A stretch of 44,661 nt of DNA, taken from positions 1 to 44,661 of the forward strand of contig MFNE01000007.1 in NCBI GenBank assembly GCA_001783695.1. Direction: 5' to 3'. Positions 1 to 44,661 of this stretch are shown here, piece by piece (positions within the stretch are counted from its first letter, which is position 1; every line of letters starts with the position of its first letter). The translations under genes and the position numbers were made by a program. Origin of the DNA: Candidatus Lambdaproteobacteria bacterium RIFOXYD2_FULL_50_16 (GTDB taxonomy: Bacteria > SAR324 > XYD2-FULL-50-16). The notes beneath the pieces are model-generated. The model was given only the letters and a program-made list of their open reading frames with translations. It was not told the DNA's origin and did no database searches.

Positions 1-1
1 G

Positions 2-988
2 GGTGGCTTGTTTGATGCGGTCGGCCATGCCGGCTTCGCCTTTTTTGAGGTAGGCTCTGGGGTCGTAGTGTTTTTTGTTGCCCACTTCGCCTTCGATTTT
101 AAGTACGCCGTCGTAGTTTTTAAACATATGGTCAACGACGGGTTTGGTGAAGGCGTATTGGGTGTCGGTGTCGATGTTCATCTTGATGACGCCGTAGCCC
201 AGGGTTTCTTGGATCTCCTCTTGGCTAGAGCCGGAGCCGCCGTGGAAGACCAAGTCCATCTTGGCCTTTTGGCCGTGTTTGCCGGTGACTACGTCTTGGC
301 CGGCTTTTAAAATGGCCGGTTTGAGCTTCACGTTGCCGGGTTTATAAACCCCATGGACGTTGCCAAAGGTGGCGGCGAGCATAAAGCGACCTTTGGGGCT
401 CAAGGCCTCGTAAGCGGCTAACATATCTTCGGGGGTGGTGTATAGTTTAGCCGCAGGAGCCCCTTCGTGGGAGACCCCGTCCTCTTCCCCGCCGACCACG
501 CCGATCTCGACCTCAAGAATAATATCTAGGGCGGAGCATTCTTCCATCAGGCCTTGACTGATCCGTAGATTTTCGTCCATTGGCAGTTCTGAACCGTCGA
601 ACATGTGGCTGTTAAAAAGATTGGGCAGGCCTTTGAGGCGGCGGCGTTTGGTTTCTTCCATTAAAGGGCGGATAAAGCTGTCCACCTTTCCCGGTTGGCA
701 ATGGTCCGTGTGTAGGGCGACCACAATATTATAACGCTCTGCGACCAAATGGACGTGCTGGGCAATAGAGATAGCCCCTAGAGCCATGTCATTTATCGAA
801 CTCCCTGAAGCAAACTGCCCACCCCCGGTCGAGACCTGGATGATTCCGTCTGACTTGGATTCGGCGAGGCCTTTTAATACCGCGTTCGCCGTTTCCATAG
901 AGCTGACGTTAATCGCCGGGTAGGCGTAATGATTTTGTTTGGCGTGGTCAATCATTTGGCAATAAGTTTTAAAATCGGCGACCGGCAT
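2..988 (-). CDS. fbaA: Class II fructose-bisphosphate aldolase (C-terminus cut by window edge)
   Basis: Cleaves fructose-1,6-bisphosphate to glyceraldehyde-3-phosphate and dihydroxyacetone phosphate in cytosolic glycolysis and gluconeogenesis, using zinc. I translated it by hand from the complementary strand: 329 codons are open with no stop before the window edge. The family's metal and catalytic motifs are present: HTDHC at residues 93-97, the acidic stretch ILEVEIGVVGG, the zinc-ligand region HGVYKPGNV, and the phosphate-binding FHGGSGSS. The pattern matches the E. coli FbaA type (about 359 aa); by alignment from memory only the last 10-15 residues are missing. The start is fixed by a strong GGAGG Shine-Dalgarno sequence six bases before the ATG. 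It is divergent from argB, with about 100 bp between the two starts. Confidence 0.95.
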   Translation of the reverse strand, partial: MPVADFKTYCQMIDHAKQNHYAYPAINVSSMETANAVLKGLAESKSDGIIQVSTGGGQFASGSSINDMALGAISIAQHVHLVAERYNIVVALHTDHCQPGKVDSFIRPLMEETKRRRLKGLPNLFNSHMFDGSELPMDENLRISQGLMEECSALDIILEVEIGVVGGEEDGVSHEGAPAAKLYTTPEDMLAAYEALSPKGRFMLAATFGNVHGVYKPGNVKLKPAILKAGQDVVTGKHGQKAKMDLVFHGGSGSSQEEIQETLGYGVIKMNIDTDTQYAFTKPVVDHMFKNYDGVLKIEGEVGNKKHYDPRAYLKKGEAGMADRIKQAT

Positions 989-1090
989 TGATTCCTCCAA
1001 GCGGAAATGTTACATGGAACTCACATGAAGCTTTGCCAATGAATATCTCAAAGGCAGGTCAAAGTACAGCCTTTTCCCCTTAGGTGAACC

Positions 1091-1969
1091 ATGGAATTTT
1101 TAAAGCCCCTTCCTCCTGATCAAGACCCGCATACCCGACGGGCGCTGTTGCGCGAAGCTCTGGCCTACATCCAGGGGTTTACTGGGAGGATTGTGGTGAT
1201 CAAATACGGCGGCGCGGCCATGGTCCAAGACGAGTTTAAAAAAACCTTCTCTGATGATGTGACCCTGCTTAAATCCTTAGGTATGAGACCCGTGATTGTC
1301 CACGGCGGGGGCCCCGAGGTGAGCCGGGTGGCCAAGACCCACGGATTGGTGCCCCGATTTGTCGATGGGCTAAGGGTGACGGATATCGAAGACCTGAAAA
1401 TTAGCGAGATGGTGCTTTCGGGCGCGGTTAACAAAGAGATTGTTTCGGGGTTAAACACGGCCGGAGCCTTGGCGGTAGGGATTTCGGGCAAAGACGGGCG
1501 GATGATCGAGGCTAAAAAATTAGAGCATACGACCCACGATTTGGGATATGTAGGCGAGATTAAGCGGGTCAACCCCGATTTGATCCTAGCCTTGCTAGAT
1601 AAGGGTTATATCCCCGTGATTAGCCCCATCGGTTCAGGCGACGACCACCAGACCTACAACATCAACGCCGACACGGCGGCTAGCCATATTGCGGCGGCTT
1701 TGCGGGCGCAAAAGGTGATTTTTTTAACCGATGTTAAAGGGATTATGATGGAAAAACAGGTAATTTCCCAACTAAGTGGCAGTGAAGCCAAGGGTTTGAT
1801 CGAAAGTGGGGTGATCCAAGGGGGCATGAAACCCAAGGTGGAGGGGATGTTAAACGCGCTCGAAGCTGGAGTGGAATCGGCGCATATTATCAGCGGCATG
1901 GATCACCATGCCCTGATTTCCGAACTCTTTACCAACCGGGGTACAGGGACTATGATCATCCGCGATTAA
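1091..1969 (+). CDS. argB: Acetylglutamate kinase
   Basis: Phosphorylates N-acetyl-L-glutamate with ATP, the second step of arginine synthesis, in the cytosol. The 292-aa protein shows the amino-acid-kinase signatures: IVVIKYGGAAM near residue 35, IVHGGGPEVS near residue 70, and the C-terminal GGMKPKVEGMLNAL and TNRGTGTMI segments. The extra N-terminal segment of about 25 residues before the first strand resembles the N-terminal helix of arginine-sensitive kinases (Pseudomonas, Thermotoga) and is absent from the arginine-insensitive E. coli enzyme. Feedback inhibition by arginine is therefore plausible, though inferred. An AGGTG Shine-Dalgarno sequence precedes the ATG. No other arg gene is nearby. 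The stop codon overlaps the convergent DUF2851 gene through a shared TTAA. Confidence 0.95.
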   Translation: MEFLKPLPPDQDPHTRRALLREALAYIQGFTGRIVVIKYGGAAMVQDEFKKTFSDDVTLLKSLGMRPVIVHGGGPEVSRVAKTHGLVPRFVDGLRVTDIEDLKISEMVLSGAVNKEIVSGLNTAGALAVGISGKDGRMIEAKKLEHTTHDLGYVGEIKRVNPDLILALLDKGYIPVISPIGSGDDHQTYNINADTAASHIAAALRAQKVIFLTDVKGIMMEKQVISQLSGSEAKGLIESGVIQGGMKPKVEGMLNALEAGVESAHIISGMDHHALISELFTNRGTGTMIIRD

Positions 1970-2958
1970 CCCCCGTTTTTAATCATATTAGGTAAAGAGC
2001 AGGCTAGGCAGTCAGGGTAGGCGGGCTGGCAAAGTTGATCGTAAAAATGAATCAAGCCTTGATGGTAACTTAGATTTTTTTTAAATCTCCCGCTTGCTAG
2101 CCCCAGTCGCGCTTCCATCGCCAAGGTTTTGTGATTTTCCCCTTCAGCGGGCAAGATCAAAAACAAAGAAAACAAGGTCCGCTCTAGGTTGCGGTCGCCC
2201 CGAGACTGGGACCAAGCGAGAAAAAAAGGCATTAAAGCGTTTATTAAAATCACTCGTTGCCGACTGGCCCCTAAGAGCCTTTCGGGCTGGGGCTTTATTT
2301 TTTGGCTTTGGGGGGATTCTAATTGGGCCAGGGGTTCGTTTGGGGCTTGGCCAAAGAGTTGGTCTAGGTCGTGAACTATTTTAGGCAAGGGCCGTTTTTC
2401 TTGGGCTAAATGTTTTTCAGCAGAAAAAAAGAACCGGAGCCAAACCTTCATCCAAGGCTCGTTTCCTAACCCAAGCAAATGATAATAAAGACCGGCCAGT
2501 CGTTTCAGGGGGTGATTGGAGGGACGGCCTTTTACAACCACAAGGTGGCGCAAGGGCGCTCGGTAGGCCCTCATTTGGGCCCAATCTTTTTGGTAACATT
2601 CGTGAACACTACTGGCTTCTAAAAGCCCCAATCGGCCGGCCCAATGGCCCAAAAGCTTAGCCTTGGACTCTGGACCTTTTAAAATTTCATTCACTTGAAC
2701 CAACGGAAGATCCTGGGCGAGGGCCAAAAACGACTCTTTGTATTGGCTATAACCTAGCGAGGTCATAACCAGTTCAAACAAGGCTTGTTCTTGGGCCTCC
2801 TGGCTCAACTTTTCGAAATCAAGGCCCAATCGGCGGGCTTTTGCGAGCTGTCTTTGTTCGGCGGCTTGAAACAAAAGGCTTTTTACCCTAGCCTGGTTAT
2901 TTTGATAAAAGAATTCCCCACAAGTCCCAAGCGACTTGAAACTTTCTGCTTTTTGCAT
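1966..2958 (-). CDS. DUF2851 family protein, N-terminally short
   Basis: This family has no established function. The assignment rests on the ordered family pattern I recall: an AxxRRLGLDFE-like opening, the LGYSQYKESFLALAQDLPL block, PSNHPLKRLAGL near residue 150, a hydrophobic ALMPFFLAWS block, and the C-terminal cysteine pair in YPDCLACSLP, probably a metal knuckle. At 330 aa it is shorter than the usual 400 or more; the missing part is the N-terminal region. The start is not an annotation error, because an in-frame TGA lies five codons upstream of the ATG, and a GAGGGG ribosome-binding sequence lies eight bases before it. It is head to head with the M23 gene, with 31 bp between the starts, and tail to tail with argB. 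Confidence 0.7.
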   Translation of the reverse strand: MQKAESFKSLGTCGEFFYQNNQARVKSLLFQAAEQRQLAKARRLGLDFEKLSQEAQEQALFELVMTSLGYSQYKESFLALAQDLPLVQVNEILKGPESKAKLLGHWAGRLGLLEASSVHECYQKDWAQMRAYRAPLRHLVVVKGRPSNHPLKRLAGLYYHLLGLGNEPWMKVWLRFFFSAEKHLAQEKRPLPKIVHDLDQLFGQAPNEPLAQLESPQSQKIKPQPERLLGASRQRVILINALMPFFLAWSQSRGDRNLERTLFSLFLILPAEGENHKTLAMEARLGLASGRFKKNLSYHQGLIHFYDQLCQPAYPDCLACSLPNMIKNGG

Positions 2959-2964
2959 TATATC
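2936..2964 (+). promoter_or_regulatory. Sigma70-type promoter for the M23 peptidase gene
   Basis: TTGAAA at 2936-2941 and TATATC at 2959-2964 are separated by exactly 17 bp. The expected transcription start, near 2971, leaves a leader of about 19 nt before the ATG at 2990. The promoter sits inside the first codons of the divergent DUF2851 gene. It also rules out the longer M23 reading that would begin at 2936, since that start would lie within the -35 box. Confidence 0.55.
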
Positions 2965-2989
2965 TACCCCTCACCTTACCTTAAGGCCC

Positions 2990-3865
2990 ATGTTAAGAGA
3001 CCAGTTAACTATTCTGGTTGTGCCCCAAAAGGACGGCCCCGTCCTTCGACTGAATCTCTCTGCCCTTTTTATAAGGGTTTCGATCATAGGTTTAGCCTTG
3101 TTCGCGACCCTTTCTGCTGGGATTTTGATCGACTATATGTTTATCATTGAAAAGGGACAAGCCCAGCGGAATCTTTCTAAAGCCTTAAAGTTACAAAAGT
3201 TTCAGGTTCAATCAATCCAAAACAAGCTCAATGATACTAAAGCTCAATTAGCCCGTTTTGAAGAATTTGACCGCAAACTTCGGCTGATTTCAGACCTGCA
3301 AGACAACCGACCCACCGTCCTTTTTGCGTCAGGCGAAACCGATTTTGGTCATCAGAGCGAGCCTAGTCGGGTGATACTCACTAGCTTAGGGCGATTAGGC
3401 TACGATATCAAGGTAAGAGAAGCCAGCTTTTTTCAATTAGATTCTTATTTAGGGGAACGTAAAGACCGGTTGGCCCGTATCCCTTCGATTCCTCCAGCCG
3501 AAGGCCACCTCTCCTCGGACTTTGGCCTCAGAACCGACCCTTTTACGGGTAAAACTAAGATTCACAATGGGATGGACTTCTCTAACGGCCCATTTACCCC
3601 AATTTACGCCCCTGCAGACGGAGTGGTGGTTAACACCTTTTACAACGGGGGCTACGGGGAATTTTTGGTGATCGACCATGGTTATGGAATCTTGACTAGG
3701 TATGGTCACTTGGCCAAATATGAGGTCAAGGTAGGCCAAAAAGTAAAGCGAGGCCAGTTGATCGCCCGTATGGGCAACACCGGTCGTAGTACGGCGACCC
3801 ACCTGCACTACGAAGTTTTGGTCCATGACGAGCATGTGGACCCGGAAAAATACATCCTCAATTGA
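2990..3865 (+). CDS. Membrane-anchored M23 family metallopeptidase (LytM-type)
   Basis: Probably cleaves peptidoglycan cross-bridges in the periplasm. The 291-aa protein has a short cytosolic N-terminus of the 'TILVVPQKDG' type, one membrane segment (about residues 20-45), a coiled coil (about 50-95) and a C-terminal LytM domain (about 175-290). Both zinc motifs are intact: HNGMD (HxxxD) and HLHYEV (HxH), and the domain also has GYGEFLVIDHG and GQLIARMGNTG. This architecture is common for cell-shape endopeptidases, often beside bactofilin genes, but no bactofilin is visible here. I chose the ATG at 2990, not the upstream in-frame start at 2936, because the former gives the family-typical N-terminus and fits the promoter. 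Ribosome binding is weak (AAGG). Confidence 0.9.
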   Translation: MLRDQLTILVVPQKDGPVLRLNLSALFIRVSIIGLALFATLSAGILIDYMFIIEKGQAQRNLSKALKLQKFQVQSIQNKLNDTKAQLARFEEFDRKLRLISDLQDNRPTVLFASGETDFGHQSEPSRVILTSLGRLGYDIKVREASFFQLDSYLGERKDRLARIPSIPPAEGHLSSDFGLRTDPFTGKTKIHNGMDFSNGPFTPIYAPADGVVVNTFYNGGYGEFLVIDHGYGILTRYGHLAKYEVKVGQKVKRGQLIARMGNTGRSTATHLHYEVLVHDEHVDPEKYILN

Positions 3866-3886
3866 CCCCTTGATCTGGGAATATTT

Positions 3887-4275
3887 TAAGTCTGCGCCGA
3901 TTTGCTCAAACCCCGGCCTGATCTGGCTTTGCCTACATTTAAAGAAGCTATAAAAATCGAACCCAAAAACCCAGAACTTTATTGGGAAATAGGTTGGGGG
4001 CATTGGCTGTTAGGCGAGTGGAGTGAGGTTTTTAGAGTCTTATCAAGGTAAACCAATTGCCTACATTAGGAAACGTTGTGGGGTTTCTAGGGCTTTCCAG
4101 TGCTGGGCCCTTAAAATATTCAACGATTTTGAAGTTATGCTTAGATCAAGGCGGTAAGCTCAAACGGCTCAGGGCGCTGCCAATTGAATTGAGCCCTAAA
4201 CTGGTTCCTCACTTTGATTCCCCTGGGCGAAGTCTTAAACTTGATCAACAAGGGAATTGGAAGTCGCCTTTATGA
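3887..4275 (+). pseudogene. Decayed TPR-repeat gene remnant
   Basis: No intact gene lies between the M23 and histidine kinase genes, but several frames retain TPR-like text. From 3890 to 4048, with no start codon, one frame reads as a repeat unit containing TFKEAIKIEPKNPELYWEIG and HWLLGEWSEV, then hits a stop. A second frame, ending at 4275, contains LCLDQGGKLK, then LPIELSPKLVPHFDSPGRSL, then QQGNWKSPL, which resembles the usual 'ELSPK..PH..LG..L..QGNWKEAL' pattern with substitutions at key alanines. The pieces are in sequential order but in different frames. I infer a frameshifted, degraded tetratricopeptide protein; the original full length and function are unknown. Confidence 0.5.
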
Positions 4276-6876
4276 TTATTGGGAATCTTTGCTTGGGATC
4301 ACCGGAAGATAATGGTTGATCATATCAAATAGATGAACCTTGTGAAACGGTTTTGCAATAAAGTCGTTCATGCCGGCTGCCAAACAGCGTTCTCGGTCCG
4401 ATTCAAAGGCGTTGGCGGTTAATGCGATTATGGGAATATTAGGGTCTCCGGCCTCTCCTTGGCGAATCAGACGGGTTGCTTCCAACCCATTCATCACAGG
4501 CATTTGCATGTCCATCAGCACCAATTCAAAAGAGGTATTTTTTAATTTCTCAAGAGCCTCTTTACCGTTGTCGGCCACTTCGACCACAGCCTGATCGGAG
4601 GTAAGAACCTTGCTAGTTACCTGTTGATTGACCAGATTGTCTTCAACTAACAAAATTCGCCTGCCAGCTAACATTTTGGTATGCGACCTAGCTTTTTGGC
4701 TTTCTTCCTGGCCGTTTATTGTCAGGCCAAAAGGTAGGGAAAAATAAAACCGGCTACCTTGACCTAAGGTACTATCCACACCGATTTCACCACCCATCAA
4801 ATCAACCAATTTTTTTGAAATAGTAAGCCCTAAACCTGTACCGCCATAACGTTTGGTGGTGGCCGATTCCCCTTGAGTAAAGGATTCGAAAATACGCCTA
4901 ATCCGGTCTGGAGCGATCCCCACGCCTGTATCGGCGACAATAAACTCAAAAACGGTTTGGCCTGACTTTTGGTAGCGCTCTATAATCTGGACCTTAACCG
5001 AACCGTGATGAGTAAACTTCAACGCATTACCAATCAGATTCATTAAGACTTGCTTTACCCGTACAGGGTCTCCAAAAACCGGCTCAGGTAGGTTTGGGGG
5101 CACTTCTAAAGTTAGTGCCAAACCCTTCTCTGCACATTTAGGCTTAAAGAGGTCCAATAACTCATTGAGTTCATGGGCTAGGCTAAAATGGCGGTTGAAC
5201 AGGTCCATTCGCCCTGATTCGATCTTGGAAAGATCCAAAATATCGTTAATTACCGCCAAAAGATTTTCTGTCGAGTGATTAACAATCGACATCATTTCTG
5301 CCTGTTCCTCTGTCAAATCCGAGTCTAAAATCAGGCTGGTCATGGCCAAAATGGCGTTCATTGGAGTGCGAATTTCGTGGCTCATGTTAGCCAAAAACTC
5401 TGATTTAGCGCGGTTGGCCGCTTGGGCATCGAGTTTTGCTTGAATAAGGTCGTTTTCGACCTGTTTTTTAAGCGAAATGTCCTCTTTTATCGCCAAGAAA
5501 TGAGTAATATTCCCGGTTTCGTCAAAAATAGGCGAAATGGTTGCCGCCTCAGTAAAGATGGCCCCAGACTTGGTTTTGTTTACAAATTCACCAACCCAGA
5601 TATTTCCAGATTTGATCTGGGTCCATAGCTCTTTATATAAGGAAGGGGGCGATTGACCGCTAGCTAAGAAATTAGGGTTTTTACCCAGTATTTCGTCGGG
5701 TTTGTAGCCGGTCAATCTGGTGAAATGTGGGTTTACATACTCAATGTTTCCATGAAAGTCGGAAATCATTATGGTCACAGGGCTTTGGGCAACGGCCAGG
5801 GAAAGCTTGCGATTTTCCTCTTCTGAATCTGTAAGTTCCTTAACCGCCTGTTCTTGCCTGTCCATCAAACGATTGAAGGCCTTACCTATACGACCAATCT
5901 CGTCGTTTTGGTTGACCGTAATCCGCTGGGTTAGGTCGTTGGTGGCCTCAATACGGTTTATCACCTTTATGATCGACCGGACCGGGTAAAAGAGGATTTT
6001 TCGTAAATAAAAAGAGGATAAAACAATAGATATCAGTAAAATAAAAAGACCCGATACCCCTCCCCAAATTTGTAAGTTAGAAAGCAAGGTTTCTGCTTGG
6101 TCGAGAGAGATCTGCACCACCATATGGGCTGTTAGGTTGCCCTCAAAGTCGAAGAGGGGCAGATTCATCAACAAATATCCTGGCCACAAATCTGCGACTA
6201 CTTGATCTTGTTCGACCCATTTAGTAGGCAATCGACCCATTAAGGCTTGTCTTTCGGCGTTTTTTATGGTGCTAGAAAAAACCTGTCCGCCGGCCATCAA
6301 GGTAATTTCTGCCTCAGAGAGTTCTTTCATTCTTAAAGTAAAGCTTTGATCTAAAGGAAAGCCTAAGACAATCACCCCGATTGGTTGCGTAGTAGGCCCA
6401 ACTAAAACGGAGGAGAGCAGAGTTAAGCGCCCTGATTGCTGGGCGAAACTAGAAAGGGTTAAACCGGTCTCCAAGGTATGAAAAACCATTTTTTGGAGGA
6501 CTAAATCCAGGTTCAGGTCCTCCCCTTGCCGCAACAAAAGCTGACCTTTGTGGTCGAAAATATCAAAAATTGGCAACTCTAGTTCTATTTGATGACGCTC
6601 TACATTGGACCGGATCAAATTTAAGTCTTTATTCGCGATTCCCTGGATTAATGGGGGCATCAGGCGCAATAACTCACCTTGGCGATGTAGATTTTTGCGA
6701 CGTAGATCAAGCATTTGCTTGGCCATTCGGCTAGCGTGGTGGAGTTGATCTTCGGTGACTAGTTTAGTAAAATCAGTGACAAAGTGGTTTGAAACCCATA
6801 ACCCCAAAGCCAGTTGAGCCAGCAAAAACACCGCTACAATGCCCACTATCCTTTGATTTACCGTATTTTGGGGCAT
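4276..6876 (-). CDS. Membrane-bound hybrid sensor histidine kinase/response regulator
   Basis: Two-component sensor that should autophosphorylate and pass phosphate to its own receiver. Order in the 866 aa: transmembrane helix (about 9-28), periplasmic sensor region (about 30-270), second helix (about 272-292), HAMP (about 295-345), PAS with PAC (about 360-475), a short coiled coil, HisKA with [13 protein letters not shown] (phosphoacceptor His500), HATPase_c with the N box [19 protein letters not shown] and [13 protein letters not shown], then a receiver domain with LVEDN and [13 protein letters not shown] (phosphoacceptor Asp789), ALTANA and the KPF lysine. All catalytic motifs are intact. 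There is no Hpt domain, so phosphorelay would need a separate Hpt protein. It is a single gene, divergent from the cyclic-nucleotide-binding gene. Confidence 0.93.
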
Positions 6877-6902
6877 GATGTTCGACAGTTTTTTCGTTTG
6901 TG

Positions 6903-6931
6903 CTTTTAAGAGGTCTAACGCGAACCTGCAA
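6903..6931 (-). promoter_or_regulatory. Candidate sigma70 promoter for the hybrid histidine kinase
   Basis: Read on the minus strand, TTGCAG (6931-6926) and TAAAAG (6908-6903) are spaced 17 bp apart, about 27 bp upstream of the kinase ATG at 6876. Four of six bases match consensus in the -10 box. The rest of the 226-bp intergenic region (6877-7102) shows no clear structure or ORF. Confidence 0.4.
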
Positions 6932-7102
6932 AATTTTTAGGTACCACTAATTCGGTTATCTCGGAGCCTAATCCTATAACCTTCATCATGTCTAGTTTCG
7001 CAAATAGTAGTCTTGCGTTGGGGTGAATATTAAATCGACTTTGTGTTGATCTTATAAACCCATTTAGGTTAGGTTCTAAAGAGTGCTTCGAAACAGGATT
7101 TT

Positions 7103-7639
7103 ATGAGCCAGTCAAAAAAACAAGTGTTTAGCGCCTTTTGGGACAATATCTTTCAGGCGGAGGAAGACCCTCGCAAAAAAGATGTCCGGGCTGTTTTAGG
7201 GCAGGTGCCGATGTTTTCCGAGTTGTCTCGCAACGAATTGAGAAAACTGGCCGCCATAATTCACGAACGCCGTTATAGCCAAGGCGAGGCCCTATTTGCT
7301 ATGGGGACTCCAGGGGCGGCGATGTTTATCGTGCGTGCTGGATTGGTTAATATTGTTATTCCCAAGGACGATGGCAACGATCTGACCTTGGCCGCACTAG
7401 GGCCCGGTTCCTTTTTAGGGGAATTGGCTTTGCTTGACGACTCCCCACGCTCAGCTTCGGCCATAGCCGCAGAAGACACCATGGCCATGGCCTTTTTTAG
7501 GAGCGATCTGAACCGGCTGATCGAAACCGATGCCCAGATTGGCTCTAAGATTTTAAAAAGCCTCGCCCTGATTATCGGCAAGCGCCTTAAAGCAACCAAC
7601 GAACAACTCTTCTCTTCGAACGCTAAGAAAAATGGTTAG
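7103..7639 (+). CDS. Stand-alone cyclic nucleotide-binding domain protein
   Basis: A 178-aa cytosolic protein made almost entirely of one cNMP-binding domain (about residues 35-150). The phosphate-binding cassette is well preserved in GELALLDDSPRSASA, with the conserved Glu and the Arg that contacts the cyclic phosphate, so binding of cAMP or a related nucleotide is plausible. No helix-turn-helix domain follows, so it is not a CRP-type transcription factor. An AGGA ribosome-binding site precedes the ATG. The last codons overlap the start of the exporter gene by 8 nt, implying translational coupling and a regulatory or accessory role for that membrane protein, which is inference. Confidence 0.85.
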   Translation: MSQSKKQVFSAFWDNIFQAEEDPRKKDVRAVLGQVPMFSELSRNELRKLAAIIHERRYSQGEALFAMGTPGAAMFIVRAGLVNIVIPKDDGNDLTLAALGPGSFLGELALLDDSPRSASAIAAEDTMAMAFFRSDLNRLIETDAQIGSKILKSLALIIGKRLKATNEQLFSSNAKKNG

Positions 7640-8927
7640 TCCTTTAACTGATCGCGAAAAGAGACGGATGTGGGTGCTTTCGGTATCGGGGGTCTTGTTT
7701 CTTTTGACCACCTTGGCCTTGGTTTGGGCGCTACGCGCTTTAATACTACCTAGCATCGTTGGGGCTTTGGGGGCTTACCTTTGCAAACCATTACTTAATC
7801 GTATGAAGCACCGTGGGGTCTCCAACTCCTTGGCGATTGTGATTTTGTTTGCCGCTTTCTTTTTGATCATTATGCTGCTTTCCAAGCAGATTCAGTCCAT
7901 CATCCCTGATAATGCAGGAAAACTGGAACTACGGGTTCGTATTCAATACCGGCTTAATCAAAAGTTTAGCCAGATTTTAGGAATTGAAGATGGGGGCAAG
8001 GGTAATATGGTTTACAACATGCTGGGCCGCGACCTTTTGCCGATGATGGACAAGGTTAACAGCGCCATCATGTTAGAGCGGGACGAACGAAAACAGTTTA
8101 TCCGCAGTTATCGCTTGCGCTTTGACGACAGTTTTTTAGAGCAGAAGTACTTTCAGTATTTTTTAGCTAACGTCAATGCGGATAAGGAACGCATGGGCAG
8201 CCGTTACGGACAGCCTGTGGATTTGGACGCAGCTAGCAATCTGGAAGGTGATCCCAGCGGCGCTAACGCAAAACCCGCTACCAGCACCCTAACCAAAATT
8301 GGCAACCTAATCTCTATTTGGCTGGCCGCACCTTTTGTTTTTTTGTTTCTCTTGCTCGACGAAGGGGAGATCAAAAAAAATCTAGTATATCTGGTGCCCA
8401 ACCGCTATTTTGAGATGGTGCTAACCGTCCTCGACAACGTGGACGATGCGATTGGCAAGTATCTACGAGGGACTATGTTGGAATGTAGTCTGGTGGGGTT
8501 TACCTTTTTTGTTTGCCTTTGGGTGGTAGGTTTTGAGCTTAAATGGGCTCTGTTGATCGGCTTAGTTGCGGGAATATCTAACGCGATCCCTTTTGTTGGC
8601 CCGGCGATTGGCCTAGTGGTGGGCATGAGTTACGCGCTGGTGGTGGAAAACTATGAACCGCTTTTGCCCTTTATTGATCCGAACAGTATGATCCTTTGGG
8701 TGACGATCTCGGTGCTAATCGCTCAAGGCTTAGACAATGCCGTTTTCCAGCCTATTGTGTTAGGCAGTGCGGTCTCGCTTCACCCCTTGGTAGTGATCAT
8801 CGGCGTTATGGGGGGCTCGATCCTTTTAGGGTTACCGGGCATGTTGTTTGCCATCCCAACGATTGTGGTGGTCAAGGTAGTAGTAGGAACCCTCTTCAGC
8901 GAGATGAAGTCTTACCGAATCATCTAA
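7632..8927 (+). CDS. AI-2E/PerM family membrane transporter
   Basis: Inner-membrane protein of 431 aa with the family layout: two or three N-terminal helices (about residues 12-80), a soluble central segment (about 85-220), then a cluster of helices from about 225 to the end, including the ISIWLAAPFVFLFLLLDEGE block and the glycine-rich NAIPFVGPAIGLVVG block typical of the family. Members include TqsA (AI-2 export) and PerM-like exporters; the substrate cannot be read from sequence. Its central soluble segment is longer than in many homologues. It overlaps the upstream cNMP-binding gene by 8 nt, so the two are probably one operon. It ends about 95 bp before the tRNA terminator, which lies on the other strand. 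Confidence 0.85.
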   Translation: MVSPLTDREKRRMWVLSVSGVLFLLTTLALVWALRALILPSIVGALGAYLCKPLLNRMKHRGVSNSLAIVILFAAFFLIIMLLSKQIQSIIPDNAGKLELRVRIQYRLNQKFSQILGIEDGGKGNMVYNMLGRDLLPMMDKVNSAIMLERDERKQFIRSYRLRFDDSFLEQKYFQYFLANVNADKERMGSRYGQPVDLDAASNLEGDPSGANAKPATSTLTKIGNLISIWLAAPFVFLFLLLDEGEIKKNLVYLVPNRYFEMVLTVLDNVDDAIGKYLRGTMLECSLVGFTFFVCLWVVGFELKWALLIGLVAGISNAIPFVGPAIGLVVGMSYALVVENYEPLLPFIDPNSMILWVTISVLIAQGLDNAVFQPIVLGSAVSLHPLVVIIGVMGGSILLGLPGMLFAIPTIVVVKVVVGTLFSEMKSYRII

Positions 8928-9021
8928 GTAAAGAGTGGGATAGGTATAAAATGTCTGGGGGGGAGGCAATAAGGCAAGCTCCTATCCCGTCCTAGGGCGG
9001 CGTTGGGGCTTGCGTTAACGC

Positions 9022-9049
9022 TAAAAAATGAATGCCAGAAAACTGGCAT
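9022..9049 (-). terminator. Rho-independent terminator of the tRNA unit, overlapping the tRNA-Glu 3' end
   Basis: On the minus strand ATGCCAG (9049-9043), loop TTTT, CTGGCAT (9038-9032) is followed by TCA and six T's (9028-9023). The 5' arm of the hairpin contains the last acceptor bases, the discriminator G and the encoded CCA of tRNA-Glu. Immediately beyond the T run lies a 10-bp perfect palindrome, GCGTTAACGC (9012-9021). Confidence 0.7.
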
Positions 9050-9120
9050 CCCCAAGGGGATTCGAACCCCTGTTACCGCCGTGAAAGGGCGGTGTCCTAG
9101 GCCGTCTAGACGATGGGGAC
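9044..9120 (-). tRNA. tRNA-Glu (anticodon TTC)
   Basis: A 77-nt tRNA including an encoded CCA. The 5' acceptor strand GTCCCCA pairs with TGGGGAT (G-U at the end). The anticodon arm is CCGCC-CTTTCAC-GGCGG with anticodon TTC, and the T arm is AGGGG-TTCGAAT-CCCCT, fully paired. The discriminator is G, as usual for bacterial tRNA-Glu. It lies 10 nt downstream of tRNA-Lys on the same strand and is very likely cotranscribed with it. Confidence 0.95.
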
Positions 9121-9130
9121 GCGTGATTCC

Positions 9131-9206
9131 TGGTGAGCCGGGGGGGGATCGAACCCACGACAACCTGATTAAAAGTCAGGTGCTCTACCAACTGAGCTAC
9201 CGGCCC
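9131..9206 (-). tRNA. tRNA-Lys (anticodon TTT)
   Basis: A 76-nt tRNA with encoded CCA. The acceptor GGGCCGG pairs with CCGGCTC (one G-U), the anticodon arm is CCTGA-CTTTTAA-TCAGG with anticodon TTT, and the discriminator is A. The T stem GTGGG / CCCCC contains a U50-C64 mismatch, because a run of eight G's on the plus strand (9140-9147) replaces the base that would restore the pair. It is first gene of the tRNA unit. Confidence 0.93.
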
Positions 9207-9224
9207 TCGCGCTGATATTTCGCC

Positions 9225-9253
9225 AGAGTAGGTAACCATACATGTTTAGTCAA
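9225..9253 (-). promoter_or_regulatory. Sigma70 promoter of the tRNA-Lys/tRNA-Glu unit
   Basis: On the minus strand TTGACT (9253-9248) and TACTCT (9230-9225) are spaced 17 bp apart, ending 18 bp upstream of the mature 5' end of tRNA-Lys (9206). The position and spacing are right for a short tRNA leader. Confidence 0.6.
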
Positions 9254-9368
9254 CCCTCTTTTTACCTCCTTTTTTAAAAGAGGCCCTTTTTGTGAAGAAA
9301 GATGACAAAGCCCACTATTTCGGGCACCATCCGATTGTTGATCTGGACTCCAATTAAAAGGATTTGTC

Positions 9369-11297
9369 TTGGAGCTTTTCTTAACTGCGTTGTTCCCCAT
9401 CTTTTTTTTGTTTCTGCCAGGTTTATCCCTGGCTAAGCTTGCCGCCAAAAGAGGTTGGATTGAGCGCGCGAGCTTTAGCGGCCTGATCCTTTTTGGTCTC
9501 ACCTTCCATTTATATTCTAGCCTCTTGTACCGACTGCTGGCCACCAGTTTAGGGGTGGGAATCTGGCCCTATTTTTTGGCTCATGGCGTTTTTTTGTGGA
9601 TACCCTTGAGTGCCTTAGCACAGCAAAAACGCCCCTGGAAGGATTGGCTAAAAACCCAGTTGTTCGAGCGCTGGCGACCTGAACAAAAAGCTATATTTAG
9701 AGTCTATGTCGCTCTAGTGGTGGTGCTAATAGCCATGATGCGCCATTACCTGATAAAACCTCTCCAATATTATTATGGAGACGAACTTTTTCGCTTGAGC
9801 TTCGCCAATTTTATTCCCGCCAGGTTTCCGCCCAAGGATTTTTTAACCTATTCCTCGCAAAACATTCACTATTACAGCATTGCTGAAGCTTGGACGGCCA
9901 ACATTGGGCAGTTTAGTGGTATGCCCATCCCCGAATTATATCTCCATTACTTGGTTTTTTTCCACTGGCTTTTATTGTTGGTGGGAGTCATCGGGTTATT
10001 GCTTGAAGGTGGGCAGTCCAAACCTTTACTGATTTTTGCATTAGTGTTGCTGTTTTTTTGGGTCCATGGTCCAGCTGGGGAACAAAAAATTTCCCATTTT
10101 GTCTTCCGCCAAAACAGCCTAGCTTTGGCAATTATGGCGCTTTCCAGCTTTGGTATATTTCGGTTTTATAAATCAGGTAGATATGTTTATTTTATTAGCG
10201 CAATTCTTTTAGCCTCCCTAGTGGTAGGGATCAAAACGGTGGGGATTATGCCTTTGGGGCTCTTGATTCCGGCAGTGGGTTTGGCGATGTTTATTAAAAA
10301 ACGATTGAGTTTCAGCAAACTGACCTTAGCAGGTATGCTCAGTTTGGGTTCAATCTTGTTTTGGTATTTTCTTGTTGTGGCAACTCCCGTAGAGGGTGAG
10401 TCGGCTTACTTGATGTTTGAGCCGCGCCATTATTGGTCCATGGCCTATGCTCGGAGGATCATTGAGCACCCCATGTTTTTATATCCGCCCATTGAGCAAT
10501 TTTTAGATCAAAATTTGGGCTTTGAGCCGAGACCCTTTTTACTGCCCCTGTTTTATAGCTTTGAATTTGTACTCCTGGCCATTGGGGCTTTGTGGGGTTA
10601 CCAACGTGACGAAAGGGCTGCGCTCGACATGCCTGGGGGTTTTCTTTTGGCAGGTGGGTTTTTAACTATGATGGTAATGACCTTATGGCGGTTTTCTATC
10701 TCTGAATCATCGACGGTATATTTTTTGATTTTCGGGAGTTGGGCGTTTAATTTAGGGGTGCTTTATCTATTTCACCGGGCGGTGCCCTTGGTGAGAGCCC
10801 GTCACGCCTTGGTCTATGTTTCGGTAATCCTAATTTTTGCTTTAAACGCTTATGCGGGTCAGTCGCTGCGCCATTTGTATGGTCCTGGCTCGCATGTGCA
10901 AACTAGCGATGAAGAGATGGAGGCCTACCGGATATTACGCGAGGAAACAGATCAACGCAGCTATGTTTATCACAATCAATATCGCCAAAAAAAGTTTAAC
11001 ATCCCCGCCCTAGCAGAACGGCGAGCGGTCATTTCCTATTTATATGATGGGGCGATTTTTCAATCAAAGGAACTTTATCTGGCCCGCTTCGCCGAAGCCG
11101 ACCGGTTCTTCGGTGGGCAGATGAGCCCCAAAGAGATGCAGCAAACCTTAGACCAGTATGAGGTTGACGCCCTGCTTTGGGATACCCAGGAGACCCCCCC
11201 AATGGACCTTGAGTTTGCCGGGTTTGTTAAACGAATTGACCACCCTCACCTCAAGCTTTGGTTACGGCTGAATCCTCTAGCTGGCAGGACTCAATGA
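9369..11297 (+). CDS. Multi-pass membrane protein, GT-C-type glycosyltransferase candidate (paralogue 1)
   Basis: A 642-aa protein with about 12 hydrophobic helices from residue 1 to about 500 and a soluble C-terminal tail of about 140 residues. After the third or fourth helix comes YYYGDELFRLSFANF, an acidic motif in the place where GT-C glycosyltransferases carry their catalytic Asp/Glu pair, followed by a conserved aromatic stretch. I do not recognise a named family; the GT-C call rests on topology and that motif. The start is a TTG with an AAAAGGA ribosome-binding sequence six bases upstream; there is no ATG nearby. Its stop overlaps the next gene's start (ATGA), and the next gene is a paralogue. 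A lipid-linked sugar would be the expected donor. Confidence 0.6.
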   Translation: MELFLTALFPIFFLFLPGLSLAKLAAKRGWIERASFSGLILFGLTFHLYSSLLYRLLATSLGVGIWPYFLAHGVFLWIPLSALAQQKRPWKDWLKTQLFERWRPEQKAIFRVYVALVVVLIAMMRHYLIKPLQYYYGDELFRLSFANFIPARFPPKDFLTYSSQNIHYYSIAEAWTANIGQFSGMPIPELYLHYLVFFHWLLLLVGVIGLLLEGGQSKPLLIFALVLLFFWVHGPAGEQKISHFVFRQNSLALAIMALSSFGIFRFYKSGRYVYFISAILLASLVVGIKTVGIMPLGLLIPAVGLAMFIKKRLSFSKLTLAGMLSLGSILFWYFLVVATPVEGESAYLMFEPRHYWSMAYARRIIEHPMFLYPPIEQFLDQNLGFEPRPFLLPLFYSFEFVLLAIGALWGYQRDERAALDMPGGFLLAGGFLTMMVMTLWRFSISESSTVYFLIFGSWAFNLGVLYLFHRAVPLVRARHALVYVSVILIFALNAYAGQSLRHLYGPGSHVQTSDEEMEAYRILREETDQRSYVYHNQYRQKKFNIPALAERRAVISYLYDGAIFQSKELYLARFAEADRFFGGQMSPKEMQQTLDQYEVDALLWDTQETPPMDLEFAGFVKRIDHPHLKLWLRLNPLAGRTQ

Positions 11298-13165
11298 GCG
11301 AATTAATCCTGCTTAGCTTATACGCACTCCTGTTTGTGCTCCTGCCGGGGGACTATTTTTTGCGTTTTGGGGAAAGGTGGAAGTTGTGGAAATTTACGGG
11401 AATATTGCCTAGATTGGCCTTGGGATTAACCTTCCATGGATATGGGTTGTTGTTTTTTTATGTATTGATGCCCACCAATGCGGCCCCTTGGTTTTTGAGT
11501 GTTCACTTGGTTTTTTTCTGGCTTAACCGAGAAACCCTTAAACCAAAACGGGTAGTTGCAGGTATATTTTCTCTTTTTACCTATCACCGATTAGGCGCGA
11601 TTGGTTTTTCTGGGTTAACGTTGGTCTTGTTTTATGCACTTACAGGTCAAGCCGTTCAAGACCCGCTCTGGTCGTTTCAACCCAATGAACTAGAGGCGCT
11701 AAGCCGAGTAGTCTCCCACCAGTTACAATGGCCGCCAACGGACTTTTTCTTTGCTACAAACCTCACAGTTGCCCCGTTTTATTTAAGCGAGCTTTGGGGG
11801 GCAAACCTCTATTGGTTTAGTGGGATTGAGTTGCAAGCCCTTTATTTTCGTTATCAAGTGTTGGCCGCTTGGATGATTATTTATTTCGGTTTTATAGGAC
11901 TGGTACAAATACAAAAAGAGCGGCACCTATTGGCCTGGGTGTTGTTCTTTATGTGGTTTTTTGTTGCTGGGGCGGCTACTCCAAGCCGTTTAGTGCTCCT
12001 AAGTCAACCTCGGTTTGCCTTCGGTTTTGGGCTTTTGCTTTTGGCGATAAACTTTTTGTTCCATTTTCGACGCCACCAAGATTGGGGTTCGTTTTTGGTG
12101 TTTTGTTTACTGGCGCCGTTGGTTTTATTGGCTCAACCGTTGTTAATACTAGGATTAGGTCTGCCCCCGTTTTTTATGGGTTTTTATTGGATAAGACAAA
12201 AAAGGACTTGGCCACCCAAGTCGCTGGCTTTTGCGCTGCTATTACCTTTGATGGTGATGGCCGGGTTATACACCTATGGGCAAGGTAAAAATATTGGATT
12301 GCCCGATATCCGGGTTTATCTAAGTGGAATCAACCCTCAAGCCTCTATTCTAGTGGACCGCGCGGTTGACCTGCCCAATGGAGCCCTGCTCAATTTGAAA
12401 AAAAATGCCGCTAAGTTGCATAGGCCGGGGCTGGTATATCTAATGTTGCCCTTTTTTTTAAGTGTGGAAGCACTGCTTTTGATTCTTAGTGCTCGCGCGA
12501 TTAAACGGCCCAAACCTTCCGGTTTTTTTGAACCAGGCCAATTGGCCTTGCTGGTCTCGTCCATTGCGATTTACTTTGTTTATATCAAAGTCTCTTTAAT
12601 CCCCGATCCTCAAGTTAGCGATTACCACTTGGTCTTGTTTACCTTCTTTTTTGGGCTCGTGGCGGCAGCCCAGTTCCAGGCGGTTGCCTCAAGTTGGTGG
12701 CAACGAAATTCAGTTTGGCTGGTGGTCAGTCTAATCTTATTAAGCTTCAATCAATACCTCTGGCGTGACCTGGGGCATCTACGCGGTGAGCCCGTAGATG
12801 GTAAGCCAGTTTTAGGCTGGGAGGAAGGATTGGCCGAGATAAAAGCCCGGACGGACCGTTCTAAACGCTTTTTACACAACCAGATCAACGCCCCTGGAAG
12901 CCATGCTTGGCCCATACTGGCCCAGCGTGCTTCCGCCGCCACCGGGGACGACAGCCAATGGGACTCGAACCCGCAAAAACAACTACGTGAAAAAGCTGAG
13001 GCCATTTTAGCGGGCAGTTTAAAGGGAGCGGCAGCGGCCAAGCTCCTAGAAGAGTGGCAGGTGGAAGCACTGTTGATATCGGGCCCTAGCCCCCAAGACT
13101 GGCAGGCCTTGGGGTTTAGCCCGGTCTGGGATATGGCGTCGGTAACGCTATGGATCAAACCTTAG
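11294..13165 (+). CDS. Multi-pass membrane protein, GT-C-type candidate (paralogue 2)
   Basis: A 623-aa protein with the same plan as its neighbour: about 12 hydrophobic helices, then a soluble tail. Corresponding blocks can be laid side by side: PNELEALSRVVSHQLQWPPT opposite the first paralogue's GDELFRLSF block, the SELWGANLYWFSG block opposite AEAWTANIGQFSG, and a C-terminal EWQVEALLISG opposite QYEVDALLWD. The Asp of the first paralogue's GDE motif is Asn here (PNE), which could weaken or change catalysis. I use the ATG at 11294, which overlaps the upstream TGA as ATGA, rather than a TTG at 11258. The two probably arose by tandem duplication and may act as a pair. No named family recognised. 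Confidence 0.6.
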   Translation: MSELILLSLYALLFVLLPGDYFLRFGERWKLWKFTGILPRLALGLTFHGYGLLFFYVLMPTNAAPWFLSVHLVFFWLNRETLKPKRVVAGIFSLFTYHRLGAIGFSGLTLVLFYALTGQAVQDPLWSFQPNELEALSRVVSHQLQWPPTDFFFATNLTVAPFYLSELWGANLYWFSGIELQALYFRYQVLAAWMIIYFGFIGLVQIQKERHLLAWVLFFMWFFVAGAATPSRLVLLSQPRFAFGFGLLLLAINFLFHFRRHQDWGSFLVFCLLAPLVLLAQPLLILGLGLPPFFMGFYWIRQKRTWPPKSLAFALLLPLMVMAGLYTYGQGKNIGLPDIRVYLSGINPQASILVDRAVDLPNGALLNLKKNAAKLHRPGLVYLMLPFFLSVEALLLILSARAIKRPKPSGFFEPGQLALLVSSIAIYFVYIKVSLIPDPQVSDYHLVLFTFFFGLVAAAQFQAVASSWWQRNSVWLVVSLILLSFNQYLWRDLGHLRGEPVDGKPVLGWEEGLAEIKARTDRSKRFLHNQINAPGSHAWPILAQRASAATGDDSQWDSNPQKQLREKAEAILAGSLKGAAAAKLLEEWQVEALLISGPSPQDWQALGFSPVWDMASVTLWIKP

Positions 13166-13168
13166 CGC

Positions 13169-13723
13169 CTAAATCTGGGGGAGTTGGGGCGTCCTTAAAC
13201 AGGTAACCAAAAGCTGGTTGGAGCCTTGAGCGTAGTCTTTGCAAATCGCCCATCTTTGGGGGCTCGCTTCTATTTGGGGTAAACTTAGCTTAGCCTTGGT
13301 TTCCAAGTCCATACAGGTGGTGCGGGCTGAGCGATTAACCTGATTGCAATAAAGCTCTGGACTAAATCCAGGGGTTAGGGAGGAGTCTTCGACCGATGGG
13401 CTAAACAAACCATTTGTGGCCGGTTTAGATTGCTGGGATAACATAAAGGTCAAAATTGCCAGATAACCCACAGCACCTAAAAATACAGCCCGCCAATCAA
13501 AGGCCCGTTGACCAATCGGCAACTCACGGTTGGCCCTGAATCCTGCATAGACTGAAACGCCCAAAGCCAAAACCGGCACGAGGCTAACCAGCATAAACAC
13601 GAGCCCTCGTAAATATTGACCGTAGCCGATGTAGTAAAAGGGCGCGAAAAAAAAGGCGATCAAATTAAAGGGCTTGACCGGCGGTGGCTCGGGGTCAGAT
13701 TTTAATTCTTCCCATTGGTTCAT
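13169..13723 (-). CDS. DUF2628-like small membrane protein
   Basis: A 184-aa protein with an N-terminal FNLIAFFFAPFYYIGYGQYL block followed by hydrophobic helices, as in DUF2628 proteins of unknown function, then a third membrane segment (about residues 85-105) and a soluble tail of about 80 residues with four cysteines (ELYCNQ, TTCMDLE, ICKDYA, VTCLRTP), probably outside the membrane and able to form two disulfides. It is the last gene of the seven-gene operon: its ATG overlaps the stop of the polymerase-like gene (ATGA). It ends three bases from the convergent GT-C gene. Confidence 0.6.
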   Translation of the reverse strand: MNQWEELKSDPEPPPVKPFNLIAFFFAPFYYIGYGQYLRGLVFMLVSLVPVLALGVSVYAGFRANRELPIGQRAFDWRAVFLGAVGYLAILTFMLSQQSKPATNGLFSPSVEDSSLTPGFSPELYCNQVNRSARTTCMDLETKAKLSLPQIEASPQRWAICKDYAQGSNQLLVTCLRTPQLPQI

Positions 13724-14934
13724 GCGGGGGCCTCGATGGTTAATTCAAGTGGTTCTGCGTTATGGCGATAACACAAAAAGCTAAGGGCAATGGCGGTTAA
13801 AAACAAAGGGTACCAGAAAAAATCGAAGGTTAGGCTAAAATAAAGGAAAAAAAGTAAAAGCGGAAAGTTATGGCGCGAATAATAATAAAGCAACCAAGCA
13901 AAAAAACAAAATAATAACAAACCTCTACTAAAAATAACCTGCACCACCCCAGCAGTCGCGCCCCCTTGGATCAACTCCTTCATGGGTAGGATCCCGATCC
14001 CAAAAAACATCTCCCAGAGGTTTAGTTCTAGGTATTTATTCAGTACTAAGACCAACCGATCAATCCTAACCAACGCAGAGCTATTAGGAAGCGCGTCTGG
14101 GTTAAAAACGATATAGACTATTGGGGGGAAGGCGAAAATAAAGATTAAAAAAGCCACCAATCCCAAACCAATTCGAGCCTTTTTGATCCACACAAAACCA
14201 AACCACAAGGCGAGGTAGAGATAGAAAGTATAACTTAAGCTCAAGATTCCCGCCAGTGTGGCAATTAAAGCATAGCGCCGGGCGTGTTTGGCTTCTATAA
14301 ACAGGTCTCGGGCCATAAACAGGTTGAGCCCGCAGAAAAAAGCAAACAGTCCAGGCTCGTCGATCCAACCGGTATATCGGGGCAGCCAGATCCCCAATAT
14401 GTTTTTTTGCAGCAGGTTACCCACTAACGGATGGAACTGGTAGGGATATCCGAGTGGGTAAGGGAAGGCTCGGAAACTCAAAATCCCAAAGAGATGTGCC
14501 GCTACCGCCAAAAAAGACATGGCAAAAAAGCTAAGCCATAACCAAATCCATAGACGCCTAACCCAAAGGTATAGATTCAGATACCGATCCATTACCCGAA
14601 TGAGTAAAACAAAATATAACATCTTGTTAAAAAAGGAAAAAACCTGCTCTGGCTGGTCGCCGCCGAAGAGTCCATATAGGCCAACAAAAAAGCTCGCCCA
14701 AAGGAGTTGGGGCGCAACCCCAAATCCGTTATTCAACCAATAAGCACTAAGCAGTAAAACCAGCGTTAAGGCCTCAACCAGTAACCTAACCATCGGTGGG
14801 AAAGCGACGTGACTCACAAAGGGCGGGTACAGCATTTGGTAAGTAAATATTACGCCTGCCAATAAGACCGTGGCCAAGGTAAAGTCGGGTTTGCTAAAGA
14901 GTCTTGGGGTTGAATAAACTTGGAGCGATTCCAT
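13720..14934 (-). CDS. O-antigen polymerase/ligase-like membrane protein
   Basis: A 404-aa inner-membrane protein with 10-12 helices and one longer periplasmic loop (about residues 140-190) containing YTGWIDEPGLFAFFCGLN. An Arg/Gly-rich loop followed by an EPG motif at the start of a helix is typical of Wzy-type O-antigen and exopolysaccharide polymerases. The call is therefore a surface-glycan polymerase or ligase; the substrate is unknown. I use the ATG at 14934, two bases after the STAS stop, rather than an upstream start at 14982 inside the STAS gene. It overlaps the DUF2628 gene downstream. Its place behind the kinase-like and STAS genes suggests that polymer synthesis is under their control. 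Confidence 0.6.
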   Translation of the reverse strand: MESLQVYSTPRLFSKPDFTLATVLLAGVIFTYQMLYPPFVSHVAFPPMVRLLVEALTLVLLLSAYWLNNGFGVAPQLLWASFFVGLYGLFGGDQPEQVFSFFNKMLYFVLLIRVMDRYLNLYLWVRRLWIWLWLSFFAMSFLAVAAHLFGILSFRAFPYPLGYPYQFHPLVGNLLQKNILGIWLPRYTGWIDEPGLFAFFCGLNLFMARDLFIEAKHARRYALIATLAGILSLSYTFYLYLALWFGFVWIKKARIGLGLVAFLIFIFAFPPIVYIVFNPDALPNSSALVRIDRLVLVLNKYLELNLWEMFFGIGILPMKELIQGGATAGVVQVIFSRGLLLFCFFAWLLYYYSRHNFPLLLFFLYFSLTFDFFWYPLFLTAIALSFLCYRHNAEPLELTIEAPA

Positions 14935-14936
14935 AG

Positions 14937-15266
14937 TTACAATGCCAGATAAGCAAGGGCGGCTTCTGTAGAAACAAAACACTTAAGCACTTGATCTAGC
15001 CGAGTAATCATAAACAAGTGGAGCAGGTTGGGCCTAAGGCCACAAAGAGCCAATTTTTTGCCCGATTGCCCGAGCCGTTTGTATAAAAAAACCAAAAAAC
15101 TAAACCCAGCGGCATCAATGGTTTGTAATTGGGCGCAGTTGAGCACCACGCCAGGTCCTGGCTGGGTGAGAATCCACTCGATTTTTTGGTTTAACTCGGC
15201 TTTTTCTAAAGGGCCAGTTAGATGGATCAAAAGCGCCCCCGCAACCTGTTCAAAGCTAGGGTTCAC
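14937..15266 (-). CDS. STAS-domain (anti-anti-sigma-like) protein without a phosphorylatable serine
   Basis: A 109-aa single STAS domain: an N-terminal strand, then GPGVVLNCAQLQTIDAAGFS and FLVFLYKRLGQSGKKLAL, as in SpoIIAA/RsbV anti-sigma-factor antagonists. In those proteins a Ser in the D-S-S/T-G motif is phosphorylated by the partner kinase. Here the motif is D-A-A-G, so the usual switch residue is absent and the protein may be permanently in the unphosphorylated form or serve as a scaffold. The start is GTG, overlapping the stop of the large pseudokinase gene as GTGA. No anti-sigma kinase of the RsbW type is in the window. Confidence 0.8.
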   Translation of the reverse strand: MNPSFEQVAGALLIHLTGPLEKAELNQKIEWILTQPGPGVVLNCAQLQTIDAAGFSFLVFLYKRLGQSGKKLALCGLRPNLLHLFMITRLDQVLKCFVSTEAALAYLAL

Positions 15267-18200
15267 TTGATAGCCAGTTGACGTTGCAGTTGGTCAATGC
15301 GTTTTTCTAATTCTAACTTGGAGCTACGCAGTTCTTCGGTGGTCTGGGCCAAACTAGCATAGAGACTGGAATTTTCAAGGGAAATCGCTACCTGCGCGAT
15401 TAGCAACTTTAGGAATTCGACCCGTTGTTTGCTAAAGGCATGGGTCGCAAGATTATTCTCTAAATACAATAATCCCAATGTTTTACCGTGATTGATTACG
15501 GGCAGGGCTAAAATAGACTTTGGCTTCTCCGTTTTTACATAAGGATCGAAGGCAAACAGCGAATCCACCCTGGCATCGTCGATAGCCACAATCTTGCTCG
15601 TCCGGGTGGCGTAAGAGACCACGGCTTTGGAAAGGCCTTGGCACTCCTCAAATTTGATCGAGCAGAGCTTTACCGGGGGGTCTTGGCCCATAAAACCCTG
15701 GGCGCGAACTATATAATTGAGTTTTTGGTTCAGTAGAAAAAATCCCTTTTGCGCCCCGGCGTTTTCCAAGAGTACTTTGAGCATCTTTTGGATCAGGCGG
15801 GCTTGGTCGAATTCCAGACTAAGGGTTTCTTGGGTGCGGCTTAGGGTGGTGATATCAAAAGTTTCGGTTTTATTTTGGCTGCTTGGGGCCTGTTGGGCAT
15901 AGTTTTGGTTGAGGTAAGGGCCAAGTTCTGCGGCCAATTGTTCCAGCTTGGCCTTCGCCCCCCAACGGATATAGTTAACCTGTGCTTCACCCAGGTAGGC
16001 ACGGGCAATAATAGGTTTGTTTTTGCTTAAGTAATAGCGAGCGGCCCGCTCAAAAGCTAGCGCCAGAATATGGGTACGGTCTTGGGAGATAGCCGCGTCA
16101 ATCGCTTGATCAAAAAGGTTAATGGCCTCTAAAAAGTTTCCAGAAACGGCCGACATCTCCGCGCACACCAAGAGGTAACGATCATTAAAGTTAATCGGAC
16201 AAGCAATGGCCAACTTGGCCAACTTGTCTCGGTTACCCTTTAAAATATCCCAATACCTTTTGCGTTCTTCAGAGCTGAGGTTGGGGTAGTTGGCCAGGAC
16301 AATCATTGAGTAATAAAAATAATGCTCTGGCACACTCAATTGGCCGTAGTTAAAGATCAGCCGGTCTGACTTTAAAATTAGCTGCATCGCTTGGGGTTGA
16401 TCTCCCATAAAATAATGCAGTTGAGCTTGAATCAAATAATACCATTGCAAAGGCATCTGGTTTCGAGAACTCCGCAAGGCGTCCTCTAAGGGTTGATCAG
16501 GAGCGGTGGTTAACTGGTAATTGGGGTCAGCGAGACCTAAAAAAAGTTTGGTCATCACCATCATATGTTCGAGGTCGGGGTTGCCGACCTGATGCGCGAA
16601 GTCGTCGTGTTTACTAACCTCCATGGCTAGCCCGTCTAACGGGGTTCCAGCCAAAATATGGGTAAATAACAAAAACTCCACTGCCGAAGCGGCCCCGATC
16701 AAATCTCCAATCCGGTTACCCAAACTTACAGCCCCTTCTAAACCCACAATTGATTCGGTAGCGCTGGTCTTCCAATGGTTGATATAGGCGTAAAATAGGA
16801 AGTTTAGCTTGCTCGAATCGAGCCGATTTTTAAACCGGCGGTTGAGTTCGATTGCCATTCGCCCCATGGCATGGCCCCGTTGGTAGTCTTCTAGGCCCGA
16901 ACAAAGAAGCACCGCAAAGTTCATATAGCCAAACGCCGAACTCTGCGAGTTTCCTTGATTTAGGCTAGTCTCGACCATCTTTAGGGTCAAATAGATCCAT
17001 AGGCTCCGGCGGGCAAGACTGGCAGCAGGAATCAGGTTGCTAATTAACTTCATCAGGGCCTGATCGCCGGGACCTTCCATCTCCTTTAAAAAAGGCAGGG
17101 TCTCAATCTTCTGCGCGCCCAGTCGGGCCTGCAACTCGGCCATTTTGACTTGAATAACAATATGTACTTCTGCTTCGTTGGGTGGGATCGGCTCTTTAGA
17201 AAATCGGTTAATCGATTCAACCCCAACCTCTAAGGCCTGCTTGAGGTCGCCGGCTTTAATAAAGAGGTTTAACTTAATGTTGATCACCTCTTCACGTTCT
17301 TGGTCGGTCTTTAAGTGATCGTATAAAATGTTAAAAATGGGTTTAAACGCTTCGGTGTTGCCTGTATAATATTCGGCCTCTGCTCGGCGGACATAAAGTT
17401 CTTTGATTAGCTGATAATCGGTTTCCCAGTTGGAATCGTCGAGCAACTCGGTTCCGCGCATGTAATATTCCCAAGCCGTATCATAGGCGGCGCGGCCCCG
17501 AGCCAGATTGCCGGCGGTAAGGTTGAGTTGAGCCAACTGCTGGCGGTCTTTGGGGTTTGTGACTAGTTCGACCGCCTGATTAAGCTGGGCGACGGTTTTA
17601 TAAACCCAATCCTCCCCTTCAGGTGTTGGGCGGTTTTCTAAGAGTTGTTTGCCAATCGTAAAGTGGCATTGGCGGCGACCGCCTGATTCCCAAAGGCTTA
17701 AAGCGGCCTTGTGGACGCGGTCGTGAAGAAAATGAAAGACCCCCGTGGCGTGAGGACGGCTTTCTTCGATTACCATTCCTTTGTGAAGGGGGGCTTTAAG
17801 AGCCGCCCAGACCTGCTCTAAACTCCAGCCTAAGGCCAAAGAAAGGGTTTTAAGTTCAAATTCGGTACCAATACAGGCGGCGGTTTTAACCACCACCACC
17901 GATTGTTCGGGCAGATTTTTTATTTTGTTGCCCAAAAGCTCAATTACATCATTAGAAAGCGCTTCTTTGTTGATCTGTTTTAGGTCCCATTGCCAAAGCT
18001 GCTTTGTTTCATTGTAGGTGATAAGCCCGCGCTCGATTAACAACGAAAGCAGTTGTTTAACAAAAAACGGGTTCCCATTGGTTTTTTGCAAAAACATCTT
18101 GGTGAGTTCGCCAAAGTCTTGTTTGGAATCAAAAGCTTCGGAAAACATATCCTTAAGGTCACGAATACCCAACGGGCGAACCTTGGTCTCCTGGCTAATT

Positions 18201-19720
18201 ACCCCACTGTGGGCGATGGCGTCAAAAAACAATTTAAGGTTTGCAGATTGTTCTGCCAAGTTTTCGCGAAAGGCGGTCAATAACATGACATGCCGACTGT
18301 TTACATCGGTAACAAAATTTTGTAGTGCCGATAAACTGGCGGAATCGGCCGAATGGAAATTATCCAAGAAAATGACTAGCGGCTTTTTATCCTTAATAAA
18401 ACAGGTCAAAAACTTTTGAACCGCGCGATTGATTCGCCCTTCGGTCTCGATTGGCTCCAGGGGGTCGCTGGAGGGGGCCGGTTGGATTAATAGTTTGAGG
18501 TCCGAAACCAATTCTGAAACCAAAACGAGGTCGTCGCCCAATTCGGATTTAATTAACTGCCGCCAATGTTCGAGCGCTTTTTCCTCTAAAGCCAAAAGTT
18601 GATTTACTAGCTGATTTAACGCCTCTTTAAGCCCATAGTAGGGGGTATCACGGTGTTGCTTTTCGAAGCGTCCCTCGATTAGAATCGCCCCTTCTGCTTG
18701 AACCCGCACTTTAAGTAATTCGACCAAGCTCGACTTGCCAAGCCCCGCCGCCCCTTTAATATGTACCGCCTCGACCCCGCCTGCTAAAACATGAGCAAAA
18801 GATTCTTCGAGCAGTTTTTTGTGACGTGCAATCCCATAAAGCCCTTGGGGCATTTGGAAACGTTTAACCAACCTTCGGTCATCAATCTCAAAGTCTTCAA
18901 TCAAGCCCGATTCTAAAAAGCGGGTTTGACAGTTCTTGAGGTCAATTAAAAGATTTTCGGTGGTTTCGTAGCGTTCTTGAGCGGTTTTTGCGAGCAGCTT
19001 GTAAACAATTTTATCCACAACTTCAGGCACCTCAGGCCGCTCTCCATGGGGGTGCGTGGGGCTGATGGCGATGTGGCTGTGAATCAGTTCTAGTTGATCG
19101 TTGGAAGTAAAGGGTGGGTGTCCGGTCAAAAGCTCGAAAAAAATTGCCCCTAGCGAGTAGAGGTCGGAGGTTTTATCCACCGCCCGATTGATCCTGCCGG
19201 TTTGCTCTGGCGAGTGGTAAACAAAGGCTTCTGCAAGCGGATGGAACGGGCTTAAATCCTCAGGGATCAGGTTTTCTTGGTTTTTTAAAAACAGCCCGGT
19301 TAGATAACACTGGTTAGTATGAGGGGCGACTAGGATATTAAAGGGGGTTAGGTCTTTATGTAGTAAATTTAAACGATGAATCTCTTGTAGCGCCTCGGTT
19401 GCCGATATTGCGTAGTCAAAAAAACGGGTTAACTCGACCGGGCCATCTAGGAGTTGGGGTAAAAACTGGTAGGGGCAGTTTTCGTATAAAAACAGGACCT
19501 CTTTGTCTCCTAGTTGGATCTGGTCCGGGACCACCAGATGCGGCAGACTTGGGGTAGGCTCAAAGGATTGGGCGATGTATAAGGCTTCAGGAGTGACCGC
19601 TGCTAGTTCCACCAGCTTTATCAGCCCCCCGCTAGACTTAGCATTAAGGACTTGAGCATAGCTATGGGAGAAGGTCAGGCTAAAATCAGGAAATTCGGAA
19701 ATTTTACTCATAGACCCCAT
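15263..19720 (-). CDS. Pseudokinase-ATPase-GAF signalling protein (Ser/Thr kinase-like, AAA/STAND-type)
   Basis: A 1485-aa cytosolic protein. Residues about 1-275 form a Ser/Thr-kinase-like domain with HKDLTPFN (Asp123, Asn128) and YHSPEQTGRINR, the activation-segment signature of large kinase-ATPase-GAF sensors. The DFG aspartate is missing (LTGLF instead) and no glycine-rich loop or VAIK lysine is evident, so it is probably a pseudokinase. Residues about 315-560 form a P-loop ATPase (GAAGLGKSS, Lys329; Walker B VIFLDN). A long helical TPR-like region follows, then a GAF domain (about 1305-1450) and a terminal coiled coil. Many relatives end in a histidine kinase; this one does not. I start at 19720 (ATG, overlapping the upstream TAA as TAATG); 19711 is an alternative. 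STAS gene follows with a GTGA overlap. Confidence 0.85.
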   Translation of the reverse strand: MGSMSKISEFPDFSLTFSHSYAQVLNAKSSGGLIKLVELAAVTPEALYIAQSFEPTPSLPHLVVPDQIQLGDKEVLFLYENCPYQFLPQLLDGPVELTRFFDYAISATEALQEIHRLNLLHKDLTPFNILVAPHTNQCYLTGLFLKNQENLIPEDLSPFHPLAEAFVYHSPEQTGRINRAVDKTSDLYSLGAIFFELLTGHPPFTSNDQLELIHSHIAISPTHPHGERPEVPEVVDKIVYKLLAKTAQERYETTENLLIDLKNCQTRFLESGLIEDFEIDDRRLVKRFQMPQGLYGIARHKKLLEESFAHVLAGGVEAVHIKGAAGLGKSSLVELLKVRVQAEGAILIEGRFEKQHRDTPYYGLKEALNQLVNQLLALEEKALEHWRQLIKSELGDDLVLVSELVSDLKLLIQPAPSSDPLEPIETEGRINRAVQKFLTCFIKDKKPLVIFLDNFHSADSASLSALQNFVTDVNSRHVMLLTAFRENLAEQSANLKLFFDAIAHSGVISQETKVRPLGIRDLKDMFSEAFDSKQDFGELTKMFLQKTNGNPFFVKQLLSLLIERGLITYNETKQLWQWDLKQINKEALSNDVIELLGNKIKNLPEQSVVVVKTAACIGTEFELKTLSLALGWSLEQVWAALKAPLHKGMVIEESRPHATGVFHFLHDRVHKAALSLWESGGRRQCHFTIGKQLLENRPTPEGEDWVYKTVAQLNQAVELVTNPKDRQQLAQLNLTAGNLARGRAAYDTAWEYYMRGTELLDDSNWETDYQLIKELYVRRAEAEYYTGNTEAFKPIFNILYDHLKTDQEREEVINIKLNLFIKAGDLKQALEVGVESINRFSKEPIPPNEAEVHIVIQVKMAELQARLGAQKIETLPFLKEMEGPGDQALMKLISNLIPAASLARRSLWIYLTLKMVETSLNQGNSQSSAFGYMNFAVLLCSGLEDYQRGHAMGRMAIELNRRFKNRLDSSKLNFLFYAYINHWKTSATESIVGLEGAVSLGNRIGDLIGAASAVEFLLFTHILAGTPLDGLAMEVSKHDDFAHQVGNPDLEHMMVMTKLFLGLADPNYQLTTAPDQPLEDALRSSRNQMPLQWYYLIQAQLHYFMGDQPQAMQLILKSDRLIFNYGQLSVPEHYFYYSMIVLANYPNLSSEERKRYWDILKGNRDKLAKLAIACPINFNDRYLLVCAEMSAVSGNFLEAINLFDQAIDAAISQDRTHILALAFERAARYYLSKNKPIIARAYLGEAQVNYIRWGAKAKLEQLAAELGPYLNQNYAQQAPSSQNKTETFDITTLSRTQETLSLEFDQARLIQKMLKVLLENAGAQKGFFLLNQKLNYIVRAQGFMGQDPPVKLCSIKFEECQGLSKAVVSYATRTSKIVAIDDARVDSLFAFDPYVKTEKPKSILALPVINHGKTLGLLYLENNLATHAFSKQRVEFLKLLIAQVAISLENSSLYASLAQTTEELRSSKLELEKRIDQLQRQLAIK

Positions 19721-20343
19721 TAACGGCGACAAACCCAAAATCCTTGGTGACCTTTCGGGATAACTTTAGCAGAGATTAACAGACTGCTCAAGGGCAAGCG
19801 CGGGGGCAGGCCTTGTTGGGCCCTAAGCGAATTGGAATAGACCATTGAATATTGGGGCTTTAACCCCTGTTCAACTGCGAGTTCAGCCAAGGTGGTGAAC
19901 AGGATCTGGACTCCTAAGGAGCGGACCTCTTCAGGGTTGCCTTGGCTTAAAAAAAGCAACTCATTCGCGTTTAACCCTGGGCAAAATAGCTGGTCTAATA
20001 CCTCTGTTTTAATTGGGTCTTCCCACCAAATGTAATAGACTAAAAGCCAATCCTCTAAAAGTAATTCCAAGGTCATCAGATCTTCGTCTTCCACCCTAGA
20101 AAAGGCCAAATCTTCTTCTTGCCGTTTTTTTAAAGGACCTTGCCAGAGTGTTTTGATCTGGGCTTTGTAAACCCCTGAAAGGGTGATGGGAACCGCCCAA
20201 AAATGAGTTTTGGCTAGGTTATATTCTTTAGCCTCTGGTGGGCGCTCAAAACCCTCGGGGTCTAAAAAGGGATGTAACTGCATTTGCGGAGCAGAACAGG
20301 CGGAAAGCCCCAAAACCAACCCTACAAGGAACCACCTGATCAA
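19720..20343 (-). CDS. Putative lipoprotein of unknown function
   Basis: A 207-aa protein starting with a short signal peptide and a lipobox, FLVGLVLGLSAC, so it should be lipid-modified at Cys16 and exported. The rest has no motif I recognise; it is acidic in the middle and contains a Trp/Tyr-rich LLVYYIWWED segment. The start is a TTG at 20343 whose last bases overlap the aroB stop (TTGA), with AAGAGA upstream. This is better than an ATG at 20403, which would lie well inside aroB and put about 20 extra polar residues before the signal peptide. Its stop overlaps the next gene's start. Confidence 0.6.
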   Translation of the reverse strand: MIRWFLVGLVLGLSACSAPQMQLHPFLDPEGFERPPEAKEYNLAKTHFWAVPITLSGVYKAQIKTLWQGPLKKRQEEDLAFSRVEDEDLMTLELLLEDWLLVYYIWWEDPIKTEVLDQLFCPGLNANELLFLSQGNPEEVRSLGVQILFTTLAELAVEQGLKPQYSMVYSNSLRAQQGLPPRLPLSSLLISAKVIPKGHQGFWVCRR

Positions 20344-21461
20344 GGAACGGTCTCTTGAATCAAAGCCCCCTCGCTGACTAGATAGGCTTGATACGTTTCC
20401 CATATCTCTTTAAGCTGCACTTGGGCCACAATCACGCCTTGGCCTAAGGAGTTAAGCCCAATAAAGTTAAGCCCCTGGGCGCTGCTTTTTTTATCATGGC
20501 CGATGATCTCAAAAAAGGTGGACTGGTTCACTTTCGGATAGGTTATCTTTAAGCCTAGTTGGGCTAAGTGTTGACCAATTAACTTATAGTCAGATGGGCT
20601 CAGGAGCCCGCGGCGGACCGACCAAAAGGCGGCAAAGTCCATGCCGGCGATTACCGCTTCCCCGTGTAAATATTGATCGTAGTTGGTGTAGGTTTCAATA
20701 AAATGTCCAAGTGTATGGCCAAAGTTAAGCATGGCTCGGGCAAAAGATTCGCGTTCGTCTTTTTCGACTACGTTCGCCTTGACTTGGCAGCTCCGGCTAA
20801 TCGCCTCGATCAGCATGGGGGCGTTTTGTGATAAGGCTTCGAGGGTGGTTTTATGAAGTAGTTGGTAAAGATAACTGTCTGCTATAAATCCATGTTTAAC
20901 CAACTCTGCATAACCCGCCAAAAATTCGCGAGGTGGGAGCGTGGCTAGAAAATCTACGTCAATAATGGTTTGCAAAGGTTGCTTAAAGGCACCGATACTG
21001 TTTTTGCCAGAGGGGTGGTTGACGGCGGTCTTGCCTCCGATACTCGAATCCACCTGGGATAAAAGAGTGGTGGGGACTTGCACAAAACTCATTCCCCGCA
21101 TATAGGACGCAGCAGCAAACCCAACCATATCACCAATCACCCCGCCGCCAAAGGCAACCAGCAAGCTTTTGCGGTTCGCTCCTTCTTTGGCTAAAAAATC
21201 AAAGATTAAGCTTAGAGTGTCTAAGGTTTTATAACGCTCGCCATCGGGCAAAACTAAAAGTTTGGCCGTAAAGCCAGCGGGCAAAGCTTTTGCGATTCGG
21301 TCTGGATAAAGGGCGTTGACCCGGTCATTGGTAACCACGAACACCACCGGTTCTGGGTGGTGCAAGATCAGGTCTGCCAAGGCACCATTGAGGATTCCTT
21401 GACCAATAAAAACCTGATATTGGTACGGCTGGCGAACCAGCGAAATGGAGATGTTTTTCAT
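20340..21461 (-). CDS. aroB: 3-dehydroquinate synthase
   Basis: Converts DAHP to 3-dehydroquinate, the second step of the shikimate pathway, using NAD and a divalent metal, in the cytosol. The 373-aa length is typical. Visible motifs are GGGVIGDMVGFAAASYMRG, VPTTLLSQVDSSIGGKTAVN, the metal-ligand Glu/His region ELVKHGFI, and FGHTLGHFIE with its ligand histidines. Its ATG overlaps the acylphosphatase stop (ATGA), and its stop overlaps the lipoprotein start. No aroK lies beside it, unlike many genomes; the gene instead leads a signalling and glycan operon, so its housekeeping expression may drive the whole unit (inference). Confidence 0.95.
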   Translation of the reverse strand: MKNISISLVRQPYQYQVFIGQGILNGALADLILHHPEPVVFVVTNDRVNALYPDRIAKALPAGFTAKLLVLPDGERYKTLDTLSLIFDFLAKEGANRKSLLVAFGGGVIGDMVGFAAASYMRGMSFVQVPTTLLSQVDSSIGGKTAVNHPSGKNSIGAFKQPLQTIIDVDFLATLPPREFLAGYAELVKHGFIADSYLYQLLHKTTLEALSQNAPMLIEAISRSCQVKANVVEKDERESFARAMLNFGHTLGHFIETYTNYDQYLHGEAVIAGMDFAAFWSVRRGLLSPSDYKLIGQHLAQLGLKITYPKVNQSTFFEIIGHDKKSSAQGLNFIGLNSLGQGVIVAQVQLKEIWETYQAYLVSEGALIQETVP

Positions 21462-21736
21462 CCGTTTAGGATTTGAAAACTAGTTAACGAAGGATTGGTC
21501 TCCGCCTCGTGGCTGGTCAGGTCACTGACCTTTGCCTGAGGCGGTCCTTCTATACACCAAGCTTTAAATTCGATTAAGGCGGCCTCACTCCCTTGGGCAA
21601 AAATCTCAACCGTTCCTTCTACCAGGTTTTGAATCCAGCCCACAATTCCCAGATCTTGAGCCTTTTTTTGAGCGGAAGCCCGGTAAAACACCCCCTGTAC
21701 CTTGCCATGTACCGTGATTTTTGTTGCTATCGTCAT
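21458..21736 (-). CDS. acyP: Acylphosphatase
   Basis: Hydrolyses acyl phosphates in the cytosol. The 92-aa protein has the fold's signatures: GKVQGVFYRAS with the phosphate-binding loop and catalytic Arg, and GWIQNLVEGTVE with the catalytic Asn. A longer reading from 21769 is possible, but the ATG at 21736 gives the family-typical beginning TIATKITVHGKVQG. It is the first gene of the seven-gene minus-strand operon and overlaps aroB (ATGA). I found no convincing promoter in the 275 bp upstream on this strand. Confidence 0.9.
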   Translation of the reverse strand: MTIATKITVHGKVQGVFYRASAQKKAQDLGIVGWIQNLVEGTVEIFAQGSEAALIEFKAWCIEGPPQAKVSDLTSHEAETNPSLTSFQILNG

Positions 21737-21810
21737 CTTGGCTACAATGTTGCAATTCCATTTGGACAAGGTTACTCAAACTAAGGGAAAATCCCTAATA
21801 AAGGAATAAC

Positions 21811-21839
21811 TTGTCCTTAGCGACGCTTTTTTTTATAGT
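21811..21839 (+). promoter_or_regulatory. Sigma70-type promoter for the 22012 gene and its leader
   Basis: TTGTCC (21811-21816) and TATAGT (21834-21839) are spaced 17 bp apart; the -10 matches consensus at five of six positions. Transcription would start near 21846 and give a leader of about 165 nt containing the hairpin at 21881-21908 and a 36-codon ORF. Confidence 0.55.
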
Positions 21840-21880
21840 TGTTTAGCCTAAGCGCCTGCTTTTACCACTATGTGGCAAGG

Positions 21881-21908
21881 AGGGGCAAATGTCTAGCCCT
21901 TTGCCCCT
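21881..21908 (+). promoter_or_regulatory. Leader hairpin overlapping a Shine-Dalgarno sequence and start codon
   Basis: AGGGGCAAA (21881-21889) pairs perfectly with TTTGCCCCT (21900-21908) around a 10-nt loop. The 5' arm covers most of the ribosome-binding sequence AAGGAGGGG (21877-21885) and the first base of the ATG at 21889, so folding would hide this start. No T run follows, so it is not an intrinsic terminator. Confidence 0.5.
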
Positions 21909-21999
21909 TTGTGGGGTAGGTTGGGTTGGGTCCATCTTTAAAAAATTAGGAGGTCGTCGATTCTATGGTGTTTGTACCTTTTTGCAAGCTACCATGTAG
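21889..21999 (+). CDS. Possible 36-aa leader peptide
   Basis: An ORF of 36 codons with one of the strongest ribosome-binding sites in the window (AAGGAGG five bases before the ATG). It ends with TAG only 12 nt before the ATG of the 22012 gene, which has no Shine-Dalgarno sequence of its own. The peptide begins MSSPLPLCGVGW and has no recognisable domain. It may be a regulatory leader whose translation couples to the downstream gene. A second, weaker frame (16 codons, from about 21964) overlaps the 22012 start. Coding status is unproven. Confidence 0.35.
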   Translation: MSSPLPLCGVGWVGSIFKKLGGRRFYGVCTFLQATM

Positions 22000-22011
22000 G
22001 CGCTACCCAAT

Positions 22012-23226
22012 ATGAGTGTTCCTGCCAATCCCCCTGAACAGGTCAAAATTAACTTTGACCACCTGCCGCTTGCTAAGCGGTTGGAGGAGGTTAATGGGCT
22101 GCCTATTCCTACCTCAAGTGATTATTGGCAATTGGCGGAATTTTTGCCCAAACAGATCGGGAAAAAAATTCGTAAACTTTTCCAAAAGGACCTAACCGAA
22201 GCAGAGATGTCTGATCTTCGCAAACAGGCGATCCAATCCCCCGGCAAGACCCAAGGCGAGATTCAGCGGCTTAAAAAGTTACACCCAGACAATCCCGACC
22301 TTTTGATGCTTTCGGCGATCTGCACCTATGGCATGAACCAAAATTCAGCCAATAATGCCAAAATGTTTTTAGCCCTGAAACTGGCGGCCAAAGATGCAGC
22401 ATTGGCTTTGGTTAATGATGGGTTGAGCCTTTATAACGTAGATAACTTCTACCGGCTTTATCATATTTTACTTGAACGCTACCGGCGGGAAGCTGAAAAG
22501 CTGGAAAAAGAGGTTCGCGGTGAAAAATATGCCGCCCAACGGGCAAAATTAGCGACGACCAACGCGCTGCTTAATATTTTGGTTTCTGAAAAAGAGAAGG
22601 GTCAGGGGATTTTGGACCATATGAAAAAGCGGGTGATGTCTAGTTCCTATCCCCACTATTTTACTTTTGCCAGGATTAGTAAAGCTTGCCAGTCGATTGA
22701 CGAACAACGCCCCAAAGAGATGATTGGCCATTTTAACGCTCAAGACACAATTGCGGTGGTTTACGCGGTTGGGATGTCCATCGCTCGGGTGCCCATCTTA
22801 CATCCACTACTAGACCGTTTTAACCAAGTCATGGGTGGCAGTACCCCCAATTTAGAATTGCGCCGGGTTTCGATTTTATCGGCCCAGCATTTTTTACAGT
22901 TGATTATTGCCGTATTGGATGAGGATGAAGAGCGCGTCAAACGGGTAGGGCGCGCGATTTTTGCAGAAAATCACGCGGCCACGCAAATCTTAGACAACCT
23001 CCAAATCCGCCAACCCTATGAAGCGGACCCCTTTTTAAACATGGCCTTGGTCACCGAGATGGGTTCAGGTGCCTTTGATACGGAAGAACATTTTCGCATG
23101 GTGTCCTTAGCACTCCACGCCCAAGACACCTTGCAGAAAAAAGATATGAGCAAAGACGGGGTCTTTTCTAATTCTGCCTATGCCCACAAACGGAAATTAT
23201 CGGCTATGGTTAAAGAGGAAGCTTAA
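22012..23226 (+). CDS. Hypothetical helical protein
   Basis: A 404-aa protein I do not recognise. It has no signal peptide or membrane helix. It is strongly helical and charged, with a TPR-like segment near residues 95-115 (LKKLHPDNPDLLMLSAICTY) and a likely coiled coil around residues 155-190 (RREAEKLEKEV). No catalytic motif stands out. The start ATG lacks a Shine-Dalgarno sequence and may rely on coupling to the upstream leader ORF. The stop codon shares TTAA with the convergent hemH. A cytosolic helical scaffold or regulatory protein is possible, but this is a guess. Confidence 0.65.
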   Translation: MSVPANPPEQVKINFDHLPLAKRLEEVNGLPIPTSSDYWQLAEFLPKQIGKKIRKLFQKDLTEAEMSDLRKQAIQSPGKTQGEIQRLKKLHPDNPDLLMLSAICTYGMNQNSANNAKMFLALKLAAKDAALALVNDGLSLYNVDNFYRLYHILLERYRREAEKLEKEVRGEKYAAQRAKLATTNALLNILVSEKEKGQGILDHMKKRVMSSSYPHYFTFARISKACQSIDEQRPKEMIGHFNAQDTIAVVYAVGMSIARVPILHPLLDRFNQVMGGSTPNLELRRVSILSAQHFLQLIIAVLDEDEERVKRVGRAIFAENHAATQILDNLQIRQPYEADPFLNMALVTEMGSGAFDTEEHFRMVSLALHAQDTLQKKDMSKDGVFSNSAYAHKRKLSAMVKEEA

Positions 23227-24245
23227 ACGCCTTTGACCAAGTCGGCCAGCGCCGTGACCCAATCGGCACCGTCGTTTAAAGAAGGCACTAAGGCAAAGGC
23301 CTCGCCCCCTAAACGCAAAAAACGCTCAGCCATTTCTACACCCAGTTCGTCGGTGGTTTCAAGACAGTCTGCCACAAAGCTGGGACTAATTACTAAAAGT
23401 CGTTTGACCCCTTTTTTTGCCAGCGCTTCTACCTGCTCTGCCAAATAGGGTTCTAGCCATAACGCCCGGCCCAGTCTGGATTGAAAGGCAAAAGACCAGC
23501 AGTCCTCTTTAAGTTCTAATCGCTGGGCCAGGGCTTTTGCCGTGGCTAAACATTGGGCCCGGTAACAGCCTCGGGCAGGCGCGTCAGGTTCTGCACAGCA
23601 ACCCTCTTTTTGCAAACACTTCCCACTCGAATCCGACTTTATAATCTGGGAGCTAGGCAATCCATGAAAACTAAACAATAGGTGATCAAACCCTCTTTCT
23701 AATAGTGGCTTCGCCCTATTCGTAAAGGCGTCTAAAAAACCAGGGTGATTAAAAAAGGCAGACACAAAGGTAAAGCTGGGCAGGCTAGACCATCCAGAGC
23801 AAATCCGGTGGACTTCTTTAATAACCGAGCCGGTGGTAGCGCTGGCGTATTGTGGGAAAAGGGGGATTATGATCAATTCCTTTAGGTTTGCCTCGTTAAA
23901 GCGTTTAAGCGATTTTTCCAGACTCGGCTCCCCATACCTCATGGCCCAATCTATCAGAAAAGATTCCCCTAATTCCGCATCTAACCTTTGGGCCAGATGG
24001 CTGGTGTGGCGGATTAAAGGAGCGCCCTCATCGGTCCAAATCGACTGATATCTAGGGGCAATCTTTTGAGGCCGTTTGGGTAATATAAACATCCGCAAGA
24101 TTAATTGTCGAATCAGCCAGGGCATATCCATTACCATCGGGTCGGATAAAAACTGGGCTAAATAGGCGCGAATCGCCTTGGGCGTGGGCGCAGCCGGACT
24201 GCCCAGGTTGATCAACAAAACACCTGTTTTTGTGGATGAGGGCAT
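23223..24245 (-). CDS. hemH: Ferrochelatase with an internal cysteine cluster
   Basis: Inserts ferrous iron into protoporphyrin IX, the last step of haem synthesis. The 340-aa protein begins with the typical VLLINLGSPAAPTPKAIRAY and contains the catalytic-His segment LLFSFHGLP and the C-terminal SPSFVADCLETTDELG. Between residues about 205 and 235 it carries five cysteines, spaced C-x5-CC-x9-C-x4-C. Some bacterial ferrochelatases bind a [2Fe-2S] cluster through cysteines in this internal segment (as reported for Bdellovibrio-type enzymes), and this arrangement looks compatible. It is divergent from panC and has no other hem gene beside it. Confidence 0.95.
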   Translation of the reverse strand: MPSSTKTGVLLINLGSPAAPTPKAIRAYLAQFLSDPMVMDMPWLIRQLILRMFILPKRPQKIAPRYQSIWTDEGAPLIRHTSHLAQRLDAELGESFLIDWAMRYGEPSLEKSLKRFNEANLKELIIIPLFPQYASATTGSVIKEVHRICSGWSSLPSFTFVSAFFNHPGFLDAFTNRAKPLLERGFDHLLFSFHGLPSSQIIKSDSSGKCLQKEGCCAEPDAPARGCYRAQCLATAKALAQRLELKEDCWSFAFQSRLGRALWLEPYLAEQVEALAKKGVKRLLVISPSFVADCLETTDELGVEMAERFLRLGGEAFALVPSLNDGADWVTALADLVKGV

Positions 24246-24321
24246 GGCAAAAACTCTGGCAATAGGGAAGGAAAAACGCTAGCTTGGGCTAAGCTAACAA
24301 AGAGGAAAGCGGACGGGCAAG

Positions 24322-25167
24322 ATGGAAGTGACTAAAAAAATCGTAGGCTTACGAGAATGGTTGGCCCAAAACCGCGGGGCTAGCTTGGGACTGGTGCCTA
24401 CTATGGGCTTTTTACACCAAGGACATCTGGCTTTGGTTAAGGCTGCGAAGGCGCAAAACGAGCGGGTGGCGGTCAGTATATTTGTTAACCCCCTGCAATT
24501 TAATAGCCCTGAAGATTTTGAAAATTACCCGATTAATATAGAAGAGGACTTGCGGCTGTTAGCAGAGGCCGGGGTGGACTTGGTTTTTACTCCTCCGCCA
24601 GAAGAAATCTACCCTAAAGGTTTTGACGCCCAATTGCGGATTGGCGCTATTACCAAGCCATTAGAGGGCTCGGCGAGGCCAGGGCATTTTGATGGGGTAA
24701 CCACGGTGGTCGCCAAATTTTTTAACCTGTTTACCCCAGATCGGGCCTACTTTGGGGAAAAGGATGCGCAACAACTCTTGGTGATTAAAAAAATGGCCCA
24801 AGACATGAACTATGGGGTGCAGGTGATTGGCTGCCCTACCGTGCGTGAACCAGGTGGGCTCGCCCTTTCTAGCCGAAATTCGAGGTTAAAAGAAAGCCAG
24901 AAAGAGGAGGCCCTTTTGATCTGGCAGGCTTTGCAGCTTGGAAAACAAAAGATTGCCGAGGGCCTTTCCAACTCTGCTCAACTGATTGAGTTAATGAGCG
25001 AAGTGGTGTTGTCGGGGGCTAGTGCGGCGGTGGATTATATCTCGATTAACGACACCCAAACCTTGGAACCAGTCGAAGAGATTACGGGCGAAGTCTTGAT
25101 TAGCCTCGCTGTTTTTTTGGGCAAAGTCCGGTTGATTGACAATATCACTGTACCCCCAAAGGCCTAG
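24322..25167 (+). CDS. panC: Pantothenate synthetase
   Basis: Condenses pantoate with beta-alanine using ATP to give pantothenate, the coenzyme A precursor, in the cytosol. The 281-aa length is typical. Motifs: PTMGFLHQGHLALVKAAK (HIGH-like nucleotide-binding loop), NPLQFNSPEDF, FGEKDAQQLLVIKKM and the KMSK-region equivalent LALSSRNSRL. TAG is followed directly by the tilS ATG, so the two form an operon. The previous pathway enzyme, panE, lies 8.6 kb away on the other strand; panB is not in the window. Confidence 0.96.
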   Translation: MEVTKKIVGLREWLAQNRGASLGLVPTMGFLHQGHLALVKAAKAQNERVAVSIFVNPLQFNSPEDFENYPINIEEDLRLLAEAGVDLVFTPPPEEIYPKGFDAQLRIGAITKPLEGSARPGHFDGVTTVVAKFFNLFTPDRAYFGEKDAQQLLVIKKMAQDMNYGVQVIGCPTVREPGGLALSSRNSRLKESQKEEALLIWQALQLGKQKIAEGLSNSAQLIELMSEVVLSGASAAVDYISINDTQTLEPVEEITGEVLISLAVFLGKVRLIDNITVPPKA

Positions 25168-26118
25168 ATGGACCTTCTGGCCTATCAACTATGTAGCCGC
25201 GCTACTGAAGAAGGCTGGTTTGCGGGGGGCGACCGAATCTTGGTTTCCCTCTCGGGCGGAGCCGATTCTACGGCTTTGGCGGCGATCCTGGGGGAGTTTC
25301 GCGAAAAAATCGATTTAGAGTTGCAACTGGTCTATTTTGACCATGGTTTGAGGCCAGAACAACTAGAGGCCGAAGAGGCCCATTGCCGTAATTTAGCGGG
25401 CAAGCTAGGGGTACTTTTTGAGATCCACCGACCTGCCGAACCTTTGCAAAAAACTGGGATACAAGCCCAGGCGCGGGATTGGCGGCGGCAAACTCTTTTG
25501 GGGAGGGCGGAAGCAACTGGAGCCCGGTGGATTGCTTTGGGACATCACTTAGACGACCTAGTAGAAACCCAACTCTGGCGGATAATGCGGGGCACCAGCC
25601 TTTTTGGTTTGAGCCCAATGCAGGTTTGCTCCCCTCCCTGGCTTCGCCCCTTGCTGGCTATCACTAAGCTTGAGATTAAAGATTATTTAACCCGGCAGTC
25701 CTTGGATTATTGTGAGGACTCAAGCAATCAAGAAGAAACCTATTTAAGGAACCGCATTAGACACCGATTGGTCCCTTTGATGAGTGAACTAGCTGGGACG
25801 GGGCTAGAGGAAAAGTTAGCTAAACTAGCCAGCGAGGCCAATGAGTTAGGCGACTATTTTTTAAGCCTCTTGCCCACCCTCCCTTGGGAAGCGCCTGAAC
25901 TGGAATACCAACTTCTTGTTAGTTTAAATCCCCTTTTTGCCCGCGAGGTGTTGCACCGGTTTTTGACCGACAAAGGCTGCCGCGAAATCAGCCGACACCA
26001 TTTACAAGATATCTTGCGCCTCGCCTTGACCGGAAGGGGGGATTGGGAGGTGGCCCTCAAGGATCAATTGGTTGTCGAAGGCCGCCAAGGGCGGGTTCGT
26101 ATTCGTTTGGCGCAATAG
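25168..26118 (+). CDS. tilS: tRNA(Ile)-lysidine synthase
   Basis: Modifies C34 of the CAU-anticodon tRNA-Ile to lysidine so that it reads AUA. The 316-aa protein has the N-type ATP pyrophosphatase PP-loop SLSGGADST near residue 30, then YFDHGLRPEQ, ALGHHLDDLVET and RRGT-like IMRGTSLFGLSPM, then the NRIRHRLVP block of the family. It is at the short end for TilS: the C-terminal substrate-binding domain of the E. coli enzyme (432 aa) is absent, as in several other bacteria. It starts on the base after the panC stop. Confidence 0.93.
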   Translation: MDLLAYQLCSRATEEGWFAGGDRILVSLSGGADSTALAAILGEFREKIDLELQLVYFDHGLRPEQLEAEEAHCRNLAGKLGVLFEIHRPAEPLQKTGIQAQARDWRRQTLLGRAEATGARWIALGHHLDDLVETQLWRIMRGTSLFGLSPMQVCSPPWLRPLLAITKLEIKDYLTRQSLDYCEDSSNQEETYLRNRIRHRLVPLMSELAGTGLEEKLAKLASEANELGDYFLSLLPTLPWEAPELEYQLLVSLNPLFAREVLHRFLTDKGCREISRHHLQDILRLALTGRGDWEVALKDQLVVEGRQGRVRIRLAQ

Positions 26119-26188
26119 TTTTTTTGCCCCCTTCTTTTTGGTACGGGTCTTGGATTAAAAGGGCCCAAACTAAACTTCATTGCCCTTT

Positions 26189-27307
26189 ATGCTTAAATCG
26201 CTCTTTTTTGGTCTGTCGCTATTGCTAGTGGCGCTTCCCGCCTGGGCTGGATACGACAATCCCCAGCTTCGGGTGTTGTTGTTAACCACTCGTCAACCCT
26301 TTAGCTTGGTTGCCAAAGAGGGGTTGCGTGTTCAAGGAATCGACTTAAATCAAGGCCAAAACCGACTCGATATTTTCCCCCAAGGGCGCAGTGGAATTGA
26401 GGCGGCTGGAAATTTACTTCCTAGGCTTAGTGTCCACTCAAAAGGCTTAATCGGACTGATTCAGCCAGGCCAAAAGGCTACCTTGTGGTACGATGGATTC
26501 TTGGAGGTTCGCACCTCAACCGAAGGGGCTCAGGTTATCAATCATATTGATACGGAACGTTATTTAGAAGGGGTTTTGGGCGGTGAGATCAAAACCAATT
26601 GGCCTATTGAGGCCGTAAAAGCCCAGGCAGTGCTGGCCCGTACCTTTGCTTTATACCGACGCTATGAGCGGGGGGCAGGGGCTTGGCACCTTAAAAATGG
26701 GGCAACCGACCAGATGTACCAAGGCAAAAACGTATCCGACCCAAGAGCCCGTTTTGCTATCGATAAGACTCGAGGATTAGTGGTTAGTTACAAAGGCCGT
26801 TTGGCGCAAACCTTTTACCACGCCGATTGCGGCGGGGTTACCGAACTACCTAGTGCCCTTTGGGACCTTCACTTGCCTTACTATAAAGTCCAAGAGGTTC
26901 ACTACGGCCAAAACGCCCCTAACGCCCGTTGGCAGACGTTTTTGAGTCGGGCGCGGATTCGCGAGGTGCTTTATAAAGCCGGGTTGGCTGGCGATCAGAT
27001 CGAACAGCTAGAGGTAAAAACCCGCAGTGAATCTGGTCGAGCGGCGGTGATTGATTTCCAGGGAGACTACACCCAAGAGCTTAAAGCTCAGGACTTTAGA
27101 AGATTGGTTGGCTATAAAAAACTACCAAGTCTCTTGTTTGACGTGGAAACCGTCGAAGGGGGCTTTTTGTTTACGGGGCAAGGCAGTGGGCATGGTATCG
27201 GGCTCTGTCAATGGGCCGCCAAAGAAATGGCTGAAGAAGGGCTTAGTTTTGAGCAAATCCTCAATTACTTCTATCAACCGATCGATCTCGGTTATTACGG
27301 GGGCTAG
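26189..27307 (+). CDS. SpoIID/LytB-domain protein (exported)
   Basis: A 372-aa protein with a signal peptide (LFFGLSLLLVALPAWA) followed by a SpoIID-type domain: DTERYLEGVLGGEI, WPIEAVKAQAVLARTFALYR, the Cys/Thr motif DCGGVTELPS and the C-terminal GSGHGIGLCQWAA block. SpoIID proteins are lytic transglycosylases that act on denuded peptidoglycan glycan strands in sporulators; in Gram-negatives they are of less defined, probably murein-related, function in the periplasm. I prefer the ATG at 26189 to a TTG at 26180, since it starts directly at the charged n-region. Its TAG shares CTAG with the convergent comF-like gene. Confidence 0.88.
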   Translation: MLKSLFFGLSLLLVALPAWAGYDNPQLRVLLLTTRQPFSLVAKEGLRVQGIDLNQGQNRLDIFPQGRSGIEAAGNLLPRLSVHSKGLIGLIQPGQKATLWYDGFLEVRTSTEGAQVINHIDTERYLEGVLGGEIKTNWPIEAVKAQAVLARTFALYRRYERGAGAWHLKNGATDQMYQGKNVSDPRARFAIDKTRGLVVSYKGRLAQTFYHADCGGVTELPSALWDLHLPYYKVQEVHYGQNAPNARWQTFLSRARIREVLYKAGLAGDQIEQLEVKTRSESGRAAVIDFQGDYTQELKAQDFRRLVGYKKLPSLLFDVETVEGGFLFTGQGSGHGIGLCQWAAKEMAEEGLSFEQILNYFYQPIDLGYYGG

Positions 27308-27987
27308 CTAAAGGCCTTTTTGCTACGGCAAAGACTCAACGCCCCGATCCGCTCGACCCCTTGGTTTTTTAAGGTCCGGGCGATCTGATCGAGGGTTTGG
27401 CCCGTGGTGCAAACATCATCAAACAATAAAACCGCCTTTCCTTCCACCGCTGTAGAACTAGCAAAGCTGCGTTTTAAATTTGTAAACCGCTGGCGTCCGC
27501 CTAAGGCAGCTTGGTGCTTGGTATAGCGAGTCTTTTTGACCCAGTCTCCCCTTACGGGCAAGAGTTTTTGACCGGTTAAAAGATAGGTGGTTTGATTAAA
27601 TCCCCTAGCCTTTAGCCGGAGCCCATGGATAGGGACGGGCAACACCATATCCCACTGGGTAAGCCATTCTTGGTTATCGATAAACCACTGGGTCACCAAG
27701 GCTTTAAGCAAGCGGCCTACTAAGAGATTGCGGCCATACTTGAGCCCGGCGATCCAGGCGCTAACGGGCTCTTGGTATAAAAACAAAGCCTGATATTCGG
27801 CAATATCTTTGGCGAAGTCTTCATCGCAATCTCCCTTTAAATGGTGGTGACCACAAATAAAACAAATCTCGGTCTTAAACCAAGGCAAATTCTGGTAACA
27901 AGTGGGGCAGAGGTGTTTATCTTTGCGTTCTAAAAGGCGGTTGCAGACCATACACCAAGCCCCCAGTCCACCCAGCCAGTCCTTCAT
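27304..27987 (-). CDS. ComF family phosphoribosyltransferase-like protein
   Basis: A 227-aa cytosolic protein with two N-terminal cysteine knuckles (CMVC near residue 13, CPTC near 33, then CFIC near 44), a likely zinc-binding motif, and a C-terminal type I phosphoribosyltransferase domain with the PRPP-binding segment VLLFDDVCTTGQTLDQ. Homologues include ComFC, needed for DNA uptake in competent bacteria, and GntX. Whether this organism is competent cannot be told here; no other com gene is in the window. The start overlaps the lipA stop (ATGA). Confidence 0.88.
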   Translation of the reverse strand: MKDWLGGLGAWCMVCNRLLERKDKHLCPTCYQNLPWFKTEICFICGHHHLKGDCDEDFAKDIAEYQALFLYQEPVSAWIAGLKYGRNLLVGRLLKALVTQWFIDNQEWLTQWDMVLPVPIHGLRLKARGFNQTTYLLTGQKLLPVRGDWVKKTRYTKHQAALGGRQRFTNLKRSFASSTAVEGKAVLLFDDVCTTGQTLDQIARTLKNQGVERIGALSLCRSKKAFS

Positions 27988-28844
27988 TGCGCCCTCAAAA
28001 AGTACTCAAACGCTTTATAGCTGCTGCGTACCATTGGTCCTGAGGCGACAAATAAAAAACCTAGTTCTCGACCCATTTGACCTAGCTGGTCGAAAATTTC
28101 GGGTTTTATATATTCGGTCACCAAAAGCTTTTGGCGGCTCGGCTGTAAATATTGGCCTAAGGTTAAAAAATCGACCTTTGCTTCGCGCAAATCTTTCATC
28201 GCCACCTCGACCTCGGCCAAGGTTTCACCAAAACCCAACATCAACGAAGATTTGGTTAATTGGTCTGGGCGAAGTTCTTTGATTGTTTTAAGCACCTTTA
28301 ACGATTGTTTGTAACCGCAGCGAGGATCCCTGACCTTTTGGGTCAACCGCTCAACCACTTCCAGGTTATGTCCTAAAACCAAAGGGGGGTGTTTTAGTAC
28401 TATTTCTAAGGCCTCCTGGTCCCCCCTAAAGTCGGGGGCTAAAAGTTCGATCTTTAATTCTGGATTTAAGGTTTGGGCGGCTTGAACACAGTCGGCAAGG
28501 TGTTGGGCACCCTGATCGGGCAAGTCGTCTCGGTCCACAGAGGTCAACACCAGATATTTAAGTCTCAAGTCTTTAGCCGCCTGGGCTATACGGGTCGGTT
28601 CGCCTGGGTCAGGCAAGGCAGGGCGGGCCAGGGTTTCGACTGAACAAAAGCGGCAAGCCCGGGTGCAAGACTCGCCGAGTAACATAAAGGTCGCCGTGCC
28701 ACTAGACCAACATTCCCCTAAATTAGGGCAGCGAGCCTCCTCGCAGACAGTGGGCAGGCCTTTTTTATGGCCCTGCAAACTACGAAAGTCTTGGCCCTTG
28801 GGCAGGCTGGTTTTAATCCAGGGGGGGATGGGTAGGCGGCTCAT
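27984..28844 (-). CDS. lipA: Lipoyl synthase
   Basis: Radical SAM enzyme that inserts two sulfur atoms into protein-bound octanoyl groups to make lipoyl cofactors for pyruvate and 2-oxoglutarate dehydrogenases and the glycine cleavage system. Both cluster motifs are present: the auxiliary C-x4-C-x5-C (CEEARCPNLGEC) and the radical SAM C-x3-C-x2-C (CTRACRFC), as well as the C-terminal RSSY serine ligand (GPMVRSSYKAFEYF). I use the ATG at 28844 (beginning MSRLPIPPWIK, 286 aa); a longer reading from 28928 would run into the preceding gene. It overlaps comF. No lipB lies next to it. Confidence 0.95.
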   Translation of the reverse strand: MSRLPIPPWIKTSLPKGQDFRSLQGHKKGLPTVCEEARCPNLGECWSSGTATFMLLGESCTRACRFCSVETLARPALPDPGEPTRIAQAAKDLRLKYLVLTSVDRDDLPDQGAQHLADCVQAAQTLNPELKIELLAPDFRGDQEALEIVLKHPPLVLGHNLEVVERLTQKVRDPRCGYKQSLKVLKTIKELRPDQLTKSSLMLGFGETLAEVEVAMKDLREAKVDFLTLGQYLQPSRQKLLVTEYIKPEIFDQLGQMGRELGFLFVASGPMVRSSYKAFEYFLRAQ

Positions 28845-28852
28845 AGGGTTTG

Positions 28853-29803
28853 TTAAAATCGTTGCCAAAACCACAAGGTGAGGACCCCCAAAACCACCAG
28901 CTTGAGTTGCGTTAAGGGTGTGGTCCAAAAAAATTCTCTAGTAATCCAACTGACCCACTGGCCCAACTGCGCTCGGCCAGTTAGGAACAGCCAAAACAGC
29001 ATCGAACTGCCCAATAGGGTCTGAAAAAACCGGTAAAGCTGGGGCTGACTGGGTTCGCCGAAGAGCAGACCCCAAGCTTTTATTTTTAAGGGACTTTTGA
29101 CTAGGCTGCTAGGTTCGCCGGTTTGGTAGGCCCGTTGGCGTAGCGCCAGCCCGCCGATTAGTCCGGTAAAGTAGGTTGGAGGGCCAAAACCTTTGCCTAA
29201 TAAAAGTTGTCCCGTTTGCGGGGCCGGACCCTGGTGACGGCCAGTGGGTTTTTTTTCTACTAGGTCTAAAAAAAGCCGGAATTGTTGGTTTTTGGCTTGG
29301 TAGGTCAGGGCAACATGGTGGGGTTGATTGGATTTAATCCCTCCCAAAAACAAGTCCATGTGCTCTCGAAAACTGGAAAAATGAAGACCTCTAGTGGCCG
29401 AATCAATCCAAAGGCTGGCCTGGGTCTGCCCCGGCGGCTGACCGATCCAAAGCAGGTTGATGAGCCGGTGGGTTGGCGGCGGCGTGAGGTCAGTGGGGAT
29501 AAACCAGAACTCTAAGGAAAAATCGGCACTAAAATCGAGGGGTTTGTTTGTGGCCCAAAAGGCCCCCTTTTGCAAGGCGAGCCCAGCGTTTAAATTCCGG
29601 GCAATAGGGGTGGTTACGGGCGGTTGGCGTTCGGCTGGCCAAGGGAGAGCGAGGCCTTGTACGTCAAAGGGCTCCATATTAGCCACCTGGGATTCTATCG
29701 CTGAAGTCCTTATGGCCCAAGTTCGCAATTCCTCGCCCAGCGTAAGCCCTAAAAAACCCAAGAGGGCCAGGGTCAAGGCTAATCCTTGCAAGAGCCGAAT
29801 CAT
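28853..29803 (-). CDS. Membrane-anchored LamG/concanavalin A-like protein
   Basis: A 316-aa protein with an N-terminal membrane helix or uncleaved signal (about residues 4-24), a jelly-roll domain of LamG/concanavalin A-like type (about 60-230: DFSADFSLEFWFIP, the LHFSSFREHMD strand, PHHVALTYQAKNQQFRLFLD and FTGLIGGLALRQRAY), and one or two C-terminal hydrophobic segments (about 250-316). Such domains bind carbohydrates or proteins. It overlaps the YfhO-like gene by ATGA and is probably made together with it, suggesting a role in a surface glycan; this is inference. Confidence 0.65.
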   Translation of the reverse strand: MIRLLQGLALTLALLGFLGLTLGEELRTWAIRTSAIESQVANMEPFDVQGLALPWPAERQPPVTTPIARNLNAGLALQKGAFWATNKPLDFSADFSLEFWFIPTDLTPPPTHRLINLLWIGQPPGQTQASLWIDSATRGLHFSSFREHMDLFLGGIKSNQPHHVALTYQAKNQQFRLFLDLVEKKPTGRHQGPAPQTGQLLLGKGFGPPTYFTGLIGGLALRQRAYQTGEPSSLVKSPLKIKAWGLLFGEPSQPQLYRFFQTLLGSSMLFWLFLTGRAQLGQWVSWITREFFWTTPLTQLKLVVLGVLTLWFWQRF

Positions 29804-31959
29804 GGGGCCCTTAGACGAAGGGAAACTAAAAAGATCAGAGCGATCAATAATAGGCTCGCCCAGCGCAGATAACGGCCTAGGTCGTATAAGGGTGGGCGGA
29901 ACTCGAATTTAACCAGATGCAAACCGGACTCCACCCTTACCGCTTTAAAGGCATAGTCCGCACGGACCAACGGGGCGGGTTGGTCATCTATTTGGGCTTG
30001 CCATCCAGGATAGTAGGAATCGACCCAGACTAGCCAGGCTGGGCATTGGGTATTGACTTCGGCCCACAAACCGTTATTCCAAAAACGGGTGACCTTAACC
30101 TGCCCTGGTTCTGCGCAATCCGTGGTTTCAGGGCTAGAGTTCGCCGGGAGCCAAACCGTTTTTCTTAAATCTGTTTGGGCCATTTCGCGCAAAAGACCAA
30201 CTACTTGATCGGTCTTTTGATCCACAACGGGGAGGGTTTTTGCTTGGTAGGTTAAAAAGACTCTGGTTTGGTCAACTAGTTCGCCGTAACTGGGCAGGTC
30301 ACCTCGCTTGGGATCGGCAAACTCACTTTGGAAACGGCTGGTTTCTTTACCTCCAGCGATGGAATCCACAAAACCATAGAGATGGAAACGATCGGTCCAA
30401 AGCAAAGCGGGGGTTACGTAACTGCGAGTAGCCGGGCGGTTAAACAGCACTCCTTGGTTGAGGCTGTTGCGGTCTCTGGGGCCTTCGAAATACCGTTCAA
30501 TTTGGTCCGCTTGATCCGCCCAAATAGCTTCAGCCCCTCGGCCATAGGTGACAAAATCCTTTAATAAGGCCGTGGTTTGGGGCTCCATCTGGCGAAACAC
30601 AAAACCCAGTTCGAGGGCTAAAAGGATCACCAGCCAAGGCCTGATTCGGCTGCCCCTCCCCTGGGCCCAAAGCCATATCAACAAAGAACCCAAAAGAACC
30701 GCAAAATAACCAAATAGATCAACCCGCTTAATAATTTCTGGCTTGGTTACCAGGGCGGCCATAGAGCCTAACGCCAAAAGTCCAAAAACCAAAGACAAAA
30801 GCCGTTGGTCCCGCTTCGATTGGGGTGGGTTTAAAAGGTAGTCCAAACCACTAGCCGCAAAGTAGGCCAAGGGCAGGCCCAAGAACAGGGCAGTGCGGTG
30901 GTGCCAGTGTTGGGTGGAATAGCCGGGTAAGCCTAGGTAAAATAAGTCGGCCACCACAAAAAAGGGCCCAGAACCAAAAAAGAAGATCAAAAGCCAAAGT
31001 TTACTAAATCCACCCGTCCATTTAGGGCGGGCTTGGGGCAAAAAGAGGGGGATTAAAAGCAAGAGGTAAATCGTAAAACCGAACCATGCAGATTGAAATA
31101 TTTGGTATTCCATCGGCGAGAAAAAACGGTCTAATACAATCCCTGGCTTGAGCCCACTTAAAGAAAAGGAATAGAGGCTTTTGGTGCGCTCTGAATATTG
31201 GGTGACCAGTTCTAAAAGGTTAAATAAACCAGGAGCGGCGATCAGCAGGGCACCCAGATGGGCGAGGCCAAAATAGAGCCAAGTTTTTGGCCGATTCCAG
31301 GCGAGCAAAAAGAGTAGGGCGCCTAGGAGAAGGCTTTCGTAATATAGGACCGGCAAGAAATTGGTCGAATATAAGATCCCTTGGGTTAGGCTTAATAAAG
31401 CCCAGTGCTTGGCCCGGCCCGATTCTAAGGCTTTGAGCAAAAAATGCACCCCTAAGGGTGCCCAGGCCAAGCCGTAAAGCCATTCGAAACCGTCGGTGGC
31501 ATTTTGGGCAGCAGAACTCAAGGAGTAGGTCAAAGCGCCTAAGCTGGCGGCCAAGGGGCTTAACTGGCGGCCTAATAAAAACAGGTAGGTAAACCCGGCA
31601 GCTAGACTTAAATGGAAAACCACATATAGGTTAAATAACCTTAAATGATGCACCGGACTGGCCTCAAAAAACCAGGTGAGCGGCCAGGCGATTGGGTAAA
31701 AACTAGTGTTGGCGATCTGCGCCAGGGCAGGATATCCTAAACTGGCATAGGGGTTCCACAGAGGCTCGCCCCCCTGGCTAGAGACCTTAGCGAAAAAATA
31801 GCTCCACCAATAAGAATAGGCTAAGGTGTCGTTACGAAAAAGGCGGAGTTCTTCTTTAGGGGGGAGGTAATATTGCCAATGGAAAAAAAGTGGGGTGAGG
31901 ACCACCAAGAGGCCTAGGAGGAACAAACCCAGCTTTACCGGGCGCCCGGTCCAGGCCAT
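29800..31959 (-). CDS. YfhO-like polytopic membrane protein (GT-C fold)
   Basis: A 719-aa protein with 12 or more membrane helices in the first 470 residues and a soluble C-terminal domain. Early in the sequence come FRNDTLAYSYWWSYFF and PLWNPYASLGYP, the pattern of YfhO-family proteins, and near the end DSYYPGWQAQIDDQPAPLVR and YAFKAVRVESGLH, the family's conserved tail region, followed by a final helix. YfhO proteins are regarded as GT-C-type glycosyltransferases, for example glycosylating teichoic acid in Bacillus. Substrate here is unknown. It begins three bases after the receiver-protein gene and overlaps the LamG gene downstream. Confidence 0.8.
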   Translation of the reverse strand: MAWTGRPVKLGLFLLGLLVVLTPLFFHWQYYLPPKEELRLFRNDTLAYSYWWSYFFAKVSSQGGEPLWNPYASLGYPALAQIANTSFYPIAWPLTWFFEASPVHHLRLFNLYVVFHLSLAAGFTYLFLLGRQLSPLAASLGALTYSLSSAAQNATDGFEWLYGLAWAPLGVHFLLKALESGRAKHWALLSLTQGILYSTNFLPVLYYESLLLGALLFLLAWNRPKTWLYFGLAHLGALLIAAPGLFNLLELVTQYSERTKSLYSFSLSGLKPGIVLDRFFSPMEYQIFQSAWFGFTIYLLLLIPLFLPQARPKWTGGFSKLWLLIFFFGSGPFFVVADLFYLGLPGYSTQHWHHRTALFLGLPLAYFAASGLDYLLNPPQSKRDQRLLSLVFGLLALGSMAALVTKPEIIKRVDLFGYFAVLLGSLLIWLWAQGRGSRIRPWLVILLALELGFVFRQMEPQTTALLKDFVTYGRGAEAIWADQADQIERYFEGPRDRNSLNQGVLFNRPATRSYVTPALLWTDRFHLYGFVDSIAGGKETSRFQSEFADPKRGDLPSYGELVDQTRVFLTYQAKTLPVVDQKTDQVVGLLREMAQTDLRKTVWLPANSSPETTDCAEPGQVKVTRFWNNGLWAEVNTQCPAWLVWVDSYYPGWQAQIDDQPAPLVRADYAFKAVRVESGLHLVKFEFRPPLYDLGRYLRWASLLLIALIFLVSLRLRAP

Positions 31960-31962
31960 GGC

Positions 31963-32358
31963 TTAATCCTTTTTGGAAAAACCCATCTCAGCCATAATCC
32001 CTTCCACTTTGGCCACTTGCAGGGGTTTGACCAGATAAAACTCACAACCTTCTTTAAAACTGTTTAGTACGTTTTCCCGGTCCCCTAAGGCAGTGGACAT
32101 CACTATCTGCACTGGATTTTTCACCGCTTTATCCTGTTCCCATTTACGGACATCAGAAAGCACCTCATGGCCATCCATCAAGGGCATCATAATATCCAAA
32201 AATATGCAGTCATAGGGCGCTTTTTCATCCCAGGCCATTCGAAAGCTCTCTACTGCTTCTTCTCCATTAACCGCCACGTCCACCTCGCCATAGGGCCGAA
32301 GAGAATGGGTTAATAATTGGCGACTGATTAAGGTGTCATCTACAACCAGAATTCTCAT
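31963..32358 (-). CDS. Stand-alone receiver domain protein (CheY-like)
   Basis: A 131-aa single REC domain with no output domain: ILVVDDT acidic pocket, phosphoacceptor Asp in CIFLDIMMPLMDG, MSTALGD at the switch position, and the conserved Lys in YLVKPL. It should be phosphorylated by a kinase encoded elsewhere and act through a partner protein. It follows a paralogous receiver gene after 38 bp and is followed after three bases by the YfhO-like gene. An AAGG ribosome-binding site lies about ten bases upstream of the ATG. Confidence 0.9.
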   Translation of the reverse strand: MRILVVDDTLISRQLLTHSLRPYGEVDVAVNGEEAVESFRMAWDEKAPYDCIFLDIMMPLMDGHEVLSDVRKWEQDKAVKNPVQIVMSTALGDRENVLNSFKEGCEFYLVKPLQVAKVEGIMAEMGFSKKD

Positions 32359-32396
32359 TTTTTGTAGCCTTGAACAGTGGTTGTTATAACAGTCCC

Positions 32397-32786
32397 TTAG
32401 ACCGTCAGTTTTAAGAGTGCAAACGCGCGTTCTATTTTTTCTTTGGAAACCGGTTTGACTAGGTAATATTCGCAGCCTTCACGAAAGCTAGAGATCACCT
32501 TCGATTTATCCTCAACCCCCGAAACCATCATTAGTTTGACTTTTTTATCAGGCGCCATAAGCGCTTCTTGGGCGCGGAGTCGCTTGATCAATTCGAGTCC
32601 GTCCATCCTGGGCATTAGATAATCGGAAACAATCAAGTCAAAGGGGGCGTTTTCTTCCCAAGCGGCTTCAAAAAGTTGCAGCGCCTTTTCCCCATCCAGG
32701 GCGCTAAAAGTGACCCCGTAAGGTTTAAAAATTAGCTGCAACTGCTTCAAGTTTAAGCTGTTGTCATCAACGAGCAGTATCTTCAT
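32397..32786 (-). CDS. Stand-alone receiver domain protein (CheY-like), paralogue of the next gene
   Basis: A 129-aa single REC domain: ILLVDDN, phosphoacceptor Asp in LIVSDYLMPRMDG, MVSGVED at the switch position, and the Lys in YLVKPV. Both proteins share uncommon features: an expanded FEAAWEENAPFD / FRMAWDEKAPYD helix-loop and the SFREGCEYYLVKP / SFKEGCEFYLVKP block, so they are recent paralogues. The start at 32786 is chosen over one at 32810 because AGGAGG lies three bases before it. No kinase gene is adjacent. Confidence 0.9.
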   Translation of the reverse strand: MKILLVDDNSLNLKQLQLIFKPYGVTFSALDGEKALQLFEAAWEENAPFDLIVSDYLMPRMDGLELIKRLRAQEALMAPDKKVKLMMVSGVEDKSKVISSFREGCEYYLVKPVSKEKIERAFALLKLTV

Positions 32787-32839
32787 TGGCCTCCTCTCTT
32801 TGGTCTCCAAAATACGTAAAAATGGGCGTCAACGCAAGT

Positions 32840-33769
32840 TTATTCTAAGGCCTTCACCCGAAGTTTCAAAAGCGCCTGAAGGGTTTCGAGGTGGGGCACC
32901 AAAACCCCAGATTCTTTGGCTAAACGAATCGGGTTTCCTAATATGGATTCGATTTCTAAGGGGCGGTGAGCTTCAAAATCGAGGAGCATGCTGGTCTTAT
33001 AAGGAGGAAATTCTTCGGTGACCCGAATATTTTGCTCGATCAATTCTTCACTTAAGCCCAAACCTCTGGAGTTAGCGATAGCTAAAATTTCGCTCATAAT
33101 GCCCTTTAGTAAAAGCCTGGATTGGGGACTGGTCAATATTTGCTGGGTGTTGGCGAGCCCTAAAACCGAAACCGGGTTAAACGCTGCGTTCCAAATTAAT
33201 TTTTTCCAACGGGATTTTTCAATGTTGGTTGAGTGTTTGACACTCAACCCGGTTGGCTCGAACGCGGCCATTACTTGGTCTAACTCCAAGTCCCAGCCAT
33301 GAGGATAAGCGCCGATTTCCAGGCGTCCGTGGAGTTGATGATGGATTTGTCCTGGTCCGGTTTTATTGACCCCAATAAAAGCAATCGCTGATAAGAGGGG
33401 GGTGTTTGGATAGGCATTGGCTAACTCCCGTTCCACCTCGATCCCGTTCTGGATCAAAAGCAACTTAACCCCAGGGGCGATCAACGGGCGGAGCAGTTCT
33501 ACAAGGTTGGTCTCGGCTAACACCTTGGTGGCAATCAAGACTAGGTCTGGCTTCCCTTGATAGTCCTCTGTTCGCGCAACCACTTGGGCCGGGGTGACCA
33601 AAAAATCGCCTTGATAACTTTTAATCGTGATCCCCTTTGACTTTACCTGGTGGAAGTCACTACGACATAAAAAGGACACCTCTAGGCCCGCTTTGCTGAG
33701 ACGACCCCCATAAAAGCTGCCGACCCCGCCAGAGCCAATCACCAAAACTGTTTTTATAGTTGGATTCAT
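32840..33769 (-). CDS. panE: 2-dehydropantoate 2-reductase (ketopantoate reductase)
   Basis: NADPH-dependent reduction of 2-dehydropantoate to pantoate in coenzyme A synthesis. The 309-aa protein has an N-terminal Rossmann fold with IGSGGVGSFYGGRLSKAG, the ATKV segment, and the C-terminal helical domain with the catalytic-Lys motif SRWKKLIWNAAFNPVSVL. In this family many members act on other 2-oxo acids; the presence of panC in the same window supports, but does not prove, a pantothenate role. It leads the minus-strand series towards the receiver genes, 53 bp away, and is divergent from the 33846 gene. Confidence 0.88.
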   Translation of the reverse strand: MNPTIKTVLVIGSGGVGSFYGGRLSKAGLEVSFLCRSDFHQVKSKGITIKSYQGDFLVTPAQVVARTEDYQGKPDLVLIATKVLAETNLVELLRPLIAPGVKLLLIQNGIEVERELANAYPNTPLLSAIAFIGVNKTGPGQIHHQLHGRLEIGAYPHGWDLELDQVMAAFEPTGLSVKHSTNIEKSRWKKLIWNAAFNPVSVLGLANTQQILTSPQSRLLLKGIMSEILAIANSRGLGLSEELIEQNIRVTEEFPPYKTSMLLDFEAHRPLEIESILGNPIRLAKESGVLVPHLETLQALLKLRVKALE

Positions 33770-33774
33770 CGGTT

Positions 33775-33787
33775 TATCTTAAAGATA
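33775..33787. promoter_or_regulatory. Small palindrome between divergent panE and 33846 genes
   Basis: TATCTT-A-AAGATA is a perfect 6-bp inverted repeat around one base, seven bases upstream of the panE start codon. A second palindrome, GCAAGCTTGC (33805-33814), lies further into the same 76-bp intergenic region. Either could be an operator; no factor is identifiable. Confidence 0.3.
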
Positions 33788-33845
33788 CCGATCTCAAGGG
33801 TCAAGCAAGCTTGCCTTGTAGGCCCAAGCGCATTAGCCTAGGCTT

Positions 33846-35063
33846 ATGGAAACAAAAAAACCTTTAATCGGCTTGGATTTGTGCGCGGTCTCCCCCAAAT
33901 TGGGACCGGAGGTGGGCGGACTTTTGGCCTCTTTTTTGCGCCGCAATCAACCGGGCTGGGTGCAAAAACAAGCTTTGTTATTAGAGGGGGATAAGGCCAG
34001 TCGAGGACACTGTTTAAAGGGGCTGGCTGGTGCGGAATTGATTTTTGTAAGCGGGGTTTTGGTTTGGTTGGAGGGGCCTTTTTTGGTGCCCAACGACGCC
34101 TATGATCTGACAGACCCGGAGTTGTTGATCCCACTGGAACGAATTACGAAAGTGCCTACCTTGCTCCACCTTTGGATGGAGCAGGGGCAAGAAGCCTTTA
34201 GCCAGTGGCTCGCCTCCTACCAAGGGGCACCCTTGTTTTTGGTACTTGAGTCGGGCCCAGGGTTCTGCCCCAGTAAAATACCTGGAAGGTCCCTGTTTGC
34301 CGCCTTATGGGCACAAGCGTTTGACGGTTTTGGGCCGGCTTTAAATAACCATCTTCTAAGTTTTAGTTCACTGGCCCCATGGCTAAAAGACAGCGGTCTC
34401 CCCGTGTGGCTGCATGGGGACCAAACCTTGGCCGATTTCTCTGGTGCGGTGATGGGCCAATTTGGGGAAGGGAAACTGGAAGCTTTGGGCTTTGTCCAAG
34501 AGCGCCCCCTCCGGGTTCAAGAGGTATTAACCGAGATTAAAAACTGGAATCAATACACCACGGACCAGCTTAGTTTTTCCGTAAATAAAAATCTGGGGCC
34601 CTACCTTTCTTTAGAATTAGGCCGCCGAGCGACTCAACTTCGAACAGCATTAGGCCTTGCGGTGGCCGAGATGGATTTGGGGGAAAAAGAGTTGGTCTTT
34701 ACGGGCGGAAGGTACTTTTATCACTATCTTGCCAAAGATAAACGCCAAGGCTCTTTAAACGAAGAGTTGTGGCTTGAATTGAGGTGGGCCCAGGTGCCCG
34801 ATTCCCTGGCCCATATTTTAGATGCACTCGAATTAGGGCCAGAACGGGCGATGTTTTCCCTTTGTGAAGCAATCGAACCGCGCCAACTGATCGCCCCTTT
34901 GCAGGGCAAAGGCTGGAAGATTGAAAGGGAACTAGAAAATCGAGTCGAAGCTAGTTTAGGGAGGCGAACCTTAGTCGTCCTTCCCGAGCGCCTAGAGTTC
35001 GGCGGATTCAGCCTTCCAGAATTAATCGGAAATTTGTCTGAAGAATTATTAAGACTCTTGTGA
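33846..35063 (+). CDS. Hypothetical protein
   Basis: A 405-aa protein that I cannot place in a family. There is no signal peptide or membrane helix. It opens with PLIGLDLCAVSPKLGPEVGG, which has the look of a first strand and phosphate loop of an ASKHA-type or Rossmann-like fold, but the usual DxGxT motif is not clear. A glycine-rich VFTGGRYFYHYLAKD near residue 285 and a hydrophobic TLVVLPERLEFGG near the C-terminus are the other notable segments. It starts 76 bp from divergent panE and is followed after 70 bp by a gene with its own promoter. No function can be assigned. Confidence 0.6.
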   Translation: METKKPLIGLDLCAVSPKLGPEVGGLLASFLRRNQPGWVQKQALLLEGDKASRGHCLKGLAGAELIFVSGVLVWLEGPFLVPNDAYDLTDPELLIPLERITKVPTLLHLWMEQGQEAFSQWLASYQGAPLFLVLESGPGFCPSKIPGRSLFAALWAQAFDGFGPALNNHLLSFSSLAPWLKDSGLPVWLHGDQTLADFSGAVMGQFGEGKLEALGFVQERPLRVQEVLTEIKNWNQYTTDQLSFSVNKNLGPYLSLELGRRATQLRTALGLAVAEMDLGEKELVFTGGRYFYHYLAKDKRQGSLNEELWLELRWAQVPDSLAHILDALELGPERAMFSLCEAIEPRQLIAPLQGKGWKIERELENRVEASLGRRTLVVLPERLEFGGFSLPELIGNLSEELLRLL

Positions 35064-35085
35064 GGGGGTTAAACACGGCCTTCCT

Positions 35086-35113
35086 TGACAGGCCTAATCA
35101 GGGTTTTTAGACT
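35086..35113 (+). promoter_or_regulatory. Sigma70 promoter for the 35134 gene
   Basis: TTGACA, a perfect -35 box (35086-35091), and TAGACT (35108-35113) are spaced about 16 bp apart, 20 bp before the ATG at 35134. The very short leader has no clear Shine-Dalgarno sequence. Confidence 0.6.
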
Positions 35114-35133
35114 GGCGAAACATTTAAAAAACC

Positions 35134-35544
35134 ATGGACAACCACAACTTCTTTTGTGACCTACGCGGCCAACGGGTCAACCTAATGGCTTGCCCTGCTT
35201 GCAAACTGCACCCCTGCTCTAGGCTGAATGCAGCCGACTTGAGCCTCCTGTCGGGTTCTCCTTTTTTGTCCCGCCGGGTTGAATCCTTAGATCCTGGAAA
35301 AACCAGAATGTTTGTAATCAAATATCAAGACGGCAGCCTAAAAGAGGTAGCCGACCTTAATCCTAACGACCCAGATCCCGAATTGATGGAAGGGGTCGAA
35401 ACGGTTTATCAAATCAGCCGTGAATGGATCCCTCGCTGGGTGCTTAGGCCCAAGAGTAAAGAAGAGCGCCAACGGATTATTCAAGGCGAATTGCCCGAGT
35501 CTGAAGGCGAGGATTCAGACCCAATACAGGTTAGCTTTATCTAA
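35134..35544 (+). CDS. Hypothetical cysteine-containing small protein
   Basis: A 136-aa cytosolic protein of unknown function. Four cysteines lie near the N-terminus: one in NFFCDLRG and three in MACPACKLHPCS, spaced C-x2-C-x4-C. This could form a zinc or iron-sulfur site, but the pattern fits no family I know. The middle contains a strand-rich FVIKYQDGSLKEV segment and the C-terminal 30 residues are acidic. It has a good upstream promoter and is followed 73 bp later by a pentapeptide-repeat gene. Confidence 0.55.
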   Translation: MDNHNFFCDLRGQRVNLMACPACKLHPCSRLNAADLSLLSGSPFLSRRVESLDPGKTRMFVIKYQDGSLKEVADLNPNDPDPELMEGVETVYQISREWIPRWVLRPKSKEERQRIIQGELPESEGEDSDPIQVSFI

Positions 35545-35617
35545 AATCTTCTGGCCAAGCTGGAATGGTAATTGCTTTAACATTGGCATTAACCACCCAC
35601 TTAACCCAGACTGATCG

Positions 35618-35953
35618 ATGAAGGCCATGTTGCAAAATAATAATTTGTTAAGGGGACTATTTTTGACCCTGGTCCTGGGCCTGTATTTAGGCCTTAATGC
35701 TGAATCCTCAACCTGGGAACCTCGGCTGAGACCGTTGCAAAAGATGGATGTTAAGGCCAACGTCGATCGTATCCATCGCTTAGGCGAATGCCGCTATTGT
35801 TACCTTAAAAGGGCCAATTTGCATCATATCGACCTCACCAGCGTGGACTTGACCGGGGCCGATTTAGAGGGCGCGGTTTGGAGTGACGGGACCGTTTGCC
35901 AGCGGGGTAGCATCGGTCGCTGCGTGCCCCCAAAACCCGCCCAACCAGAGTAG
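35618..35953 (+). CDS. Small exported pentapeptide-repeat protein
   Basis: A 111-aa protein with a hydrophobic N-terminal segment (residues about 12-28, likely signal peptide), then three to four pentapeptide units of the A(D/N)LxX type (YLKRANLHHIDLTSVDLTGA, then DLEGA), an N-terminal C-x2-C pair before the repeats (ECRYC), and a closing WSDGTVC / GSIGRC pair. This layout, two Cys, a short beta-helix, then two more Cys, is found in other small secreted pentapeptide proteins. Function is unknown; disulfides are plausible. A second in-frame ATG nine bases downstream is possible as start. Confidence 0.75.
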   Translation: MKAMLQNNNLLRGLFLTLVLGLYLGLNAESSTWEPRLRPLQKMDVKANVDRIHRLGECRYCYLKRANLHHIDLTSVDLTGADLEGAVWSDGTVCQRGSIGRCVPPKPAQPE

Positions 35954-35986
35954 AAAAAAGGGGCGTTTAAAAAAGGGGGCTCCAGC

Positions 35987-37780
35987 CTAACGTATTAGTC
36001 CCGCCCCCACAATCTTAGTCTCAGATTCTTTCGCCTTTTTTTTGAGTACTGCGGTGGCGTGGGAAATCCGCTCTAAAGTAAAGCCCCCCGAAGAAGGCGG
36101 AATCTCCAACAAAGCCACACTCACCCCTAATAAAGGGAACCGCCGCTGGACCCCTTCGCGGTCTTGGGCTTCGATGTAACCGCGCATGCGGTCCGCATCT
36201 TCATAGAAACTCTCAACATCGTTGCAAAAGGCGTTTCGTAAGCGGCTAATCCGTCGCTCTACCTCGGCGTAGTCGGTTTTCGGCAGCGCCGCGAAGAAGT
36301 CGTCCCCGCCAATATGTCCCACTAGGCTGGCCCAGTTCTCCAGGTGCTTAGAGAGCAGCTCAGCGAACAGCAAAATCGCCCGGTCTCCTTTGCGAAAACC
36401 CATGCGGTCATTAAAGGGCTTGAAGAAATCGAAATCGAAATAGGCTAAGGTCATCGGCTCGCCCCCTTCTAACGCTTTGGCCAAAAAACGGGTAATTCGG
36501 TGGTTGCCGGGCAGGCCGGATAGCGGGTTTTGATCCCGAGCGGAGGCGAGGTTGCGTTCCTGGATCAACTGCAAGAGTTTGTTGCTCGACAAAAACCCCT
36601 TATACCGCCCCTGTTCCGTTAAGATTACCCCAAAGGCGTTGTCCTCCGCTTGGGCGTAAAGCTCTAAAAAATCCTCGGTTCCCGATCCAATATCGGCGGT
36701 CGGGCAAGGCTCCACAAAGACGGCCACCGTTTTGCCGGTACTTTTGTTTTTAAGCAGTTCGCGGCCATAAGGGCTATAAACATAGTCCTTTAGTTGACGT
36801 TCACATAAAATACCAATCGGGCGCTGGTTGGCGTCAAGGACGGGGAAAAAGGTCCGTTCTTTGTGGAGTCCAAAGAGTTCTAACACCTGGGTCATGTCCG
36901 CGTCGATCCGCAGCGACGGGGGCCGCTCGATTTCGCCGATGATCCGCTGATCGGTTGGGCCTCCGCGGCGGTCTGCGTTTGCCAGTTCGGCGATGATCGG
37001 GCTTCGTCTGGCAATGGTTTGGGGGTCCAGGTTCGGTTTCATCACTAAGAAACCTTGAATAAAATCGCAACCTACCTCCCGGCAAACCCAGTATTCAAGC
37101 TCGGTTTCTACCCCTTCGGCGATCACTTGCATTCTCGCTAGATGGGCTAGGTTAACGATCTTGGCCAAAAAAAGCTTCTTTTTAGGGGCCTCAAAAACCT
37201 TGGCAATAAAAAACCGATCGATTTTGAGAAATTGGGGCTCGGACTCGTACATCACTTGCAGCCCAGAATAGCCAGACCCAAAATCGTCTAAAGCAATTCC
37301 ATATCCCTGCGATTTATACCGCCTGAGCAACGCCATGGCTTGCTCGGCGTTGGGTAGCTGGTGGCGCTCGCTGATCTCGAAACAAATATGATGGCGGTTG
37401 AGCCCTTGCGCGTTGAGCAGGTCAAAGGTGATTCCAGTCTGGTAGTCGGTCGCCTCTAAAACCCGGTTGTCGAGATTATAAAAGAGTTTAAGCTCTTGGT
37501 GCCCGTTGAGTTGGCAAAACTTGGCCAGCGCCTTCTGGCGAAGGGCGATATCGATTGGGTAGAGGAGCCCGCTTTGATAAATAGCGTCGAACAAAGCGAA
37601 GGGATCGGCGAAACCCAAGGCTTGATACCCACGAATCAGGGCTTCCACCCCAAAAAGTTCGCCTTGATGGATATGGTTGATCGGTTGCAGCGCAAAATCG
37701 AGTTGATCGAGGTTGGCTTGCCACTTTTCCCAAAGAGGATGATCGGTTGGATACGGGGGCGAGGAAGTAGGAGCTTTCAT
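35987..37780 (-). CDS. EAL-CBS-GGDEF cyclic di-GMP signalling protein
   Basis: A 597-aa cytosolic protein. Residues about 15-255 are an EAL phosphodiesterase domain with FGVEALIRG (EAL motif), YNLDN, EISERH, ALDDFGSGYSG, FLKIDR and AEGVE, so the catalytic set looks complete. Residues about 280-410 are a CBS pair that may bind adenine nucleotides. The C-terminal domain (about 415-590) is GGDEF-type but its signature reads GGDDF, which is common in this architecture and probably regulatory rather than an active cyclase. I use the ATG at 37780; a TTG at 37813 would sit inside a terminator. It follows the porin gene on the same strand after that terminator. Confidence 0.9.
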   Translation of the reverse strand: MKAPTSSPPYPTDHPLWEKWQANLDQLDFALQPINHIHQGELFGVEALIRGYQALGFADPFALFDAIYQSGLLYPIDIALRQKALAKFCQLNGHQELKLFYNLDNRVLEATDYQTGITFDLLNAQGLNRHHICFEISERHQLPNAEQAMALLRRYKSQGYGIALDDFGSGYSGLQVMYESEPQFLKIDRFFIAKVFEAPKKKLFLAKIVNLAHLARMQVIAEGVETELEYWVCREVGCDFIQGFLVMKPNLDPQTIARRSPIIAELANADRRGGPTDQRIIGEIERPPSLRIDADMTQVLELFGLHKERTFFPVLDANQRPIGILCERQLKDYVYSPYGRELLKNKSTGKTVAVFVEPCPTADIGSGTEDFLELYAQAEDNAFGVILTEQGRYKGFLSSNKLLQLIQERNLASARDQNPLSGLPGNHRITRFLAKALEGGEPMTLAYFDFDFFKPFNDRMGFRKGDRAILLFAELLSKHLENWASLVGHIGGDDFFAALPKTDYAEVERRISRLRNAFCNDVESFYEDADRMRGYIEAQDREGVQRRFPLLGVSVALLEIPPSSGGFTLERISHATAVLKKKAKESETKIVGAGLIR

Positions 37781-37784
37781 AGAG

Positions 37785-37796
37785 GAGCCATGGCTC
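37785..37796. promoter_or_regulatory. Perfect 12-bp palindrome directly before the EAL gene start
   Basis: GAGCCATGGCTC is completely self-complementary and ends four bases before the ATG of the c-di-GMP gene, in the place where a ribosome-binding site is expected. No purine-rich Shine-Dalgarno sequence is present there. It could be an operator or fold into a hairpin that hides the start. Confidence 0.35.
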
Positions 37797-37811
37797 AGGG
37801 GAACTCCAAAC

Positions 37812-37857
37812 AAAAAAAACGGACCGGACTAGGTTTTGAACCAAGACCGGCCCGTTT
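37812..37857 (-). terminator. Rho-independent terminator of the 37870-38874 porin gene
   Basis: On the minus strand AAACGGGCCGG (37857-37847) pairs with CCGGTCCGTTT (37827-37817), with one G-U pair, around a 19-nt loop that can pair further, and eight T's follow (37819-37812). It begins 12 bp after the porin stop. The next gene on the strand starts 32 bp downstream, so it could act as an attenuator for that gene. Confidence 0.8.
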
Positions 37858-37869
37858 AGGTAGGTCGGT

Positions 37870-38874
37870 TTAGAACTTAACAACCATTCCTAGACCTGCA
37901 AAAGAGGCAGTAGTAGCCGTGCCCGATGCAGGGGTAGTGCTAGCTGCCGAGTAGAGCAGGCGAATGTCCGCGCCTTTAGCTACGGGCATTACATAAACTA
38001 AGTTGGTGTAAGCATAATCGGTAACGCTGCCGGTGGACTCTTGAGCCAAGGTAACCACAACCTGGTCGTCCCCCACATCTACACCAACCTGTAAAGCAGC
38101 GTCGGTGTACTTGGTTTCGTAAGCAGCGGTGGTTATGCCGGTGGTAGCGTTCGTGGTTTTGGGGGTGCCTTTGGTTTTAGAAGCACTGTCCAACGTCACA
38201 AAGAAGCTATCGGCCTTGTACTCAACCCCTAGGTGAGCGGCGCTAGAAGCGGCGGTCTCGCCCCCTTGGTGATCATCGGTCAACGCGCTGATACTACCAA
38301 TGCGGTAACCAATTCCCGCGATCTTACCTTGAGCACCGACTTGAGTGGTGGAACCCTTGGTTTTGTTGATCCGGTCATCTTCATAAAGGTTAACACCCAC
38401 TTTATGGTCACCGAATTTGTATTCTAAATCTAAACCGTCCCCTTCCAGTTTGGTGGTTTCCCCTTTGTAAAAACCATAATGAGCCGACTCGGAGGTGTCG
38501 GTGAAGGCGTCCGCGCTGAAGCTGTAGCCCCATTTGGGTTTAAAGGTACCCACACCCAAGGTCAGGCCATTTTCCCAGGTGTAAGTGATTTGACGGATGG
38601 TGATTGGGGCTACGTTGTCCTCGCGAGATTCAATCTCGTAGTAGCCCTTCATCCCACCGCGCTTCACTTCACCAGCGATGTTGCCTTCGTTAAACTCAGT
38701 CATATGGCCGGAATAGCCAGTGGCTCCGGTGGTGTACTGGCCGAAATAAGAACGAATTTTACCGGTCACCTTAAACTCGTAGTCGCTGGCTTCTTCGCCT
38801 TCTGCGTATGCGGCGCTAGCCAATATCAGGGCCGCCGAGGCCAAGAGAGCGGACTTAAAAAACTTTGCAGACAT
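37870..38874 (-). CDS. Outer-membrane porin (paralogue 1)
   Basis: A 334-aa beta-barrel protein with a clear signal peptide (LLASAALILASAAYA, cleavage before EGEE) and alternating hydrophobic strands to the end. It finishes in VVKF with a terminal phenylalanine, the usual signal for outer-membrane assembly. The mature part opens with YEFKVTGKIRSYFGQYTTG and contains TEFNEGNIAG and GYYEIESR. I do not recognise a specific named porin family. It is a tandem paralogue of the 39127-40152 gene. Upstream lie an 11-bp-periodic GTAAAA repeat and a GC palindrome in the leader; an AAAAGGA ribosome-binding site precedes the ATG. Confidence 0.85.
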   Translation of the reverse strand: MSAKFFKSALLASAALILASAAYAEGEEASDYEFKVTGKIRSYFGQYTTGATGYSGHMTEFNEGNIAGEVKRGGMKGYYEIESREDNVAPITIRQITYTWENGLTLGVGTFKPKWGYSFSADAFTDTSESAHYGFYKGETTKLEGDGLDLEYKFGDHKVGVNLYEDDRINKTKGSTTQVGAQGKIAGIGYRIGSISALTDDHQGGETAASSAAHLGVEYKADSFFVTLDSASKTKGTPKTTNATTGITTAAYETKYTDAALQVGVDVGDDQVVVTLAQESTGSVTDYAYTNLVYVMPVAKGADIRLLYSAASTTPASGTATTASFAGLGMVVKF

Positions 38875-38903
38875 AGAGGTATCCTTTTAATGGTTGCTCA
38901 CAA

Positions 38904-38916
38904 GGCGCGACGCGCC
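38904..38916. other. GC-rich inverted repeat in the porin leader
   Basis: GGCGCG-A-CGCGCC is a perfect 6-bp inverted repeat, 30 bp upstream of the porin ATG at 38874 and about 15 bp before its ribosome-binding site. It could form a compact leader hairpin (5-bp stem, 3-nt loop) affecting mRNA stability or translation. Confidence 0.4.
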
Positions 38917-39005
38917 AGGAAAAAGACCGCTCGTGCATTTCGGTCAATTTTCCGTTTGGGTAAGCCCACCTTAAAAGGGTCAAACCTAAAGGGTATCAAA
39001 CAGAG

Positions 39006-39023
39006 GTAAAATTAACGTAAAAT
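39006..39023 (-). promoter_or_regulatory. 11-bp-periodic direct repeat upstream of porin 1 (OmpR-family operator candidate)
   Basis: GTAAAAT occurs at 39006-39012 and again at 39017-39023, exactly 11 bp apart; on the gene's strand this is ATTTTAC-N4-ATTTTAC. Direct repeats of this period are typical of OmpR/PhoB-family binding sites. The inner copy can serve as a weak -35 (TTTACC), with TAGGTT 16 bp downstream as -10. The same GTAAAA spacing appears upstream of the regulator gene at 40244-40915. Confidence 0.4.
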
Positions 39024-39079
39024 CGCAAAGTTTACCTTTTTTTAAAGTGTGTACTTGAAGTCTAAAGGAAGGGGGGAGA

Positions 39080-39101
39080 AACTGGCCCCAAAGGGCCAGT
39101 T
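39080..39101 (-). terminator. Candidate hairpin terminator of the 39127-40152 porin gene
   Basis: AACTGGCCC (39080-39088) and GGGCCAGTT (39093-39101) form a perfect 9-bp stem with a 4-nt loop, 26 bp beyond the porin stop. On the transcribed strand it is followed by TCTCCCCCC rather than a T run, so termination may be inefficient or Rho-assisted, or the hairpin may protect the 3' end of the mRNA. Confidence 0.5.
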
Positions 39102-39126
39102 CAAAGTGGGGAAAACGGCAAAGAAC

Positions 39127-40152
39127 TTACAACGAAATATTCATCCCTAAGCCAAAAAAGCTGGCAGTAGTGGCGGTGCCACCTTCGGGGGTGGTGGACT
39201 GGGAAGCGTAAGCTAGGTTGATACTAGCCGATTTTGCGACGGGTATAGAATAAACCACATTGGTGGTGCCATAACTCGTTTTTTTTGCGCCGGTGGTGTC
39301 ATCCTTTTTGCTTTCTTGGGCTAAGGTAACAAACAGTTTGTCATCGCCCAGGTTAAGGGTGGCCATCAAAGCGACATCGGTATAGACGGTGTTGTAGGCA
39401 GCGGTAGTCGTGGAAACGCCGGTAGCAGAGGTGGTGGTAGCTTTCGCGTGGCCTACCGATTTACCTGCTGAATCTACTGCGACCCCAAAACTATCGGCCT
39501 GGTATTGAATGCCTAAATGGTTACCTGAACTACCTGCAGTCGCACCGCCTTGGTGGTTGTCGGTCGTCGCAGAGATGGCAGAAAGCCGATAACTTATGGC
39601 CCCAGCCTTGCCTTGAGCCCCGACCTCTGTGGTTGAACCTTCCGTTTTAGCCAATAAGTCGGACTCATAGGTATAAAGATCCAGTTGCAGGTCGCTGGTT
39701 TTGAATCCCAACTGTAAACCGTCGCCTTCGACTTTGGTTAATAGTCCCGAATAAAACGCAAACTTGCTTGATTCCGCCGTATCCGTACCCGCGTCAGAAG
39801 CGAAAGCGAAAGCAGCTTTGTTTTTGAAAGTACCCACCCCGAAATTAAAGCCGTTGTCTAAGGCATAGGTTACGTTACGCATGGTTACAATCGAGCCCGA
39901 ATCGGCGCGAGATTCTAATTCATAATAGCCCTTCATCTTCCCGCGCTGTACGGACCCGGCAATGTTGCCTTCGTTAAATTCGGTCAAATAGGCATTGTGT
40001 CCGCTGGAGCCGTCGTTATATTGGCCATAAAACGAGCGAATTTTACCGGTGACTTTAAAATTGTAGTCTTCTGCGTCTTGGGCGAAAGCAGTGGAACCGA
40101 TCAAAGTAGCGCAGAGGGAAAAAGCGAGGGACTTGAAAAGCTTGGAATTCAT
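39127..40152 (-). CDS. Outer-membrane porin (paralogue 2)
   Basis: A 341-aa beta-barrel protein with a signal peptide (LAFSLCATLIGSTAFA, cleavage before QDAE). The mature part, YNFKVTGKIRSFYGQYNDG, then TEFNEGNIAG, GYYELESR, GVGTFKNK and GSTTEVGAQGK, matches the neighbouring porin block by block, so the pair is a tandem duplication. Differences are concentrated in loop regions, such as the Thr/Ala-rich stretch around residues 240-260 and a DDTTGAKKTS loop. The C-terminus is NISL, with leucine in place of the usual final aromatic residue. An AAGGA ribosome-binding site precedes the ATG. It lies 91 bp downstream of the response-regulator gene, so it could be cotranscribed with it. Confidence 0.85.
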   Translation of the reverse strand: MNSKLFKSLAFSLCATLIGSTAFAQDAEDYNFKVTGKIRSFYGQYNDGSSGHNAYLTEFNEGNIAGSVQRGKMKGYYELESRADSGSIVTMRNVTYALDNGFNFGVGTFKNKAAFAFASDAGTDTAESSKFAFYSGLLTKVEGDGLQLGFKTSDLQLDLYTYESDLLAKTEGSTTEVGAQGKAGAISYRLSAISATTDNHQGGATAGSSGNHLGIQYQADSFGVAVDSAGKSVGHAKATTTSATGVSTTTAAYNTVYTDVALMATLNLGDDKLFVTLAQESKKDDTTGAKKTSYGTTNVVYSIPVAKSASINLAYASQSTTPEGGTATTASFFGLGMNISL

Positions 40153-40243
40153 ATTGCTTCCTTAAAGCAGGTTTATTGATCAAAGTCTCAAGGTGAAACA
40201 TTACCATATAGTTGACCCCTAAACAGCCCTTGCTAAAAAAACG

Positions 40244-40915
40244 CTAAACATCGAGGCCGTACCCGACTTTTGGGACCGAACGGATCAACTTGCCCATAGG
40301 CCCCAATTTCTTTCGCAAAGAGGAAACATGTGCATCCACTGTACGAGTGTAAGTTTCTGAATCATAACCCCAGATGCTATTGAGCAACTGGTAGCGATGA
40401 AATATCTTTTTAGGTTTTTTGAGAAACAATAAAAGAAGTTCAAACTCTTTATTGGTTAAAATAACCTCTTCTTTCCCGGAAAAAACCTTGTGTTCATCTT
40501 GGTGGAGCCTTATGTCTTGGTAAGTAAGAACATCTTCTTCTCTTTGGCTAACCCGGCGCAAAACCGACTCAATTTTAGCGAGCAATACCTTTATCGAAAA
40601 AGGTTTGGTCACATAGTCGTCCGCGCCCAATTTGAGCCCAGTGACCACCTCTTGCTCTTCGGTCTTTGCGGACAAAATAATTACGGCCAATTGTCGATAT
40701 TCGTCTTTGGCCTTAAGAATTTTTAGAAAATCCAACCCGCTAAGACCGGGCAACATCAGGTCTAATAAAACCAAGTCAAGACTAACGTCTTCTAATAGAA
40801 TCAGTGCATCGTTGGCATTGGCGGCCTCGATCACTTCGTAATTTTGTTTTTTGAGGTTGTAAGCAATTAACTCGCGAACATCCTCTTGGTCTTCGATCAC
40901 TAAAATGTGATTCAT
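40244..40915 (-). CDS. OmpR/PhoB-type response regulator
   Basis: A 223-aa transcription factor: an N-terminal receiver (acidic VIEDQED, phosphoacceptor Asp in LVLLDLMLPGLSG, switch ILSAKTE, Lys in YVTKPFS) and a C-terminal winged helix (about residues 125-222) with LTNKEFELLLLFLKKP, RYQLLNSIWG and the recognition-helix region RTVDAHVSSLRKKLG. It most resembles the PhoB subgroup, but no phosphate gene is nearby, so I withhold the symbol. No partner histidine kinase is encoded beside it. Two tandem porin genes follow on the same strand. AGGGA lies five bases before the ATG, and an 11-bp direct repeat upstream suggests autoregulation. Confidence 0.9.
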   Translation of the reverse strand: MNHILVIEDQEDVRELIAYNLKKQNYEVIEAANANDALILLEDVSLDLVLLDLMLPGLSGLDFLKILKAKDEYRQLAVIILSAKTEEQEVVTGLKLGADDYVTKPFSIKVLLAKIESVLRRVSQREEDVLTYQDIRLHQDEHKVFSGKEEVILTNKEFELLLLFLKKPKKIFHRYQLLNSIWGYDSETYTRTVDAHVSSLRKKLGPMGKLIRSVPKVGYGLDV

Positions 40916-40999
40916 GATTCCCTGTTTTTTTTGGGGTGGTGGGGGCCTCGCTCAGGATTGCTAATAGGCTTCACCCTATAGTCGATGCCAACCCCCAAA

Positions 41000-41021
41000 A
41001 AATGTAAAACAATTGTAAAAC
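41000..41021 (-). promoter_or_regulatory. Tandem 11-bp repeat upstream of the response-regulator gene
   Basis: AAATGTAAAAC (41000-41010) is followed directly by AATTGTAAAAC (41011-41021): two 11-bp units differing at one position. On the gene's strand they read GTTTTACAATT-GTTTTACATTT, like the head-to-tail half-sites of OmpR/PhoB-family proteins. The site lies about 85 bp upstream of the ATG; TTGGCA (40991-40986) and TATTAG (40966-40961), 19 bp apart, form a poor promoter just downstream that would fit activator dependence. Confidence 0.5.
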
Positions 41022-41124
41022 TTTCTGAAGCTTATGTCTAATAATTGCTCCTGTTGCCTTGAATAAAGGGGTAAAATTGGGTCAGCTATAATAAGAGTGG
41101 TGTAACCCCCTGTTGTGCATTTTT

Positions 41125-41589
41125 TTAACTCACTGTAATCCCAAGCTCACTTGGGGTAAGCCAGAACGCGCGGCCAAATCCGCCGATATATCGTATTCGC
41201 AGAGGGATTAAATCAAAAAAAGTAAAATCGGGCAGGTTTATGTAAATTTCGGACTGAGGAAAACGGTTTTGGTAGTGATTACGCAGCGAGTCCAGTTCAC
41301 CAATACGCCGACTAGCCCTAGAAACCAGGGTGAGCCGTTGGGACTTACGTTCAAAGTTGGGTAGGGTAATGGTCAGGCTAACCTTTGGCTCCTTGATTAA
41401 GTTTTGGGTGTGCTCTGCTAGACTACTGATTAAAACCACAGGCCAACCTTCGGGGCCTATTAGATAAGGCACAATTGAACCAAAAGGGAATCCTTCAGGG
41501 TCCATGGTGGCCAAAAAGGCCATTTTTTGATCCCTGAACAGGGCTTGGGCCTGGGTTAGATCGGCGGCTTCAGGCGATTGGGGGCGCAT
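41125..41589 (-). CDS. HugZ-like FMN-binding split-barrel protein
   Basis: A 154-aa cytosolic protein of the pyridoxamine-phosphate-oxidase-like fold: QKMAFLATMDPEGFPFGSIV at the N-terminus, LISSLAEHTQNL, VSLTI and the C-terminal YIGGFGRAFWL, which is characteristic of HugZ/HutZ-type proteins involved in haem utilisation. The C-terminal haem-binding extension of true HugZ is absent, so haem degradation is uncertain; an FMN-dependent oxidoreductase or general split-barrel flavoprotein is the safe description. Its start lies inside the last 20 nt of the DUF523-type gene, implying coupled expression. Confidence 0.8.
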   Translation of the reverse strand: MRPQSPEAADLTQAQALFRDQKMAFLATMDPEGFPFGSIVPYLIGPEGWPVVLISSLAEHTQNLIKEPKVSLTITLPNFERKSQRLTLVSRASRRIGELDSLRNHYQNRFPQSEIYINLPDFTFFDLIPLRIRYIGGFGRAFWLTPSELGITVS

Positions 41590-42343
41590 CTAGTTCCAAG
41601 GGATAGGGACCAAGCAGGGGGTTAGCATATAGGTCCATTTGCGATAAAGGGCTTAGGGGCAGGCCCAGATTTTGGGCAAATTGGTTTGGGCCTGGGGCTT
41701 GTTCAAAGGCCTTAGCAAAATAATAGGGGTAGAGATCCTCCATCAAGGCATTTCGGCAGGTTTTCTCCGCACCCAAACCGATCAACATATTTCGTTGCTC
41801 TTTGTGAAAGTTTTCCAGAGGCCCTAGATGCGATTGTAACCGGGCCAATTGAAACACGCCAGCAGCCCAGGTCTGCCGCCCCCAAGGGTCTGCTAGTCTA
41901 TTTTCGTCAGCCAAAATAACCGGTAGGTTTGCTTGGCACAAGTGTTCTGCCACTAGTCCAGGTCCCAGTTCAAAGGCCCCACTCGGTCCTTTTGGGTATC
42001 GTTTGGCGTCGCTCAGGGCACAAGAGGGGCTTTTAGATTTAAGTAAAATTGCCTGCACCCCCTCCAAATGGCCGATGAGCAAATCTGCTACGGCTAAAAT
42101 CGGTTGGCTCCAGTTGGTCTCACTTTGCACTTGGCGCAATTCCCAACTTTCCCCGTTTTGAACCAAATTAACAGGCAGGCGAGGGCAGCCCATTTGCGCG
42201 TCCATTTCGGGGCAAAAGGGCCACAAATCCCCCCATAATCCTAATGCTGGCCAGGGATGGGACAGTTTTGAACCATCGTAACGGCAAGGACTAAACCCCA
42301 AACAAGCACTCCACATAACCTTGATTTTGGGGTAGGGGTTCAT
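41570..42343 (-). CDS. DUF523/DUF1722-type protein (YbgA-like tail)
   Basis: A 257-aa cytosolic protein. The N-terminal half follows the DUF523 pattern: WSACLGFSPCRYDGS with two cysteines, FCPEMDAQMGCPRLPVNL, and ILLKSKSPSCALSD. The C-terminal half begins WAAGVFQLARLQSHLGPLENF, which resembles the start of a DUF1722/YbgA region but is shortened and diverged after FHKEQRNMLIGLGA. DUF523 proteins are proposed to bind an iron-sulfur cluster and to act in tRNA thiouridine removal or thio-modification; treat this as family-level information only. A GGAAGG ribosome-binding site lies just before the ATG. It overlaps the HugZ-like gene downstream. Confidence 0.75.
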   Translation of the reverse strand: MNPYPKIKVMWSACLGFSPCRYDGSKLSHPWPALGLWGDLWPFCPEMDAQMGCPRLPVNLVQNGESWELRQVQSETNWSQPILAVADLLIGHLEGVQAILLKSKSPSCALSDAKRYPKGPSGAFELGPGLVAEHLCQANLPVILADENRLADPWGRQTWAAGVFQLARLQSHLGPLENFHKEQRNMLIGLGAEKTCRNALMEDLYPYYFAKAFEQAPGPNQFAQNLGLPLSPLSQMDLYANPLLGPYPLELDAPPIA

Positions 42344-42476
42344 CCTTCCATTGATGGGGGTTTTGGGTCTTATCTAGGGTGAATAACCGATGAGCTTATT
42401 CCAATTCACAAAGAAAAGGCTAGTCAAAAATCGAAAGATTCCGTATTCTAGTAAAAAAAATTAACACTAGGTGTGC

Positions 42477-43121
42477 ATGGCACGTAAATCTCGATTACCT
42501 CTTTTTATTGGGACCTTGTTAACCCTCTTTCTTGCTGATTCGGTGACTAACCGGCAATCAGCCTATGGAGATCTTTCCCAAAAGGAAAGCCCACGGGCCA
42601 TTCGCGAGCAAATGGACTGGATTCAGGTGCTTTCAGAAGCTCATCAAGTACCGGTGGAGTTAATCCTGGGGATAATGCAAGTGGAGTCGGGGTTTGATCC
42701 TAATGCGGTTAGTCCTGCCAGAGCTCTTGGTTTGATGCAACTGATGCCTGCCACTGCTCTAGGTGGATATGGTCAAATGTTTGCCTCTGAACCAGAACTC
42801 GATTTTTTCAAACGCCAACTCTTAGACCAACCCGACCTCAACATCCTTTTAGGGGTAAGGCACCTGTCGGTACTCCAACGAGTTTTTGCAGATGTTCCCA
42901 ATAGGCAACGCCGCGAAGCCCTAATTATTGTGAGCTACAACGCCGGTTTTGAAAGAGTTAAGGCGGCCTTCGGGTGCCAAGGCCTGGATTGCCTTAGGCG
43001 CAACGCCAATCTGTTGGGCCAAGTCGCTTTCCACGAGCGATTAAACACCCTGCCCAAAGAAACCCGAAACTATTTGGTATCGGTTCAAGCGGCTCGTAAG
43101 CAACACACTAAGGCTGCTTAA
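42477..43121 (+). CDS. Soluble lytic transglycosylase (SLT domain)
   Basis: Cleaves peptidoglycan glycan strands in the periplasm with 1,6-anhydro product formation. The 214-aa protein has an N-terminal signal or anchor segment (LPLFIGTLLTLFLADS) and one SLT (GEWL-type) domain: LILGIMQVESGFDPNAVSP with the catalytic Glu, ALGLMQLMPATA, and VSYNAGFERVKAA. I use the ATG at 42477 rather than a GTG at 42471. The stop shares TTAA with convergent trmFO. It is a single-gene unit; with the M23 and SpoIID proteins it adds to the murein-active set in this window. Confidence 0.9.
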   Translation: MARKSRLPLFIGTLLTLFLADSVTNRQSAYGDLSQKESPRAIREQMDWIQVLSEAHQVPVELILGIMQVESGFDPNAVSPARALGLMQLMPATALGGYGQMFASEPELDFFKRQLLDQPDLNILLGVRHLSVLQRVFADVPNRQRREALIIVSYNAGFERVKAAFGCQGLDCLRRNANLLGQVAFHERLNTLPKETRNYLVSVQAARKQHTKAA

Positions 43122-44458
43122 CTTGGCCAATTATGGCTTCTAAGTAAATCCCCCCAAGCTTCGGCCCCTTGTTTTGATAGGGCCACTCGAAATTCAGCTT
43201 TCCCCATTTTTTTCGGTTTGGGGCCCGATTGCACGAGGCCCCAGTTGGCGTTCATCGGTTGAAAATTGCTGGTGGCTGCGCCTAAGAGATACCCAATCAA
43301 CCCCCCTATTAAACTATTTTTTGGCGCTACAGGAATCGGTTGCGCCCTTAATTCGGCTACCAAACAAAAGGCCGCCCAAAAACCGGTAGCCACCGCCTCG
43401 GTATAACCTTCGGCCCCAGTGATTTGTCCGGCAAATCGCATCTGCGACTGGGATTTTAGGACCAACCCCGGGCCGAGGTATTTTGGGCTGTTTATAAAGG
43501 TGTTGCGATGCATACTCCCTAACCTAGCAAACTCGGCCTGTTCCAATCCCGGAACCATACGAAATACCCTTTTTTGTTCTGGCCAAGTCATGCGAGTTTG
43601 GCACCCAACCAGATTATAAAGGGTACCCGCCCGGTTTTCCTGGCGTAACTGCAAAACCGCATAGGCCTGCTTTTGACTTCTTGGGTCCAATAGCCCAACT
43701 GGCTTAAGCGGCCCGTGGGCCAGGGTTTCGGGTCCGCGCTCTGCTAAAACCTCAATAGGCAGGCAGCCCTCAAAATGTTTAGCCTGCTCGAAATCCTTAA
43801 ACCCAACTTTTTCGGCCTTCAATAAAGCCTCGATCCAGGCCAAGTATTGGTCTTGGCTAAAGGGGCAATTAAGGTAATCCGCCTCCCCCTTGTCCCAGCG
43901 AGAAGCCCTATACACCAAAGATGGGTCCACTGAATCCAAAAAAACCACTGGGGCGATGGCGTCGTAAAAATAAAGTCCGCTCTCACCGAGTCGGTTTGCA
44001 ATATGCTCTGCCAAAAAATCGCTAGTTAAGGGGCCGCTGGCGACGATGAGGTGGTCGTATCGATCAAGCAAGGGGTCTAGGTCGGTAACTTCTTGGTTGA
44101 TTCGATTGACCTGTACTGATTCTAGTCCTTCTTCGACAAACTTAGAAAATAGACTCTTATCTACCGCCAATGCCGAACCTGCGGGCACTTGAGCCTTTTG
44201 CGCAGCTTTGATGAGCAGTGACCCTCCTTCGAGTAGTAGCCCCTTTAATCCTCCATGAGCATTTCCTGGGTCCATGGATTTAAAACTGTTGCTACAGACT
44301 AATTCGGCCAAATCGCCCGTTTGATGGGCAGGGGTGTTTTTTAAGGGGCGCATTTCCCACAAATCAACGCCGAATCCAGATCGAGCGACCTGCCAAGCAG
44401 CCTCGCACCCAGCTAGCCCGCCCCCAATTACCGCAATTTTGTTTCGAAGGTTAATCAT
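43118..44458 (-). CDS. trmFO: Methylenetetrahydrofolate-tRNA-(uracil-5-)-methyltransferase
   Basis: Folate- and FAD-dependent enzyme that makes 5-methyluridine at position 54 of tRNAs, an alternative to the SAM-dependent TrmA. The 446-aa length is typical. Motifs: the FAD-binding AVIGGGLAGCEAAWQVARSG, TGDLAELVCSNSFKS with the conserved Cys, LPIEVLAERG, QTRMTWPEQKRVFRM, and the C-terminal AGQITGAEGYTEAVATG. The 200 bp upstream holds a small hairpin and the start of a divergent gene. TrmFO is found in Firmicutes, alphaproteobacteria, deltaproteobacterial and other lineages but not in enterics, which weakly informs taxonomy. Confidence 0.95.
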   Translation of the reverse strand: MINLRNKIAVIGGGLAGCEAAWQVARSGFGVDLWEMRPLKNTPAHQTGDLAELVCSNSFKSMDPGNAHGGLKGLLLEGGSLLIKAAQKAQVPAGSALAVDKSLFSKFVEEGLESVQVNRINQEVTDLDPLLDRYDHLIVASGPLTSDFLAEHIANRLGESGLYFYDAIAPVVFLDSVDPSLVYRASRWDKGEADYLNCPFSQDQYLAWIEALLKAEKVGFKDFEQAKHFEGCLPIEVLAERGPETLAHGPLKPVGLLDPRSQKQAYAVLQLRQENRAGTLYNLVGCQTRMTWPEQKRVFRMVPGLEQAEFARLGSMHRNTFINSPKYLGPGLVLKSQSQMRFAGQITGAEGYTEAVATGFWAAFCLVAELRAQPIPVAPKNSLIGGLIGYLLGAATSNFQPMNANWGLVQSGPKPKKMGKAEFRVALSKQGAEAWGDLLRSHNWPS

Positions 44459-44508
44459 AAAGCTCGACCAAAAGGGAAAAGTGGGCGATTGTGTATCGAA
44501 AGGTTTTA

Positions 44509-44523
44509 CTCTGGCAACCAGAG
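44509..44523. other. Hairpin in the trmFO upstream region
   Basis: CTCTGG-CAA-CCAGAG forms a perfect 6-bp stem with a 3-nt loop about 50 bp upstream of the trmFO start. On the plus strand CC and four T's follow, resembling a weak terminator, but no plus-strand gene ends here. Its role is unknown. Confidence 0.25.
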
Positions 44524-44620
44524 CCTTTTAAATAGTCGGTTGCAAGCTAACAGTTGACCAAACGAGCAAAGATAAAGTTTTTTTCATAAAAAATCTTGCA
44601 AGTTCGGGTAAATTGGACTA

Positions 44621-44661
44621 GTGAAGATTGGTATTAAAGCTGCGCTACCGGTCCGGTCTCA
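44621..44661 (+). CDS. Possible start of a divergent gene (truncated by window edge)
   Basis: A GTG at 44621 opens a frame that stays open for the remaining 13 codons (beginning M-K-I-G-I-K-A-A-L-P). It is divergent from trmFO with a 162-bp gap. No clear ribosome-binding site is visible, and the fragment is too short to identify. It may equally be non-coding. Confidence 0.25.
   Translation, partial: MKIGIKAALPVRS

Follow-up and report, generated by a model that had tools for sequence, protein, structure and literature searches.

A lipoprotein gene paired with the gene of a kinase-like STAND-type ATPase in one family of the SAR324 clade

The closest described relatives of the large sensor protein considered here (KIN) are the HstK-type Ser/Thr-His dual kinases (cbSTKIII), in which a kinase domain, an ATPase, a TPR region and a GAF domain are followed by a histidine kinase with a C-terminal HisKA (PMC2176072; the architecture is also given in PMC1262709). 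Anabaena Alr2258/HstK and KIN have in common an N-terminal kinase-like domain, an AAA/STAND ATPase with a TPR-like region, a GAF domain and a cytosolic location, but the KIN orthologues possess neither the DFG Asp of the kinase domain nor the HisKA/HATPase output, and KIN is accompanied by an obligate partner lipoprotein (LIPO). A search of the literature for a described lipoprotein/pseudokinase-STAND pair returned nothing relevant. Two further proteins of the locus recall known families. The SpoIIAA/RsbV anti-sigma-factor antagonists are, like the STAS protein found downstream of KIN, free-standing STAS domains of ~110 aa; however, the Ser is replaced by Ala in the protein described here, whose locus contains neither a HATPase_c_2 anti-sigma factor nor a SpoIIE phosphatase. 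The Wzy-type polysaccharide polymerases, which are multi-pass membrane proteins, carry an R..G...P signature that is resembled by the R..G..DEPG motif of the putatively multi-pass protein POL, but POL is known from two genomes and matches no family in Pfam (to E<=10), NCBIfam or PHROGs.

The gene string and its conserved layers

The stretch of DNA analysed (hereafter the window) is 44,661 nucleotides long and represents the entire contig C7 of G000, a genome of 3.14 Mb and 98% completeness belonging to the SAR324 clade (Ca. Lambdaproteobacteria), whose relatives are MAGs labelled Ca. Lambdaproteobacteria, SAR324 cluster or Deltaproteobacteria. The comparison set comprises 383 genomes, of which 52 belong to the phylum and 10 (G000-G009) to the same family; G002 represents the sister genus, while G003, G006 and G008 make up genus g4. 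The seven overlapping minus-strand ORFs announced by the preliminary description (acyP-aroB-LIPO-KIN-STAS-POL-DUF2628) are all present:

21458..21736, minus strand: acyP, acylphosphatase, 92 aa (Pfam PF00708, E=3.6e-24)
20340..21461, minus strand: aroB, 3-dehydroquinate synthase, 373 aa (Pfam PF01761 and PF24621)
19720..20343, minus strand: LIPO, lipoprotein of a new family, 207 aa, TTG start (10-sequence alignment)
15263..19711, minus strand: KIN, pseudokinase/AAA_16 STAND-type ATPase/TPR-like/GAF/C-terminal coiled coil, ~1,482 aa from the ATG (Pfam, orthologues)
18956..19507, minus strand: putative pseudokinase C-lobe of KIN, residues 78-261 (Pfam PF00069, motif alignment)
18281..18817, minus strand: AAA_16 ATPase domain of KIN (Pfam PF13191, E=6.2e-25)
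15377..15799, minus strand: GAF domain of KIN (Pfam PF01590, E=1e-11)
14937..15266, minus strand: STAS protein, 109 aa, GTG start (Pfam PF01740, E=1.1e-12)
13720..14934, minus strand: POL, predicted multi-pass membrane protein, 404 aa (topology and RxxGxxDEPG motif)
13169..13723, minus strand: DUF2628-like small membrane protein, 184 aa (Pfam PF10947, E=0.028, under its cut-off)

Among the domain labels given earlier, Pfam backs the acylphosphatase, the DHQ synthase, the Pkinase, AAA_16 and GAF domains of KIN and the STAS domain; the DUF2628 label is weak at E = 0.028, and the lipoprotein and the polymerase-like protein are without any family match. The junctions, all as previously read, are ATGA for acyP/aroB (21461-21458), TTGA for aroB/LIPO (20343-20340), TAATG for LIPO/KIN (19722-19718), GTGA for KIN/STAS (15266-15263), TAA-ct-ATG with its 2-nt gap for STAS/POL and ATGA for POL/DUF2628 (13723-13720). 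The TAATG, which would place the KIN start at 19720, may nevertheless be unused: the alignment favours the ATG at 19711, 8 nt past the LIPO stop, because the resulting MSKISEFP... aligns with the MSLTQEYP... of the sister-genus orthologue. A promoter and terminator scan gave a signal barely over that of shuffled sequences.

Judged by gene order across the family, the string is made of layers, with LIPO-KIN invariant, STAS frequent, acyP-aroB present in half of the genomes, and POL and DUF2628 local. Each of the 9/9 other same-family genomes contains one clear KIN orthologue of ~1,500 aa (36-54% identity), and the gene maps of the 10 genomes place LIPO directly upstream of KIN at every family locus. 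The two genes adjoin, LIPO 5' and on the same strand, in 11/11 copies, separated by -1 to 107 nt. This holds also for G003, where a second LIPO is directly followed by a second KIN, and for G001, where KIN is broken across two contigs, one carrying LIPO and the other STAS. The LIPO profile finds matches in 10/10 family genomes and in 0/373 others (10/52 for the phylum, 10/383 overall). The pairing is thus kept amid reshuffled neighbours, which argues that LIPO and KIN are a functional pair. This obligate pairing, the strongest feature of the string, had been passed over by the preliminary description.

The STAS gene follows KIN in 6/10 family genomes (G000, G001, G004, G005, G007 and G009), so that the proposed KIN-STAS linkage stands, and no STAS gene lies next to KIN in the four others mapped (G002 and the three of genus g4); STAS is therefore not an obligate output of KIN. 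In G004, G007, G009 and G001, 128 to ~185 nt separate the two genes, and STAS could have its own promoter there. A relocation of the KIN-linked STAS in genus g4 was considered and rejected: the g4 gene encodes a different STAS, elsewhere in the genome, and its surroundings are those of the second STAS in G009, a genome that has both copies. On the 5' side, acyP-aroB lies upstream of LIPO-KIN in 5/10 genomes; in the four relatives concerned (G002, G004, G005 and G001) acyP precedes aroB, and aroB has 52-63% identity and the same gene order. In G001, transporter and oxidoreductase genes spanning 8.6 kb separate acyP-aroB from LIPO-KIN. The packing of acyP-aroB-LIPO-KIN-STAS in G005, with gaps of ~3, 1, 3 and 6 nt, is almost as tight as in the window, and the first five genes therefore form a conserved operon-like block. 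To this extent, as far as gene order goes, the overlapping operon proposed earlier is supported.

The kinase-like sensor and its partner lipoprotein

KIN contains Pkinase, AAA_16 and GAF domains in Pfam and aligns with its paralogues over residues ~60-1485 (25-33% identity). In the tree, which comprises 11 orthologous copies and 16 paralogues and groups both, the orthologues form one clade with a support of 1.00 and a long stem; on this phylogeny KIN is vertically inherited, with essentially one orthologue per genome. In the window protein the DFG Asp is replaced by Gly (~19295-19297), while the HxD Asp (~19352-19354) and the catalytic Asn are kept. The motif alignment extends this pattern to the family: the DFG Asp is gone in 11/11 orthologous copies (Gly in ten, Ser in G004) and kept in 15/16 paralogues, the HxD Asp and the Asn are kept in 11/11 orthologues, and the VAIK Lys in all of them except G001. 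The Walker A motif (GAAGLGKSS in the window) is intact in all orthologues. At the other extremity, the window protein ends ~40 aa past the GAF domain in a coiled-coil-like helix, and all complete orthologues stop after GAF and coil, 0-6 residues past the end of the window protein; the paralogues run 51-792 residues past this point. No HisKA or HATPase match was obtained for KIN in Pfam. By descent KIN is thus placed in the HstK lineage, of which it fails two defining features, the DFG Asp and the C-terminal HisKA, and it appears to have lost both kinase activities, although the absence of the DFG Asp alone is no proof against phosphotransfer. The loss of this residue in every orthologue and the Pfam hits to AAA_16 and GAF agree with the earlier reading of KIN as a pseudokinase-ATPase-GAF sensor.

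LIPO carries a lipobox, its Cys16 behind a hydrophobic signal peptide segment being invariant in 10/10 sequences. In E. coli, lipoproteins with Ser or Thr rather than Asp at the +2 position are sorted to the outer membrane; since this residue is Ser/Thr in 10/10 LIPO sequences (Ser in the window) and never Asp, LIPO is probably an outer-membrane lipoprotein. The 10-sequence alignment also reveals a PLSNxE-like motif and two more invariant cysteines, Cys121 and Cys205, which probably form a disulfide. The AlphaFold (AF2) model is of good quality (pLDDT 86.5, pTM 0.82), and Foldseek returned no significant match to it in the PDB (best E ~1.2, probability 0.06) or in a viral library, so that the predicted structure is provisionally regarded as a new fold with respect to these two libraries. 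Weak profile matches in the PDB, one to DsbC (E=5.5e-4) and one to CPR-C4 (E=4e-3), were dismissed as chance, the fold search having given no confirmation. On the evidence of the 383 genomes searched, LIPO is a previously undescribed lipoprotein family limited to one SAR324 family.

The STAS protein and the genes at the 3' end

The window STAS reads DAAG instead of DSSG (~15105-15116). Its phosphorylatable Ser is lost, and the phospho-switch ascribed to it earlier fails in this genome, the Ser pair being Ala-Ala. The Ser is likewise lost in G005 (DVAG), and the remaining four of the six KIN-linked STAS proteins retain DSSG. The window protein scores 50.1 bits against TIGR00377, just under the cut-off of 53.45. 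No HATPase_c_2 kinase/anti-sigma gene occurs on C7; the matches of G000 are on C18 (a response-regulator-HATPase_c_2 protein), on C46 (a SpoIIE/HATPase_c_2 module adjoining another STAS gene) and on other contigs, and the predicted partner-switching hardware is thus elsewhere in the cell, not at the KIN locus. The large sensor gene at 4276-6876, considered as a SpoIIE-type partner of STAS, was rejected as it encodes a HAMP-PAS-HK-RR protein.

POL was found in 2/383 genomes, namely G000 and the sister genus, where the homologue (43% identity, contig C55) is unlinked to KIN and adjoins a radical-SAM/B12 gene; mutS and genes for an amidase and a PMT_2-type transferase are close by. Among the family loci mapped, POL lies beside KIN in no relative, DUF2628 and the GT-C-like genes are absent from the KIN locus of every relative, and LIPO-KIN occurs in 8 genomes in which no POL gene was found. 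The PDB sequence search with POL gave nothing usable; the protein has at least 8 hydrophobic segments, its AF2 model is poor (pLDDT 40.6), and the polymerase label, drawn from this topology and the RxxGxxDEPG motif, is a weak one. By their distribution, POL and DUF2628 are local passengers, joined to the 3' end of the string in the G000 lineage alone. The kinase/STAS/polymerase order, whose conservation in relatives had been put forward as a check, is kept in none of the relatives, an outcome that the preliminary description had itself named as refuting its proposal. The GT-C-like family counts 7 copies scattered through G000, 3 in G002 and 0 in the other 50 genomes of the phylum; the closeness of the facing GT-C pair, earlier suggested as a possible part of the circuit, is therefore non-specific and says little.

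A model for LIPO-KIN and its alternatives

The model we propose is that the core of the string is a vertically inherited LIPO-KIN cassette of one SAR324 family, which combines a non-catalytic signalling scaffold and an envelope lipoprotein; we give it about an even chance of being right. KIN descends from an HstK-type multi-domain sensor kinase by the loss of its C-terminal output module and, as it appears, of its Ser/Thr kinase activity. As both catalytic outputs appear to be gone and the ATPase is intact, a scaffold or switch would be the most economical mechanism, and KIN would most likely act as a cytosolic ligand-gated scaffold. The sensing of a small molecule or nucleotide by the GAF domain and the pseudokinase would result in a change of conformation or oligomeric state of the STAND-type ATPase/TPR core, and the exposed C-terminal coiled coil would relay this state by binding partners in trans, the STAS protein being one candidate where it is present. 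LIPO, co-produced with KIN, would act on the envelope side of the same pathway; against this scaffold reading, KIN is predicted to be cytosolic and LIPO to face the periplasm, with no physical connection visible between them. In some lineages the housekeeping pair acyP-aroB would lend a shared transcript, while POL and DUF2628 would gain co-expression, nothing pointing to them as regulatory targets. That LIPO-KIN(-STAS) constitutes a new envelope-to-cytosol signalling system of one SAR324 family, in which a former dual kinase, stripped of both kinase activities, acts solely as a scaffold through its STAND ATPase and is coupled to a new-fold lipoprotein, is a tentative proposal that we hold to be possible but doubtful.

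KIN could be an active non-canonical Ser/Thr kinase that phosphorylates a partner while dispensing with the DFG Asp, as do a few divergent eukaryotic kinases: the VAIK Lys, HxD Asp and Asn are maintained over a long divergence, which suggests selection on the nucleotide pocket, and the DSSG phosphosite is retained in four linked STAS proteins. This is unlikely in view of the loss of the DFG Asp in every orthologue, of an alphaC Glu that is not among the invariant columns of the orthologue alignment, and of the missing STAS phosphosite in G000 and G005. The free variation of the neighbours (acyP-aroB 5/10, STAS 6/10, POL-DUF2628 1/10) would equally be expected if the string reflected genome packing, that is, a shared transcript with no function beyond LIPO-KIN as an old neighbour pair, but the persistence of this adjacency in all 11 copies despite reshuffled surroundings, and the fact that LIPO never occurs without KIN, render such an explanation quite improbable.

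The circuit imagined by the preliminary description would have KIN detect an internal signal and STAS pass it on to POL, so as to regulate a surface polysaccharide, possibly together with the facing GT-C pair. This circuit draws on the 2-nt STAS-POL gap and the POL-DUF2628 overlap, which imply co-expression in G000, and on the predicted multi-pass topology and the motif of POL. It is nonetheless very unlikely, as the sole POL homologue is on a different G002 contig from KIN, the window STAS has lost its phosphosite, LIPO-KIN persists in 8 genomes without detected POL, and neither POL nor DUF2628 lies near KIN in any relative. Least probable of all is a role of KIN in immunity or stress, as a STAND-type NTPase of anti-phage defence with LIPO as its associated effector or marker: the AAA_16 and TPR-like architecture and the PADLOC matches on the kinase part of KIN are compatible with it, but these matches span the generic kinase domain only, on which ground a defence-system identity was rejected, and KIN, unlike the genes of variable defence islands, is essentially single-copy, vertically inherited, present in 10/10 family genomes and in several of them located by aroB.

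In conclusion, the tempting link of the string to polysaccharide control is unsupported and is corrected here in favour of the LIPO-KIN cassette. In KIN, the loss of both catalytic outputs would have become fixed by vertical descent across the whole family, while the ATPase core and a partner lipoprotein were retained, so that LIPO-KIN may serve as a natural system in which to test whether pseudokinase-STAND proteins of bacteria signal without catalysis. LIPO itself, with its possibly new fold, offers a concrete lead in an uncultured clade.

A protein divergent from the acylphosphatase operon

22012-23226, protein of 404 aa, divergent from the operon that begins with the acylphosphatase gene acyP

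This protein is without a match in Pfam and NCBIfam, and counterparts with 33-50% identity are found in four genomes of the same family (G001, G002, G004 and G005), where they occupy the same position, flanked by acyP and hemH.

The sensor gene and its neighbours in relatives

L123:1849-3698, second pair of lipoprotein and pseudokinase-type sensor genes in G003 (genus g4), on a contig of 3.7 kb
L047:2775-10940, ORF of 2,721 aa in the sister genus, about 9 kb downstream of the sensor gene

The second pair of G003 is preceded by a different gene, and its sensor has also lost the Asp of the DFG motif. The ORF of the sister genus looks like a non-ribosomal peptide synthetase. As a separate observation on the STAS domain, G015 and G027, of the same class as the window genome, each contain at least 89 matches to it; one genus of SAR324 has thus expanded this domain to an extreme degree.

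The GT-C-like family

9369-13165, two facing GT-C-like genes, members of a multi-copy family

The family, for which Pfam gives no match, has seven copies in the window genome (the window and other contigs together), three in the sister genus and none in the 50 remaining SAR324 genomes searched; it is an expansion specific to the lineage.
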